Source: Halothiobacillus sp.
GTDB taxonomy: Bacteria > Pseudomonadota > Gammaproteobacteria > Halothiobacillales > Halothiobacillaceae
Direction of reading: 5' to 3'
Assembly: GCA_011389965.1 (NCBI GenBank)
Contig: JAABTF010000012.1
Location: 1-55,731 of the forward strand
DNA: 55,731 bases
Shown here: positions 1-55,731 of the stretch, piece by piece
Layout of the letters: every line of letters begins with the position of its first letter
Position numbering within the stretch: the first letter of the stretch is position 1
Position numbers and translations under genes: made by a program
The notes under the pieces: model-generated
What the model was told of the DNA's origin: nothing
The model's database searches: none
Seen by the model: the letters and a program-made list of their open reading frames with translations, nothing else

Positions 1-45
1 CCCGAATAACCAACTGTCCAGCCGCGGCTGGCAGGTGAGTCGAAC

Positions 46-3000
46 ATGCCAAAAAGAAACGACATCCAGAGTGTATTGATCATCGGGGCCGGGCCCATCG
101 TCATTGGCCAGGCCTGTGAGTTCGACTATTCCGGTGCCCAGGCCTGCAAGGCGCTGCGTGAGGAAGGCCTGCGCGTCATCCTGATCAACTCGAACCCCGC
201 CACGATCATGACCGACCCGGAAATGGCCGATGCGACCTACATCGAGCCGATCACCTGGGAGGCAGTCAGCGCCATCATCGAAAAGGAACGCCCCGACGCG
301 GTGTTGCCTACCATGGGGGGGCAGACCGCACTCAACTGTGCCCTGGATCTGCACCGTCACGGCGTCCTGGAGTCGTTCGATTGCGAGTTGATCGGTGCCA
401 GTGAAGACGCCATCGACATGGCCGAAGACCGCGAACGGTTCAAAGACGCAATGGCCGACATCGGGCTGTCCACTCCGGCATCCACCGTCGTGCACACCTT
501 TGAAGGGGCGCTGGCCGCCCAGGCGGATATTGGCTTTCCCGCCATCATCCGCCCGTCGTTCACCATGGGGGGAACCGGCGGCGGCATCGCCTACAACCGT
601 GAAGAATACGAGGAGCTGGTCCGCCGCGGTCTCGACCTGTCACCGACCAACGAACTGTTGATCGAGCAATCCGTGCTTGGTTGGAAGGAATACGAGATGG
701 AGGTCGTTCGGGACAAGAACGACAATTGCATCATCATCTGCTCGATCGAGAATCTCGATCCGATGGGCGTGCATACGGGCGACTCGATCACGGTGGCGCC
801 GGCGCAGACCTTGACGGACAAGGAATACCAGATCATGCGCAACGCCTCCCTGGCAGTACTGCGCAAGATCGGTGTGGAAACCGGCGGCTCGAACGTACAG
901 TTCGCGGTCAACCCGGAAAACGGCGACATGATCGTGATCGAGATGAATCCGCGCGTGTCGCGTTCATCGGCGCTGGCATCCAAGGCAACCGGCTTTCCCA
1001 TTGCCAAGGTCGCGGCCAAGCTCGCTATCGGTTACACCCTCGACGAGCTCAAGAACGACATCACCAGCGGTGCGACGCCGGCCTCTTTCGAGCCGACCAT
1101 CGATTACGTCGTAACCAAGATTCCGCGCTTCACATTCGAGAAGTTCCCCGCGGCTAATGACCGGCTGACTACTCAGATGAAGTCGGTCGGTGAAGTCATG
1201 TCCATTGGCCGCACCTTCCCCGAATCCTTGCAGAAAGGTTTGCGTGGGCTGGAGATCGGTCGGGACGGGCTCGATGAGGTGCTGGAGGGCAACCTCTCGG
1301 ACGACGATATCGAGGACCGACTGGTTCGCGAGCTACACTCCCCGGGTCCCGACCGTCTCTGGTATGTGGCAGAGGCGTTCCGTCACGGTTTCGACCTCGA
1401 GCGGATATTCGGCCACTCGTTCATCGATCCCTGGTTCCTGCGCCAGATTGAATACCTGGTGGGAACCGAAGAAGCCCTGCGCGGCCGGCACCTGAAGCAG
1501 ATCGGCTCGACGGAGATGTACCAGACCAAGCGGCTGGGCTTCTCGGATGCCCGTCTGGCCAAGCTGCTCGACGAGACAGAGAGCACCGTGCGGACTCACC
1601 GGCATGCACTCGGGGTCCGTCCGGTATACAAGCGCGTCGATACCTGTGCCGCAGAATTCCCGACCTCGACGGCCTACATGTACTCCACCTATGAGCCGTT
1701 CTGCGAGGCCGAGCCGACCAATCGTGACAAGATCATGATTCTCGGCGGCGGGCCCAACCGCATCGGGCAGGGGATCGAGTTCGACTACTGCTGCGTCCAT
1801 GCTGCGTTGGCGCTGCGTGACGACGGCTACGAGACCATCATGGTCAACTGCAACCCCGAGACCGTCTCCACGGACTACGATATCTCCGACCGGCTTTACT
1901 TCGAATCGCTCACCCTCGAGGACGTGCTCGAGATCATCGAGATCGAGCAACCTCGCGGTGTGGTGGTACAATTCGGCGGCCAGACGCCGCTGAAGCTGGC
2001 TCGCGACCTGGAGAAGGCCGGGGCGCCGATCATCGGCACCACGCCCGATGCCATCGACCGGGCAGAGGACCGCGAGCGATTCCAGGACATGATCCACAAG
2101 CTGGATCTTATGCAGCCCCCCAACCGCACCGCTAAATCGGCCGACCAGGCGATACACCTGGCCGCCGAGATCGGCTATCCGCTGGTGGTGCGTCCGTCCT
2201 ACGTACTGGGCGGTCGGGCCATGGAGATCGTTCACGACGAGGAAGGTCTCAAGCGTTACATCCGTGACGCGGTGAAGGTCTCCAACGAGTCCCCCGTCTT
2301 GCTGGACCGGTTCCTCGACGATGCCACCGAGATGGACATCGATGCTGTCTGCGATGGCGAGGACGTGGTCATCGGCGGTCTGATGGAGCATATCGAGATG
2401 GCCGGCGTGCACTCCGGTGACTCGGCCTGTTCGCTGCCGCCGTATACCGTGGCGCGGGACGTGCAGGATCGGGTCCGGGTGCAGATCAAGGCGATGGCCC
2501 GCGAACTCAACGTTATCGGCCTGATGAACACCCAGGTGGCCATCCAGGGCGATGACATCTACATCATCGAGGTGAATCCGCGCGCTTCACGCACGGTGCC
2601 TTTCGTTTCCAAGGCGGTGGGTATCCCCTTGGCACAGGTGGCGGCACGTACCATGGCAGGCGTTAGCCTCGAGCGCCAAGGGATCACCCGCGAGCGTATT
2701 CCGCCGTTCTATTCGGTCAAGGAAGCGGTGTTCCCCTTTATCAAGTTCGCGGGCGTGGATCCGCTCTTGGGCCCCGAGATGAAGTCCACCGGTGAGGTAA
2801 TGGGGGTCGGGCGCGAATTCGGCGAGGCCTTCGCCAAGGCCCAGGCCGGTGCCAGCAATTCCCTGCCGCTGCAGGGCACAGCCTTCGTTTCGGTGCGCAA
2901 GCAGGATTACAGCGCGGTGATCCCGGTGGCCAAGGCACTGGTTGAATGGGGCTTTTCGCTTGTGGCCACGCGCGGTACCGCCAAATTCCTCAACGAGAAA

Positions 3001-3279
3001 GGCCTGTCGGTGACCGCGGTCAACAAGGTCACTGAAGGGCGTCCCAATGTCGTCGACATGATCAAAAACAAGGACATAGCGTTGATTGTCAACACGACTT
3101 CAAACAGTCAGCAGTCGCGGAGCGACTCCTACGAAATCCGCCGCGAGGCACTGCACTACCGGATTCCGTACTTCACGACACTGGCCGGTGCGGATGCAAT
3201 GGCGCTGGCACTGAAATATCTGCACCAGCCGGTGACGGTCAACCGGCTGCAGGACCTGCATCAGGAGTGTGTTTCATGA
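46..3279 (+). CDS. carB: Carbamoyl-phosphate synthase large subunit
   Basis: Makes carbamoyl phosphate from bicarbonate, ATP and the ammonia channelled from CarA, feeding arginine and pyrimidine synthesis. At 1077 aa it has the usual family length and shows the internal duplication: [17 protein letters not shown] opens the first half and [15 protein letters not shown] the second. Each half has an ATP-grasp core ([12 protein letters not shown] in the first, [14 protein letters not shown] in the second). The last ~140 residues form the MGS-like allosteric domain ([10 protein letters not shown], then LIVNTT). An AGGTGA Shine-Dalgarno precedes the ATG. Its stop overlaps the greA start as ATGA, so the two are probably translationally coupled. 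carA is expected just upstream, outside the window. Identity is secure. Confidence 0.98.
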
Positions 3280-3758
3280 AGCAAACACCCATGACAGCGG
3301 CCGGCGCGGCCGCACTCGAGGAAGAACTCAAACGCTTGCGGAGCGTGGAACGTCCGCGGATCATCCAGGCGATCGCGGAGGCACGCGAGCTGGGCGATCT
3401 CAAGGAGAACGCGGAATATCATGCAGCGCGGGAAGAGCAGGGCTTCATCGAAGGCCGGATCAAGGAGATCGAGGCCAAGCTTTCGCACGCCCAAATCATC
3501 GATGTCACCCGCATGCCGCCGGGAGACAAGGTGATCTTCGGCGCAACCGTGGAATTGCTTGATCTGGATACGGACGACGAAATCCGCTACAAGATCGTCG
3601 GGGACGACGAAGCCGATATCAAGCAAAACCTGATCTCGATCCATTCGCCAATGGCCCGGGCGCTGATCGGCAAGTCTGTCGGCGATGAGGTCACTTTCAC
3701 TCCGCCCGGCGGCAACACCCGCACCTTCGAAATCGTCGAAGTCGAATACATCGCGTAG
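3276..3758 (+). CDS. greA: Transcription elongation factor GreA
   Basis: Rescues backtracked RNA polymerase by stimulating cleavage of the nascent transcript. The 160-residue product has the N-terminal coiled-coil finger with the acidic tip region ([15 protein letters not shown]) and the C-terminal FKBP-like domain ([15 protein letters not shown]). I chose the ATG at 3276 rather than a GTG at 3267 because it begins MKQTPMT, which aligns with the E. coli GreA start, has AGGAG 8 bases upstream, and overlaps the carB stop as ATGA. carB-greA adjacency is common in gammaproteobacteria. A hairpin follows the stop codon. Confidence 0.97.
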
Positions 3759-3767
3759 CGTTGCAGC

Positions 3768-5368
<1,601 letters not shown>

Positions 5369-5400
5369 TCTTGGCCTCGACGGGCTCTCCATAGTCGACA

Positions 5401-5438
5401 AAGAAAACCCGCTCAGCGAACGCCGAGCGGGTTTTCTT
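5401..5438. terminator. Bidirectional terminator between ACP and ferredoxin genes
   Basis: A perfect 14-bp inverted repeat (5401-5414 with 5425-5438) contains GCGGGTTTTCTT on the plus strand and its mirror on the minus strand. It sits between convergent genes and can end transcription from both sides. Confidence 0.9.
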
Positions 5439-5491
5439 GTGTGAACCGATTCCGATCACCCGCTCGAAGGAGGGCAATCAGCTGGGGCCGA

Positions 5492-6347
<856 letters not shown>

Positions 6348-6369
6348 GAGATTTCCTAGGTGGATGGGG

Positions 6370-7155
6370 TCACGACAGGATCATGTGCAGGCCGAGGCCA
6401 AACAGCACGATCGAGAAAATTCGCTTGAGCGTGGTCGCCGGAAGTACCTGCGCCAGTTTGGCTCCGAGCGGCGCGAATAGTACAGAGAACAAGGCGATAC
6501 CCGCGAGAGCCGGGAGGTAGACATAGCCCGCACTCATTGGCGGCAGGCCCTGTGTCGACCATCCCGAGACAATATAGCCGATCGCACCGAACAAGGCGGT
6601 CGGCAGCCCGAGCGACGCGCTGGTGGCGATGGCGTTGCGTGCGGTGACGTTGCAGTAGAGGAAAAACGGGGTGGTCATGGCTCCGCCCCCCATGCCCATG
6701 ATCGAGGCGATCGCACCGAAGCTCGTAGATACGCCCGTTAGGGGGAGAATGCCGGGAAGCTGGCGAGCCGCTGGCGGCTGACGACCGAACGCCATCTGCG
6801 CGGCGACCAGGATCTCGAGCACCCCGAATACGATCTTGAGCACTCCGCCGGGCAGGTGGTGTGCCACGGTCGAACCGACGATGGCACCGAGCACCATCCC
6901 CGGTGCGAAGCGGGCGAACACGCCCCACAGCACACCGCCGTGGCGGTTATGGCTGTAAACGGAAGTCATCGAAGCGAAGACGATCGCCGCCAAAGAGGTG
7001 CCGATCGCCACATGGACGAGGTGCTCGCCGGTGATGCCGATCGTGGGGAAGATCAGCAACAGGACAGGCACCATGATCAGCCCGCCGCCAATGCCGAGCA
7101 GGCCGGCGGCGAGCCCGCCGACCATTCCCAGCATCGCGAACAGAACATATTCCAC
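6370..7155 (-). CDS. TSUP (TauE/SafE) family membrane permease
   Basis: A 261-residue integral membrane protein with about eight hydrophobic segments. Glycine-rich repeats typical of the TSUP family occur in both halves: LAAGLLGIGGGLIMVP near the N-terminus and FGAIASIMGMGGGAMTTP at mid-protein. Family members move small anions such as sulfite, sulfoacetate or other organic acids across the inner membrane; the substrate cannot be read from this sequence. It lies 32 bases after lpdA on the same strand, so it may be co-transcribed with pyruvate dehydrogenase genes. A sulfur-related substrate is possible but unproven. Confidence 0.9.
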   Translation of the reverse strand: MEYVLFAMLGMVGGLAAGLLGIGGGLIMVPVLLLIFPTIGITGEHLVHVAIGTSLAAIVFASMTSVYSHNRHGGVLWGVFARFAPGMVLGAIVGSTVAHHLPGGVLKIVFGVLEILVAAQMAFGRQPPAARQLPGILPLTGVSTSFGAIASIMGMGGGAMTTPFFLYCNVTARNAIATSASLGLPTALFGAIGYIVSGWSTQGLPPMSAGYVYLPALAGIALFSVLFAPLGAKLAQVLPATTLKRIFSIVLFGLGLHMILS

Positions 7156-7187
7156 TCGCTAACCCCCTCGAGCGATCGGTAAATGGA

Positions 7188-8957
7188 TCAGCGCTTTTTC
7201 GGCGGCATCAGATCCGTGATCGTTCCCTCCGCCATCTCGGCGGCGAAGCCCAAGGTCTCGGACAGGGTGGGGTGCGGATGGATCGTCAGGCCGATATCGG
7301 CCATGTCGGCCCCCATCTCGATGCCCAGCATGGCCTCGGCGATCAGCTCACCCGCGTTCGGGCCGACGATGCCGGCTCCGAGCAGGCGATGGGTCTTCTT
7401 GCAGAACAGGGCCTTGGTCAGCCCCTCATCACGGCCGAGACTCAACGAGCGCCCGGAAGCGGCCCAGGGGAACGCGCCTTTCTCGTACTCGACGCCTTCG
7501 GCCTTGAGCTCGTCCTCGGTCTTGCCCGTCCAGGCCACTTCCGGGTCGGTGTAGGCAACACTCGGGATGCCCATCGGCGTGAAGGCCGAGGGAAGGCCGC
7601 AGATGACCTCGGCGGCTACCTTGCCCTCGTGCGCTGCTTTGTGGGCCAGCATGGGCTGTCCCACCACGTCCCCAATGGCGTGGATATGTTCCACGTTGGT
7701 GCGCATGCGATCGTCGACCGCGACGAAACCAGAGTCATCGACGCTCACGCCCGCCTTGTCCGCATCGATTTTTTTGCCGTTCGGCGACCGACCGACGGCA
7801 ACAAGAATGCGATCGAATACAGCGGTTTCCGGCGTTTTCTTCCCTTCGAAGGTGACGTGGAGCCCATCGTCCTTGGCCTCGACGTTCGTCACCTTCGCCC
7901 CCAGGAATATGTCCTGGTAGCGCTTCTTGAGGATCTTGAGCAGGGGGCGGGTCAGATCCTTGTCTGCACCGGGGATGATGGTTTCGCCCAGTTCCACGAT
8001 GGATACTTCCGCTCCAAGGGCGTCGTAGACCTGGGCCATTTCCAGCCCGATGATCCCGCCGCCGATGACCAGCATGCGCTTCGGGATTTCCTCGAGCTCG
8101 AGCGCATCGGTGGAGTCCATGACGCGGGGATCGTCGTGGGGGATGAACGGTAGTTTCACCGGCTGCGAGCCGGCCGCGATGATCGAGTGGTCGAAACGTA
8201 CCAGGGCTTCCTTGCCGTCGTCATCGGTCACTGCGATATGCGTCGGATCGACGAATCGACCAAAGCCCCGCACGATGGTCACCTTGCGTTGCTTGGCCAG
8301 TGCCTCCAGCCCACCGGTGAGCTTCTTGATCGTCTGATCCTTGAAGCCGCGCAGTTTGTCGAGGTCGATTTCCGGCTCGGCAAAGGTCACGCCGTGCGCG
8401 CCCATGGAGCGTGTTTCGTTCAACACCTCCGAGACGTGCAATAGCGCCTTGGAGGGGATGCAACCGACGTTCAAACAGACGCCGCCGATCACCGGGTACC
8501 GCTCGATCATGACGACCGACTTGCCCAGATCCGCGGCACGGAATGCCGCGGCATAACCCCCGGGGCCGGATCCCAGCACGCAGATATCGCATTCGACATC
8601 CGCCTTCTGGTCGGTCGAGGCCGCGGCGGCCGGTGACGATTCAGTCTGGCTCTTGTCGTCTGGTGATTCGGCGGATTCTGTCTTTGCTGTCTCGTCCTTT
8701 TCACCGTCACCGCCATTTTCCGCCGGCTCGTACTTGGCGATCGGCTTGCCGGTGCTGATCTTGTCGCCCACGCTCACCAGCACCTCGGTAATCTTTCCGG
8801 CCGCGGGGGAGGGGATCTCCATGGTCGCCTTGTCGGTTTCCAAGGTGATTAGGGAGTCTTCCTTTTCGACGGTGTCACCGGCCTCGACCAGGACCTCGAG
8901 GATTTCGACTTCGTCGAAATTGCCGATATCGGGGAGGTTGATTGTCTCGGTGGTCAT
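7188..8957 (-). CDS. lpdA: Dihydrolipoamide dehydrogenase with N-terminal lipoyl domain
   Basis: E3 of pyruvate dehydrogenase: reoxidises dihydrolipoamide with NAD+ through FAD and a redox disulfide. The 589 residues split into a lipoyl domain (~1-80, lipoylated Lys in LETDKATMEIPSP), an acidic Ala/Ser/Glu-rich linker (~80-125) and the flavoenzyme. The latter shows GSGPGGYAAAFRAA, the active-site disulfide GGVCLNVGCIPSKAL and the C-terminal HPHPTLSET base. The extra lipoyl domain adds ~110 residues over E. coli Lpd; such fused E3s are known in several proteobacteria. It starts 7 bases after aceF and is surely in the same operon. Confidence 0.97.
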   Translation of the reverse strand: MTTETINLPDIGNFDEVEILEVLVEAGDTVEKEDSLITLETDKATMEIPSPAAGKITEVLVSVGDKISTGKPIAKYEPAENGGDGEKDETAKTESAESPDDKSQTESSPAAAASTDQKADVECDICVLGSGPGGYAAAFRAADLGKSVVMIERYPVIGGVCLNVGCIPSKALLHVSEVLNETRSMGAHGVTFAEPEIDLDKLRGFKDQTIKKLTGGLEALAKQRKVTIVRGFGRFVDPTHIAVTDDDGKEALVRFDHSIIAAGSQPVKLPFIPHDDPRVMDSTDALELEEIPKRMLVIGGGIIGLEMAQVYDALGAEVSIVELGETIIPGADKDLTRPLLKILKKRYQDIFLGAKVTNVEAKDDGLHVTFEGKKTPETAVFDRILVAVGRSPNGKKIDADKAGVSVDDSGFVAVDDRMRTNVEHIHAIGDVVGQPMLAHKAAHEGKVAAEVICGLPSAFTPMGIPSVAYTDPEVAWTGKTEDELKAEGVEYEKGAFPWAASGRSLSLGRDEGLTKALFCKKTHRLLGAGIVGPNAGELIAEAMLGIEMGADMADIGLTIHPHPTLSETLGFAAEMAEGTITDLMPPKKR

Positions 8958-8964
8958 GGATACC

Positions 8965-10326
8965 TCAGAGCATCAGTTCGCGAAGGTCGGTGAGAGTCCG
9001 CGAGAGCGTCGTCATGAAACGTGCGCCCTCGGCCCCGTCGATTACGCGGTGGTCGTAAGAAAGGGCCAACGGCAGCATCATGCGGGGAACGAATTCCGAT
9101 CCGTCCCATACCGGCTGCATGCTGGCCTTGGAGACGCCGAGGATGCCGACTTCGGGACCGTTGACGATCGGCGTGAACTGCGTCCCGCCGATGCCGCCGA
9201 GGCTGGAAATCGAGAAGGTTCCGCCGGACAAGTCCGCGCCGGTGAGCTTGCCGTCACGAGCGCGCGAGGAGATGTCCATCAACTCTTCGGAGAGTTCGAA
9301 GACACCCTTCTTGTCAACATCACGAACCACCGGGACCAACAGGCCGTTGGGGGTGTCCACGGCCACGCCGAGGTTGATGTATTTCTTGAGGATGAGGTTT
9401 TCGCCGTCAGGCGCCATGGAGGCGTTCATGTTGGGGAATTCGCCCAGCACGTGCGCCACCGCCTTCATGATGAACACCAGTGGCGTCATCTTGATGCCCA
9501 TCTTCTCGGCACGCGGCTTGAGCGACTTGCGGAAGGCGTCCATCTCGGTGATGTCGGCCTCGTCGAACTGCGTGACGTGCGGGATGTTGAGCCAGGCGGT
9601 CGACAGGTGCTTCCCGGAAAGCTTCTTGATTCGCGAAAGAGGTTTCTGCTCCGTTTCGCCGAACTGCGAAAAGTCGATCTCAGGCAATGGCGGAATGCCG
9701 CCCCCGGGGGTAGCGCCGCCCTTGGACGTGCCTTCCATTACCTTCTTGATCGCGCCTTCGACATCTTCCTGCAGGATGCGACCCTTCGGCCCGGTGCCGG
9801 TGACATTGGCTAGGTCCACCCCGAGCTTGCGAGCGAAAAGCCGTACCGACGGGCTGGCGTGAAACTTCGCGCCACCGGGCTGGGCGTTGACCGGCGCAGG
9901 CTGGCCACCCCCGCCAGCCGTGCCGGTCGCGGGCGGTGTTTCGGTGCTCTCGGCCGAGGAAGGGGACTGCGTCGATGCTTCCGACTTTGACTCCTCGGCA
10001 GACGACTGCTCGCCAGACGGCTCCTCTGCGGGGGCCTCCTGCTGGCTCTCTGCGGCCGACGATTTGCCAGCCTCGTCCTCCTGGTCTTCCTCGGCGTCGA
10101 TTTCGGCGATGAGGTCGCCCTTGTTGAGATTGTCGTCGTTCTTGACCAGAACCTTGGTGATCTCGCCCGTGTAGGGACTGGGGATCTCCATCGTGGCCTT
10201 GTCGGACTCCAGCGTGATCAGCGAGTCTTCCTTTTCGACCCGGTCGCCGGGCGAGACCAGTACCTCGATCACGGGTGTGTTCTCGTAGTTGCCGATGTCG
10301 GGGAGGGTGATCGACTTGATGGCCAT
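8965..10326 (-). CDS. aceF: Pyruvate dehydrogenase E2, dihydrolipoyl acetyltransferase
   Basis: Core subunit that transfers the acetyl group from E1 to CoA. The 453-residue protein has one lipoyl domain (LESDKATMEIPSP, residues ~1-80), a long Ala/Glu/Ser-rich flexible linker, a peripheral-subunit-binding domain (ASPSVRLFARKLGVDL then GPKGRILQEDV) and the acetyltransferase core ending with the catalytic SYDHRVIDGAEGARF. E. coli AceF has three lipoyl domains; here a second lipoyl copy is supplied by LpdA. I chose MAIKSITLPD as the start, removing a 13-residue upstream extension. A perfect hairpin separates it from aceE. Confidence 0.97.
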   Translation of the reverse strand: MAIKSITLPDIGNYENTPVIEVLVSPGDRVEKEDSLITLESDKATMEIPSPYTGEITKVLVKNDDNLNKGDLIAEIDAEEDQEDEAGKSSAAESQQEAPAEEPSGEQSSAEESKSEASTQSPSSAESTETPPATGTAGGGGQPAPVNAQPGGAKFHASPSVRLFARKLGVDLANVTGTGPKGRILQEDVEGAIKKVMEGTSKGGATPGGGIPPLPEIDFSQFGETEQKPLSRIKKLSGKHLSTAWLNIPHVTQFDEADITEMDAFRKSLKPRAEKMGIKMTPLVFIMKAVAHVLGEFPNMNASMAPDGENLILKKYINLGVAVDTPNGLLVPVVRDVDKKGVFELSEELMDISSRARDGKLTGADLSGGTFSISSLGGIGGTQFTPIVNGPEVGILGVSKASMQPVWDGSEFVPRMMLPLALSYDHRVIDGAEGARFMTTLSRTLTDLRELML

Positions 10327-10403
10327 CAGCCTGTCTCCATGAAAGGTTGCATGCGTGCCCAGCACTTAACGGCGCGGGCATACGTATCAGATGAATCCAG
10401 TGA

Positions 10404-10427
10404 CCCGGCCGATGCCTTTCGGCCGGG
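10404..10427 (-). other. GC-rich hairpin in the aceE-aceF spacer
   Basis: CCCGGCCGA (10404-10412) pairs perfectly with TCGGCCGGG (10419-10427) around a 6-base loop. No T tract follows in the direction of aceF transcription, so it does not look like a full terminator. It may instead act as an RNA-processing or stability element. Confidence 0.6.
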
Positions 10428-10459
10428 AACGCGCGGGGGTGGCCCCCTTTGATCGCTCG

Positions 10460-13120
<2,661 letters not shown>

Positions 13121-13447
13121 AAGCACTCCTCAAAGCTGTCGTTAGGTGCTGCCGGAATCCGCCCAAGCCGCATCAGCATGGGCACGCAACGGTCGCACCG
13201 GACCAAAATTTGTGGGCCATTATGCGTGATTCCATCAACATTTCCTATGTTCCGTACCGAGGACGGCCCTTGGCAGACCCCATATGGGCGTGTCTTGAGT
13301 GCCCCACGCAGAGGGGTGGCCGAGGTCTTCGCGAGGATCGGGAAGAGATGATCTGGTGAATCGAAACCCCCTGTGCCCTGTGAACGACGGACTGTGTCTA
13401 TATAATGGATGGCGTTCGCGTACATTCAAATCAATTCAGGAGTTCTG
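13121..13447. promoter_or_regulatory. Divergent aceE / argG control region
   Basis: This 327-base gene-free stretch separates aceE (-) from argG (+). For argG there is a TATAAT at 13401-13406, about 40 bases before the start codon, within a TATATAAT run; the -35 is weak (around 13378-13383). For aceE a possible -10, CATAAT, reads on the minus strand at 13224-13219 with a poor -35. Just downstream in the aceE direction lies a nearly palindromic AT element at 13203-13215. No open reading frame here looks real. Confidence 0.5.
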
Positions 13448-14686
13448 ATGAGCAACCCTTCGGCCCCCAAGAAGAAGCTCGGTAAGGTGGTTTTGGCCTA
13501 CTCCGGCGGCCTGGACACCTCGGTCATCCTCAAGTGGCTGGAAGAGACCTATGACTGCGAGGTGGTGACCTTCACCGCGGACCTCGGACAGGGCGAGGAG
13601 CTTGAGCCGGCGCGCGAAAAGGCCGAAAAGATGGGGGTCAAGGAGATTTACATCGACGACGTGCGCGAGACGTTCGTCCGCGACTATGTCTTCCCGATGT
13701 TCCGGGCCAACGCTATCTATGAAGGTGAATACCTGCTGGGCACTTCGATCGCCCGTCCCCTGATCGCCAAGCGGTTGGTGGACATCGCGCGCGAGACGGG
13801 TGCCGATGCCGTGGCGCATGGGGCAACAGGCAAGGGTAACGATCAAGTGCGCTTCGAACTCAATGCCTACGCCCTCAACCCGGAGATTCAAGTAATCGCC
13901 CCGTGGCGCGAGTGGGACCTCAATTCCCGCGAGAAGTTGATGGATTACGCCAAGACTCGTGAAATCCCGGTCGACTTTGCTGCCGCCGGCAAGAAGTCGC
14001 CGTACTCCATGGACGCCAACCTGCTGCACATTTCTTACGAAGGCGGCAATCTCGAGGACCCTTGGTGGGAGCCAGAGGAAGACATGTGGCGCTGGTCGGT
14101 ATCCCCGGAAAGTGCTCCGGACGAGTCGACCGAGATCACCATCGGATTCGAGCAGGGTGATCCGGTCTCCATCAACGGCGAAAGGCTTTCCCCCGCCGCG
14201 CTGCTGCTCAAGCTGAACCAGTTGGGTGGCGCAAACGGCATCGGTCGCCTGGACATGGTGGAAAACCGCTACGTCGGCATGAAGTCGCGTGGTTGCTACG
14301 AGACTCCCGGCGGCACCATCCTTCTGAAGGCCCGCCGCGCGCTGGAATCGCTCACGCTCGACCGTGGCGAGGCACACATGAAGGACGAACTGATGCCGAA
14401 ATACGCCGAACTGGTATACAACGGCTATTGGTTTGCCCCGGAGCGCGAAATGCTGCAAAAGGCGATCGACGCCACCCAGGCCAACGTCAATGGCGATGTC
14501 CGTTTGCGGCTGTACAAGGGCAACGTCATCGTGGCCGGCCGCCAATCCGATGACAGCCTGTTTGACCCCGCCATCGCGACCTTCGAGGACGATGCCGGTG
14601 CATACGATCAGCGCGATGCCGAAGGGTTCATCAAACTCAACGCACTCCGGCTGCGCATCAGCGCCAAGGCCGGTCGGCGCGACTGA
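13448..14686 (+). CDS. argG: Argininosuccinate synthase
   Basis: Condenses citrulline and aspartate using ATP in arginine synthesis. At 412 residues it matches the ~400-residue bacterial type. The N-terminal ATP pyrophosphatase loop is [16 protein letters not shown]. Further family blocks are [34 protein letters not shown] and [15 protein letters not shown] chose the ATG at 13448 ([15 protein letters not shown]) because AGGAG precedes it at the right distance; an in-frame upstream ATG would add 13 unrelated residues. It may be functionally linked to carB at the start of the window, which supplies carbamoyl phosphate to the arginine pathway. Confidence 0.98.
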
Positions 14687-14815
14687 ATCGGCCAACCTGG
14701 CTGATGGAGTGGAACGGTCCAGGAGGCGACAGGATGTCGATCTGCTAACGTGACTGTTAACTCTGAACCCTCGGACCAGATAATCGCCAGGTTTTTCCCC
14801 CGGTTGCCGGGACAG

Positions 14816-14845
14816 CCCGGGAGAGACCCGGGAGAGACCCGGGAG
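14816..14845. repeat. Tandem 11-bp repeat, CCCGGGAGAGA x 2.7
   Basis: Units at 14816-14826 and 14827-14837 are identical, followed by a partial copy at 14838-14845. Each contains the palindrome CCCGGG. The array lies ~55 bases before the c-di-GMP gene, in a 213-base gap after argG. Confidence 0.9.
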
Positions 14846-14899
14846 TTTCGCGCGACCTTGCGGACTAGGCTGCCATGAGCAAGACAAGGACGACTCCAT

Positions 14900-17617
14900 A
14901 TGCGCCACGATGCCTCACCTCGCGGGAATGTCACAGTGATCGGGATAAGGGTGGCGCTGCAACATGCTGTCGCGATGTTGCTCATTTTGCTCGTGTGGCT
15001 GTCCAACCCGGCTAGCGCACAGGATTCAAACGAGGAAGGCCCTCGTGTGACGGTCGGCGTGTTGGCCTATGCCGGCAAGGAGCAGGCCGTGGCTCGCTGG
15101 CAGCCAATGGCGGAGCACCTTAGCGATGCCAATCCCGGTCATGTGTTCCGGATTCGTCCGCTGTATCTTTCGGAATTGCGCCAGGCCTTCAAGGAAGGTG
15201 AGCTCGATTTCGTTCTGACGCAATCGCTGCAGTTCTCCGAGCTTGGCCGTCTGGGGCGTATCTGGCCACTAGCCACTCTGGTGGTCAAGGGCAATGGTGC
15301 CGGGATGGAACGCTTTGGCTCCGTCGTCTTTACCCGCCAGGGGACGGGCTTTCAAACGTTAGGCGACCTCGTCGGCAGTCGCGTGGCCGGCGCCAGCCCG
15401 AACGGTCTGGGGGGCTGGATTCTCGGGATACAAGCGTTGGAAGACGCCGGCATCGACGTCGAGACCGAGATTACCCCCATTTTCACGGGACTGCCGCTAG
15501 AGGCGGTAATCGATGCGGTGCTGGAAGGCCGGGCCCACGCGGGCGTGGTGCGTTCGAGTTTTTTTCATCGCTACCTGGCGCAGTTCCCGGACAGCCGGCT
15601 TGTGCCGGTCGGCGATGCGCACCGAGCGGACTTTCCTTACCCCATTAATACCTCGCTGGTGCCGGAATGGCCGTTTGCCGCCACCGGCCAGGCTCCAGAG
15701 GAACTGGTCCCCCGCGTAGCGCAACAGCTTTTGGCGATGGAGTCCGACTCACCGGCGGCTGAGCAGGCGCGCATCCTTGGCTGGCGAACACCGCTTGACT
15801 ACAGCATTGTCGATCGACTGCGCGAGAAGTGGTTTCCCGAACCGCTCACCCTCACTGGCATCGTCCGAAGTTACTGGCCGGCATTGCTTCTGGTCGCGCT
15901 GCTGGTGCTGACGCTGTTCTACTGGCAATCACATGGCACGAATGCAAAGCTTGCCGCCGCAAAACAGCGACTGCGTCGGGCCTTTACCGGTTTGCACACC
16001 GGCGCCGTCCTTCTCGACGATCAGGGTACTATCCTGCTCGCTAATCCGGCCATCAGCCGGTTTAGCCATCAGCCGGATGCCGATGAGACAAGCCTGGTAG
16101 GCCAACGCTTTTGCGACGCTTTCGAACTGCACATGGACCATGTGGACAGTGATTGCGTCTTACCGGTCCTTGTCAGTATGGCCGCGGAACCCGGAAATCG
16201 GACAGTGGATGGTGTCATCGATCGCGGGAATCAACGCTATGACGTCAATTTGCAGGTTAGCCAGCTGGAAGCTGAAGGCCGCCGCCAATTGCTGGTCTCG
16301 ATGCTGGATATCACCGATCTTCGCTCCGCCCATGCCCTGCTGACCTACCGCGCCACGCACGACCGGCTGACGGGTTTGCTCAACCGGGGCGCGTTGGAGG
16401 AGTTCCTGTCGCAGGCAGTGGCGGGCCGCGCCGGAACGCCGACCGATGTCGGCAACAGCTGCCTGGTCTGGCTGGACCTGGACAAATTTCGGTTGCTCAA
16501 CGAGATCGGTACGCGGACACTTGGCGATCGCATCTTGGCATCGCTGGCCAGTCACTTCTCCCTGGAACTGCCGTCGGATGCCAAGATCGCGCGGATGGGA
16601 GTGGATGAGTTCGCCATCTGGATGCCACTCGGGAATCAGGACACCTGCGCCGTGGTGGCGAGAGATGTGCTCGAAACGGTCCATGCGTTCCGCTTGCCAG
16701 ACGAGCACACCCACTTGATGCTGCGTGCGAGCGTTGGCGTTACTCGTATCGAAAGTCATGACCTGCTGGCTTCGAAACGGCTCGATGATGCCGAGCGTGC
16801 CTGCCAGAGCGCGCAGCGATTGGGCGGGGACAGGGTGGTCCAGTATTCGGGCGACGACACCGAATTGCTCGAACGGGGCAAGCAAATCGAGCGCTACAGT
16901 GCATTGCGCACGGCGATCGCCAACGATCGCCTGTCGCAGGCGGGACAGCGGATCGTCCCGCTCAATAGCGATCATGCGCCGTTATGTGAGGTGCTTCTGC
17001 GCGTTTCGGGCGAAGACGGGGAACTGCGTTTCCCGTCGGAATTTATCGAGATCGCTGAAAAACATCATGCCATGGGTGAAATCGACCGCTGGGTTGTCCA
17101 CAGCACTTGCCAGTGGCTGGCGGGTCGATCCGGCCGCCCCCTTGTCGCCAGTATCAACCTCTCGGCCCATTCGGTTCAGGACCCGGAGATGATCCCGATT
17201 ATCCGCGGGGCACTTCACGATCACAACATTGATCCGGCCCTGATCATATTCGAGATCACCGAGACGGCGGCCATTCTTAATCTGGAACAGGCCGAGCGGC
17301 TGATCTCAGCCTTGCGGCGACTCGGTTGTCGCTTTTCCCTGGATGACTTCGGTGGCGGCTTTCTTTCTTTCGAGTTCCTCCGCCGGCTTGAACCGGATTT
17401 CGTCAAGATCGACGGTCAGCTGATCAAGGACATGAGCAACGACCCGGTGGCTAATGTGATCGTCTCGGCCATCATTGAAGTCTCACGGGTAATGAATGCG
17501 CGAACCGTGGCCGAATGGATCGAAACCCAGGAACAGTTCGACCAGGTTCGCGCCATGGGGATCGATTATGTCCAAGGCTTCCTCACCCATCGTCCGGAGG
17601 CGGTCGGCAACCTTTAA
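14900..17617 (+). CDS. Membrane sensor with PhnD-like periplasmic, PAS-like, degenerate GGDEF and EAL domains
   Basis: A 905-residue signalling protein. A signal peptide (hydrophobic to ~NPASAQ) precedes a periplasmic substrate-binding domain of the PhnD/phosphonate type (~42-315: GVLAYAGKEQAVARWQPMAEHL). One transmembrane helix follows (YWPALLLVALLVLTLFYW), then a PAS-like segment. The GGDEF domain has MGVDEF in place of GGDEF, so cyclase activity is doubtful. The EAL domain has EVLLR for EALLR but keeps NLSAHSV, EITET, DDFGGG, VKIDG and an AEWIET glutamate, so c-di-GMP phosphodiesterase activity is plausible. AAGGA lies 9 bases before the ATG. It probably couples an external ligand to c-di-GMP turnover; the ligand is unknown. 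Confidence 0.9.
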   Translation: MRHDASPRGNVTVIGIRVALQHAVAMLLILLVWLSNPASAQDSNEEGPRVTVGVLAYAGKEQAVARWQPMAEHLSDANPGHVFRIRPLYLSELRQAFKEGELDFVLTQSLQFSELGRLGRIWPLATLVVKGNGAGMERFGSVVFTRQGTGFQTLGDLVGSRVAGASPNGLGGWILGIQALEDAGIDVETEITPIFTGLPLEAVIDAVLEGRAHAGVVRSSFFHRYLAQFPDSRLVPVGDAHRADFPYPINTSLVPEWPFAATGQAPEELVPRVAQQLLAMESDSPAAEQARILGWRTPLDYSIVDRLREKWFPEPLTLTGIVRSYWPALLLVALLVLTLFYWQSHGTNAKLAAAKQRLRRAFTGLHTGAVLLDDQGTILLANPAISRFSHQPDADETSLVGQRFCDAFELHMDHVDSDCVLPVLVSMAAEPGNRTVDGVIDRGNQRYDVNLQVSQLEAEGRRQLLVSMLDITDLRSAHALLTYRATHDRLTGLLNRGALEEFLSQAVAGRAGTPTDVGNSCLVWLDLDKFRLLNEIGTRTLGDRILASLASHFSLELPSDAKIARMGVDEFAIWMPLGNQDTCAVVARDVLETVHAFRLPDEHTHLMLRASVGVTRIESHDLLASKRLDDAERACQSAQRLGGDRVVQYSGDDTELLERGKQIERYSALRTAIANDRLSQAGQRIVPLNSDHAPLCEVLLRVSGEDGELRFPSEFIEIAEKHHAMGEIDRWVVHSTCQWLAGRSGRPLVASINLSAHSVQDPEMIPIIRGALHDHNIDPALIIFEITETAAILNLEQAERLISALRRLGCRFSLDDFGGGFLSFEFLRRLEPDFVKIDGQLIKDMSNDPVANVIVSAIIEVSRVMNARTVAEWIETQEQFDQVRAMGIDYVQGFLTHRPEAVGNL

Positions 17618-17711
17618 ATCCGAACCGGACCCCCGGTCGTCAGGTCTGTGACCGGCTCGGCCAACTGGCTTTCCAATCAGAACAAGCAACCCTGAACAAA
17701 GAGACCCCACC

Positions 17712-18095
17712 ATGCGCATACTCCACACCATGCTTCGCGTCAGCGATCTCAAAAAGTCACTGGATTTCTATACTCATGTCCTGGGCATGAAGCTTCTGCG
17801 GCAACAGGACTATCCGGCCGGTGAGTTCACGTTGGCCTTCGTCGGCTTCGGCGACGAGAGCGAGACCGCCGTTCTGGAGTTGACCTACAACTGGGGCGAG
17901 CATGACTACGACATCGGGGATGGCTATGGCCACATCGCCATCGAGGTAGATGACGTTTATGCCGCGGCGGAACGAATCGCCGCCAAAGGCGGCAAGATTT
18001 TGCGTGAACCGGGACCGATGAATGCCGGCATCACGATCATCGCCTTCGTGGCGGACCCCGATGGTTACCCAATCGAGCTGATTGGCTCTAAATAA
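17712..18095 (+). CDS. gloA: Lactoylglutathione lyase (glyoxalase I)
   Basis: Isomerises the methylglyoxal-glutathione hemithioacetal to S-lactoylglutathione. The 127-residue protein carries all four metal ligands at the E. coli positions: His5 (MRILHTMLR), Glu56 (VLELTYN), His74 (GYGHIAIEV) and Glu122 (YPIELIG). The short bacterial form without the extra loop suggests a Ni/Co-type enzyme. It stands alone between the c-di-GMP gene and a strong terminator at 18151-18176. Identity is secure. Confidence 0.97.
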   Translation: MRILHTMLRVSDLKKSLDFYTHVLGMKLLRQQDYPAGEFTLAFVGFGDESETAVLELTYNWGEHDYDIGDGYGHIAIEVDDVYAAAERIAAKGGKILREPGPMNAGITIIAFVADPDGYPIELIGSK

Positions 18096-18112
18096 ACAGG
18101 AATTTTGTCCAA

Positions 18113-18125
18113 GTCAAGCCTTGAC
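18113..18125. other. 13-bp palindrome GTCAAG-C-CTTGAC
   Basis: A perfect palindrome with a 1-base centre, 18 bases past the gloA stop and 25 bases before the terminator. It could be a protein-binding site or part of the gloA 3' UTR; its role is unknown. Confidence 0.5.
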
Positions 18126-18150
18126 AGGGCACATTTTCCACATCAACGAG

Positions 18151-18176
18151 GGCGCAATCGCGGTTGCGCCTTTTTT
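18151..18176 (+). terminator. Rho-independent terminator after gloA
   Basis: GGCGCAA (18151-18157) pairs with TTGCGCC (18164-18170), followed at once by six T. Confidence 0.9.
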
Positions 18177-18535
18177 GTGAACGGTGAATCAGTGGCTTAG
18201 CGAAGACTAGGGTCTAAGTTATTGTTTCAAATGTATTTGTTTTCCGGCGTTTATGTGTGGTTAAAAATTACCCAATAGTGTCCCTCGCCTTGTAGGAACA
18301 GGGCTACGCGAGTTCTTCCACATAGTTATCCACAGTTTTTGTGAAAAACCTCTGCAGGCAAACGAGAACGATTTGCGGGCCCTGCCACCACGGTATTAAG
18401 AGGGAAACGCCTCGACGCGAACGGTGCTTTCCAGTGACACCAATTTGTCATCTGCTGGGCTTACCCTCCACGATATATTGAGATTCCCATATACAATAAG
18501 CGCGAAGCTGGCGCCCGTTTTTCAAAGGTGATCGG
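18177..18535. promoter_or_regulatory. AT-richer spacer with a DnaA box and the gap-arsJ upstream region
   Basis: No gene is visible here. Around 18200-18300 the sequence is clearly richer in A and T than the flanks. A perfect DnaA-box consensus, TTATCCACA, lies at 18326-18334. Near the gap start, TATTG (18476-18480) and CAATA (18494-18498) form an inverted repeat with a 13-base spacer, overlapping TACAAT (18492-18497), a possible -10. That arrangement would suit a repressor site, but I see no ArsR-type regulator gene nearby. Confidence 0.45.
18326..18334 (+). promoter_or_regulatory. DnaA box (TTATCCACA)
   Basis: Exact match to the high-affinity consensus TTATNCACA. It is isolated: I see no second exact copy nearby, so it marks a possible DnaA-binding site rather than an origin. 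Confidence 0.55.
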
Positions 18536-19549
18536 ATGACCATACGAGTAGGTATCAATGGCTTTGGCCGGATCGGCCGACTGGCGTTCCGTATTCTGGC
18601 CGAGCGGCCGGCACTGGGGCTTGAGGTGGTGCATGTCAACGAGACCGCTGGAGATGCGGCGTGCATGGCCCACCTGACGCAGTTCGATTCGGTCCATGGC
18701 CGCTGGAGCCGACAGGTAGACGGGGAGGGCGACACGCTCACGCTCGACGGCCGGTCGATTCGGTATACCCAGGAACCGGAGATTGCGGCGATTGGTTGGG
18801 CCGATAGCCGGGTGGACGTGGTTATCGAGGCAACCGGTCACTGGCGCCAGTTCGACGAGATCAGCCCCCACCTTGAACAGGGAGTCGATCGGGTGGCGGT
18901 CGCTGCACCGGTCAAACATGCGGACGTGCTCAATGTCGTCATGGGCGTGAACGATGAACGCTATGATCCCTCACGACATCGCCTGGTGACAGCGGCTTCC
19001 TGCACCACCAACTGCCTCGCGCCCGTCGTGAAAGTGCTTCACGAGGGACTGGGCATTCGTCGCGGGACCATGACCACCATGCACGACCTGACCAACACGC
19101 AGGCGGTGGTGGACAAGGGGGATCGGGATTGGCGGCGCGCGCGAGCGTCGTCCATGTCGTTGGCACCGACGACGACCGGCTCGGCCAAGGCCATCGGCGA
19201 GATATTTCCCGAGCTCCTAGGCCGTCTCAATGGCCTGGCCGTGCGGGTTCCGCTGCTCAACGCCTCGCTCACCGACTTCGTCTTCACCCCCGACCGGCGC
19301 ACGACGGTCGAGGAGGTCAACGGCCTGTTGGCCGAAGCCGCGGCCGGTCCGCTCGAGGGCATCCTCGGCTTTGAAACGCGCCCTCTGGTGTCGGCGGACT
19401 ACACCAATGACCCGCGTTCGGCGATCATCGATGCGCCATCGACCATGGTGATCGATGACGAGTTGGTTAAAGTCCTGGCGTGGTACGACAACGAATGGGG
19501 CTATGCCCAGCGCTTGGCAGAACTCGTCGCCATGATCGGCCGCAGCTGA
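18536..19549 (+). CDS. Glyceraldehyde-3-phosphate dehydrogenase, ArsJ-associated
   Basis: A 337-residue GAPDH with the Rossmann start RVGINGFGRIGRLAFR, the catalytic cysteine block SCTTNCLAP and the C-terminal WYDNEWGYAQR. Its position 24 bases before arsJ indicates the arsenate-detoxification paralogue: such enzymes form 1-arseno-3-phosphoglycerate from glyceraldehyde-3-phosphate and arsenate, which ArsJ then exports. A purely glycolytic role cannot be excluded from sequence alone. No arsR or arsC is nearby. The gene is preceded by a 440-base spacer with a possible operator. The ATG has GGTGAT just upstream. Confidence 0.9.
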   Translation: MTIRVGINGFGRIGRLAFRILAERPALGLEVVHVNETAGDAACMAHLTQFDSVHGRWSRQVDGEGDTLTLDGRSIRYTQEPEIAAIGWADSRVDVVIEATGHWRQFDEISPHLEQGVDRVAVAAPVKHADVLNVVMGVNDERYDPSRHRLVTAASCTTNCLAPVVKVLHEGLGIRRGTMTTMHDLTNTQAVVDKGDRDWRRARASSMSLAPTTTGSAKAIGEIFPELLGRLNGLAVRVPLLNASLTDFVFTPDRRTTVEEVNGLLAEAAAGPLEGILGFETRPLVSADYTNDPRSAIIDAPSTMVIDDELVKVLAWYDNEWGYAQRLAELVAMIGRS

Positions 19550-19573
19550 TCCCTTCTTGCACCGGAGTTAGGC

Positions 19574-20776
19574 ATGCATACCGCGCTGCGCCAATATCTG
19601 ACCATTACCGGCAACTACTGGCTGTTCACCCTCACCGACGGGGCCATCCGCATGCTGGTGGTTCTGCATTTCTATCAGTTGGGCTATTCGCCGTTCGCCA
19701 TCGCGATGCTGTTCGTTTTTTACGAGTTCTTCGGCATCGTCACCAACCTGGCGGGCGGCTGGATGGGCGCCCGCCTTGGTCTCAATCGCACCATGCAGCT
19801 GGGCACTGCCGTGCAGATCGGCGCCCTCCTGATGCTCACGGTTCCCGATGCATGGTTAACGGTCGCCTACGTCATGATCGCGCAGGCGCTTTCCGGGATT
19901 GCCAAGGATCTCAACAAGATGTCGGCGAAGGCGGGGGTCAAGATGATCGCCCGGCAGGGCAACGCGCAACTGTTTCGCTGGGTGGCGTGGATCACTGGCT
20001 CGAAGAACGCGCTAAAGGGGGCGGGGTTCTTCCTGGGGGCGGTCCTGCTGGCATGGCTGGGCTTTCAGGGAGCCATGGCGGCACTGGCGGCCATGCTCGT
20101 CATCGGATTTCTGATGACATTGACTCTGCCCACCGGCCTGGGAGCAATCAAGAAGAAGACATCCCCCGAGTCGATCTTTTCCCGCGAGCCTGCCATCAAC
20201 TGGTTGAGTGCGGCGCGCGTATTCCTTTTCGGCGCGCGTGATGTTTGGTTCGTGGTGGCGTTGCCGGTCTTTCTGGTGTCGATTGGCTGGGACTTTCATT
20301 GGGTAGGCGCCTACCTGGCGCTGTGGGTGATCGGGTATGGCCTTGTCCAGTCGATCGCGCCTCGGCTGATGGCCTCTCGCACCACCCAAGCCAACGTGTA
20401 TGAAGGGCCCGGCGCGAATGTCGCGACGGGGTGGACATTCGCCTTGGTCTTGCCACTTGCCGCGATTCTGGCCGCATTGTCCTTGGAAATGACGCAAGCA
20501 TGGGTCATCACGGCGGGGTTGGCGTTCTTCGGCGTGATATTCGCGATCAATTCGGCGACCCATTCCTTTTTGATCCTGCGTTACTCCACCGACGACAAGA
20601 CATCAATGAATGTCGGGTTCTACTACGCGGCGAATGCCACTGGTCGGCTGATGGGCACCGTGCTTTCGGGCTTTAGTTATCAGTGGCTGGGTTTGGCCGG
20701 AAGCATCGGCTTTGCAATGCTCTTTGTCCTGATCGCGGCAGTCCTGACCCTGCGTCTCTCTGCGCTGGAGACATAG
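19574..20776 (+). CDS. arsJ: Organoarsenical efflux MFS transporter ArsJ
   Basis: A 400-residue major-facilitator protein with about 12 hydrophobic segments. The N-terminal block (LTITGNYWLFTLTDGAIRML, then LGYSPFAIAMLFVFYEFFG) and the GLNRTMQLG and ALSGIAKDLNKMSAK stretches are characteristic of ArsJ rather than sugar transporters. Its known job is export of 1-arseno-3-phosphoglycerate made by the adjacent GAPDH, giving resistance to arsenate; the exported product decays to arsenate outside. It follows the GAPDH gene by 24 bases with GGAG as ribosome binding site, so the two form a minimal operon. Confidence 0.92.
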   Translation: MHTALRQYLTITGNYWLFTLTDGAIRMLVVLHFYQLGYSPFAIAMLFVFYEFFGIVTNLAGGWMGARLGLNRTMQLGTAVQIGALLMLTVPDAWLTVAYVMIAQALSGIAKDLNKMSAKAGVKMIARQGNAQLFRWVAWITGSKNALKGAGFFLGAVLLAWLGFQGAMAALAAMLVIGFLMTLTLPTGLGAIKKKTSPESIFSREPAINWLSAARVFLFGARDVWFVVALPVFLVSIGWDFHWVGAYLALWVIGYGLVQSIAPRLMASRTTQANVYEGPGANVATGWTFALVLPLAAILAALSLEMTQAWVITAGLAFFGVIFAINSATHSFLILRYSTDDKTSMNVGFYYAANATGRLMGTVLSGFSYQWLGLAGSIGFAMLFVLIAAVLTLRLSALET

Positions 20777-20864
20777 CTTCAATTCACGCAGCGCCATCGT
20801 GGCAGTAACATTCGTCCAGATTCCCGGATGATCTTCCCGCTCGGATCGCTCTGCCGTGGTCTAG

Positions 20865-20879
20865 CCTCCTGAAGGGAGG
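20865..20879 (+). promoter_or_regulatory. Hairpin that pairs the ribosome binding site of the GH100-like gene
   Basis: CCTCC (20865-20869) can pair with GGAGG (20875-20879), the Shine-Dalgarno of the gene starting at 20891, around a 5-base loop. If it forms in the mRNA it would hide the ribosome binding site. Confidence 0.5.
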
Positions 20880-20890
20880 TACATCGACTC

Positions 20891-22156
20891 ATGAGCAGTT
20901 TGAGCCCGCGGCAACGCAACGAAGCCTACGATAAGGCCCTCGATTTGATGCGGCGTTGCGCCACCGAGGATGGATTCCTGGCATCCCCCGTGGAGCGCGA
21001 CAATTACCGTCGTGTGTGGGGCAGGGACGGCGTGATCCTCGGTCTGGCCGCCCTGATGTCAGGAGATGAATCGCTGGCCTCGACCACGAAGGAAACCCTT
21101 CTGACCCTGGCACGTTATCAGGGACCACATGGGGAAATTCCCAGCAACGTCGACACCACCACGGAACGCGTCAGTTACGGTGGCACCACTGGGCGGGTGG
21201 ATGCGGATCTCTGGTTCGTCATCGGCTGCGCTGAATATTGGTTGCACAGCGGCGACGACGACTTCATCGATTCCATGCTCCCGGCGCTCGAGCGGGTCCG
21301 ATTTCTACTCGGGGCATGGGAATTCAACGCGCGCGGGTTGATCTATGTGCCGCAGACCGGTGATTGGGCGGACGAATATCTCCAGTCTGGCTATGTGCTG
21401 TACGACCAGCTCCTGTACCTGCAGGCGCTGAGATCGTTTTGTCGCATTCACAGCGAGGTGCACGGTTCGTCTGACCATGTGCTGGTGGATCGAACCACCC
21501 GCTTGCTCCACGTTATCCGTGCGAATTATTGGTTCAATGGTCAGGAAGAGGAAGACATCTATCACAAAGTGCTATACCGGAAGGGACGCGCCGCAGCACC
21601 ACAGCAGTCAGGACAATTCTGGATGCCATTTTTCTCTCCCACGGGCTACGGTTATCGCTTCGACGCCTTCGCCAACGTATTGACCGGCCTGTTCCGTGTT
21701 GGCTCGTCTTCGCAGTGTGAAAAGGTGGACCAACACATCGGCAAGATCGTGCCCAAGAAGATGTGCCTGTTGCCCGCGTTTCACCCCGTGATCGAGCCGG
21801 TCGATGAAGACTGGAAAAACCTGCAGATGACATTTTCCTACAATTTCAAGAACAACCCATACGAGTATCACAACGGCGGTCTGTGGCCCTTGATAACGGG
21901 GTTCTACGTCGCCGACCTCACCCGGCGGGATCATAAGGTCAAGGCGCAACGTTATCTGGACGGCATCCACCGGGCCAACGCAATGGAACGTGACGGGGAA
22001 ACCTGGACATTTCCTGAATACGTTCACGGCCGCAAATTCACAGCGGGCGGAACATTCATGCAGGGCTGGAGTGCGGCCGCGGCCGTAATCGGCCACAATG
22101 CGCTGGAAGGCAAGCCGTTGTTCCGAGTGGGTCTCCAAGAAAACCATGACCAATAA
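20891..22156 (+). CDS. GH100-like (invertase-type) glycoside hydrolase
   Basis: A 421-residue soluble protein without a signal peptide, apparently an (alpha/alpha)6-barrel glycosidase. Segments resemble alkaline/neutral invertases (GH100): WGRDGVILGLAALM (compare RDFVPSAL), TTGRVDADLWFVIG, YEYHNGGLWPLITGF and FPEYVHGRKF followed by FMQGWSAAAAVIGH. These are remembered patterns, not an alignment. Related folds (amylo-1,6-glucosidase, trehalase-like) remain possible. It overlaps by 11 bases a gene for a sucrose-phosphate-phosphatase-like enzyme, which supports a role in sucrose or a related osmolyte. Its ribosome binding site can fold on itself. Confidence 0.7.
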   Translation: MSSLSPRQRNEAYDKALDLMRRCATEDGFLASPVERDNYRRVWGRDGVILGLAALMSGDESLASTTKETLLTLARYQGPHGEIPSNVDTTTERVSYGGTTGRVDADLWFVIGCAEYWLHSGDDDFIDSMLPALERVRFLLGAWEFNARGLIYVPQTGDWADEYLQSGYVLYDQLLYLQALRSFCRIHSEVHGSSDHVLVDRTTRLLHVIRANYWFNGQEEEDIYHKVLYRKGRAAAPQQSGQFWMPFFSPTGYGYRFDAFANVLTGLFRVGSSSQCEKVDQHIGKIVPKKMCLLPAFHPVIEPVDEDWKNLQMTFSYNFKNNPYEYHNGGLWPLITGFYVADLTRRDHKVKAQRYLDGIHRANAMERDGETWTFPEYVHGRKFTAGGTFMQGWSAAAAVIGHNALEGKPLFRVGLQENHDQ

Positions 22157-22997
22157 GTCGATATTTCTGTGCACGGACCTGGACCGCACCCTGATTCCCA
22201 ACGGGCATCAACCGGAGTCGCCAGGCGTGCGTGAGCGTTTTGCCCGGCTCGTCGCCCGTCCAGAGATCACCTTGGCCTACGTCAGCGGTCGAGATAAACG
22301 CCTGCTCCTGTCCGCGATCCAGGAGTGGGACCTCCCCGTCCCGGATTACGCCATTGGTGATGTAGGCACCACGATCTACCGGGTGAGTGGCGGTCAGTGG
22401 GAAGCTTGGCAGGACTGGCACGAAGAGATTGGTCCCGACTGGGCCGGCCACGATCGAGATTCACTCGCCCGCCTGCTGGAAGGGTTCGACCGGCTCACCC
22501 CTCAGGAGCCGGAAAAACAGAACACCTTCAAGCTCAGCTACTACACCCCATCCTCGGTGTATGGCGAGCAACTCGTGGCAGCCATGCAGCAGCGTCTGGC
22601 GGAGCAGGGGGTGCGCGCGAGTGTCATCTGGAGCGTCGATGAGATGGAGGATGTCGGCCTGATCGATGTGCTACCGAAGAGTGCCACCAAGATGCACGCG
22701 ATCCGCTTTCTCCAGTCCCGTCTGGGGGCACCGGATGATCGCACTGTTTTTGCCGGGGACAGCGGCAACGACCTTGCCGTGCTGACCAGTGGCCTTCAGG
22801 CCGTGCTTGTCGCCAATGCCCGGGATGACGTCAAGCGGGCTGCACGCGAGCAAACCCGGGAGCACAATCCCCAAAAGCTATACATAGCCGTAGGCGACAC
22901 ACTGGACATGAATGGCAACTACTCCGCCGGAATTCTCGAAGGGCTCATCCATTTCATGCCGGAAACGCGTGACTGGCTGCTCAACCATGCGGACTGA
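22146..22997 (+). CDS. HAD-IIB phosphatase, sucrose-6-phosphate phosphatase-like
   Basis: A 283-residue HAD-superfamily enzyme. Motif I is CTDLDRTLIP, motif II lies in AYVSGRD, the motif III lysine in PKSATKMHAIRFL and motif IV in FAGDSGNDLAVL. The segment PDYAIGDVGTTIYRV matches the cap-side pattern of sucrose-phosphate phosphatases and mannosylfructose-phosphate phosphatases. I chose the ATG at 22146, which starts immediately before the conserved core and overlaps the glycosidase stop. A sugar-phosphate substrate is likely; sucrose-6-phosphate is inferred from the neighbour. No sucrose-phosphate synthase is in the window. Its 3' end overlaps the convergent LysR gene by 17 bases. Confidence 0.8.
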   Translation: MTNKSIFLCTDLDRTLIPNGHQPESPGVRERFARLVARPEITLAYVSGRDKRLLLSAIQEWDLPVPDYAIGDVGTTIYRVSGGQWEAWQDWHEEIGPDWAGHDRDSLARLLEGFDRLTPQEPEKQNTFKLSYYTPSSVYGEQLVAAMQQRLAEQGVRASVIWSVDEMEDVGLIDVLPKSATKMHAIRFLQSRLGAPDDRTVFAGDSGNDLAVLTSGLQAVLVANARDDVKRAAREQTREHNPQKLYIAVGDTLDMNGNYSAGILEGLIHFMPETRDWLLNHAD

Positions 22998-23916
22998 CGT
23001 TGGAGCCATACCCACTGGTTGATGCCTCAGCATTCTCGTACTCGACCATCGCAGCGAAGGCCTCGGCTAGCGGATTGGCGGCACGCCCAACCGGGTCGAT
23101 GCGGCCCAGACGGCGGTTGGGTGGCTGACATTCCCCGCCCTGAAGGGCAATCAGTCCGCTGCGCTGCAGGGTGGTGGGCAACAAGGCCCAGCCCACCCCG
23201 GTGGCAGCCAGCACGGCGATGGAATCGAGCTGGTTGATCTCGATCACCGCCGGAGGCAGCATCCCACAGTCATCCAGCCAACGATCGATGGCCGCCCGGG
23301 TGCTTGTCGCTTGTGCCGGAAGGATCAGAGGAAGGCGTTCGCCGATTGACCGAAGGTCGGCCTCTCCGCCTTCCGGACAGTGCCGCGCCGCCACCATCGG
23401 TACCAGCGCTTCTTCCCAGAGCAACCGGGTACGCACGCCATGACCCACCCGCGGCGGGAGTGTGGCGTAGGCCAAGGATGCCTCGCCATTGCTGATCCGC
23501 TCGATCGCGCGCTCGGAATCATGAAAACTCAAGTCCAGTAGCACGTCCGGGTAGGTGGTCGAAAACCGCTCCAGCACGCCGGGCAATAGGTGCAGACCGC
23601 AGTAATGACTCAGACACAGGGAAAGACGGCCACCACGGGCTTCGCCACCGTAGGCGGCCACCGTCACGATATCTTCCAGGCTTTTGCGCATGCCTTGGAC
23701 CGACGGCAACAGGCGTTCGCCTGCATACGTGAGAACCACCCTCTGCCCTAAGCGGTCAAATAACGTAAAACCCAGCCGCTCCTCGAGCAGCGCGATCCGC
23801 TTTGATATGGCCGGCTGACTGATATGCAGACGTTGAGCCGCCTCGGAGAATGAATCGGTTTCGGCCACGGCGAGAAACGTGAGCAGTTGTTGGGTATCGA
23901 GTTGAGCGGGGTTCAT
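22981..23916 (-). CDS. LysR-family transcriptional regulator
   Basis: A 311-residue LTTR. The N-terminal winged helix-turn-helix is clear (FLAVAETDSFSEAAQRLHIS, then QPAISKRIALLEERLG), followed by the linker helix and a two-lobed effector domain (RLSLCLSHYCGLHLLPGVLE). It diverges from the DUF2237-leuCDB genes across a 114-base region with nested inverted repeats, so by the usual LTTR layout it probably controls them and itself. The effector is unknown; a leucine-pathway intermediate would be logical. Its stop lies 17 bases inside the end of the convergent HAD gene. Confidence 0.9.
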   Translation of the reverse strand: MNPAQLDTQQLLTFLAVAETDSFSEAAQRLHISQPAISKRIALLEERLGFTLFDRLGQRVVLTYAGERLLPSVQGMRKSLEDIVTVAAYGGEARGGRLSLCLSHYCGLHLLPGVLERFSTTYPDVLLDLSFHDSERAIERISNGEASLAYATLPPRVGHGVRTRLLWEEALVPMVAARHCPEGGEADLRSIGERLPLILPAQATSTRAAIDRWLDDCGMLPPAVIEINQLDSIAVLAATGVGWALLPTTLQRSGLIALQGGECQPPNRRLGRIDPVGRAANPLAEAFAAMVEYENAEASTSGYGSNVSPHG

Positions 23917-23958
23917 GGCGGCCTCCGATGCTTTCGGGTGGAAGACTTAGTCCACTCT

Positions 23959-24004
23959 ATAACCTATGGGAATGGCATTCATGATTTATTTCCATTTTAG
24001 TTAT
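23959..24004. promoter_or_regulatory. Nested inverted repeat between LysR and DUF2237-leuCDB
   Basis: ATAAC (23959-23963) mirrors GTTAT (24000-24004), and inside it AATGG (23971-23975... 5 bases) mirrors CCATT (23992...-23996). The dyad sits in the divergent promoter region, where a LysR protein would bind. A -10-like TATGAT follows at 24019-24024. Confidence 0.45.
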
Positions 24005-24030
24005 CGGACCCGGGGGACTATGATTCACAC

Positions 24031-24438
24031 ATGAAAACCGATGGCCTCAATGTCTTGGGATTGCCCCTGCAGCCCTGTTCCATGGATCCCTTGACGGGAT
24101 TCTATCGGGACGGACGCTGTCATGTTGCGCGTGAGGATGGCGGCATGCACGGCATCTGCGCCGAGGTGGATGACGCCTTTCTCCATTACACCGCGACGCA
24201 GGGCAATGAATTGCGCCAGCCCATGCCGGGTAACGGCTTCCCAGGACTACGGGCCGGGGACCGCTGGTGTCTATGCGCGCTGCGCTGGCGAGAGGCTTTC
24301 GAGGCCGGCATGGCCCCACCGGTGGTCTTGGCGTCGACACACCACAGCGTGCTTCGGGTTCTGCGCCTCCGCGATCTGATCGAGCACGCGGTCGATCCGC
24401 CTGCATCGGGACTGGACGACGGCTTTTTCGAATTCTAG
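24031..24438 (+). CDS. DUF2237 family protein
   Basis: A 135-residue protein of unknown function. It matches the DUF2237 pattern: NVLGLPLQPCSMDPLTGFYRDG at the N-terminus (quoted in part: PLTGFYRDG), HGICAEVDDAFL, then GDRWCLCALRWREAFEAG with conserved cysteines and ASTHHSVL. It is the first gene of a likely operon with leuC 84 bases later and diverges from a LysR regulator. No enzymatic role is established for the family to my knowledge. The start codon has no good Shine-Dalgarno and lies 6 bases after a -10-like TATGAT, so the mRNA may be leaderless. Confidence 0.88.
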   Translation: MKTDGLNVLGLPLQPCSMDPLTGFYRDGRCHVAREDGGMHGICAEVDDAFLHYTATQGNELRQPMPGNGFPGLRAGDRWCLCALRWREAFEAGMAPPVVLASTHHSVLRVLRLRDLIEHAVDPPASGLDDGFFEF

Positions 24439-24522
24439 GGAGGCGTTCGCGCTTCTCGAACAAATGGCAATAATGGTAATGAGGGCGGGTCGGTAACGAC
24501 CGGTCTGAACGAGGACAAGCCC

Positions 24523-25926
24523 ATGGCTGGAAAGACACTCTACGAAAAGCTCTTCGACGCACACGCGGTGCGTCAACAGGAAGACGGCACGGCATTGCTC
24601 TACATCGACCGTCATCTCGTCCACGAGGTGACCAGTCCGCAGGCCTTTGAAGGCCTGCGTCTTGCGGGGCGGAAGCCTTGGCGACCCGGTGCCATGTTGG
24701 CGGTGCCGGATCACAACGTGCCCACCACCAACCGGGCGGAGGGGATTGTCGACCCGGTCTCACGGGAACAGGTGAGCACGCTGGGTCGCAACTGCGAGGA
24801 ATTCGGCGTACAGGAATTCCCCATGGCCGACTTGCGTCAGGGCATCGTGCACATCATCGGCCCCGAGGAAGGCTTCACCTTGCCCGGATCGACCGTGGTT
24901 TGCGGCGACTCGCACACCTCCACGCACGGGGCCATTGGCGCATTGGCCTTCGGCATCGGTACCTCCGAGGTCGAGCACGTGATGGCAACGCAGACCCTTT
25001 TGCAGAAGCGCAGCAAGACCCTCCAGGTTAGGGTGGAAGGCGATCTCGGCCCCGGTGTGACTGCGAAGGATGTCGTGCTCGCCATTATCGGCAAGATTGG
25101 CACGGCCGGCGGCACCGGTTACGCCATCGAGTTCGCCGGTTCGGCAATCGAGTCGCTTTCCATCGAAGGTCGGATGAGCGTGTGCAACATGTCGATCGAG
25201 GCGGGGGCGCGTGCGGGCATGGTTGCCGTGGATGAAAAGACCATCGAATACTTCCGCGACAAGCCGTACGCACCCACCGGCGAGATGTTCGAGCAGGCGG
25301 CCGAATACTGGCGCACGCTCAAGTCCGACTCGGATGCCGAATTCGACAAGGTGGTGACCCTCGACGCCACCCGGATCGCGCCACAGGTCAGCTGGGGGAC
25401 CTCGCCGGAGATGGTGGCGCCCGTCAACGGCAAGGTGCCGGACCCTGGCGCCGAACCCGATCCGGTCAAGGCGGAGGGCATGCGAAAGGCTCTCGCATAC
25501 ATGGGGCTCGAAGCCAACACGCCGATAACCGATATCTCCATCGACAAGGTGTTCATCGGATCGTGCACCAACGCCCGAATCGAAGACTTGCGCGCCGCCG
25601 CCGCGGTGATCAAGGGAGGTCGCGTGGCCGACAACGTCACCCTCGCCATGGTCGTACCAGGGTCCGGTCTCGTGCGGGAGCAGGCGGAAAAGGAAGGGCT
25701 CGACAAGATCTTTCTCGAGGCCGGCTTCGAGTGGCGGGAGCCGGGTTGTTCCATGTGCCTGGCCATGAACGCCGACCGGCTCGAGCCGGGCGAGCGTTGT
25801 GCCTCCACCTCAAACCGGAACTTCGAAGGGCGTCAGGGGCAGGGCGGTCGCACGCACCTGGTCAGCCCGGCCATGGCCGCCGCCGCAGGCGTCGCCGGTC
25901 ATTTCGTCGACGTTCGTCAAGCGTAA
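24523..25926 (+). CDS. leuC: 3-isopropylmalate dehydratase large subunit
   Basis: Isomerises 2-isopropylmalate to 3-isopropylmalate in leucine synthesis, as a heterodimer with LeuD. The 467-residue protein has the aconitase-family signatures [20 protein letters not shown] and the [4Fe-4S] ligands in [13 protein letters not shown] and [14 protein letters not shown] precedes the ATG. The leuD gene starts 11 bases after its stop. Length and motifs are normal. Confidence 0.98.
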
Positions 25927-25937
25927 AGGAGTCAAGC

Positions 25938-26600
25938 ATGCAGCCCTTCACTACCCACAAAGGGATTGTCGCGCCCTTGGACCGCTCGAACGTGGACACC
26001 GACGCGATCATCCCCAAGCAATACCTCAAATCGGTCAAACGCACCGGGTTCGGACCAACCGCCTTCGACGACTGGCGGTACCTGGACCCCGGCGAGCCGG
26101 GCATGGATCACAGCAAACGACGCAAGAATCCGGACTTTGTGCTCAACAAGTCGCCGTTTGACCGGGCCACGATCCTGCTGGCCCGCGAAAACTTTGGCTG
26201 TGGCTCGTCTCGCGAGCATGCGGTCTGGGCCTTGACCGATTTCGGCTTTCGGGCCGTGATCGCGCCATCGTTTGCTGACATCTTCTTCAACAACAGCTTC
26301 AAAAACGGGCTGCTTCCGATTGCCTTGAAAGAGGAAGAGGTCGATGCGCTCTTTGGGCTGGTCAAGGACAATCCGGGGGCACAAGTCGAAATCGACCTGC
26401 CCAAGCAAACGGTGACGGCGCCGGACGGCACCCAGTACCACTTCGACATCGACAGCTTTCGTAAACACTGTTTGATCGAAGGACTGGATGACATTGCACT
26501 GACGCTGGAGCACCGCGAAGAGATCAAATCTTACGAAACTGCGCAGGTGGCACACACCCCATGGCTGTTCAACGACTTGCGCGGTCACACCGGTGGATGA
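25938..26600 (+). CDS. leuD: 3-isopropylmalate dehydratase small subunit
   Basis: The swivel-domain partner of LeuC. The 220-residue protein carries the family signatures [17 protein letters not shown] and [17 protein letters not shown] chose the ATG at 25938 ([15 protein letters not shown]), which has AAAGGAG upstream and lies 11 bases after leuC; longer in-frame extensions run back into leuC and have no family match. It is directly followed by leuB. Confidence 0.98.
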
Positions 26601-26634
26601 AACCAGACTAATTTTGAAAATCGCAAGAAAATGG

Positions 26635-27726
26635 ATGGGTAACCCCTTGAGCGAAAAGAATATCCTTGTTTTGCCGGGCGACGGCATTGGCCCAGAAATT
26701 ACCGAACAGGCGGTCAATGTCCTCAAAGCCGTGATCGAAGACAGCGATCTTGAGCTTTCCTTCGTCAACGGCCTGATTGGTGGCGCCGCCTACGACGCGG
26801 AAGGCGAACCGTTTCCGGACAGCACTCGCCGGCAGGCAAGCGAAGCGGATGCGGTACTTCTGGGAGCCGTGGGCAGCCCACAATACGACAGTCTCGACCG
26901 TCCCTTGCGCCCCGAGCGTGGCCTGCTGGCGATTCGCAAGACGCTGGGGCTGTTCGCCAACCTGCGTCCGGCGTTGCTATACCACGCCTTGGCAGATGCC
27001 TCGTCGCTCAAGTCCGAGGTCGTCTCGGGCCTGGATATCCTGATCGTGCGCGAGCTCACCGGCGGGGTGTACTTCGGTCAGCCGCGAGGCATCCGTGAAG
27101 TGGATGGCCAGCGAGAAGGTTTCAACACGATGCATTACAACGAGGCCGAGATCGAGCGCATCGGGCGGGTTGCCTTCGAGGCGGCAAGCAAGCGTGGCAA
27201 GCGCTTGTGTTCCGTGGACAAAGCCAATGTGCTGGAAACATCCGAGCTTTGGCGCGAGGTCATGAACCGCCTGGCGCCCGAGTACCCTGATGTCGAGCTA
27301 TCGCACATGTATGTCGACAACGCAGCGATGCAACTGGTGCGCGCGCCGAAGCAATTCGACGTCATCGTGACCGAAAACCTGTTCGGCGACATTCTCTCCG
27401 ACCAGGCCTCCATGTTGACCGGCTCGATCGGCATGCTTCCCTCGGCCTCGCTGAACGAGAAGGGGCAGGGCTTGTATGAACCGAGCCACGGTTCAGCGCC
27501 GGATATCGCCGGGAAGGGGATCGCCAATCCCATGGCGACCATCCTGTCCGCCGCAATGTTGCTGCGCTATTCCTTCGGCCGCGGCGACCTGGCCGAACGG
27601 ATTGAGACGGCCTGCGTGGCGGTTCTGGATCAAGGACTGCGTACCCCGGATATCATGCAGCCCGGCATGCAGGAGGCTTCCACCGAGCAGATCGGGAAGG
27701 CCGTGACTGCCGCTCTCCGAGGCTGA
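26635..27726 (+). CDS. leuB: 3-isopropylmalate dehydrogenase
   Basis: Oxidatively decarboxylates 3-isopropylmalate with NAD+. The core begins [16 protein letters not shown] and includes [14 protein letters not shown], the catalytic [15 protein letters not shown] stretch and [19 protein letters not shown], all standard for LeuB. The start is uncertain: ATG 26635 (MGNPLSEKN) and TTG 26647 (MSEKN) are both reasonable and neither has a strong Shine-Dalgarno; a GTG at 26593 overlapping leuD would add 14 residues. The product is ~360 residues, as expected. It completes leuCDB; leuA is not in the window. Confidence 0.95.
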
Positions 27727-27896
27727 GTGTTTTCGTCTGCGCTTACCGGATGCGCTAGGCTATGGGCAATGCGCGATCACCGTCTCAACCAACGAGACGG
27801 GATCATCTCCCCTGAACGGGGCAAGAAATTCATGAACCGGGCGACGCGTTCGCCAGCGAACCGGACACATAAATCTATCTTTAAGGAGAAATCTTC
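27727..27896 (+). promoter_or_regulatory. Structured spacer before asd
   Basis: Three stem-loops can be drawn in this 170-base stretch: 27780-27800 (CCGTCTC with GAGACGG), 27809-27821 (CCCC with GGGG) and 27848-27861 (GTTCGC with GCGAAC). The last ends shortly before the AAGGAG of asd. It does not show an obvious lysine riboswitch core. Confidence 0.4.
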
Positions 27897-28919
27897 ATGA
27901 GCAAGACGGTCGACGTTGCTGTTGTCGGTGCCACAGGCGCCGTCGGTGAGACCATGCTTTCCATCCTTGCCGAGCGCGGCTTCCCGGCCGGCAAGGTCTA
28001 TGCCCTGGCATCCGAGCGGTCGGCCGGCAAGAAGGTGGCTTACGGGGACAGCTTCCTTACAGTCGAGGATCTTGCCACGTTCGATTTTTCCAAGGTCCAG
28101 ATCGGGCTGTTCTCGCCGGGCGGTTCCATCTCGCGTGAATTTGCGCCTAAGGCGGCAGCCGCCGGTTGCGTGGTCATCGACAACACCTCCGAGTTTCGTT
28201 ATGACGACGATGTGCCGTTGATCGTGCCCGAAGTCAATGCCCATGCGATTGCGGGTTATACGCAGCGCAACATCATCGCCAACCCCAACTGCTCGACCAT
28301 CCAGATGCTGGTGGCCTTGAAGCCGATCTATGACGCGGTCGGCATCGACCGGATTAACGTCGCCACCTATCAGGCCGTCTCCGGCTCGGGCAAGGAGGCG
28401 ATCGAGGAACTGGCCACCCAGAGTGCTCGAAAACTCAATGGTCAGGATGCGGATGCCGTGGTCTACCCGAAGCAGATCGCCTTCAACGCCTTGCCACAGA
28501 TCGATGTCTTTCAGGACAACGGTTACACCAAGGAAGAAATGAAGATGGTCTGGGAGACGCAGAAGATCTTCGAGGACGACGCGATCCTGGTGAACCCGAC
28601 AGCCGTTCGTGTCCCGGTCTTCTTTGGTCATTCCGAAGCCGTGCACATCGAAACGCGCGATAAGATCACCGCCGAACAGGCTTGGGAATTGTTCAAAAAC
28701 GCGCCCGGTATCGAGGTGCTCGACACGCGCCGTGATGGCGGCTACCCGACTGCGGTAACCGAGGGCGCGGGACACGACCCGGTCTACGTGGGACGGATTC
28801 GTGAGGATATCTCGCACGACCGCGGGCTGAATCTCTGGGTCGTGGCGGATAACGTGCGCAAGGGCGCTGCTCTCAACAGCGTGCAGATCGCTGAATGTCT
28901 GGTGCGCGACCACCTGTGA
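27897..28919 (+). CDS. asd: Aspartate-semialdehyde dehydrogenase
   Basis: Reduces aspartyl phosphate to aspartate semialdehyde, the branch point to lysine/diaminopimelate, threonine and methionine. The 340-residue protein starts with the NADP-binding VAVVGATGAVGETML and has the catalytic cysteine in NPNCSTIQ. The usual AVSGSGKEAIEEL segment follows. Its length and motifs match the ~340-residue form found in Pseudomonas usg-type and Gram-positive enzymes rather than the 367-residue E. coli form. A strong AAGGAG site precedes the ATG. The leuCDB-asd-fimV order is typical of many gammaproteobacteria. Confidence 0.97.
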   Translation: MSKTVDVAVVGATGAVGETMLSILAERGFPAGKVYALASERSAGKKVAYGDSFLTVEDLATFDFSKVQIGLFSPGGSISREFAPKAAAAGCVVIDNTSEFRYDDDVPLIVPEVNAHAIAGYTQRNIIANPNCSTIQMLVALKPIYDAVGIDRINVATYQAVSGSGKEAIEELATQSARKLNGQDADAVVYPKQIAFNALPQIDVFQDNGYTKEEMKMVWETQKIFEDDAILVNPTAVRVPVFFGHSEAVHIETRDKITAEQAWELFKNAPGIEVLDTRRDGGYPTAVTEGAGHDPVYVGRIREDISHDRGLNLWVVADNVRKGAALNSVQIAECLVRDHL

Positions 28920-29022
28920 TCTATGGCACAATCGAGCTCGAAAGAGGCTATAGGAAGGCGCTGGCAAGGATGGATAACCCTCGTCGAGGAATCCACGCCG
29001 GCATGAGCAAGGAGTCATTGAC

Positions 29023-31344
29023 ATGCGGAAGTTGAGTTTGGTGATTGCGGGCATCCTCGGTGCAGGAGGCCCGCTGATCAGCCAGGCCGCCACCTTGGGC
29101 GAAGCCCGGGTGGAGTCGAATCTGACCGAACCACTACAAGTGGTCGTGCCGTTGGCGCGTTCCTCCAATGAGTCACTCGATGAGCTCAGCGTTCAGCTGG
29201 CGCCCGCGTCGTTCTACCGGGAGGCCGGGGTTCCCTTGGAAAGCCTTTCCGGTAATCTGACGTTTGCGATCAAGTCGGATCGCAACGGGGACTACGTGTT
29301 AATTGGATCCAAGCGGCCTATCCGCGACCCGATCCTTAGCGTACTGCTCCAGGTCAGCTCGCCCGAAGGGCGCATGATCCGTGAATTCAATCTGCTGCTC
29401 GATCCGCCCTCCACCGGCTCGAAAAGCGTCGCGCCGACCGAGACAACGCGATCGGGCAAGGCAACCCGCCAGACCACGGCAGCTGCCAGTCCTTCCACCT
29501 GGCAGCGCCCAGCCTCGGTCCCGGATGTCGATTTGACCGGCACCTACAAGGTGCAAAGCGGCGACACGTTGTTTGAGATTGCCCGCGAGCACGTGGGCGA
29601 GGGCGAAGACGTGCGGCCGATGATGCAGGCGATCATCGATGCCAACCCGCAGGCATTCCGCAACGGCAACGGCAACGCGTTGCTGGCAGGTGCGGATCTG
29701 CAGGTCCCCGCCCGCGCCGGACAGGGTGAGGCTGCCGACGTCTCGCAGCAATCCGGCAAGGCTGATTCCGGCATGCAGGGCAATCGGTTGCCGGCCCTCG
29801 AGTTGCTAAGCCCCGAGGAAAAGAAGACGGCCGAAACGGCGCCCGCCAATGTGGGTGGGTTTGGCAACTTGTCCGCCAGTAACCGGCTGCCCGCGATTGC
29901 CGGCAGCCCGTCGGAAACGTCGACAGGCGTTGGAGACGGCCAAGGCCCCCTCGAACGGGAAGAGATGGAGTCGATCCGTTCCGAAAACGAGGCGCTGACA
30001 GACCAATTGCGGGCGCTGAAGGACCAGATCGATTCGGTCCAGGTCTCCATCAGCGATCGAGATGCCCGAATCGCAGAACTGCAGGCGGCTGTCGATGAGT
30101 CACGAGCCCAGGCCCGTGAGCTCGAATCGCTACGCGGCAACTTCTGGCTCGATTGGGGCAAGTACCTCACCGGTATTCTGGGACTGATAATCATCGCCTT
30201 GCTTATTGCACTGGGCCTGAAGAGCCGCAGCCGCGAGCGTGACGAGCCTGCGGTGCCGATGCCGGCCACCGCTGCTTCCGGTTCATCACAACCCGCCCAG
30301 CGCTCCGAGGCTGCGAGTGAGCCCCGGGCAGATTCCGAATCCCGTGGTGGACAGGTTGCGGGGGTTGCGGGGGCTGCACTGGCAGGCGCGGCAGCCTCTG
30401 AGGTCACGCAATCGCAGCCGGAGGAGACGGAGCGCGGCGGATTCAATGATGACCCCATGAACCCGGAAATGGCGCTCGAAGAGTCCCAGGTGCTCGAGTC
30501 TTTCAACCTGACCCACCAAGCGCTTGAGTTGCTCCAAGACAGCCTGGCAGAGCATCCGGGGCACCCCGGGCTACAGGAAGCCATTAATCGGCTCAACGAC
30601 CAGGAGCGTGCTACCGAGGCAGCCGTGGCCGACCAACCGGACACGCCGGACAATCCGCCCACGTCTCAGGATGATGCGGTCGTGGACGAAGAGCCGTCCG
30701 ATAACGGCGAGATTCGCGACGAAGCACCTCAGGCGTTTGAAGCGGCATCGCCGGACCGGGAAGCGGAACCTTCCACCACTGCCGGCGGCAGCATTGACTG
30801 GGACAATGATCTGGACGACATGCTGGCCACACCAGAGCCGGAGCCGAACCGGGAGGCCTCAGGCTCAGATGAGAGTCTGATGGAGTTTGACGACTCCTAC
30901 GCCCTGGAGACTCCGACTGAAGATCAGGAAGTCGAGGGAACGGACACTCGTGAGACCGGCAGCGCCACAACTGAGGTCCATGGGGAGGACGATGCACTCG
31001 AGTTGCCCGGTTTCGACCTTGAAGCCATGGAAGAGCCCACGGACGAGGCCCCTGGTGTAGCCCACGGGAAGGCGACCGATGACGAGCTTTCGCTGAGTGC
31101 GCCGGAATTCGAGCCGTTGGAGGCGGATGAATCCGCAGCCCCCGAGGCTGGCCAGGAACCGGCAGAGGAGCCGGTCGAGACCGATAGCTCGGCCACCGAC
31201 ACTCGCGTGGGTCTGGCAGAGGCGTTCCTTGATGTCGGTGACGAGGAAAGCTTCGAGATGATCAAGTCCGAATTGCAGGAGGAGGGTGCCACGGAGGCCC
31301 TTGGTCGACTCGAGGAGCTCAAGCAGCGCCGTGCGGGCGGATGA
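29023..31344 (+). CDS. fimV: FimV-family polar peptidoglycan-binding protein
   Basis: A 773-residue inner-membrane protein linked in Pseudomonas to type IV pilus assembly and polar organisation. Domain order: signal peptide (residues ~1-23), FimV N-terminal domain (LGEARVESNLTEPLQVVVPL), LysM peptidoglycan-binding domain (~residues 175-225: YKVQSGDTLFEIAREHVG), coiled coil (~310-370), one transmembrane helix (YLTGILGLIIIALLIALGL), a long very acidic cytoplasmic tail with a short helical repeat (QALELLQDSLAEHPGHPGLQ), and the conserved FimV C-terminus (RVGLAEAFLDVGDEESFEMI). AAGGAG precedes the start. No pilus genes are in the window. Confidence 0.92.
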   Translation: MRKLSLVIAGILGAGGPLISQAATLGEARVESNLTEPLQVVVPLARSSNESLDELSVQLAPASFYREAGVPLESLSGNLTFAIKSDRNGDYVLIGSKRPIRDPILSVLLQVSSPEGRMIREFNLLLDPPSTGSKSVAPTETTRSGKATRQTTAAASPSTWQRPASVPDVDLTGTYKVQSGDTLFEIAREHVGEGEDVRPMMQAIIDANPQAFRNGNGNALLAGADLQVPARAGQGEAADVSQQSGKADSGMQGNRLPALELLSPEEKKTAETAPANVGGFGNLSASNRLPAIAGSPSETSTGVGDGQGPLEREEMESIRSENEALTDQLRALKDQIDSVQVSISDRDARIAELQAAVDESRAQARELESLRGNFWLDWGKYLTGILGLIIIALLIALGLKSRSRERDEPAVPMPATAASGSSQPAQRSEAASEPRADSESRGGQVAGVAGAALAGAAASEVTQSQPEETERGGFNDDPMNPEMALEESQVLESFNLTHQALELLQDSLAEHPGHPGLQEAINRLNDQERATEAAVADQPDTPDNPPTSQDDAVVDEEPSDNGEIRDEAPQAFEAASPDREAEPSTTAGGSIDWDNDLDDMLATPEPEPNREASGSDESLMEFDDSYALETPTEDQEVEGTDTRETGSATTEVHGEDDALELPGFDLEAMEEPTDEAPGVAHGKATDDELSLSAPEFEPLEADESAAPEAGQEPAEEPVETDSSATDTRVGLAEAFLDVGDEESFEMIKSELQEEGATEALGRLEELKQRRAGG

Positions 31345-31396
31345 TGATTCCACGCGGCGTGTAGACACCGCGCGTTTCCTTGTGAAGCATGGAAAG

Positions 31397-31435
31397 CTGG
31401 CCCATCGACCTGTGCGATGGGCCAGGCTTGTTTTT
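31397..31435 (+). terminator. Terminator after fimV
   Basis: CTGGCCCATCG pairs with CGATGGGCCAG (31415-31425), an 11-bp stem, followed by GCTTGTTTTTG. Position fits the end of the fimV transcript. Confidence 0.8.
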
Positions 31436-31537
31436 GAGGCCCCGGTTGGGCGATGCCGTTGCTTGCCGGTATCGAGGGGCTGGACTCAGAAAGAACAGAC
31501 GGCTGGGGCAGGGCGCCGGGCTGAATAATCCAGGCAT

Positions 31538-31574
31538 GAAAAAACCCGGGGCTCGTTTTGAACCACCGGGTTTT
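31538..31574 (-). terminator. Terminator after tRNA-Leu
   Basis: Reading on the minus strand, AAACCCGG and CCGGGTTT arms (31567-31574 and 31543-31550) are followed by a T run at 31543-31538. Confidence 0.75.
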
Positions 31575-31589
31575 CATCAGCATCTTTTT

Positions 31590-31674
31590 TGGTGCCCAGG
31601 AGAGGACTCGAACCTCCACGGATCTCTCCACTAGTACCTGAAACTAGCGCGTCTACCAGTTCCGCCACCTGGGC
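31590..31674 (-). tRNA. tRNA-Leu (CAG)
   Basis: On the minus strand the acceptor arms GCCCAGG and CCTGGGC pair. The D-arm is GGCGGAACTGGTAGACGC, the anticodon loop TTCAGGT gives CAG, and the long variable arm is that of a class II tRNA. The T-arm contains GGTTCGAGTCC. The CCA end is encoded. It has its own consensus promoter and terminator. Confidence 0.97.
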
Positions 31675-31684
31675 AACGCGGCGC

Positions 31685-31713
31685 ATATTAAGAATCTGGC
31701 AGGGAGTTGTCAA
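31685..31713 (-). promoter_or_regulatory. Promoter of tRNA-Leu
   Basis: On the minus strand: perfect -35 TTGACA (31713-31708), 17-base spacer, -10 TAATAT (31690-31685), then GC-rich sequence to the tRNA 5' end at 31674. It overlaps the ribosome binding site of the divergent gene at 31716. Confidence 0.85.
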
Positions 31714-31715
31714 CC

Positions 31716-32216
31716 GTGAATTCAACAAAAGCCCCCGCGCTGCGGGTCATCATGGTGCCGGTTGAGGCTCGCGCAGAGGCCTCAAACAGCGACAAGCGAT
31801 TGATCGCGTGTGAGAAAAGCCAACCGGGCGGTCGGCGCGCGACCGTATACGTCTTTGATGCCGAGGACGAAAACAAGGCACTGGCCGCCGGAGGAATGGA
31901 AATCACCGAAATGACCCAAGTCCCCGAGCGCCTCGGGGAGAGCGAGGTCGCCGATGTGGTGGTGAAAGCGAGGCAATGGGCGCCGGCCATCGCGCAATTG
32001 CTGGCCAGCTTGCGGGATCGAGGGAACCGACCCATCGCCGTACATCTCGAAGGTATCGAAGATGCCACGTCGCGGATGATTGCCCTGGGCTTCCGAGGTA
32101 CCGAGCTGCCGGAGCCTGTTTTCAACTACGACATCCGGGATTACAAGCACACGCCCGATTGGCTTAACGCCAGAAACTGGGCAAACCCGGAGCTATGGGG
32201 GAAGTACCGTTGGTGA
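31716..32216 (+). CDS. Hypothetical protein, ~166 residues
   Basis: I do not recognise this gene. It encodes a soluble, charged protein with no signal peptide or membrane segment. Visible features are a beta-rich N-terminal half (LRVIMVPVEARA, RRATVYVFDAEDENKAL), a helical middle (WAPAIAQLLASLRD) and an aromatic-rich C-terminus (TPDWLNARNWANPELWGKYRW, of which the last 13 residues hold four tryptophans). I prefer the GTG at 31716 because AGGGAG (31701-31706) sits 9 bases upstream; a TTG at 31707 directly abuts that site. The start lies inside the divergent tRNA-Leu promoter region. It could be a lineage-restricted gene. Confidence 0.6.
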   Translation: MNSTKAPALRVIMVPVEARAEASNSDKRLIACEKSQPGGRRATVYVFDAEDENKALAAGGMEITEMTQVPERLGESEVADVVVKARQWAPAIAQLLASLRDRGNRPIAVHLEGIEDATSRMIALGFRGTELPEPVFNYDIRDYKHTPDWLNARNWANPELWGKYRW

Positions 32217-32544
32217 GTTTTGGGGGCAAATGGAGCAAGGGCGAGAGAGGCCCTGGTGTTGGACACCAGCCACTCACAGCAACGTTTTTTGATAAAAACT
32301 TCTTTGCCCTTCCTCAATAGTATTTAACATAATATATATTCTACGAACCCAAGGTTTCGTCCAACGATGACGGGGTTTACCCGTTTTCTCGTCGTCCATC
32401 ACCTAAAATCAGCCGAGGCACGCGTGCGCAAAACGGTTATGCACTACAATCGAGCCCGACAGCGCATCTCACCCGCTGCTTGCAATGGCATGATGCGACC
32501 CTGTCATTCCTTTCGATGAAACCCACCGCTGCAACAGGCTTGTT
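32217..32544. other. AT-rich gene-free spacer before the TPR gene
   Basis: A short hairpin (CTGGTGT 32253-32259 with ACACCAG 32263-32269) lies past the hypothetical gene, with T6 at 32285-32290 too far away for a classic terminator. From ~32285 to 32345 the sequence is strikingly A/T-rich (AACATAATATATATTC) compared with its surroundings and could hold promoter elements for the TPR-lolB-ispE genes. No gene is supported. Confidence 0.5.
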
Positions 32545-34320
32545 ATGCGATCGACCTCCGTCTCCGCGCTGGCTCTGGGCCTGAGCCTGCTGACTGCCGC
32601 CTCCGGCTGTGCGATCAGTTCGCAAGGTCAGTCATCTTCGCCGCCCTTGGTAAATTCGGCATCGCCTGTCACGGCGAGCGAAGCCGAGTCCCCCGGTGCG
32701 GACCAAAGCCCTATCTTCCATGTCCTGGCGGCCGAGTCCTATGGACGTAAAAAGCAGTTTGACGAGGCCGCAGGTCATTACGCCGCCGTCGCCATGGAGA
32801 GCGATAACCCCTTCTTGCTGGAACGTGCCATCCAGGCGGCCATATTCGCCGAGCGATTCGACCTCGCCCAATCGCTTGCCCAGCGCCTGAGCCGGATCGA
32901 CCCCCAGAACGCGCGGGCTGCGGCGGTCATGATGATCTCCGCATTGGAGGCCGGCGATTTCCAGGCCGCGGATCGCGCACTCAACCACTGGTTGGAAACC
33001 GATTCGGGCAATGCCGAGCAGATCTTCAACGAAACCGGTCAATACCTGCAAAAGCGTATCGATCGAGCTCAAGCCATGGCCTATACACGCCACTTGTCCG
33101 AGCGATTCCCGCAGCAATACCAGGCCCAGGTCGTCGTCGCGAAGTTGGCGCTGTCGTTTGGTGAGCTTGACCTGGCCGCGCGTTCCGCAGAGCGAGTGCG
33201 AGCTCTGGGTCCAGACAAAATGTCCTCGTACGACCTCGGCATGGTGATCGCCAACCGCCGTGGCGATATCGAGCAAGCGATCGAGGTGCTCCAACAAGCC
33301 CGACGCCGGTTCCCGGATGAGGGGCGTTATCTCAGCGGACTGATCGAGGCCCACATCGCTGCCGGCAACATCCGGCAAGCGACGACTCTTCTAGAGAACT
33401 CCCTTGCCGAACCGCCTGCCGACCCGAAGCTGTTGCGCAACCTGGCCCTGTTCAGCTTTGAGATCGACCAGGCCGACCTTGCCGACAAGGCGCTAAACCG
33501 GCTTAAGGACATTCCGGGTCAGTCCGATCAGGTTTACCTGATCCGCGGCCGTATCGCCCTGCGCAAAGGTGACATCCAAGGCGGCGCCCGCGCGCTATCC
33601 CGAGTCAGCGTGAAAAGCGATCAGTTCGCCAATGCTCAGGTGCTGTTGGCGGCCGCACGTGTCGAGATGGGAGACGCCGAGGGCGCCATCGCCGGGCTCA
33701 AGGCCGCGCTGAACGCACAAGGAATCGACGAGGCCGACCAGCAGCAGCTGATGCTGGCATTGGCGTCCACACTTGCCGAATCCGGTCGGTTTGAGGAAAG
33801 TCTCGAAGTCAGCCAACAGGCGATTTCCGCGTGGCCCGACGCATCCGATTTCCGTCTGCAAAAGGCCTTGACGCTGTTTGCTCTCGAAAAGACTGAAGCC
33901 GCAATCAAGGAACTCCGCGTACTGGTCGAGCAGGAACCGGACCACGCGCCTGCCTTGAATGCCCTGGGCTACACGCTGGCGGATGAAGATCGGAACCTTG
34001 ACGAGGCCGCGGACCTGATTGAACGCGCCTTGCATCTCGATCCGGGCAATCCGGCCTTCATGGACAGCCTGGGTTGGCTAAAATACCGGCAAGGCAAACT
34101 TGATCAGGCGATCGATGCATTGAAAAAGGCATTCGGCCAATCACCCAACGCCGAAATCGGATCCCATCTCGGTGAGGTGCTCTGGGTCAAGGGCGAGCGT
34201 GATAAAGCCTTGGAAATCTGGCGGGAGAGCCTTGAAATCAATCCGCGGGACACCACATTGCGGCGCACGCTGCGCAACTTTGCGCCCGAACTACTGCCGG
34301 CAAACAACGGTAAGCAATAA
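32545..34320 (+). CDS. Tetratricopeptide-repeat lipoprotein
   Basis: A 591-residue protein with a short hydrophobic signal and a lipobox-like TAASGC at its start, so probably a lipoprotein. Most of the rest is TPR-like helix pairs; the clearest are near the C-terminus (ALNALGYTLADEDRNLDEA, ALHLDPGNPAFMDSLGWLKY, AFGQSPNAEIGSHLGEVLW). It lies 23 bases before lolB, the usual place for this TPR family in gammaproteobacteria, which suggests an envelope role; the partner is unknown. The ATG has only a weak Shine-Dalgarno. Confidence 0.88.
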   Translation: MRSTSVSALALGLSLLTAASGCAISSQGQSSSPPLVNSASPVTASEAESPGADQSPIFHVLAAESYGRKKQFDEAAGHYAAVAMESDNPFLLERAIQAAIFAERFDLAQSLAQRLSRIDPQNARAAAVMMISALEAGDFQAADRALNHWLETDSGNAEQIFNETGQYLQKRIDRAQAMAYTRHLSERFPQQYQAQVVVAKLALSFGELDLAARSAERVRALGPDKMSSYDLGMVIANRRGDIEQAIEVLQQARRRFPDEGRYLSGLIEAHIAAGNIRQATTLLENSLAEPPADPKLLRNLALFSFEIDQADLADKALNRLKDIPGQSDQVYLIRGRIALRKGDIQGGARALSRVSVKSDQFANAQVLLAAARVEMGDAEGAIAGLKAALNAQGIDEADQQQLMLALASTLAESGRFEESLEVSQQAISAWPDASDFRLQKALTLFALEKTEAAIKELRVLVEQEPDHAPALNALGYTLADEDRNLDEAADLIERALHLDPGNPAFMDSLGWLKYRQGKLDQAIDALKKAFGQSPNAEIGSHLGEVLWVKGERDKALEIWRESLEINPRDTTLRRTLRNFAPELLPANNGKQ

Positions 34321-34343
34321 TCTGCCTGTCTTCGAGCCACTCC

Positions 34344-35003
34344 ATGCGCCTGTCTTACGCTCTCATCCGCGCCACCGCCCTTCTCTTTACCAGCACGCTG
34401 ATCCTCAGCGGTTGCGCGGCGGTCCTCGATCGCCCCGTGGACGTTCAGGCCCCTTCAGATCAGCAACTGCTCGATTGGGGCCAACACCGCGACCGCGTCG
34501 AGTCGCTCAACGACTGGCAATTCGAGGGACGTGCTGCGATTCGCTCAGGCATTTCTGGGGGTAGCGTGCGGGTCGATTGGACCCAGGTGGGTGATGTCAC
34601 GGCACTGAGACTCAACGGTCCCTTTGACTCCGGCACCCTCGCTCTCACCGGCACCGTCTCACACATGTTGATCACCGATGGTCGTGGCAACAGCCGGATG
34701 AGCGAGACCCCCATCGAGTTGCTCGAGGAGCAAACCGGGTGGCGCGTCCCACTCGACCGACTGCCCCGATGGGTGCGAGGGCTGCCGAGCGGAAATCTCG
34801 CCCAGCTCCCGCCAGGCGGCTTCCGACTCGATGCACAGGGCCGTCTCGTCTACCTTCAGGAACAGGAGTGGCAAATAGAATACGATCGTTACCAGTCGGT
34901 ATCGGGCTATGCGCTGCCCCACTTTATCGAACTCGAAAATCCCGATATCCGCATCCGCATGATCGTGGACCGGTGGAAACTCAAGGCCGATGCCCGTGAC
35001 TGA
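34344..35003 (+). CDS. lolB: Outer membrane lipoprotein receptor LolB
   Basis: Receives lipoproteins from LolA and inserts them into the outer membrane inner leaflet. The 219-residue protein has a signal peptide with lipobox LSGC, the NDWQFEGRAAIRSG opening strand, GSVRVDWTQVGD and the C-terminal IRMIVDRWKL. Length is normal. It overlaps ispE by 14 bases, so both are co-translated. The location between a TPR lipoprotein and ispE is conserved in gammaproteobacteria. Confidence 0.94.
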   Translation: MRLSYALIRATALLFTSTLILSGCAAVLDRPVDVQAPSDQQLLDWGQHRDRVESLNDWQFEGRAAIRSGISGGSVRVDWTQVGDVTALRLNGPFDSGTLALTGTVSHMLITDGRGNSRMSETPIELLEEQTGWRVPLDRLPRWVRGLPSGNLAQLPPGGFRLDAQGRLVYLQEQEWQIEYDRYQSVSGYALPHFIELENPDIRIRMIVDRWKLKADARD

Positions 35004-35952
35004 TGACCAGTCGCTGACCCCCCCTGGGAGTGACTGGGTCTGCGCGGGCTGCAAACTCAACCTGTTTTTGCACATCAATCACCGCCGTGATGACGGTTAC
35101 CACGAACTGCAAACCTATTTTCAGTTACTTGATTACGGCGATGAACTGGAAGTCCAGGCCAGTGAAGGTGATCAGTCCGGTCTTGCCGGCCGGATCCTGG
35201 TCGAATGGTTCGCCGGCGACGAAGACACATCCGGTCGGCCAGCGAGGGCGTCCGACGACCTTCTTGTCCGGGCCGCCCTCGCCTTGCGCGAGCACGTTCG
35301 GACATCAAGCCCCGATGGAGCGAAGCGTGCCGACAGGCTAGGTGCCCATATCGTGCTGCGAAAGCATATGCCGGTCGGCGGCGGCCTGGGCGGTGGTTCG
35401 GCCAGCGCCGCCAAACTGTTGCTGGAGCTCAACCGCCTCTGGGCACTCGACCTGCCGATCGACGAACTGGAATCCCTGGGCGCCAAGCTGGGGGCCGATG
35501 TCCCGGTCTTCATTCGGGGAGAGAGCGCCTTGGCCGAAGGCATCGGTGACGTACTCCGGCCGGCCGCCGTTCGCCCGCTCGCCACATATTTTCTCGTACT
35601 GGTCCCTGACGTGTCGGCGCACACCGCCGACCTGTTCGCCCACCCGAACCTCCTGCGGGACACCCCCAAGCAAGACGACGCCTGTTTGCTTTCGAACTGG
35701 CAAACCCAGGGCGAGAACGTCTTTCAGCCACTGGTGCTTGCTGACAACGCCACGCTCCAAGAACTCCATGACCGGCTTCGCGAACGCGCGGGGTTTGCCC
35801 GGATGACCGGCTCAGGCACCTGCCTGTTTGCACCCGTCGCCTCGCGCGCGCAGGGCGAGTCCATTGGTCGGGAAATACTGGACGCCCACCCTGCCCTGCT
35901 GCGGTTCTTTGTCGCTGCCGCCAAGGGGGCGCCAAATCAGTCGGTTACGTAG
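34990..35952 (+). CDS. ispE: 4-diphosphocytidyl-2-C-methyl-D-erythritol kinase
   Basis: GHMP kinase of the MEP isoprenoid pathway. The 320-residue protein shows the N-terminal CKLNLFLHINHRRDDGYHEL, the ATP loop PVGGGLGGGSASAAKLL and the C-terminal GFARMTGSGTCLFA. It is ~35 residues longer than E. coli IspE, mainly through an insertion before the ATP loop (around SGRPARASDD and REHVRTSSPDG). The start overlaps the lolB end; a GTG at 34996 is an alternative. A tRNA-Gln gene with its own promoter follows. Confidence 0.95.
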   Translation: MPVTDDQSLTPPGSDWVCAGCKLNLFLHINHRRDDGYHELQTYFQLLDYGDELEVQASEGDQSGLAGRILVEWFAGDEDTSGRPARASDDLLVRAALALREHVRTSSPDGAKRADRLGAHIVLRKHMPVGGGLGGGSASAAKLLLELNRLWALDLPIDELESLGAKLGADVPVFIRGESALAEGIGDVLRPAAVRPLATYFLVLVPDVSAHTADLFAHPNLLRDTPKQDDACLLSNWQTQGENVFQPLVLADNATLQELHDRLRERAGFARMTGSGTCLFAPVASRAQGESIGREILDAHPALLRFFVAAAKGAPNQSVT

Positions 35953-35990
35953 GAATGCGCCCTGGAAGGCAAAAAAAGCCCATGCAGCCC

Positions 35991-36019
35991 TTGGCAAACC
36001 CCAAATCGTTGGTTAAGAT
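35991..36019 (+). promoter_or_regulatory. Promoter of tRNA-Gln (and probably prs)
   Basis: -35 TTGGCA (35991-35996), 17-base spacer, -10 TAAGAT (36014-36019), 16 bases before the tRNA 5' end. Confidence 0.75.
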
Positions 36020-36035
36020 GCGCACCTCTTTCGAT

Positions 36036-36112
36036 TGGGCCGTCGCCAAGTTGGTTAAGGCACCGGATTTTGATTCCGGCATTCGCAGGTTCGAATCCTG
36101 CCGGCCCAGCCA
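36036..36112 (+). tRNA. tRNA-Gln (TTG)
   Basis: Acceptor arms GGGCCG and CGGCCC, D-loop AAGTTGGTTAAGGC, anticodon loop TTTTGAT (anticodon TTG), T-arm GCAGGTTCGAATCCTGC and an encoded CCA. prs starts only 17 bases after its end, so the two are probably one transcript. Confidence 0.97.
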
Positions 36113-36129
36113 AATTACCGGCGAGACCG

Positions 36130-37086
36130 ATGTCATTATCACGCTCCTTGATGGTCTTCACGGGCAACGCTAACAGGCCTCTGGCCGAACGTGTTGCGGA
36201 AAGCCTGGATAGCCAACTAGGACAGGCATCGGTAGCGCATTTCTCGGACGGCGAATCCGCCGTCGAGCTCCTGGAAAACGTCCGTGGTCGTGACGTGTTC
36301 GTGATCCAACCCACCTCGGATCCGACCAACGACCACATCATGGAGCTCATGCTGATGACCGACGCACTGCGTCGAGCATCGGCCCACCGCATCACTGCGG
36401 TCATCCCCTACTTCGGTTATTCCCGCCAAGATCGTCGCGTTCGCTCCTCCCGCGTGCCGATCAGCGCCAAGGTGGTTGCCAACATGCTGCAGAGCGGTGG
36501 TGTCGACCGGATATTGACAGTCGACCTGCACGCCGATCAGATTCAGGGTTTCTTCGATATCCCGGTAGACAACGTCTACGCCTCGCCCATCCTGTTGGGC
36601 GACATTTGGCGTCAGAAATACCCAGATTTGATTGTGGTCTCTCCGGACGTGGGCGGTGTCGTTCGCGCCCGGGCCGTGGCCAAGCGACTTGACGACGCCG
36701 ACCTGGCAATCATCGACAAGCGCCGCCCGCGCGCCAACGTGTCCCAGGTGATGCACATCATCGGTGAAGTCAGCGGCAAGACCTGCGTCCTGGTAGACGA
36801 CATGGTCGATACTGCCGGCACCCTCTGCAAGGCCGCCGATGCACTGAAAAAGCACGGGGCCCGCAAGGTGGTGGCCTATTCCACCCACGCCATCCTCTCC
36901 GGCAACGCCATCGAGAACATCGAGGCCTCCTCGCTGGATGAACTGGTCGTGACTGACACCGTCCCGCTCCGCCCGGAAGCCGAGGCCTGCGACCGCATCC
37001 GGGTATTGTCGGTGGCCGGCATGCTTGCCGAAACCATTCGTCGCGTGCACACCGACGAATCGGTCAGTTCGCTTTACAACGACTGA
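36130..37086 (+). CDS. prs: Ribose-phosphate pyrophosphokinase
   Basis: Makes PRPP from ribose-5-phosphate and ATP for nucleotide, histidine and NAD synthesis. The ~318-residue protein has [15 protein letters not shown] at the N-terminus, [14 protein letters not shown] (ATP site), [11 protein letters not shown] and the PRPP-binding [16 protein letters not shown] chose the ATG at 36130 ([10 protein letters not shown]); an in-frame upstream start lies inside the tRNA, and ATG 36151 is a shorter alternative. It follows tRNA-Gln by 17 bases and probably depends on the tRNA promoter. Confidence 0.96.
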
Positions 37087-37096
37087 GTCCAGGCCC

Positions 37097-37257
37097 TTCC
37101 GACAGGGCACTCAATCCGGTACAATCCGCGCGCCATCCGTTTGTTCGGGTGGCGCGCGTCGGTTGTGGCTTGGTCGCGGGCCTCAACCGTACAACACACG
37201 CCGGGAGTCGACCGATACGTCTTCCCGGCGGTTTTCATTTCTGGAGTGGACCCAATC
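37097..37257 (+). promoter_or_regulatory. rplY promoter and structured leader
   Basis: A candidate -10 TACAAT (37120-37125) has a weak -35 TTCCGA (37097-37102) 17 bases upstream and a GC-rich start region. The leader then holds two inverted repeats: GCGCGCCA with TGGCGCGC (~37127-37158) and GCCGGGA with TCCCGGC, the second followed by GGTTTTCATTT just before the rplY Shine-Dalgarno. Leader-mediated feedback is known for some rplY genes; here it is inferred. Confidence 0.5.
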
Positions 37258-37908
37258 ATGTCTAAAGCAAGTTTTAAGATTGAAGCGTCCGTTCGCGAAG
37301 ATCAGGGGAAAGGTGCGAGCCGCCGCCTGCGTCGCGAAGGGAACATCCCGGCCATCGTCTACGGTGGCAAGAAGGAACCGGTTTCGCTGACCATCAATCA
37401 CAACGAGCTGCTCAAGCACCTCGACCACGAGGCGTTTTTCTCGCATATCCTAGAGCTGACTGTTGGCGGCGAGACCGATGAGGTCGTCCTGCGTGACCTG
37501 CATCGTCATCCGTTCAAGCCGACCGTGGTACTGCACGCCGACTTCCAGCGCATCACACGTGGCCAGAAGATGCGGATGAACGTCCCGCTGCACTTCGAGA
37601 ACCGCGAAGAGAGCAAGGGTGCCAAAGCCGGTGGCGTGATCAGTGTCATCCACAACGAAGTCGAAGTCGAGTGCCTGCCGCGCCAGTTGCCGGAATACCT
37701 CACGGTTGATCTGACGGATCTGGATGTCAACGAGGCCTACCACCTCAGCGAGATCAAGCTGCCAGAAGGTATCGCTCTGCCGGAGCTGGCGCTGGGCGAA
37801 GAGCACGACGTGGCCGTCGTTGCCATCCATCCGCCGAAGGTTGAAGAAGAACCTGAGGAAGAGGAAGCCGGGGGCGAAGAAGCCGCCGGGGGTGAAGAGG
37901 AGGCCTGA
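37258..37908 (+). CDS. rplY: 50S ribosomal protein L25, long (CTC-type) form
   Basis: 5S rRNA-binding ribosomal protein. The 216-residue product has the L25 core (SVREDQGKGASRRLRREG, IPAIVYGGKKEPVSL, RDLHRHPFKPTVVLHADFQ) plus the C-terminal TL5/CTC beta domain and an acidic Glu/Gly tail (EEEAGGEEAAGGEEEA). The long form is usual in many bacteria; E. coli has only the ~94-residue core. I chose the ATG at 37258, with CTGGAG upstream; a longer in-frame start reads through the structured leader. A terminator follows. Confidence 0.96.
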   Translation: MSKASFKIEASVREDQGKGASRRLRREGNIPAIVYGGKKEPVSLTINHNELLKHLDHEAFFSHILELTVGGETDEVVLRDLHRHPFKPTVVLHADFQRITRGQKMRMNVPLHFENREESKGAKAGGVISVIHNEVEVECLPRQLPEYLTVDLTDLDVNEAYHLSEIKLPEGIALPELALGEEHDVAVVAIHPPKVEEEPEEEEAGGEEAAGGEEEA

Positions 37909-37930
37909 TCCCTCCCCTTTCCTGCCCAGA

Positions 37931-37959
37931 AACCCCGATCATTGCGATCGGGGTTTTTT
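37931..37959 (+). terminator. Rho-independent terminator after rplY
   Basis: AACCCCGATC and GATCGGGGTT form a 10-bp stem around ATTGC, with T continuing to 37959. Confidence 0.9.
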
Positions 37960-38015
37960 GCGTTTGGCCCCGCAAGACAGGGATCCGCAATCCAGCCGCA
38001 TGCCCTGGCTGCCTG

Positions 38016-38024
38016 TGCGATAAT
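38016..38024 (+). promoter_or_regulatory. Extended -10 promoter of pth
   Basis: TG-C-GATAAT lies 8 bases before the pth start codon, after the rplY terminator. No good -35 is seen. The start of transcription would fall at or very near the ATG. Confidence 0.45.
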
Positions 38025-38032
38025 CCGCGCCC

Positions 38033-38617
38033 ATGACTATCAAGCTGATTGTGGGACTGGGTAACCCCGGACAGAAGTACGAAGACACCCGGCACAACGC
38101 CGGGTTCTGGGCCATCGACGCCATTGCTGACAGCCTTGCCGGGCGCTGGGCGGAGGAACGCAAGTTCAATGGCGCCATGGCGCGATTGACGGTCGAAGGG
38201 GTGGATTTGCGATTGCTCAAACCCGCCACTTTCATGAACCGTTCCGGCCAGTCAGTCGGCCCGATTGCACAGTTCTTCAAGATCGCGCCAGAGGAAATCC
38301 TCGTGATTCACGACGAGCTCGATCTTCCTCCCGGTCGCATGCGGCTTAAATGCGGTGGCGGACACGGGGGCCACAACGGACTGAAGGATATTCAGGCCGC
38401 GATCGGCAGCGCAGATTTCTGGCGTTTGCGGATCGGCGTGGGCCATCCCGGACACCGAGATGCCGTGGTCGGCTATGTCCTGACCCGGCCACCAAAGCAG
38501 GAACGCAAACTGGTCGATGACTGCCTGATCGAGATTCGCCACCTCGCACCGCAGCTTGTCCAGGGCGACCAGCCCGCACTGATGCAGGCGATCAACAGCT
38601 ATCGCCCATCCGCCTGA
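38033..38617 (+). CDS. pth: Peptidyl-tRNA hydrolase
   Basis: Releases tRNA from peptidyl-tRNA that drops off the ribosome. The 194-residue enzyme has [19 protein letters not shown] with the catalytic His, the FMNRSGQSV block, and [27 protein letters not shown]. Length is normal. rplY-pth-ychF is a conserved order. There is no Shine-Dalgarno and an extended -10 lies immediately upstream, so the mRNA may be leaderless. Confidence 0.97.
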
Positions 38618-38690
38618 TCGGCCTGTTTCGAAACGAATCGCGCCGCCGCCCTACCCGGCCGCGCTCCACCACACCGAAAACGGAGTCCCT

Positions 38691-39785
38691 ATGGGTTTCA
38701 ACTGTGGCATCGTGGGCTTGCCCAACGTCGGCAAGTCCACACTGTTCAATGCACTGACCAAGGCCGGCATCCAGGCCGCCAACTACCCCTTCTGCACCAT
38801 CGAGCCGAATGTGGGCGTGGTGGCGGTTCCCGATCCCCGCCTCGACAAGCTCGCCGAGATCGTCAAGCCGGAACGGGTGATCCCGACCAGCATGGAGTTC
38901 GTCGACATTGCCGGACTCGTCGCCGGGGCCTCCAAGGGCGAGGGGCTGGGCAACCAGTTCCTGGCCAACATCCGCGAAACCGACGCCATCGCCCAGGTTG
39001 TGCGCTGTTTTGCCAATGATGACGTGATTCACGTCGCTGGAAAGGTCGACCCCGCCTCGGATATTGAAGTGATCAACACCGAGTTGGCCCTGGCGGACCT
39101 GGATACCGTGCAGAAGGCCATCTTGCGGCTCACCAAGCAAGCCAAGTCAGGCAAGGACCCGGAGGCGGTTGCCAAGCTTGAACTCGTCAAAGAAGTGGGC
39201 GAGGTGCTCGACGAGGGCCACTCCGTGCGCAGCATGAAGCTCGACGCCAAGCAACAGGCCCTGTTGCATGACTTGCACCTGCTGACCTCCAAGCCCCTGA
39301 TGTTCATCGCCAACGTCGACGAGAACGGTTTCGAGAACAATCCCTTGCTGGATCGCGTCCGCGAGATCGGGGAACAGGAGGACGCAATGGTGGTGCCGGT
39401 CTGTGCAACCACCGAGGCCGAACTCATCGATCTGGAAGGCGAGGACAAGCAGATGTTTCTTGGGGAGATGGGCCTCGATGAACCGGGCCTTGACCGCGTC
39501 ATCCGCGCGGGCTACTCCCTCCTCGATCTGCAAACGTACTTCACTGCAGGCGTCAAGGAAGTCCGGGCCTGGACGATCAAGCGAGGCATGACCGCACCAC
39601 AAGCCGCCGGTGTGATCCACACCGACTTCGAAAAAGGCTTCATTCGAGCCGAGGTGGTGTCCTACGAGGACTTTGTCGCCTGCGGCGGGGAGCAGGGAGC
39701 GAAAGAAGCCGGGAAATGGCGCCTGGAAGGCAAGGACTACATCATGCATGAAGGCGATGTCGTCCACTTCCGCTTCAACGTGTAA
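38691..39785 (+). CDS. ychF: Redox-regulated ATPase YchF (OLA1 family)
   Basis: An Obg-related P-loop protein that prefers ATP and associates with the ribosome and stress control. The 364-residue product begins [20 protein letters not shown] (P-loop), with [19 protein letters not shown] as switch II/G3, a central coiled-coil insertion and the C-terminal TGS-like domain ([30 protein letters not shown]). Length and features are normal. tRNA-Met with its own promoter follows. Confidence 0.97.
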
Positions 39786-39812
39786 TCCTCGGGAAAAGGC
39801 GCGCGGACGGGG

Positions 39813-39841
39813 TTGACAACCCCGCACGGAATACCGATAAT
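39813..39841 (+). promoter_or_regulatory. Promoter of tRNA-Met
   Basis: Perfect -35 TTGACA (39813-39818), 17-base spacer, -10 GATAAT (39836-39841), then a GC-only discriminator (GCGCGCC) of the kind seen in stringently controlled stable-RNA promoters. Confidence 0.9.
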
Positions 39842-39854
39842 GCGCGCCGCGCTT

Positions 39855-39931
39855 GGCTATGTAGCTCAGCTGGTTAGAGCACGGCACTCATAATGCCGGA
39901 GTCGGTGGTTCGAATCCACCCATAGCCACCA
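39855..39931 (+). tRNA. tRNA-Met (CAT), elongator type
   Basis: Acceptor GGCTATG pairs with CATAGCC. D-loop AGCTGGTTAGAGC, anticodon loop CTCATAA (CAT), T-arm GGTGGTTCGAATCCACC, encoded CCA. The paired first base and overall match to E. coli elongator tRNA-Met argue against initiator. An Ile2 (lysidine) identity is less likely. Confidence 0.93.
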
Positions 39932-39940
39932 GCATATCAA

Positions 39941-39980
39941 AGGCCTAGGTTACCCATTTGGGGAGCCTGGGCCTTTTTTT
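39941..39980 (+). terminator. Terminator after tRNA-Met
   Basis: AGGCCTAGG (39941-39949) pairs with CCTGGGCCT (39966-39974), one G-T pair, followed by seven T. Confidence 0.85.
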
Positions 39981-40021
39981 CGTCTGGAATAAGAGCAACA
40001 CCCCGCCCGGTTTCAGGCCCT

Positions 40022-42736
40022 TTAGTCAATCCAGCGCCCTTCCCAGAGAAGGCGGGCCCGCTTCATCGGCTGGACGATGATCAGGGGCAGCAAGGAGAAC
40101 GCCAGCACCGTCGCCCAGCCTCGGAGCCCCGGGTTGGCGGTGCCGAGCACGCCGCTCAGGATTGGCAGGTAGACGGCGGCAACGAGCAATCCAAGTCCCG
40201 CGACGATGGACAGCCAGACGAAGGGATTGCCGGTAATCGGATTGTTCCACATGTCGGAGCCGGTGGACCGCATGTTGAAGACATGCCACAACCGGGCAAA
40301 GCCGAAGGTTAGGAAGGAAACGGTGACGGCGGCCTCGGTCGACAGCCCCAGCCCCAGCGATGCCACCGCCATGGCGCCGAGAGCGCTGGCGGCGATGATG
40401 AACCCGTAGCCGAAGACGGCGAACCAACCGGCCCGTGTCACCAGGGATTCCGAACGCTTTCGGGGCGGACGACGCATCACCGTCTCCTCGCTGCGCCCCA
40501 TTCCCAGCGCCAGGCAAGGCAGCACGTCATTGACGAAATTGATATACAGGATCTGTAGCGGCAGCAGTGGTAGCGGCGTTCCGACCGCGGCGGCCGCAGA
40601 GACGGCCATGATTTCGCCGAGGTTGCCGGACAGCAGATAGACGATAAACCGGCGAATGTTGTCGAAGATCGTCCGACCTTGACGGATGGCCGCGACGATC
40701 GTGGTGAAGGCGTCGTCTCGAAGCACCATGTCCGCGGCTTCCCGGGCCACGTCGGTTCCCCGGCGCCCCATCGCGACACCCACATCGGCCATCTTCAATG
40801 CCGGCGCATCATTGATCCCGTCACCGGTCATGGCGACAACCGCACCTGCCTGTTGGTGCAACTCGACGAGATCGAGCTTCTGTTCCGGACTCACTCGAGC
40901 GAAAACCGCACTGGCCAAGACACGCTCCCGCTCCGATTCGGTTAGATCCTCGGGCGGCTTGAGTGCCGAGCCGTGCACGGGCGGCGGCCCACCTTCCTCG
41001 GTGATCCCTAGCTCACGGGCGATATGCGCGGCGGTGGCGGGTTGGTCGCCCGTCACCATGAGCACACGGATGCCCGCATGCCGACAGGCCGCAACCGCAT
41101 CGCGCACGCCGCTACGGGGCGGATCGAGCAGACCGACCAATGCGACGAGAGTGAGTCCCTCGTAGGGAGCCTCCTCCGACGTGTCGGCGTGTTTGTCGGC
41201 CAAGGCCAGCACCCGCAAACCGTTTTCGGCCATCCGGTCGTTCCGTGCCAACCACTCCTCACGTCCGGTAGCGTCCAGGGGCTCGTCGCCCTGTTCCCCG
41301 GCGACCGAGGTACAGCTTTCAATGACGGCGTCCGGCGCACCCTTGACCGCGTAACGGTAGCCATTGTCATCTACATGGATGGTAGCCATCTTCATGGCCT
41401 TGGAGGAAAAGGGCTCCTCCCGCACTTCGGGTAATTGCTTGAGCAGGGCTGATCGTCCGATGCCCGCGTCCTCGCCCGCCTCGATCAAGGCGATCTCGGT
41501 GGGATCACCGCCAACTTGGTTTTCGGCCTCGACGTTATTGCAGAGCACGGCGATTTCGATGGATCGCCTCAGCCGCTCATGTTCTTCCAGTCTGGCGACC
41601 TGATCGTCCCGCCGAAACTCACCGGTGGCCGCCGGATCGCGCGAAAAATCCTCATCGCACAGTGCGATAAGTGCCACGGCCATGCGGTTTTCCGTCAGTG
41701 TTCCGGTCTTGTCGGCGAGGATCGTGGTCGCCGCACCGAGAGATTCGACAGCAACCAGCCGTTTGACCACGGCATTACGCTTGGCCATCCGGTGCATGCC
41801 GTAGGCGAGAGCCACGGTGGCAACGACGGGAAGCCCTTCCGGCACGGCGGCAACCGCCAGGGCAATCGCCGTTTCCAGCATGGTCATCAAGGATCGTCCC
41901 GCCAACAGCCCCACGACCGCGACCAAGACGGCCACCAGCAGGGTGAGCACCACCAGGCCCCGTCCGAGACGTTCCAGCCGCCGTTCCAGGGGTGTCAGCT
42001 CGCCTTCAGCGGTCTGAACCATGGCTGCAACCTGGCCAAGTTCGCTAGCCATCCCCGTCGCGACGACCACACCGATGGCGGTCCCCTGCGTAACGGCCGT
42101 CCCCTTGAACGCCATGTTCAATCGGTCGGCCAGGACGGCATCGGTTTCCACTGGGGTGACGTCTTTGTATACCGGGACCGACTCGCCGGTCAGCGCCGAT
42201 TCGTCGCAAGCCAGCCCCTCGATCTGTAACAGTCGGATATCCGCCGGCACCTGGTCCCCGGCGGTCAGCAACACCACGTCCCCCGGAACCAGGCTTTCGA
42301 CTGCCACCGCGGTTTCGCGGCTTCCGCGCCGGACTTGGGCTTTCATCATGCCCAGACGCTTGAGTGCCGCCATCGAGCGGATCGCCTGATATTCCATGAC
42401 AAAGCCCACGGCTCCGTTGACCAACAACGCGACACCAATCGCAATCGCCTCGACTTCGCGGCCGAAAGCCCATGCCGCGAGGGCCGCAGCCATCAGGATA
42501 AGAATGACCAGGCTCCTGAACTGGTCGAGAAGAATGCCGAGAGGACCGCGGGTTCGCACTTTCTCCAGGCGATTGGGACCGTGGATCTCCCGCTGGCGAC
42601 GAACATCTCGGTGAGACAGCCCCTTCTCCGGATCGCTTCCGAAATGTGCTGGGACGTCTTCCGCCTCCTGCGCCCAAGGCTGAAAGGTGTCTTTGGGGTG
42701 ATTGCCTGCCACGATGGCATCTCCGTTGGGTGTCAT
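40022..42736 (-). CDS. P-type cation-transporting ATPase, P2 (Ca2+/Na+-type) subfamily
   Basis: A 904-residue ATP-driven cation pump. It shows the N-terminal cation ATPase domain (GLSHRDVRRQREIHGPNRL), the actuator motif DESALTGESVPVYKD (TGES), membrane helix 4 with AVPEGLPVVATVAL (compare AIPEGLP of SERCA-like pumps), the phosphorylation loop DKTGTLTENRMA and the hinge MTGDGINDAPALK. About ten transmembrane helices are visible. The PEGLP motif places it among P2 ATPases; the ion (Ca2+, Na+, K+ or Mg2+) cannot be fixed by eye. It is a lone gene separated from lnt by a strong terminator. Confidence 0.92.
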   Translation of the reverse strand: MTPNGDAIVAGNHPKDTFQPWAQEAEDVPAHFGSDPEKGLSHRDVRRQREIHGPNRLEKVRTRGPLGILLDQFRSLVILILMAAALAAWAFGREVEAIAIGVALLVNGAVGFVMEYQAIRSMAALKRLGMMKAQVRRGSRETAVAVESLVPGDVVLLTAGDQVPADIRLLQIEGLACDESALTGESVPVYKDVTPVETDAVLADRLNMAFKGTAVTQGTAIGVVVATGMASELGQVAAMVQTAEGELTPLERRLERLGRGLVVLTLLVAVLVAVVGLLAGRSLMTMLETAIALAVAAVPEGLPVVATVALAYGMHRMAKRNAVVKRLVAVESLGAATTILADKTGTLTENRMAVALIALCDEDFSRDPAATGEFRRDDQVARLEEHERLRRSIEIAVLCNNVEAENQVGGDPTEIALIEAGEDAGIGRSALLKQLPEVREEPFSSKAMKMATIHVDDNGYRYAVKGAPDAVIESCTSVAGEQGDEPLDATGREEWLARNDRMAENGLRVLALADKHADTSEEAPYEGLTLVALVGLLDPPRSGVRDAVAACRHAGIRVLMVTGDQPATAAHIARELGITEEGGPPPVHGSALKPPEDLTESERERVLASAVFARVSPEQKLDLVELHQQAGAVVAMTGDGINDAPALKMADVGVAMGRRGTDVAREAADMVLRDDAFTTIVAAIRQGRTIFDNIRRFIVYLLSGNLGEIMAVSAAAAVGTPLPLLPLQILYINFVNDVLPCLALGMGRSEETVMRRPPRKRSESLVTRAGWFAVFGYGFIIAASALGAMAVASLGLGLSTEAAVTVSFLTFGFARLWHVFNMRSTGSDMWNNPITGNPFVWLSIVAGLGLLVAAVYLPILSGVLGTANPGLRGWATVLAFSLLPLIIVQPMKRARLLWEGRWID

Positions 42737-42834
42737 GGCGAGGAGCGCCCGAGCATTCCGCTCGACGGGATACCCGGCTCACACCTGATGTAGTCCCAGT
42801 CTGGCCGATTGTCACTGATAATACCGGCCGAAAA

Positions 42835-42869
42835 GCGAGAACCCCGGCGTTTCAAGCCGGGGTTCTCGC
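42835..42869. terminator. Strong terminator after lnt
   Basis: Perfect 14-bp stem (42835-42848 with 42856-42869) around a 7-base loop. On the minus strand it is followed by TTTT (42834-42831), ending the miaB-to-lnt transcript before the ATPase gene. Confidence 0.88.
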
Positions 42870-42898
42870 GTCCATCCTTCTTAAGCTCCTGACCGAGA

Positions 42899-44470
42899 CT
42901 ACTCGCCAGGCTGAACTCTGTGCCGAACCTGGGCCACGAACCCGGCGATCAGCAGCAGCACGACCATCAGACCCAGGACCGGCCATGCGCCGTAGTGCAC
43001 CAGCGGCGTGCTGCCCTGACGGGGTGCCACCTCGTCCACCAGGATGCCACGGACCCCGCTGGCGAGGTGTTTGCGGACCCGGCCCTCTGCATCGATCGTG
43101 GCGGAAATGCCGGTGTTGGTGGCACGGATGACGGGGCGCTCGAATTCGATGGCTCGTGCTCGTGCCATCTGCAGATGTTGATGCGGAGAGAAACTGTCTC
43201 CGAACCAGGAATCGTTGGAAACGGTCAACAGTATCGCGGCCTGCGGCAGGGAGGGGCGGATATCGCGGGAAAAATCCGCCTCGAAACAAATCGAGCCGCC
43301 CAGACGGAGATCGCCGACCATCAACGGGGCCTGGTCCGCGGGTCCCGGGCTCAGGTCGGACATGGGCACGTCGAACAGCCACGGCATCATTTCGATCAGC
43401 CCACGCAGGGGGAAGAACTCGCCGAACGGCACCAGGTGCCGCTTGCGGTAATCACCCACCTCGTCGGGAATGCCCACCAAGGCGTTGAAGTAGCGACCGG
43501 CGGCATCTCGGCTAAAGGTACCTAATACCAGGCGGAAATCGTTTTCGCCCGCCATGTGCGCGAGATCGGCCCGTAGCGCCGGCAGGTCCTCGATTACCCG
43601 CGGAATGGCCGTTTCCGGCCAGACCACCAGATCCACCTCGGGCATCGCTTGGGTCAGACCACGGTAGATATCAAGGGTGCGATCGAAGAATGCCGGGTCG
43701 AATTTCTGCATCTGGACGACGTTGCCCTGGGCCAAGCCGACTGTCAGGGGGGCAACGGAAGGTGATGTCCACGAGACGGTCTGCAGGGGCAAGGACGCGG
43801 CGGGAACCCCGACCAAAATCACAGCCGGTAACGCCCATTGACGCCAGCTCCAACCGTTGGCCCGTACCCGCCTCACAAGCAGCAGTAGCATGCACGACAA
43901 CAGCAGCATCAGGCCGGTCAGCCCATATTCACCCGCAAGGGGAAGCCACCCGACCAACGGTCCATCGACCTGGCTGATCCCAAGATTGAGCCAGGGAAAT
44001 CCGCCGAACAGCCATCCACGCAGCATCTCGACCAGGACCCAACTCGCCAGGAATGCCAGTGCCCAGACGCCGAATGCGATGGAAGTGTCGTTGGCCCCGC
44101 GGGCGACCCTGGCGGTGAGCCAGGCCGCGACAGCCACATAGAGGGCCAGTCCACCAACGAACAGGGCGGTGACTCCGACCGCTGCCGGCGCGACGATACC
44201 GCCGAACAGCGTGAAGCTCTCGTAAACCCAACTGACGCCGAAGCCGAATTGACCGACGCCAAAAAACCAGCCGAGGCGAAATGCCCGACCGGGTGTTTGG
44301 CGGTAGATCAGGGCCAGGAGCACCGCCGGGGCAACGATGGCGGTGGGCCAGAAATGAAAGGGGGCAAAGGCCAGCACCAGTGAGGCACCAGCCAACAGGG
44401 CGAACAGGTTGCCAACCCAACGGAACCGCGCAGTCCCCGGTACGATACTACTGGCCACCCTGCTCCGCAT
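42899..44470 (-). CDS. lnt: Apolipoprotein N-acyltransferase
   Basis: Adds the third acyl chain to lipoproteins in the inner membrane. The 523-residue protein has six to seven N-terminal membrane helices and a periplasmic nitrilase-like domain with the catalytic triad: Glu in VWPETAIPR, Lys in RKRHLVPFGEFFP and Cys in GGSICFEADFS. The start overlaps the end of ybeX by 23 bases; an internal start is possible. It is last in the conserved miaB-ybeZ-ybeY-ybeX-lnt run and acts in the same lipoprotein pathway as LolB encoded elsewhere in the window. Confidence 0.96.
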   Translation of the reverse strand: MRSRVASSIVPGTARFRWVGNLFALLAGASLVLAFAPFHFWPTAIVAPAVLLALIYRQTPGRAFRLGWFFGVGQFGFGVSWVYESFTLFGGIVAPAAVGVTALFVGGLALYVAVAAWLTARVARGANDTSIAFGVWALAFLASWVLVEMLRGWLFGGFPWLNLGISQVDGPLVGWLPLAGEYGLTGLMLLLSCMLLLLVRRVRANGWSWRQWALPAVILVGVPAASLPLQTVSWTSPSVAPLTVGLAQGNVVQMQKFDPAFFDRTLDIYRGLTQAMPEVDLVVWPETAIPRVIEDLPALRADLAHMAGENDFRLVLGTFSRDAAGRYFNALVGIPDEVGDYRKRHLVPFGEFFPLRGLIEMMPWLFDVPMSDLSPGPADQAPLMVGDLRLGGSICFEADFSRDIRPSLPQAAILLTVSNDSWFGDSFSPHQHLQMARARAIEFERPVIRATNTGISATIDAEGRVRKHLASGVRGILVDEVAPRQGSTPLVHYGAWPVLGLMVVLLLIAGFVAQVRHRVQPGE

Positions 44471-45353
44471 CGTCGTCCTTTTCCTCGGGCTCGAAGTCGA
44501 GCTTTGTCACCAGCAACAGGTGCAGGCGACGACGGTCCGCGCCCAGCACCTTGAACTCGTAGGAACCGAGTCGGGCCACCTCGCCTCGACGAGGGAGATG
44601 CCCCAGGGTATTCGAGACCAGTCCGCCGATGGTGCCGTACTCGTCATCGGAGAAGTCGGTCCCGAACACCTCGTTGAACTCGGCGATCGGGGTGAGCGCT
44701 CGCACGGTGTGCCGCCGAGGGGCCTGCTGACGGATATTGATCCGCTCTTCCACATCGAACTCATCGTCGATATCGCCGACGATTTCCTCGAGCACGTCCT
44801 CGATGGTCACCAGGCCCGCCACGCCCCCGAATTCATCGAGCACGATGGCCATGTGCGTCCGGGTCAGGCGGAACTCGGCCAACAGGGCGTCGAGGCGTTT
44901 GCTCTCCGGCACGAACATCGGCGTGCGCACCAGGTTCAGCAAGTGGAATGACTCGGCCTGCTGTCCCTCTTCCTGGTGGTCGGCAAAGTAGTGCAACAGC
45001 TCCTTGACCAACAGGATCCCGATCACTTCGTCCCGGTTGGAGCGGATCACCGGGTAGCGGGAATGCCCGGTCTCGATAGCGGTCGACAACAGGTCGGGCA
45101 GCGACACGCTGTCCTCGACGACGTCCATCTGACCGCGAGGGACCATGACGTCGCGCACCCGCAGTTCATGGAAATCGAGCACGGAGTCGATCAGGCCACC
45201 GGTGGAGACCGGGAACACCTCCGCCTCAGTCGCCTGGTGCACCAGCGACTTCATCTCTTCGACAGAGCGAATCTCGCAGGGACAGAAGCGGTTCTTAAAA
45301 CGTTGCCACCAGGACTTGCCTTGCAAGCCCGGACTGGGAGGTTCGTCTTCCAT
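44448..45353 (-). CDS. ybeX: CBS/CorC-domain protein YbeX
   Basis: A 301-residue soluble protein with two CBS domains (VRDVMVPRGQMDVV, then PMFVPESKRLDALLAEFRL) and the C-terminal CorC_HlyC transporter-associated domain (IAEFNEVFGTDFSDDEYGTIGGL). It lacks the DUF21 membrane domain, as in E. coli YbeX/CorC. Family links are to Mg2+/Co2+ homeostasis and, for YbeX, ribosome-related phenotypes. It follows ybeY by 92 bases, the only sizeable gap in this operon; that gap has a direct repeat. Confidence 0.93.
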   Translation of the reverse strand: MEDEPPSPGLQGKSWWQRFKNRFCPCEIRSVEEMKSLVHQATEAEVFPVSTGGLIDSVLDFHELRVRDVMVPRGQMDVVEDSVSLPDLLSTAIETGHSRYPVIRSNRDEVIGILLVKELLHYFADHQEEGQQAESFHLLNLVRTPMFVPESKRLDALLAEFRLTRTHMAIVLDEFGGVAGLVTIEDVLEEIVGDIDDEFDVEERINIRQQAPRRHTVRALTPIAEFNEVFGTDFSDDEYGTIGGLVSNTLGHLPRRGEVARLGSYEFKVLGADRRRLHLLLVTKLDFEPEEKDDDAEQGGQ

Positions 45354-45388
45354 TTGGGGTATCTTTTTTAGAATGAAATCAGTGGATT

Positions 45389-45417
45389 TAGAACAAGGGG
45401 GACAGGAGGTAGAACAA
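45389..45417. repeat. Direct repeat TAGAACAA, 21-bp period, upstream of ybeX
   Basis: Copies at 45389-45396 and 45410-45417 are identical and spaced two helical turns apart, about 35-65 bases upstream of the ybeX start (minus strand). This could be a binding site; no regulator is known. Confidence 0.45.
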
Positions 45418-45445
45418 GACAGCTGCCGTTGTATGATCGACGGGA

Positions 45446-45934
45446 TCAGTCATAGGGATCGGAGTAGCCCAAGATGCGCATTACGCGAATCTCGATGGCC
45501 TCCATCTGGTCGGCTTGTGCCTCGGTGAGATGATCATAGCCCAACAGGTGCAAAATCCCATGAACCACCATGTGGGCATGATGGGCCCGCCCCGACTTGC
45601 CCTGTGCCGCCGCTTCTTCCTCCACCACCGCGGTACAGATGACCAGATCGCCCAGGTACGGCGGAGCCTCGCTATGCGCCGGCGCGAGATCAGCAACCTC
45701 CGGGGCGGCCGGGAACGACAGCACATTGGTGGGCTTGTCCCGTTGACGAAATTGCGCATTGAGACGGCGGCTTTCCTCGGGCTCGACGTAACGGACCGTG
45801 ACCTCGCCCCGTCGGGCCCCTTCAGTCGGTATGGCGTCCAGCGTTGCCGCTACCCAGCGCTCCAACGTGGCCACCGAGGGACAACGCCGAGTGGTCGCCC
45901 GTTGGCGATCCACCACCGCTGCGGATGTCTGCAT
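45446..45934 (-). CDS. ybeY: Endoribonuclease YbeY
   Basis: Single-strand endoribonuclease needed for 16S rRNA 3'-end maturation and ribosome quality control. The 162-residue protein carries the family block KPTNVLSFP and the zinc-binding MVVHGILHLLGYDH (three His). It overlaps the upstream ybeZ stop as TGATG, indicating tight coupling. The N-terminus is a little longer than in E. coli. Confidence 0.96.
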   Translation of the reverse strand: MQTSAAVVDRQRATTRRCPSVATLERWVAATLDAIPTEGARRGEVTVRYVEPEESRRLNAQFRQRDKPTNVLSFPAAPEVADLAPAHSEAPPYLGDLVICTAVVEEEAAAQGKSGRAHHAHMVVHGILHLLGYDHLTEAQADQMEAIEIRVMRILGYSDPYD

Positions 45935-46902
45935 CAGGCCGAGCCGCCGCCACGGCTTTCGTAGGCATCGATAATCCGTTTGACCAGCGGGTGGCGCACC
46001 ACGTCGCGGCTCTGGAAGAACGTGAATTGCACGCCCTCGACCTCGCTGAGCATGTCGATGGCATGCCGCAGGCCGGACGTCACCCCCTTGGGCAGGTCCA
46101 CCTGCGTGATGTCACCCGTGACCACTGCCGTGGTCCCGAAGCCGATGCGCGTGAGGAACATCTTCATCTGCTCGATGCTCGTGTTCTGCGCCTCGTCCAA
46201 GATGACAAACGACTCGTTGAGCGTCCGACCCCGCATGAAGGCCAACGGCGCGACCTCAATCACGTTGCGCTCGATCAGGCGATTGACCTTGTCGAAGCCC
46301 ATCATCTCGTAGAGGGCGTCGTACATGGGGCGCAGATAGGGATCGATTTTCTGCGCGAGATCGCCGGGGAGGAACCCGAGCTTCTCTCCGGCCTCGACCG
46401 CCGGGCGCACCAGCACGATCCGCTGCACCCGGCCGCGCTCGAAGGCATCGATGGCGCTGGCAACCGCCAGATAGGTCTTGCCGGTACCTGCCGGCCCAAT
46501 CCCAAAATTGAGATCGAACTTGCTGATCGCGCGCAGGTACTGAATCTGGCGCCCTCCCCGGCCGCGCACGATGCCGCGCAGGGTCTTGATCATCACCTCG
46601 TCACCCGGCGGAGGAGCCTCTTCCTCCATACCCGCCTGCTGCATGCCGAGGTTGACGCGCTCGGGATCGATGACCTGGGATTTGCTGACCTTGTAGAGAT
46701 CGGCCAGCAGCGTTTCCACCTGATCGGCGACCGCGGCCGGGCCGATCACGGCAAAGAGGTTGCCGCGATGGTTGATCTCCACGCCCAATCGTCGCTCGAT
46801 CATGCGCAGGTGTTCGTCGAAGCTACCGGCCAGGTTGGCAAGCCGCTCGTTGTCGGCCGGCTCGAGGGCAAATTCCAGTCGTTCAGCGTTCTGTTCGGCC
46901 AT
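45934..46902 (-). CDS. ybeZ: PhoH-like ATPase YbeZ
   Basis: A 322-residue P-loop protein that works with YbeY in RNA metabolism. It has a short N-terminal KH-like/PhoH-associated region, Walker A GPAGTGKTYLAV and Walker B SFVILDEAQNT, followed by TRIGFGTTAVVTGDITQVDL. Both ends overlap neighbours as TGATG (miaB stop to ybeZ start, ybeZ stop to ybeY start). Confidence 0.95.
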   Translation of the reverse strand: MAEQNAERLEFALEPADNERLANLAGSFDEHLRMIERRLGVEINHRGNLFAVIGPAAVADQVETLLADLYKVSKSQVIDPERVNLGMQQAGMEEEAPPPGDEVMIKTLRGIVRGRGGRQIQYLRAISKFDLNFGIGPAGTGKTYLAVASAIDAFERGRVQRIVLVRPAVEAGEKLGFLPGDLAQKIDPYLRPMYDALYEMMGFDKVNRLIERNVIEVAPLAFMRGRTLNESFVILDEAQNTSIEQMKMFLTRIGFGTTAVVTGDITQVDLPKGVTSGLRHAIDMLSEVEGVQFTFFQSRDVVRHPLVKRIIDAYESRGGGSA

Positions 46903-48347
46903 CAGGCTGCCACCAGCTTGCGTGCCTTGGCACGCTCGCGGTCGTTAGGGTGAATGTCGAGGAAATCACCCCGTAACGAGTTGGGATTGACCTGGGTGAT
47001 TTCAATGTCAACGAACAGGCCCACCAGGCCCGGACGACCACGGAAGATCACGCTGCGATTGTTCTCGGTCTTGCCCATCAGCTCGTTGGGGTCTTTCTTG
47101 GAGGGGCCCTGCACGAGCACGGTTTGTGTCGTACCGAGCATGGCCTCGGAGATTTCGTGCTCGAATGCGGTAATCCGGTTCTGCAGACGCTTGAGGCGTG
47201 CCTTCTTGACCTCGGCCAGCTGGTCGTCCGGCAGGTTGGAGGCCGGTGTCCCCGGACGGGCGCTGTAGACGAACGAAAAGGAGTGATCGAAACCGATGTC
47301 ATCGATCAGCTTCATGGTCTGCTCGAAGTCGTGTTCGGTCTCGCCGGGAAAGCCAACAATGAAATCCGAGGAGATCGAGATGCCCGGGCGCGCCTCGCGC
47401 AGGCGGCGAATCTTGGACTTGTATTCCATTGCGGTATGGCCGCGTTTCATCAAAGCCAATACGCGATCGGAACCGGACTGGACCGGCAGGTGAAGAAAGC
47501 TCGCCAGCTCCGGTACGTTGCGGTAGGCCTCGATCAATCGATCGGTGAATTCGACCGGGTGGGAGGTGGTGAACCGGATGCGATCGATGCCCTCGACCTG
47601 GGCGATCACCTCGATCAGCAGGGCCAGGTCGGCCATCTGACCGTCATGCATCGGCCCTTGATAGGCGTTGACGTTCTGCCCCAGCAGGTTGACTTCCCGT
47701 ACGCCCTGCTCGGCCAGGTCCGCGACCTCGGCCACCACGTCATCGAAAGGTCGCGAGATCTCCTCGCCACGGGTGTAGGGCACCACGCAGAAAGTGCAGT
47801 ACTTGGAGCAACCTTCCATGATCGATACGAACGCGACCGGCCCGTCGGCGCGGGGGTCCGGCAGGTTGTCGAACTTTTCGATTTCCGGGAAGGAAATGTC
47901 GACCACCGGCTTACGCTCGGCCTCGACCACCGCGACCATCTCGGGCAGGCGGTGCAGCGTCTGCGGGCCAAACACGATGTCGACGAACGATGCCCGCTCG
48001 CGAATGGCCTCGCCCTCCTGGAGGTCGGAAGAGCGTCCCACGCCGATGATCAGGTCCGGGTTCTTCTCCTTCAGCGGGCGCCACTGGCCGAGCTGGGAGA
48101 ACACCTTCTCCTGAGCCTTCTCTCGGATCGAACAGGTATTGAGCAGGATCACGTCGGCCTCGGCCGGATCGCTGACGGGCACGAAGCCACGGGAAACTCC
48201 GAGCACGTCGGCCATTTTTGCCGAATCGTACTCGTTCATCTGACAGCCCCAAGTCTTGATAAACAGACGCTTGGCTGCAGCGCTGGATTGTTCGGCTACG
48301 GACCCGCTTTCTACTGCATAGGCCTGTGTGGGCGCATTGGTCGACAC
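46902..48347 (-). CDS. miaB: tRNA-2-methylthio-N6-isopentenyladenosine synthase
   Basis: Radical-SAM methylthiotransferase that modifies A37 of tRNAs reading UNN codons. The 481-residue protein shows the N-terminal UPF0004 domain ([15 protein letters not shown]), the radical-SAM cluster [16 protein letters not shown] and a C-terminal TRAM domain. It has a ~25-residue N-terminal extension over E. coli MiaB; a shorter internal start is possible. First gene of the miaB-ybeZ-ybeY-ybeX-lnt operon. It needs two [4Fe-4S] clusters, which the adjacent divergent suf operon could help supply. Confidence 0.97.
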
Positions 48348-48670
48348 GTGGACTGGAACCTCTCGAATTCCGACATGATTAAAGGTGGCGAAAGATAGCA
48401 GATTTCGACTGTAAACCGAAGCCGGGACAAGGAGTTAAATGCGGTTCTCACGTTCTGAAAGCATGATTCTAGTTCACCTCGAACAAGGCCGATGCCGTCA
48501 CTCACCGGCCCGTTATCAAAGCGCAGACAGGAACAAGCCCCCGCCCCCTTGAAAAAACCGTACCGGTTTAGTACTTTTAAGAGCATAAACTGACCGCGCC
48601 GGTGGGGTTTGCACCGCCACCACGATCGCGCTTCCCGAACCCGGTCATATGTGCTTAAAGAGAGGAGCTC
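48348..48670. promoter_or_regulatory. Divergent miaB / suf control region
   Basis: A 323-base gene-free region. The suf-side promoter and operator near 48549-48577 are clear. On the miaB side, TATCTT (48397-48392, minus strand) could be a -10 but its -35 is poor. Nothing else in the middle (~48430-48540) is recognisable. Confidence 0.6.
48549..48577 (+). promoter_or_regulatory. suf operon promoter with operator between -35 and -10
   Basis: -35 TTGAAA (48549-48554), 17-base spacer, -10 TACTTT (48572-48577). A perfect inverted repeat, AAACCG-TAC-CGGTTT (48555-48569), fills almost the whole spacer. That is an ideal repressor position and the likely target of the Rrf2 regulator encoded next. Confidence 0.75.
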
Positions 48671-49201
48671 ATGCTCAAGATCAGCCGACTAAGCGATTAC
48701 GCGATCGTGCTGCTCACCGCACTAGCGAGCGATTCCCGGCCGGATAGCGATCCGCAGCGGGCGAATGCGCGTGCGCTCGCCGAACGGACCGGGATCAGCA
48801 TGCCCACCGTAGGGAAGCTGCTCAAGCTGCTCCACGGCCAGGGCATCGTGGAATCACGTCAGGGGCGCAGCGGTGGCTACTTTCTTGCCCGCCAGGCCGA
48901 TGCCATCAGCCTGGCGGAAATCATCGAGGCCATCGACGGTCCAATCGCCATGACGGACTGTTTTCGTCCGGATCATGACTGCGCCATGGAGCACGATTGT
49001 GCGGTCCGGCCACATTGGGCGGCAATCAACCGCGGCGTGCACGCCCTGCTCGACGCGACAACACTGGCCGACATGAACCGGCCCGTGGAATCCGCCCCGG
49101 CAGCCAGACAGGCCAACGTGCCTGTTTGGTACGAACGTAGCGATGATGACAACGAAGCCCAGGGCAGAAAACGTCGTCACCAGGGCGCAGCCACGTCCTG
49201 A
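48671..49201 (+). CDS. Rrf2-family Fe-S regulator of the SUF operon
   Basis: A 176-residue regulator with an N-terminal winged helix (LSDYAIVLLTALAS, GISMPTVGKLLKLLHGQGIV, SRQGRSGGYFLAR) and the three-cysteine Fe-S ligand set C-x6-C-x5-C in TDCFRPDHDCAMEHDC. It is of the IscR/SufR type found at the head of suf operons, not the ArsR-like cyanobacterial SufR. The C-terminal tail (~40 residues) is basic and longer than in IscR. AGAGGAG precedes the ATG. It probably senses cluster status and represses its own operon through the dyad at 48555-48569. Confidence 0.92.
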   Translation: MLKISRLSDYAIVLLTALASDSRPDSDPQRANARALAERTGISMPTVGKLLKLLHGQGIVESRQGRSGGYFLARQADAISLAEIIEAIDGPIAMTDCFRPDHDCAMEHDCAVRPHWAAINRGVHALLDATTLADMNRPVESAPAARQANVPVWYERSDDDNEAQGRKRRHQGAATS

Positions 49202-49276
49202 CAGACAACCGCAACTCCAAATTGATCGGCCGCCGGGGTTCCGGCGCCCCGCAAGCTCTGACCAGGTGAGATTGAC

Positions 49277-50749
<1,473 letters not shown>

Positions 50750-50798
50750 GCCCCGATTAACAATGGGTTAACCGAACAAATTCCAGAGGCTTTTCATC

Positions 50799-51554
50799 AT
50801 GGCACTACTCGAAATCAAGAACCTCCACGCCGAAATCGAAGGCAAGGAGATTCTCAAGGGCATCAACCTGACGGTGAACGCCGGCGAGGTCCACGCGATC
50901 ATGGGACCCAACGGCTCCGGCAAGAGCACGCTCTGCCACGTGCTTGGCGGCCGGGAAGGCTACGAGGTCACTCAGGGCACCATCACCTTCGACGGTCACG
51001 ACCTGTTGGAGATGGAAACCGAGGAGCGGGCCATCGCCGGCATGCTGCTGGGGTTCCAGCACCCGGTGGAGATCCCGGGCGTTAAGAATATCTACCTGCT
51101 GAAAGAGGCGCTCAACGCCAAGCGCGAGGCCCAGGGCCTCGACGAGGTGGACACGTTCACCTTCATGAAACAGGTACGGGAACTCGTCGCCAGCATGGAC
51201 ATGGACGATGCCTTCCTGCACCGCGGCGTCAATGCCGGCTTCTCGGGCGGTGAGAAAAAGCGCAACGAGATCCTGCAGATGCTGTTGCTGGAGCCCAAGC
51301 TGGCGCTGCTCGACGAGACCGACTCCGGCCTCGACATCGACGCGCTCAAGGTGGTTTCCGAGGGCATCAACCGCATGCGCGGCGAAGAGCGCGGCATCAT
51401 CCTGGTCACGCACTACCAACGTCTGCTGAACTACGTCGAGCCGGATTTCGTCCACGTCCTCTACAAGGGAAAGATCATCAAGTCCGGCGACAAGACCCTT
51501 GCCCACCGCCTGGAGGCAGAGGGTTATCAGGAAATTCTCGAGGAGGCATCATGA
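50799..51554 (+). CDS. sufC: Fe-S cluster assembly ATPase SufC
   Basis: ABC-type ATPase of SufBCD. The 251-residue protein has Walker A GPNGSGKSTLCHV, the Q-loop region GFQHPVEIPGV, the signature SGGEKKRNEI and Walker B LALLDETDSGLDID. Its stop overlaps the sufD start as ATGA, so the subunits are co-translated. Confidence 0.98.
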   Translation: MALLEIKNLHAEIEGKEILKGINLTVNAGEVHAIMGPNGSGKSTLCHVLGGREGYEVTQGTITFDGHDLLEMETEERAIAGMLLGFQHPVEIPGVKNIYLLKEALNAKREAQGLDEVDTFTFMKQVRELVASMDMDDAFLHRGVNAGFSGGEKKRNEILQMLLLEPKLALLDETDSGLDIDALKVVSEGINRMRGEERGIILVTHYQRLLNYVEPDFVHVLYKGKIIKSGDKTLAHRLEAEGYQEILEEAS

Positions 51555-52855
51555 GTCGACAAGGCCTTCCCGAATGGCTGAGCACCGCCCTGCCCGATCA
51601 CGCCGCCGCACCAGAGGCGCTGGCCCAGTCCGCGCGCCAGCAGGTCGAGACCATGGGCCTGCCGGGCCTGCGTGACGAGGAATGGCGCTGGACCAACCTG
51701 CGCCCGATCCATCGCGGCAACTTCAAGACCGCCCCGGGGCAGACGGCGCCGAGCGTCACCGAGGCCCAACCGGCCGAGGCACTCCCGCTGGACAACCCGG
51801 TCCGCCTGCGGTTTATCGACGGCATGCTGCAGGGCATTCCGGATGATCTGCCCAGCGGGTTGCACCTGGTATCGCTCTCGGATGCCGACGAGGCCACCCG
51901 CACCGCTGCCTTTTCACCCACTCCGGCTCCCAGTGCCGATGACCCCAACGACGCCCTGGTGACCCTGAACACCGCCATGGCTCGTGAAGGCGTTGTGATC
52001 GACGTGGACGCCAGCAGCGTGATCGAGCGCCCGATCGTGATCGAGTGGCTCGACGGTGCCACCGACGGGGCCATGAGCCATCCGCGCGTACTGATCCGCC
52101 TGGGTCAGAGCGCGCAGGCCAGCGTGATCGAACAGAGCGAATCAGTCGGCGACCAGCCGTCCTGGCGCAACAGCGTGATCGTCTCGAAAATCGCGGCCAA
52201 CGCCGCGTTGACCCACATCGCGCTGGGGCTCACGGGTCCGGCCCGGCTGTCGACCGAACGCTGCTTTGCCAGCCTCGAGCGTGACGCGCGCTATCACAGC
52301 TACAACATGCAGCTGGGTGGCCAGGTGATCCGACGTGAATACGACATCCAGATCGACGGCACGGGCGCGCACAGCGATCTGATCGGCCTGATGATGCCGC
52401 GCGGCAAGCAGCTGATGGACACGCATACCCGCATCGTCCACGCCGCGGCCGACACGACCAGCAACGAGCACTATCGGACCATCGCCGACGAGTCCGGTCG
52501 AGGCGTGTTCAAGGGGCGCATCCTGGTAGAACGCGACTCTCAGCGCATTCAGGCCTTCCAGTCGAGCAACAATCTGCTGCTGTCGGATACCGCCGAGATC
52601 GATGCCAAGCCCGAACTCGAGATCTACGCCGATGACGTCCAGTGCTCGCACGGCGCGACCATTGGTCGACTGGATGAAGAGGCGCTGTTCTATTTGCGCA
52701 GCCGTGGGCTGGCAGCGGCCGAGGCTCGGGGCCTGTTGATCGCCGGTTTCGCCCAGGAGGTAATCGACGAGATCCCCGATGAGACCCTGCGTTACTGGCT
52801 AACCGAGCGGGTACAGGCTCAGTTGGGCCAACATCCGGACGTGGCGGAAGCGTAA
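51551..52855 (+). CDS. sufD: Fe-S cluster assembly protein SufD
   Basis: SufB paralogue that completes the SufBC2D complex. The 434-residue protein has the DEEWRWTNLRPI N-terminal segment, the beta-helix core and the C-terminal VQCSHGATIGRLDEEALFYL then SRGLAAAEARGLLIAGFAQE signature. It overlaps sufC by 4 bases and sufS by one (TAATG). Confidence 0.97.
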   Translation: MSRQGLPEWLSTALPDHAAAPEALAQSARQQVETMGLPGLRDEEWRWTNLRPIHRGNFKTAPGQTAPSVTEAQPAEALPLDNPVRLRFIDGMLQGIPDDLPSGLHLVSLSDADEATRTAAFSPTPAPSADDPNDALVTLNTAMAREGVVIDVDASSVIERPIVIEWLDGATDGAMSHPRVLIRLGQSAQASVIEQSESVGDQPSWRNSVIVSKIAANAALTHIALGLTGPARLSTERCFASLERDARYHSYNMQLGGQVIRREYDIQIDGTGAHSDLIGLMMPRGKQLMDTHTRIVHAAADTTSNEHYRTIADESGRGVFKGRILVERDSQRIQAFQSSNNLLLSDTAEIDAKPELEIYADDVQCSHGATIGRLDEEALFYLRSRGLAAAEARGLLIAGFAQEVIDEIPDETLRYWLTERVQAQLGQHPDVAEA

Positions 52856-54120
52856 TGAGCGACGGTCGGCAACAGGCAGCGAGAACCGGGCTACATAGCG
52901 AGGGCTTCTCCGTGGATGCCATCCGGGATCAATTCCCGGTGCTGCATCAGGAAATCCACGGCAAGCCGTTGATCTACCTGGATAATGCCGCCACCACGCA
53001 AAAGCCGCAGGCGGTGATCGACACCATCCGCGAGTTCTACGAGAACGATAACGCCAATATCCATCGCGGCGTGCACACCCTCTCGGCTCGCGCCAGCGAA
53101 CGCTTCGAGGCGGCCCGCGCACAGGTGGCCCGTTCGCTCAACGCCGAGAGCGAGCGCGAGATCGTGTTCGTCCGCGGCGTCACCGAAGCGATCAACCTGC
53201 TGGCCCACTCTATCTCGCACGATTGGCAGGCGGGTGACGAGATCATCCTCAGCGAACTGGAACACCACGCCAACATCGTGCCTTGGGTGATGCTCAAGGA
53301 GCGCAAGGGCATCGAGATCAAGGTGATCCCGGTAGACGATAACGGCGAGCTGGAAATCGGCGCCCTGCCCGGCCTGCTCACCAAGCGCACGCGGCTGCTG
53401 GCGATCAATCACGTCTCCAACGCGTTGGGCACCATCAACCCCGTCGCCCGCATCACGGAAATCGCGCGGGAGCGAGGCGTGCCGGTACTCGTGGACGGCG
53501 CCCAGGGTCTGCCACATGGCCCGGTGGACGTGGAGGCACTCGGCTGCGATTTCTACGCCTGCTCCAGCCACAAGGTTTTCGGGCCCAGCGGCGTGGGCGC
53601 CCTGTATGCCCGCGGCGACTGGTTCGAGCGCATGCCGCCGTTTTTGGGCGGTGGTGACATGATCGAGGAGGTGCGGTTCGACGGCATCCGCTACGCCCCG
53701 CCGCCGTCCAAGTTCGAGGCGGGCACGCCGAACATCGAGGGCGCGATCGGTTTTGCCGCCGCGCTTTCCTGGCTGAACTCGCTCGACTGGCTGGCGATCG
53801 AACGCCATGAAGCCGCGCTACTCGCCCGGATGACCGACGGGCTAGGCTCGATCCCGGGTCTGCGCATCATCGGCACGGCCGCGCACAAGGTCCCGGTGGT
53901 TTCGTTCCTGATCGACGGTGCGCATCCGCACGACATCGGCACGCTGCTCGATTCGATGGGGATTGCGATCCGCACGGGTCATCACTGTGCCATGCCGTTG
54001 ATGCAGCGTTTTTCCGCCGTGTCCGGGACGGCCCGTGCTTCGGCCGCCTTCTACAACACCACAGACGAGATCGACCAGTTCGTGGCCGCGGTATCCCGCG
54101 TGCGCGACATGCTCGTCTGA
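52855..54120 (+). CDS. sufS: Cysteine desulfurase SufS
   Basis: PLP enzyme that takes sulfur from cysteine and passes it to SufE. The 421-residue protein has YLDNAATTQKPQAVID, the PLP lysine in CSSHKVFGPSGVGALY, and the catalytic cysteine in RTGHHCAMPLMQRF. These mark a group II (SufS) enzyme. The first ~15 residues are a tail not seen in E. coli SufS, so an internal start is possible. Its partner sufE starts at the end of the window. Confidence 0.97.
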   Translation: MSDGRQQAARTGLHSEGFSVDAIRDQFPVLHQEIHGKPLIYLDNAATTQKPQAVIDTIREFYENDNANIHRGVHTLSARASERFEAARAQVARSLNAESEREIVFVRGVTEAINLLAHSISHDWQAGDEIILSELEHHANIVPWVMLKERKGIEIKVIPVDDNGELEIGALPGLLTKRTRLLAINHVSNALGTINPVARITEIARERGVPVLVDGAQGLPHGPVDVEALGCDFYACSSHKVFGPSGVGALYARGDWFERMPPFLGGGDMIEEVRFDGIRYAPPPSKFEAGTPNIEGAIGFAAALSWLNSLDWLAIERHEAALLARMTDGLGSIPGLRIIGTAAHKVPVVSFLIDGAHPHDIGTLLDSMGIAIRTGHHCAMPLMQRFSAVSGTARASAAFYNTTDEIDQFVAAVSRVRDMLV

Positions 54121-54145
54121 CCAATCATTGCCGACGGAGTACGAC

Positions 54146-54691
54146 GTGGAACCAATGGAACGCATTCGGCTGAGCCGTGACGTGGTCTGCACCATGGTCC
54201 CTTCGGGACAAAAGGTGCTGGCCTCGAAGGACACGCCTGTCGAACTGATGCAAGCCCTTGGCGGCAGCTTTACCATCAAGGCCCGCGGCCACCTGCTGCG
54301 CGTGGAGGGCAAGGATGCCGATGCCCTGGGCAAGGAGCCGCCCCCGCAACCGGAGTTGCCCGAAAACGCCTCCGACGAGGAAGTCGAAGACATGGTCTGG
54401 GAGCAGCTGCGAGGGGTATTCGACCCCGAAATCCCGATCAATATCGTCGACCTCGGCCTGGTCTACACCGTCAAGGTCGAAAGCCTGCCCGTCGCCGGGC
54501 GACGCGTGCAAGTCGATATGACGCTGACGGCGCCGGGCTGCGGCATGGGCGGCGTGATCGCCTCGGATGCGCATCAGCGCATCATGGAAATCCCCACGAT
54601 CGAGGAAGCGGCAGTCGAACTCGTCTTCGACCCGCCCTGGAGTCGCGAGATGATGTCCGACGAAGCCAAGCTGGCCACCGGCATGTTCTAA
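54146..54691 (+). CDS. sufT: Fe-S assembly factor SufT (MIP18/DUF59 family)
   Basis: A 181-residue protein with the MIP18/DUF59 domain in its second half (EQLRGVFDPEIPINIVDLG, MTLTAPGCGMGGVIASDAH, FDPPWSREMMSDEAK). SufT proteins assist maturation of Fe-S proteins, especially under high cluster demand. I chose the GTG at 54146, with GGAG 6 bases upstream; ATG 54155 gives three fewer residues but a 15-base spacing. It follows sufS by 25 bases. Confidence 0.92.
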   Translation: MEPMERIRLSRDVVCTMVPSGQKVLASKDTPVELMQALGGSFTIKARGHLLRVEGKDADALGKEPPPQPELPENASDEEVEDMVWEQLRGVFDPEIPINIVDLGLVYTVKVESLPVAGRRVQVDMTLTAPGCGMGGVIASDAHQRIMEIPTIEEAAVELVFDPPWSREMMSDEAKLATGMF

Positions 54692-54806
54692 ACAGTGGCT
54701 GCCCCGCGCCAGTAACCGTCGGCGCGAAGGCGTCCTCGGGCGTCGTCCGTGCGTCCGAAAATTACCGTTGACGGAACATAACAATTCCTTTTTTGGTCAG
54801 ACCCTT

Positions 54807-55160
54807 ATGAGCAATATTGAAGAACAGACACCGGGTGACGACTGGCTCCGCGTCTGCGAGAAACGCGAGCTCGCCTCGGGCGAACGTCGTGTCGTCGAGG
54901 GGCCGGATGTCGACATCCTGGTGGTCAATGTCGACGGCGTGATCCTCGCCGTGGTCGACGAATGCAGTCATCAGGAGCTGCCGATCTCCGAAGGACCGCT
55001 GGACGGTGACATCATCACCTGCCCCTGGCACGACGCCCAGTTCTGTCTTAAAGACGGCGAGCCGCTGTCCGCACCGGCCTACGAACCCATTGACTGTTAC
55101 GATGTCAGAGTCGAGAACGACACCATATACGTCGCCAAGACGCCCCGTGAGGCGAGTTGA
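54807..55160 (+). CDS. Rieske-type [2Fe-2S] ferredoxin
   Basis: A 117-residue soluble protein with the Rieske ligand pairs: C-x-H in DECSHQELPIS and C-x2-H in TCPWHDAQFCL. The ~16-residue interval between them is that of soluble BphA3/NirD-type ferredoxins. There is no signal or membrane segment. The ATG at 54807 has a weak Shine-Dalgarno; an in-frame TTG at 54768 would add 13 residues. It lies between sufT and the A-type carrier gene, suggesting a redox role in cluster assembly or being a prime client, but this is inference. Confidence 0.9.
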   Translation: MSNIEEQTPGDDWLRVCEKRELASGERRVVEGPDVDILVVNVDGVILAVVDECSHQELPISEGPLDGDIITCPWHDAQFCLKDGEPLSAPAYEPIDCYDVRVENDTIYVAKTPREAS

Positions 55161-55185
55161 AGCGAGCAATCCGGAGGATGGTCCC

Positions 55186-55629
55186 ATGACCGCCGAAGCA
55201 CATAGCGCCCAACCCGCAACAGAAACTGCTACCGCGGTCGACCCGGCCAGGATCGACGCGGCCCGTGCCCGTGCCCGGGCGGTGGCAGACGACCAGCAAT
55301 TGGCCATGACCGACGCGGCCCGCCGCCATCTGGAACAGACCTTCAGGGGCGACAGCAGCGCCCTGGGTCTGCGGCTGGGGATCAAGAAGTCCGGCTGTTC
55401 CGGCTTTGCCTACGTCATGGATGCCGCCCGCGAGGTTGATGACAACGATCTGTGGTTCGATTGCGATGGGGTGGCGATAATTACTGACCAGGACAGCTTC
55501 GATGTGATCCGGGGGTCGACTCTGGACTACGTCGTCGAGGGTCTGACCCGCATGCTGCACGTCAACAATCCCAATATCGAGGACAGTTGCGGCTGCGGTG
55601 AGAGCTTTACCGTGCGAGACCCCGACTGA
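55186..55629 (+). CDS. A-type Fe-S carrier (SufA/IscA/HesB family)
   Basis: A 147-residue carrier with the three conserved cysteines: one in KKSGCSGFAY and two in the C-terminal DSCGCGESF. The core is ~105 residues; the first ~40 are an Ala/Arg-rich extension (DAARARARAVADD) not present in E. coli SufA. I chose the ATG at 55186 after GGAGG. By position it is the SufA of this operon, though ErpA or IscA affinity cannot be excluded. Confidence 0.92.
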   Translation: MTAEAHSAQPATETATAVDPARIDAARARARAVADDQQLAMTDAARRHLEQTFRGDSSALGLRLGIKKSGCSGFAYVMDAAREVDDNDLWFDCDGVAIITDQDSFDVIRGSTLDYVVEGLTRMLHVNNPNIEDSCGCGESFTVRDPD

Positions 55630-55661
55630 TACCCGCCCCAAGGTTCCCTGGAGGAAATGGC

Positions 55662-55731
55662 ATGGCCGACAAGGCGCCCACGATCGACGCCGAAATCAAT
55701 GCGCTGAAGGACGAATTCGCCTTTCTCGGTG
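55662..55731 (+). CDS. sufE: SufE, start only (cut by the window end)
   Basis: The first 23 codons read MADKAPTIDAEINALKDEFA then FLG, which matches the start of SufE, the sulfur acceptor that stimulates SufS. GGAGGAA lies 8 bases upstream. The rest of the gene is beyond the window. Confidence 0.75.
   Translation, partial: MADKAPTIDAEINALKDEFAFLG

Follow-up and report, generated by a model that had tools for sequence, protein, structure and literature searches.

The window analysed here is a stretch of 55,731 nucleotides from a Halothiobacillus genome, making up the whole of contig C49 of a 2.02-Mb assembly (132 contigs, 85% complete). Toward its end lies a suf operon, all of whose genes are on the forward strand. 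The operon opens with a gene for an Rrf2-family SUF regulator (48671–49201; NCBIfam TIGR02944, 137.2 bits, cut-off 110.65), after which come sufB (49277–50749; TIGR01980, 635.7 bits, cut-off 346.4), sufC (50799–51554; TIGR01978, 359.6 bits, cut-off 212.8), sufD (51551–52855; TIGR01981, 265.9 bits, cut-off 222), the cysteine desulfurase gene sufS (52855–54120; TIGR01979, 542.6 bits, cut-off 475.1), and a long form of sufT with a DUF59 domain, for which a GTG start is assumed (54146–54691; TIGR03406, 249.4 bits, cut-off 202.6). Next in line is the subject of this study, a gene for a Rieske-type [2Fe-2S] ferredoxin (54807–55160), followed by one for an A-type Fe-S carrier of the IscA/SufA/ErpA family (55186–55629; PF01521), which exceeds the cut-off of TIGR00049 and falls below those of the SufA, IscA and ErpA equivalogs. 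The last feature (55662–55731) comprises the first 23 amino acids of sufE, where the contig stops; the full-length gene of a close relative (L003:8856-9281) matches PF02657 SufE.

The gap between sufT and the Rieske gene is 115 nt and that between the Rieske and carrier genes 25 nt, with a ggagg directly 5ʹ of the carrier gene. A scan for promoter- and terminator-like sites, whose total was no higher than in shuffled sequences, placed none between sufT and the Rieske gene or the carrier gene. Many suf loci have a sufU gene between sufS and sufT (PF01592 was confirmed in both of the two tested); unlike many relatives (L072, L091), the window has none there (54120–54146) and instead carries the sufE start downstream. 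Upstream of the operon, on the reverse strand (44448–48347), lie ORFs that by eye resemble MiaB, PhoH, YbeY and CorC. The MiaB-like neighbor, if so named, would be an adjoining Fe-S client.

The Rieske reading frame is open and in frame on the forward strand and encodes 117 amino acids. The Pfam Rieske family PF00355 matches the product with an E-value of 6e-18 (64.9 bits, cut-off 20.3), and the cluster motif, C53-S-H55 ... C72-P-W-H75, contains the only two histidines of the protein. Its cluster loops, CSHQEL and CPWH, lack the disulfide cysteines, whereas those of PetA from the same genome read CTHLGC and CPCH. An AlphaFold model built with 37 sequences (pLDDT 92.8) is a single domain whose top fold matches in the PDB are dioxygenase ferredoxins, the closest being 7bui chain E, the carbazole dioxygenase ferredoxin (TM 0.85 by query length); in a PDB sequence search, the best matches are the toluene and biphenyl dioxygenase ferredoxins. 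With the toluene, biphenyl, and carbazole dioxygenase ferredoxins 3dqy, 1fqt, 2e4p, and 1vck, the protein shares the fold (TM 0.77 to 0.84 by query length), the ligands, the single domain, and the absence of a cluster-loop disulfide. However, identity to them is 31 to 35%, and the window protein has a PA[YF] motif where theirs is PAC, PPC or SPC. By sequence and predicted fold, then, the gene encodes an oxygenase-type Rieske [2Fe-2S] ferredoxin, and its family membership implies a low-potential electron carrier, expected near −150 mV and presumably cytosolic. The sequence-only reading, which had described a soluble Rieske [2Fe-2S] protein encoded in the suf gene series, with sufT on one side and the A-type carrier on the other, is borne out by the ORF, the PF00355 match, and the profiles of the neighboring genes.

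Three more specific identities were considered and set aside. The best NCBIfam match of the protein is the HcaC model NF042948, with a score of 87.3 bits that is below the cut-off of 150, and no match to a PF00848 alpha subunit is present in the 85%-complete genome. The NirD model TIGR02378 scores 43.9 bits against a cut-off of 74.65. The protein is likewise not an adrenodoxin-type Cys4 ISC ferredoxin (TIGR02007), since its fold and ligands are those of a Rieske protein; the proposal that it works like one is unaffected by this.

The position of the gene is conserved among close relatives. It is present in nine of the 10 other genomes of the genus and lies after sufT in all nine; the tenth genome is 64% complete. 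Within the same family, it follows sufT in all eight genomes of a second genus (g4), and two further genera have no match (one of one genome in g2 and five of five in g3). A collection search returned nine loci, and in the six assigned to Guyparkeria, Halothiobacillus or Halothiobacillaceae the gene always occupies its place in the suf operon. The archaeal relatives (L009 to L011; 35–38% identity) have no suf gene nearby in any of the three.

Across the Gammaproteobacteria, sampled as 114 genomes with one per family, a suf-linked Rieske gene occurs in at least 31 families, the window's genome counted. This figure is a lower bound, since 38 regions around the best matches were typed and the weaker matches were partly covered; 30 of the 38 have the Rieske gene on the same strand, inside or directly ending a suf cluster, and the window brings the total to 31. 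One of these linkages rests on SufT alone on a short contig (G116), and in another genome (G062) the contig ends within the Rieske gene. Some Rieske protein was matched by a dedicated profile, A1, in 81 of the 114 genomes; sufB exceeded its cut-off in 66, or was matched in 70 once weaker and fragmentary sequences are counted, and SufT-like matches were present in 75, of which 27 exceed the long-SufT cut-off. A suf-linked Rieske gene is found in 31 of 70 SUF-bearing genomes. The other 39 lack a linked Rieske gene, so whatever role the protein has is not universal. Among A1 matches of at least 110 bits, 28 of 31 are suf-linked, and three linked matches score lower (G062, G041, and G087); this separation arises partly by construction, because 15 of the 16 proteins from which the profile was built were already known from suf clusters. 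The three exceptions above 110 bits are G032 and G093, which are fragmented assemblies, and a second copy in G064, which has a SufT-like ORF 1.9 kb away. Chance adjacency of the Rieske and suf genes is excluded by this recurrence across no fewer than 31 of the 114 families.

In 27 of the 31 linked genomes, the window included, the Rieske gene comes after sufT in gene order, and in 23 of 26 fetched loci with that order the gap is below 150 nt (median 15 nt; starts were taken from the longest ORF, so some overlaps are artifacts). One locus (L101) has a gap of 614 nt and a Rieske gene cut by the contig end, and another (L096) has an inserted ORF between the two genes, which by eye is a short DUF559-type endonuclease-like frame (L096:7601-7978). 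Four linked loci have no sufT before the Rieske gene, which is preceded instead by genes for Nfu (L081), a SufU-like ORF assigned by sequence resemblance (L083), SufS (L106) or a GNAT protein (L097). At the first of these (L081:6885-7523, genome G045), an Nfu with Nfu_N and NifU domains replaces SufT between a SufU-like ORF and the Rieske gene, and a TIGR03406 match is not reported for that genome. The GNAT acetyltransferase gene between sufS and the Rieske gene in L097 (G036) recurs on a Xanthomonas sacchari plasmid (L180). In G053, another Rieske-like ORF, with a weaker match, is found 1.4 kb downstream of the suf-linked gene (L100:9136-9378). In three loci (L072, L073, and L099), the Rieske gene is followed by what, by eye, are presumably nucleoside diphosphate kinase-like and RlmN-like genes.

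The linkage also extends beyond the class. A draw of 120 genomes across the phylum yielded 27 new loci, 26 of them outside the Gammaproteobacteria, and 22 of these 26 have SufT, SufU, SufS or SufD within a 1.5-kb flank; 24 of the 26 come from one family, f127. In 10 of the 24 f127 loci (L111, L113, L114, L117, L118, L119, L122, L123, L124, and L125), a gene for an NnrS-like membrane protein, matched by PF05940 in both of the two tested, lies directly upstream of the Rieske gene. Further upstream, on the other side of the NnrS-like gene, sufT is present in nine of the 10 loci, and the flank of the tenth is too short to tell. Such a neighbor may tie SUF to nitrosative stress.

Plasmids carry the arrangement as well. 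Neighborhoods were examined in five records out of several hundred with a Rieske match, plus one Streptomyces plasmid, on which the Rieske protein is not near suf; coverage of the Actinomycetota comes from the literature. On a plasmid of Paraburkholderia sp. PGU19 (NZ_AP023183), the RefSeq order is regulator, sufB, sufC, sufD, cysteine desulfurase, sufU, SUF protein, Rieske, and Cupriavidus oxalaticus NZ_CP038636, typed in this analysis, has the same order; on the Xanthomonas sacchari plasmid, it is sufB, sufC, sufD, sufS, GNAT, Rieske. The two large Burkholderiaceae plasmids (L179, NZ_AP023183.1; L181, NZ_CP038636.1), which carry the whole suf operon with the Rieske gene, are classed as mobilizable, and the genes may thus be transferred together. 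As context controls, two Rieske genes on Rhodococcus plasmids adjoin genes for oxygenase alpha and beta subunits, and their products have no PA[YF] motif. The sequence-only reading had suggested surveying suf operons for this gene, with an adjacency confined to this strain counting against its proposal; such confinement is excluded, because the survey finds the adjacency in 31 or more of 114 gammaproteobacterial families, beyond that class, and on plasmids of Burkholderiaceae and Xanthomonas. By gene content, there is a type of SUF operon with a Rieske ferredoxin of its own that is spread far wider than one strain.

Most suf-linked Rieske ferredoxins form one main clade, as judged from a tree of 79 chosen proteins, a non-random sample with few alignment columns and 15 of 76 inner branches well supported. 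Of the 46 correctly extracted suf-linked proteins, 45 fall in a clade of 49 whose support (90/87) is below the starred level; the one outside is L106. Inside the clade are four rows labeled unlinked (L073, L087, L104, and L105), two of which, L073 and L087, come from fragmented genomes. The suf-linkage label changes seven times on the tree compared with 25.1 times in shuffles, a count that includes a mis-extracted row, L102, which was disregarded in the clade count. The four PDB oxygenase ferredoxins form a separate group with a support of 98/72. After the second cluster loop, PA[YF] occurs in 46 of 47 suf-labeled rows as extracted, the exception being the mis-extracted L102, whose true sequence has PPAY; it occurs in four of the 28 unlinked rows and is absent from the six oxygenase ferredoxins compared (four from the PDB and two from Rhodococcus).

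Within the open-access literature searched, with subscription literature mostly outside it, two papers among the matches listed were found to tie a Rieske ferredoxin to suf genes, judging from the parts available. In one, Fdx4 of Streptomyces peucetius is a Rieske ferredoxin of the suf cluster, over-expressed 4.4-fold on inactivation of sufR; it is reported to be the natural redox partner of the P450 DoxA, together with the reductase FdR3 (excerpts of PMC12979805). Fdx4 resembles the window protein in being a Rieske-type ferredoxin encoded with suf genes, but it comes from another phylum and is shown as a P450 partner; as described in those excerpts, it shows a working electron carrier under suf control that is able to serve clients outside SUF. 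In the other, three of 761 SufT proteins have an N-terminal Rieske ferredoxin domain (architecture S7; PMC4982691, available in part), so that the same domains are joined there that are separate genes in the window. What is already in print, as far as these partial sources go, is the suf-linked Fdx4 and the three Rieske–SufT fusions.

In the 85%-complete genome of the window, there is no match to the oxygenase family PF00848, the P450 family PF00067, the BphA4-type reductase PF14759 or the ISC ferredoxin TIGR02007, and an absent match could be a gap in the assembly. The genome has two Rieske-domain proteins, the ferredoxin of the window and the bc1 subunit PetA, which is encoded beside cytochrome b. 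An additional weak Rieske match, located in a frame of 422 aa, occurs in two relatives from the genus (G003:C1:344632-344919 and G010:C214:15300-15587) and perhaps belongs to a larger Rieske enzyme. By eye, no ferredoxin reductase is found among the ORFs displayed downstream of the linked Rieske genes; downstream in L085 there is one flavoprotein-like ORF, on the other strand. Nor was a substitute ferredoxin seen by eye in suf loci without a linked Rieske gene, in a search of 20 loci from the 39 such genomes, of which 15 showed an ORF after sufT and five showed nothing; two of the 15 (L139 and L156) have sufT and no other suf gene. An ISC ferredoxin exceeds its cut-off in three of the 31 linked genomes, leaving 28 without one. 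Rieske and ISC ferredoxins are anti-correlated over the 114 genomes (p 3e-5), and this was discarded as evidence because it vanishes within SUF genomes (three of 31 linked and six of 39 unlinked, p 0.72); the overall pattern arises because SUF and ISC tend to exclude each other.

A 2021 review, in its available portion, describes the donors of electrons to NifU and SufBC2D as unknown (PMC8593673); the sequence-only reading had remarked that donors for Suf assembly are poorly defined. With moderate confidence, and from gene order and sequence, we propose that the window gene encodes a dedicated soluble Rieske ferredoxin that supplies SUF with single electrons, a candidate counterpart of isc fdx. 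Like the ISC ferredoxin, it is a small [2Fe-2S] ferredoxin of a cluster-assembly operon, for which the same role is proposed. The two are unrelated in fold, and the ISC ferredoxin binds its cluster through four cysteines, whereas the window protein would use two histidines and two cysteines. The Rieske ferredoxin would accept electrons from a cellular reductase and then pass them to a SUF component. The reductase is proposed not to be of the BphA4 type, because the window's genome has none; PF14759 matches occur in five of the 31 linked genomes.

One possible acceptor would be the persulfide on SufBCD, with sulfane sulfur reduced on the scaffold. Another would be a late step at SufT or at a carrier of the A-type or Nfu kind, in which a [4Fe-4S] cluster is made from two [2Fe-2S] clusters. 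Both the sulfur reduction and this joining of clusters on carriers need electrons. The frequent place of the gene directly after sufT mildly favors the late step, and having SufT, Nfu or an A-type carrier encoded next to it leans the same way, together with the Rieske–SufT fusions noted above (3/761; PMC4982691, in part). As the four linked loci without sufT in the cluster indicate, SufT cannot be the sole partner. Rieske centers are given a range of −150 to +400 mV, above that of [2Fe-2S] ferredoxins, in the available part of one source (PMC11138216), and such potentials may be too high for persulfide reduction. Also weighing against the donor proposal are the 39 of 70 SUF-bearing genomes that lack a linked Rieske gene, the six genomes of the window's family with no match, the archaeal relatives away from suf genes, the failure to recognize a reductase by eye in the ORFs downstream, and the P450 partner of Fdx4.

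Several other roles would place a Rieske ferredoxin in a suf operon. It could be a general-purpose ferredoxin with partners outside SUF (oxygenases, P450s, desaturases or radical enzymes), encoded in the suf operon for co-production with the cluster supply. We regard this as rather improbable, even though its nearest relatives in fold and sequence are oxygenase ferredoxins and the Streptomyces example, in the partial account of PMC12979805, serves a P450. Among the 31 linked genomes, PF00848 is found in six and P450s in 10; however, 17 of the 31, the window's included, have neither, and SUF genomes with a linked Rieske gene have these families no more often than those without (p 1.0 and 0.46). 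Since the frequencies of PF00848, P450, and PF14759 do not differ from those in other SUF genomes, the linked ferredoxin appears untied to them, and the oxygenase ferredoxins compared lie outside its subfamily. An unrelated oxygenase as partner, which the sequence-only reading had set against a role in cluster assembly, thus fares unevenly: none was seen, and an oxygenase or P450 partner in the window's genome was rejected for want of a PF00848 or PF00067 match, the only families tried, but Fdx4 does serve a P450 (PMC12979805, in part), which makes partners outside SUF possible. A still less favored variant, in our view the least probable reading of all, is that the protein is a true oxygenase ferredoxin subunit placed here by chance. 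That is how RefSeq names the suf-linked relatives in Paraburkholderia and Xanthomonas ("non-heme iron oxygenase ferredoxin subunit"), and HcaC is the best NCBIfam match; yet the HcaC score falls well short of the cut-off, the genome lacks PF00848, the linkage recurs in at least 31 families, and the Rhodococcus proteins that do sit beside oxygenase alpha and beta genes lack PA[YF]. The "oxygenase" product name that annotation gives to such genes is probably wrong here.

Alternatively, by analogy with NEET proteins, the two-histidine cluster might be received from SufBCD and then passed on or held for repair. The gene adjoins those for factors of the late step (SufT, an A-type carrier or Nfu), and in mitoNEET, labile and transferable clusters are associated with histidine ligation (PMC11138216, in part). 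Nevertheless, the protein has the cluster loops, fold, and ligands of Rieske ferredoxins that carry electrons, and Fdx4 carries electrons in Streptomyces (PMC12979805, in part), so that a storage or transfer protein seems unlikely. Even more doubtful is a role as sensor or early client, in which the protein would signal the supply of clusters or the oxidative state to the operon: an Rrf2-type regulator is co-located in the window and in many loci, and the NnrS-like gene between sufT and the Rieske gene in f127 hints at a nitrosative-stress link, but the protein lacks an output domain, an Rrf2 regulator is already encoded in the operon, and outside the window's family the gene is mostly the last among the suf genes, away from the regulator. 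Given that SUF operons retain the ferredoxin even in families that have no such oxygenases, an electron donor to SUF is the simplest account.

Extended beyond the window, the electron-donor proposal becomes more tentative. It is conceivable, if hardly the likeliest outcome on comparative sequence evidence, that many SUF systems own an overlooked Rieske ferredoxin that gives single electrons for converting [2Fe-2S] to [4Fe-4S] clusters on SufT, A-type or Nfu proteins, and that SUF and ISC independently recruited unrelated ferredoxins to one and the same step; its annotation as an oxygenase subunit would explain why it was missed. A donor role in SUF would correct that misleading product name. 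With a suf-cluster ferredoxin in 31 of 70 SUF-bearing gammaproteobacterial families, the donor question becomes one that can be tested gene by gene.
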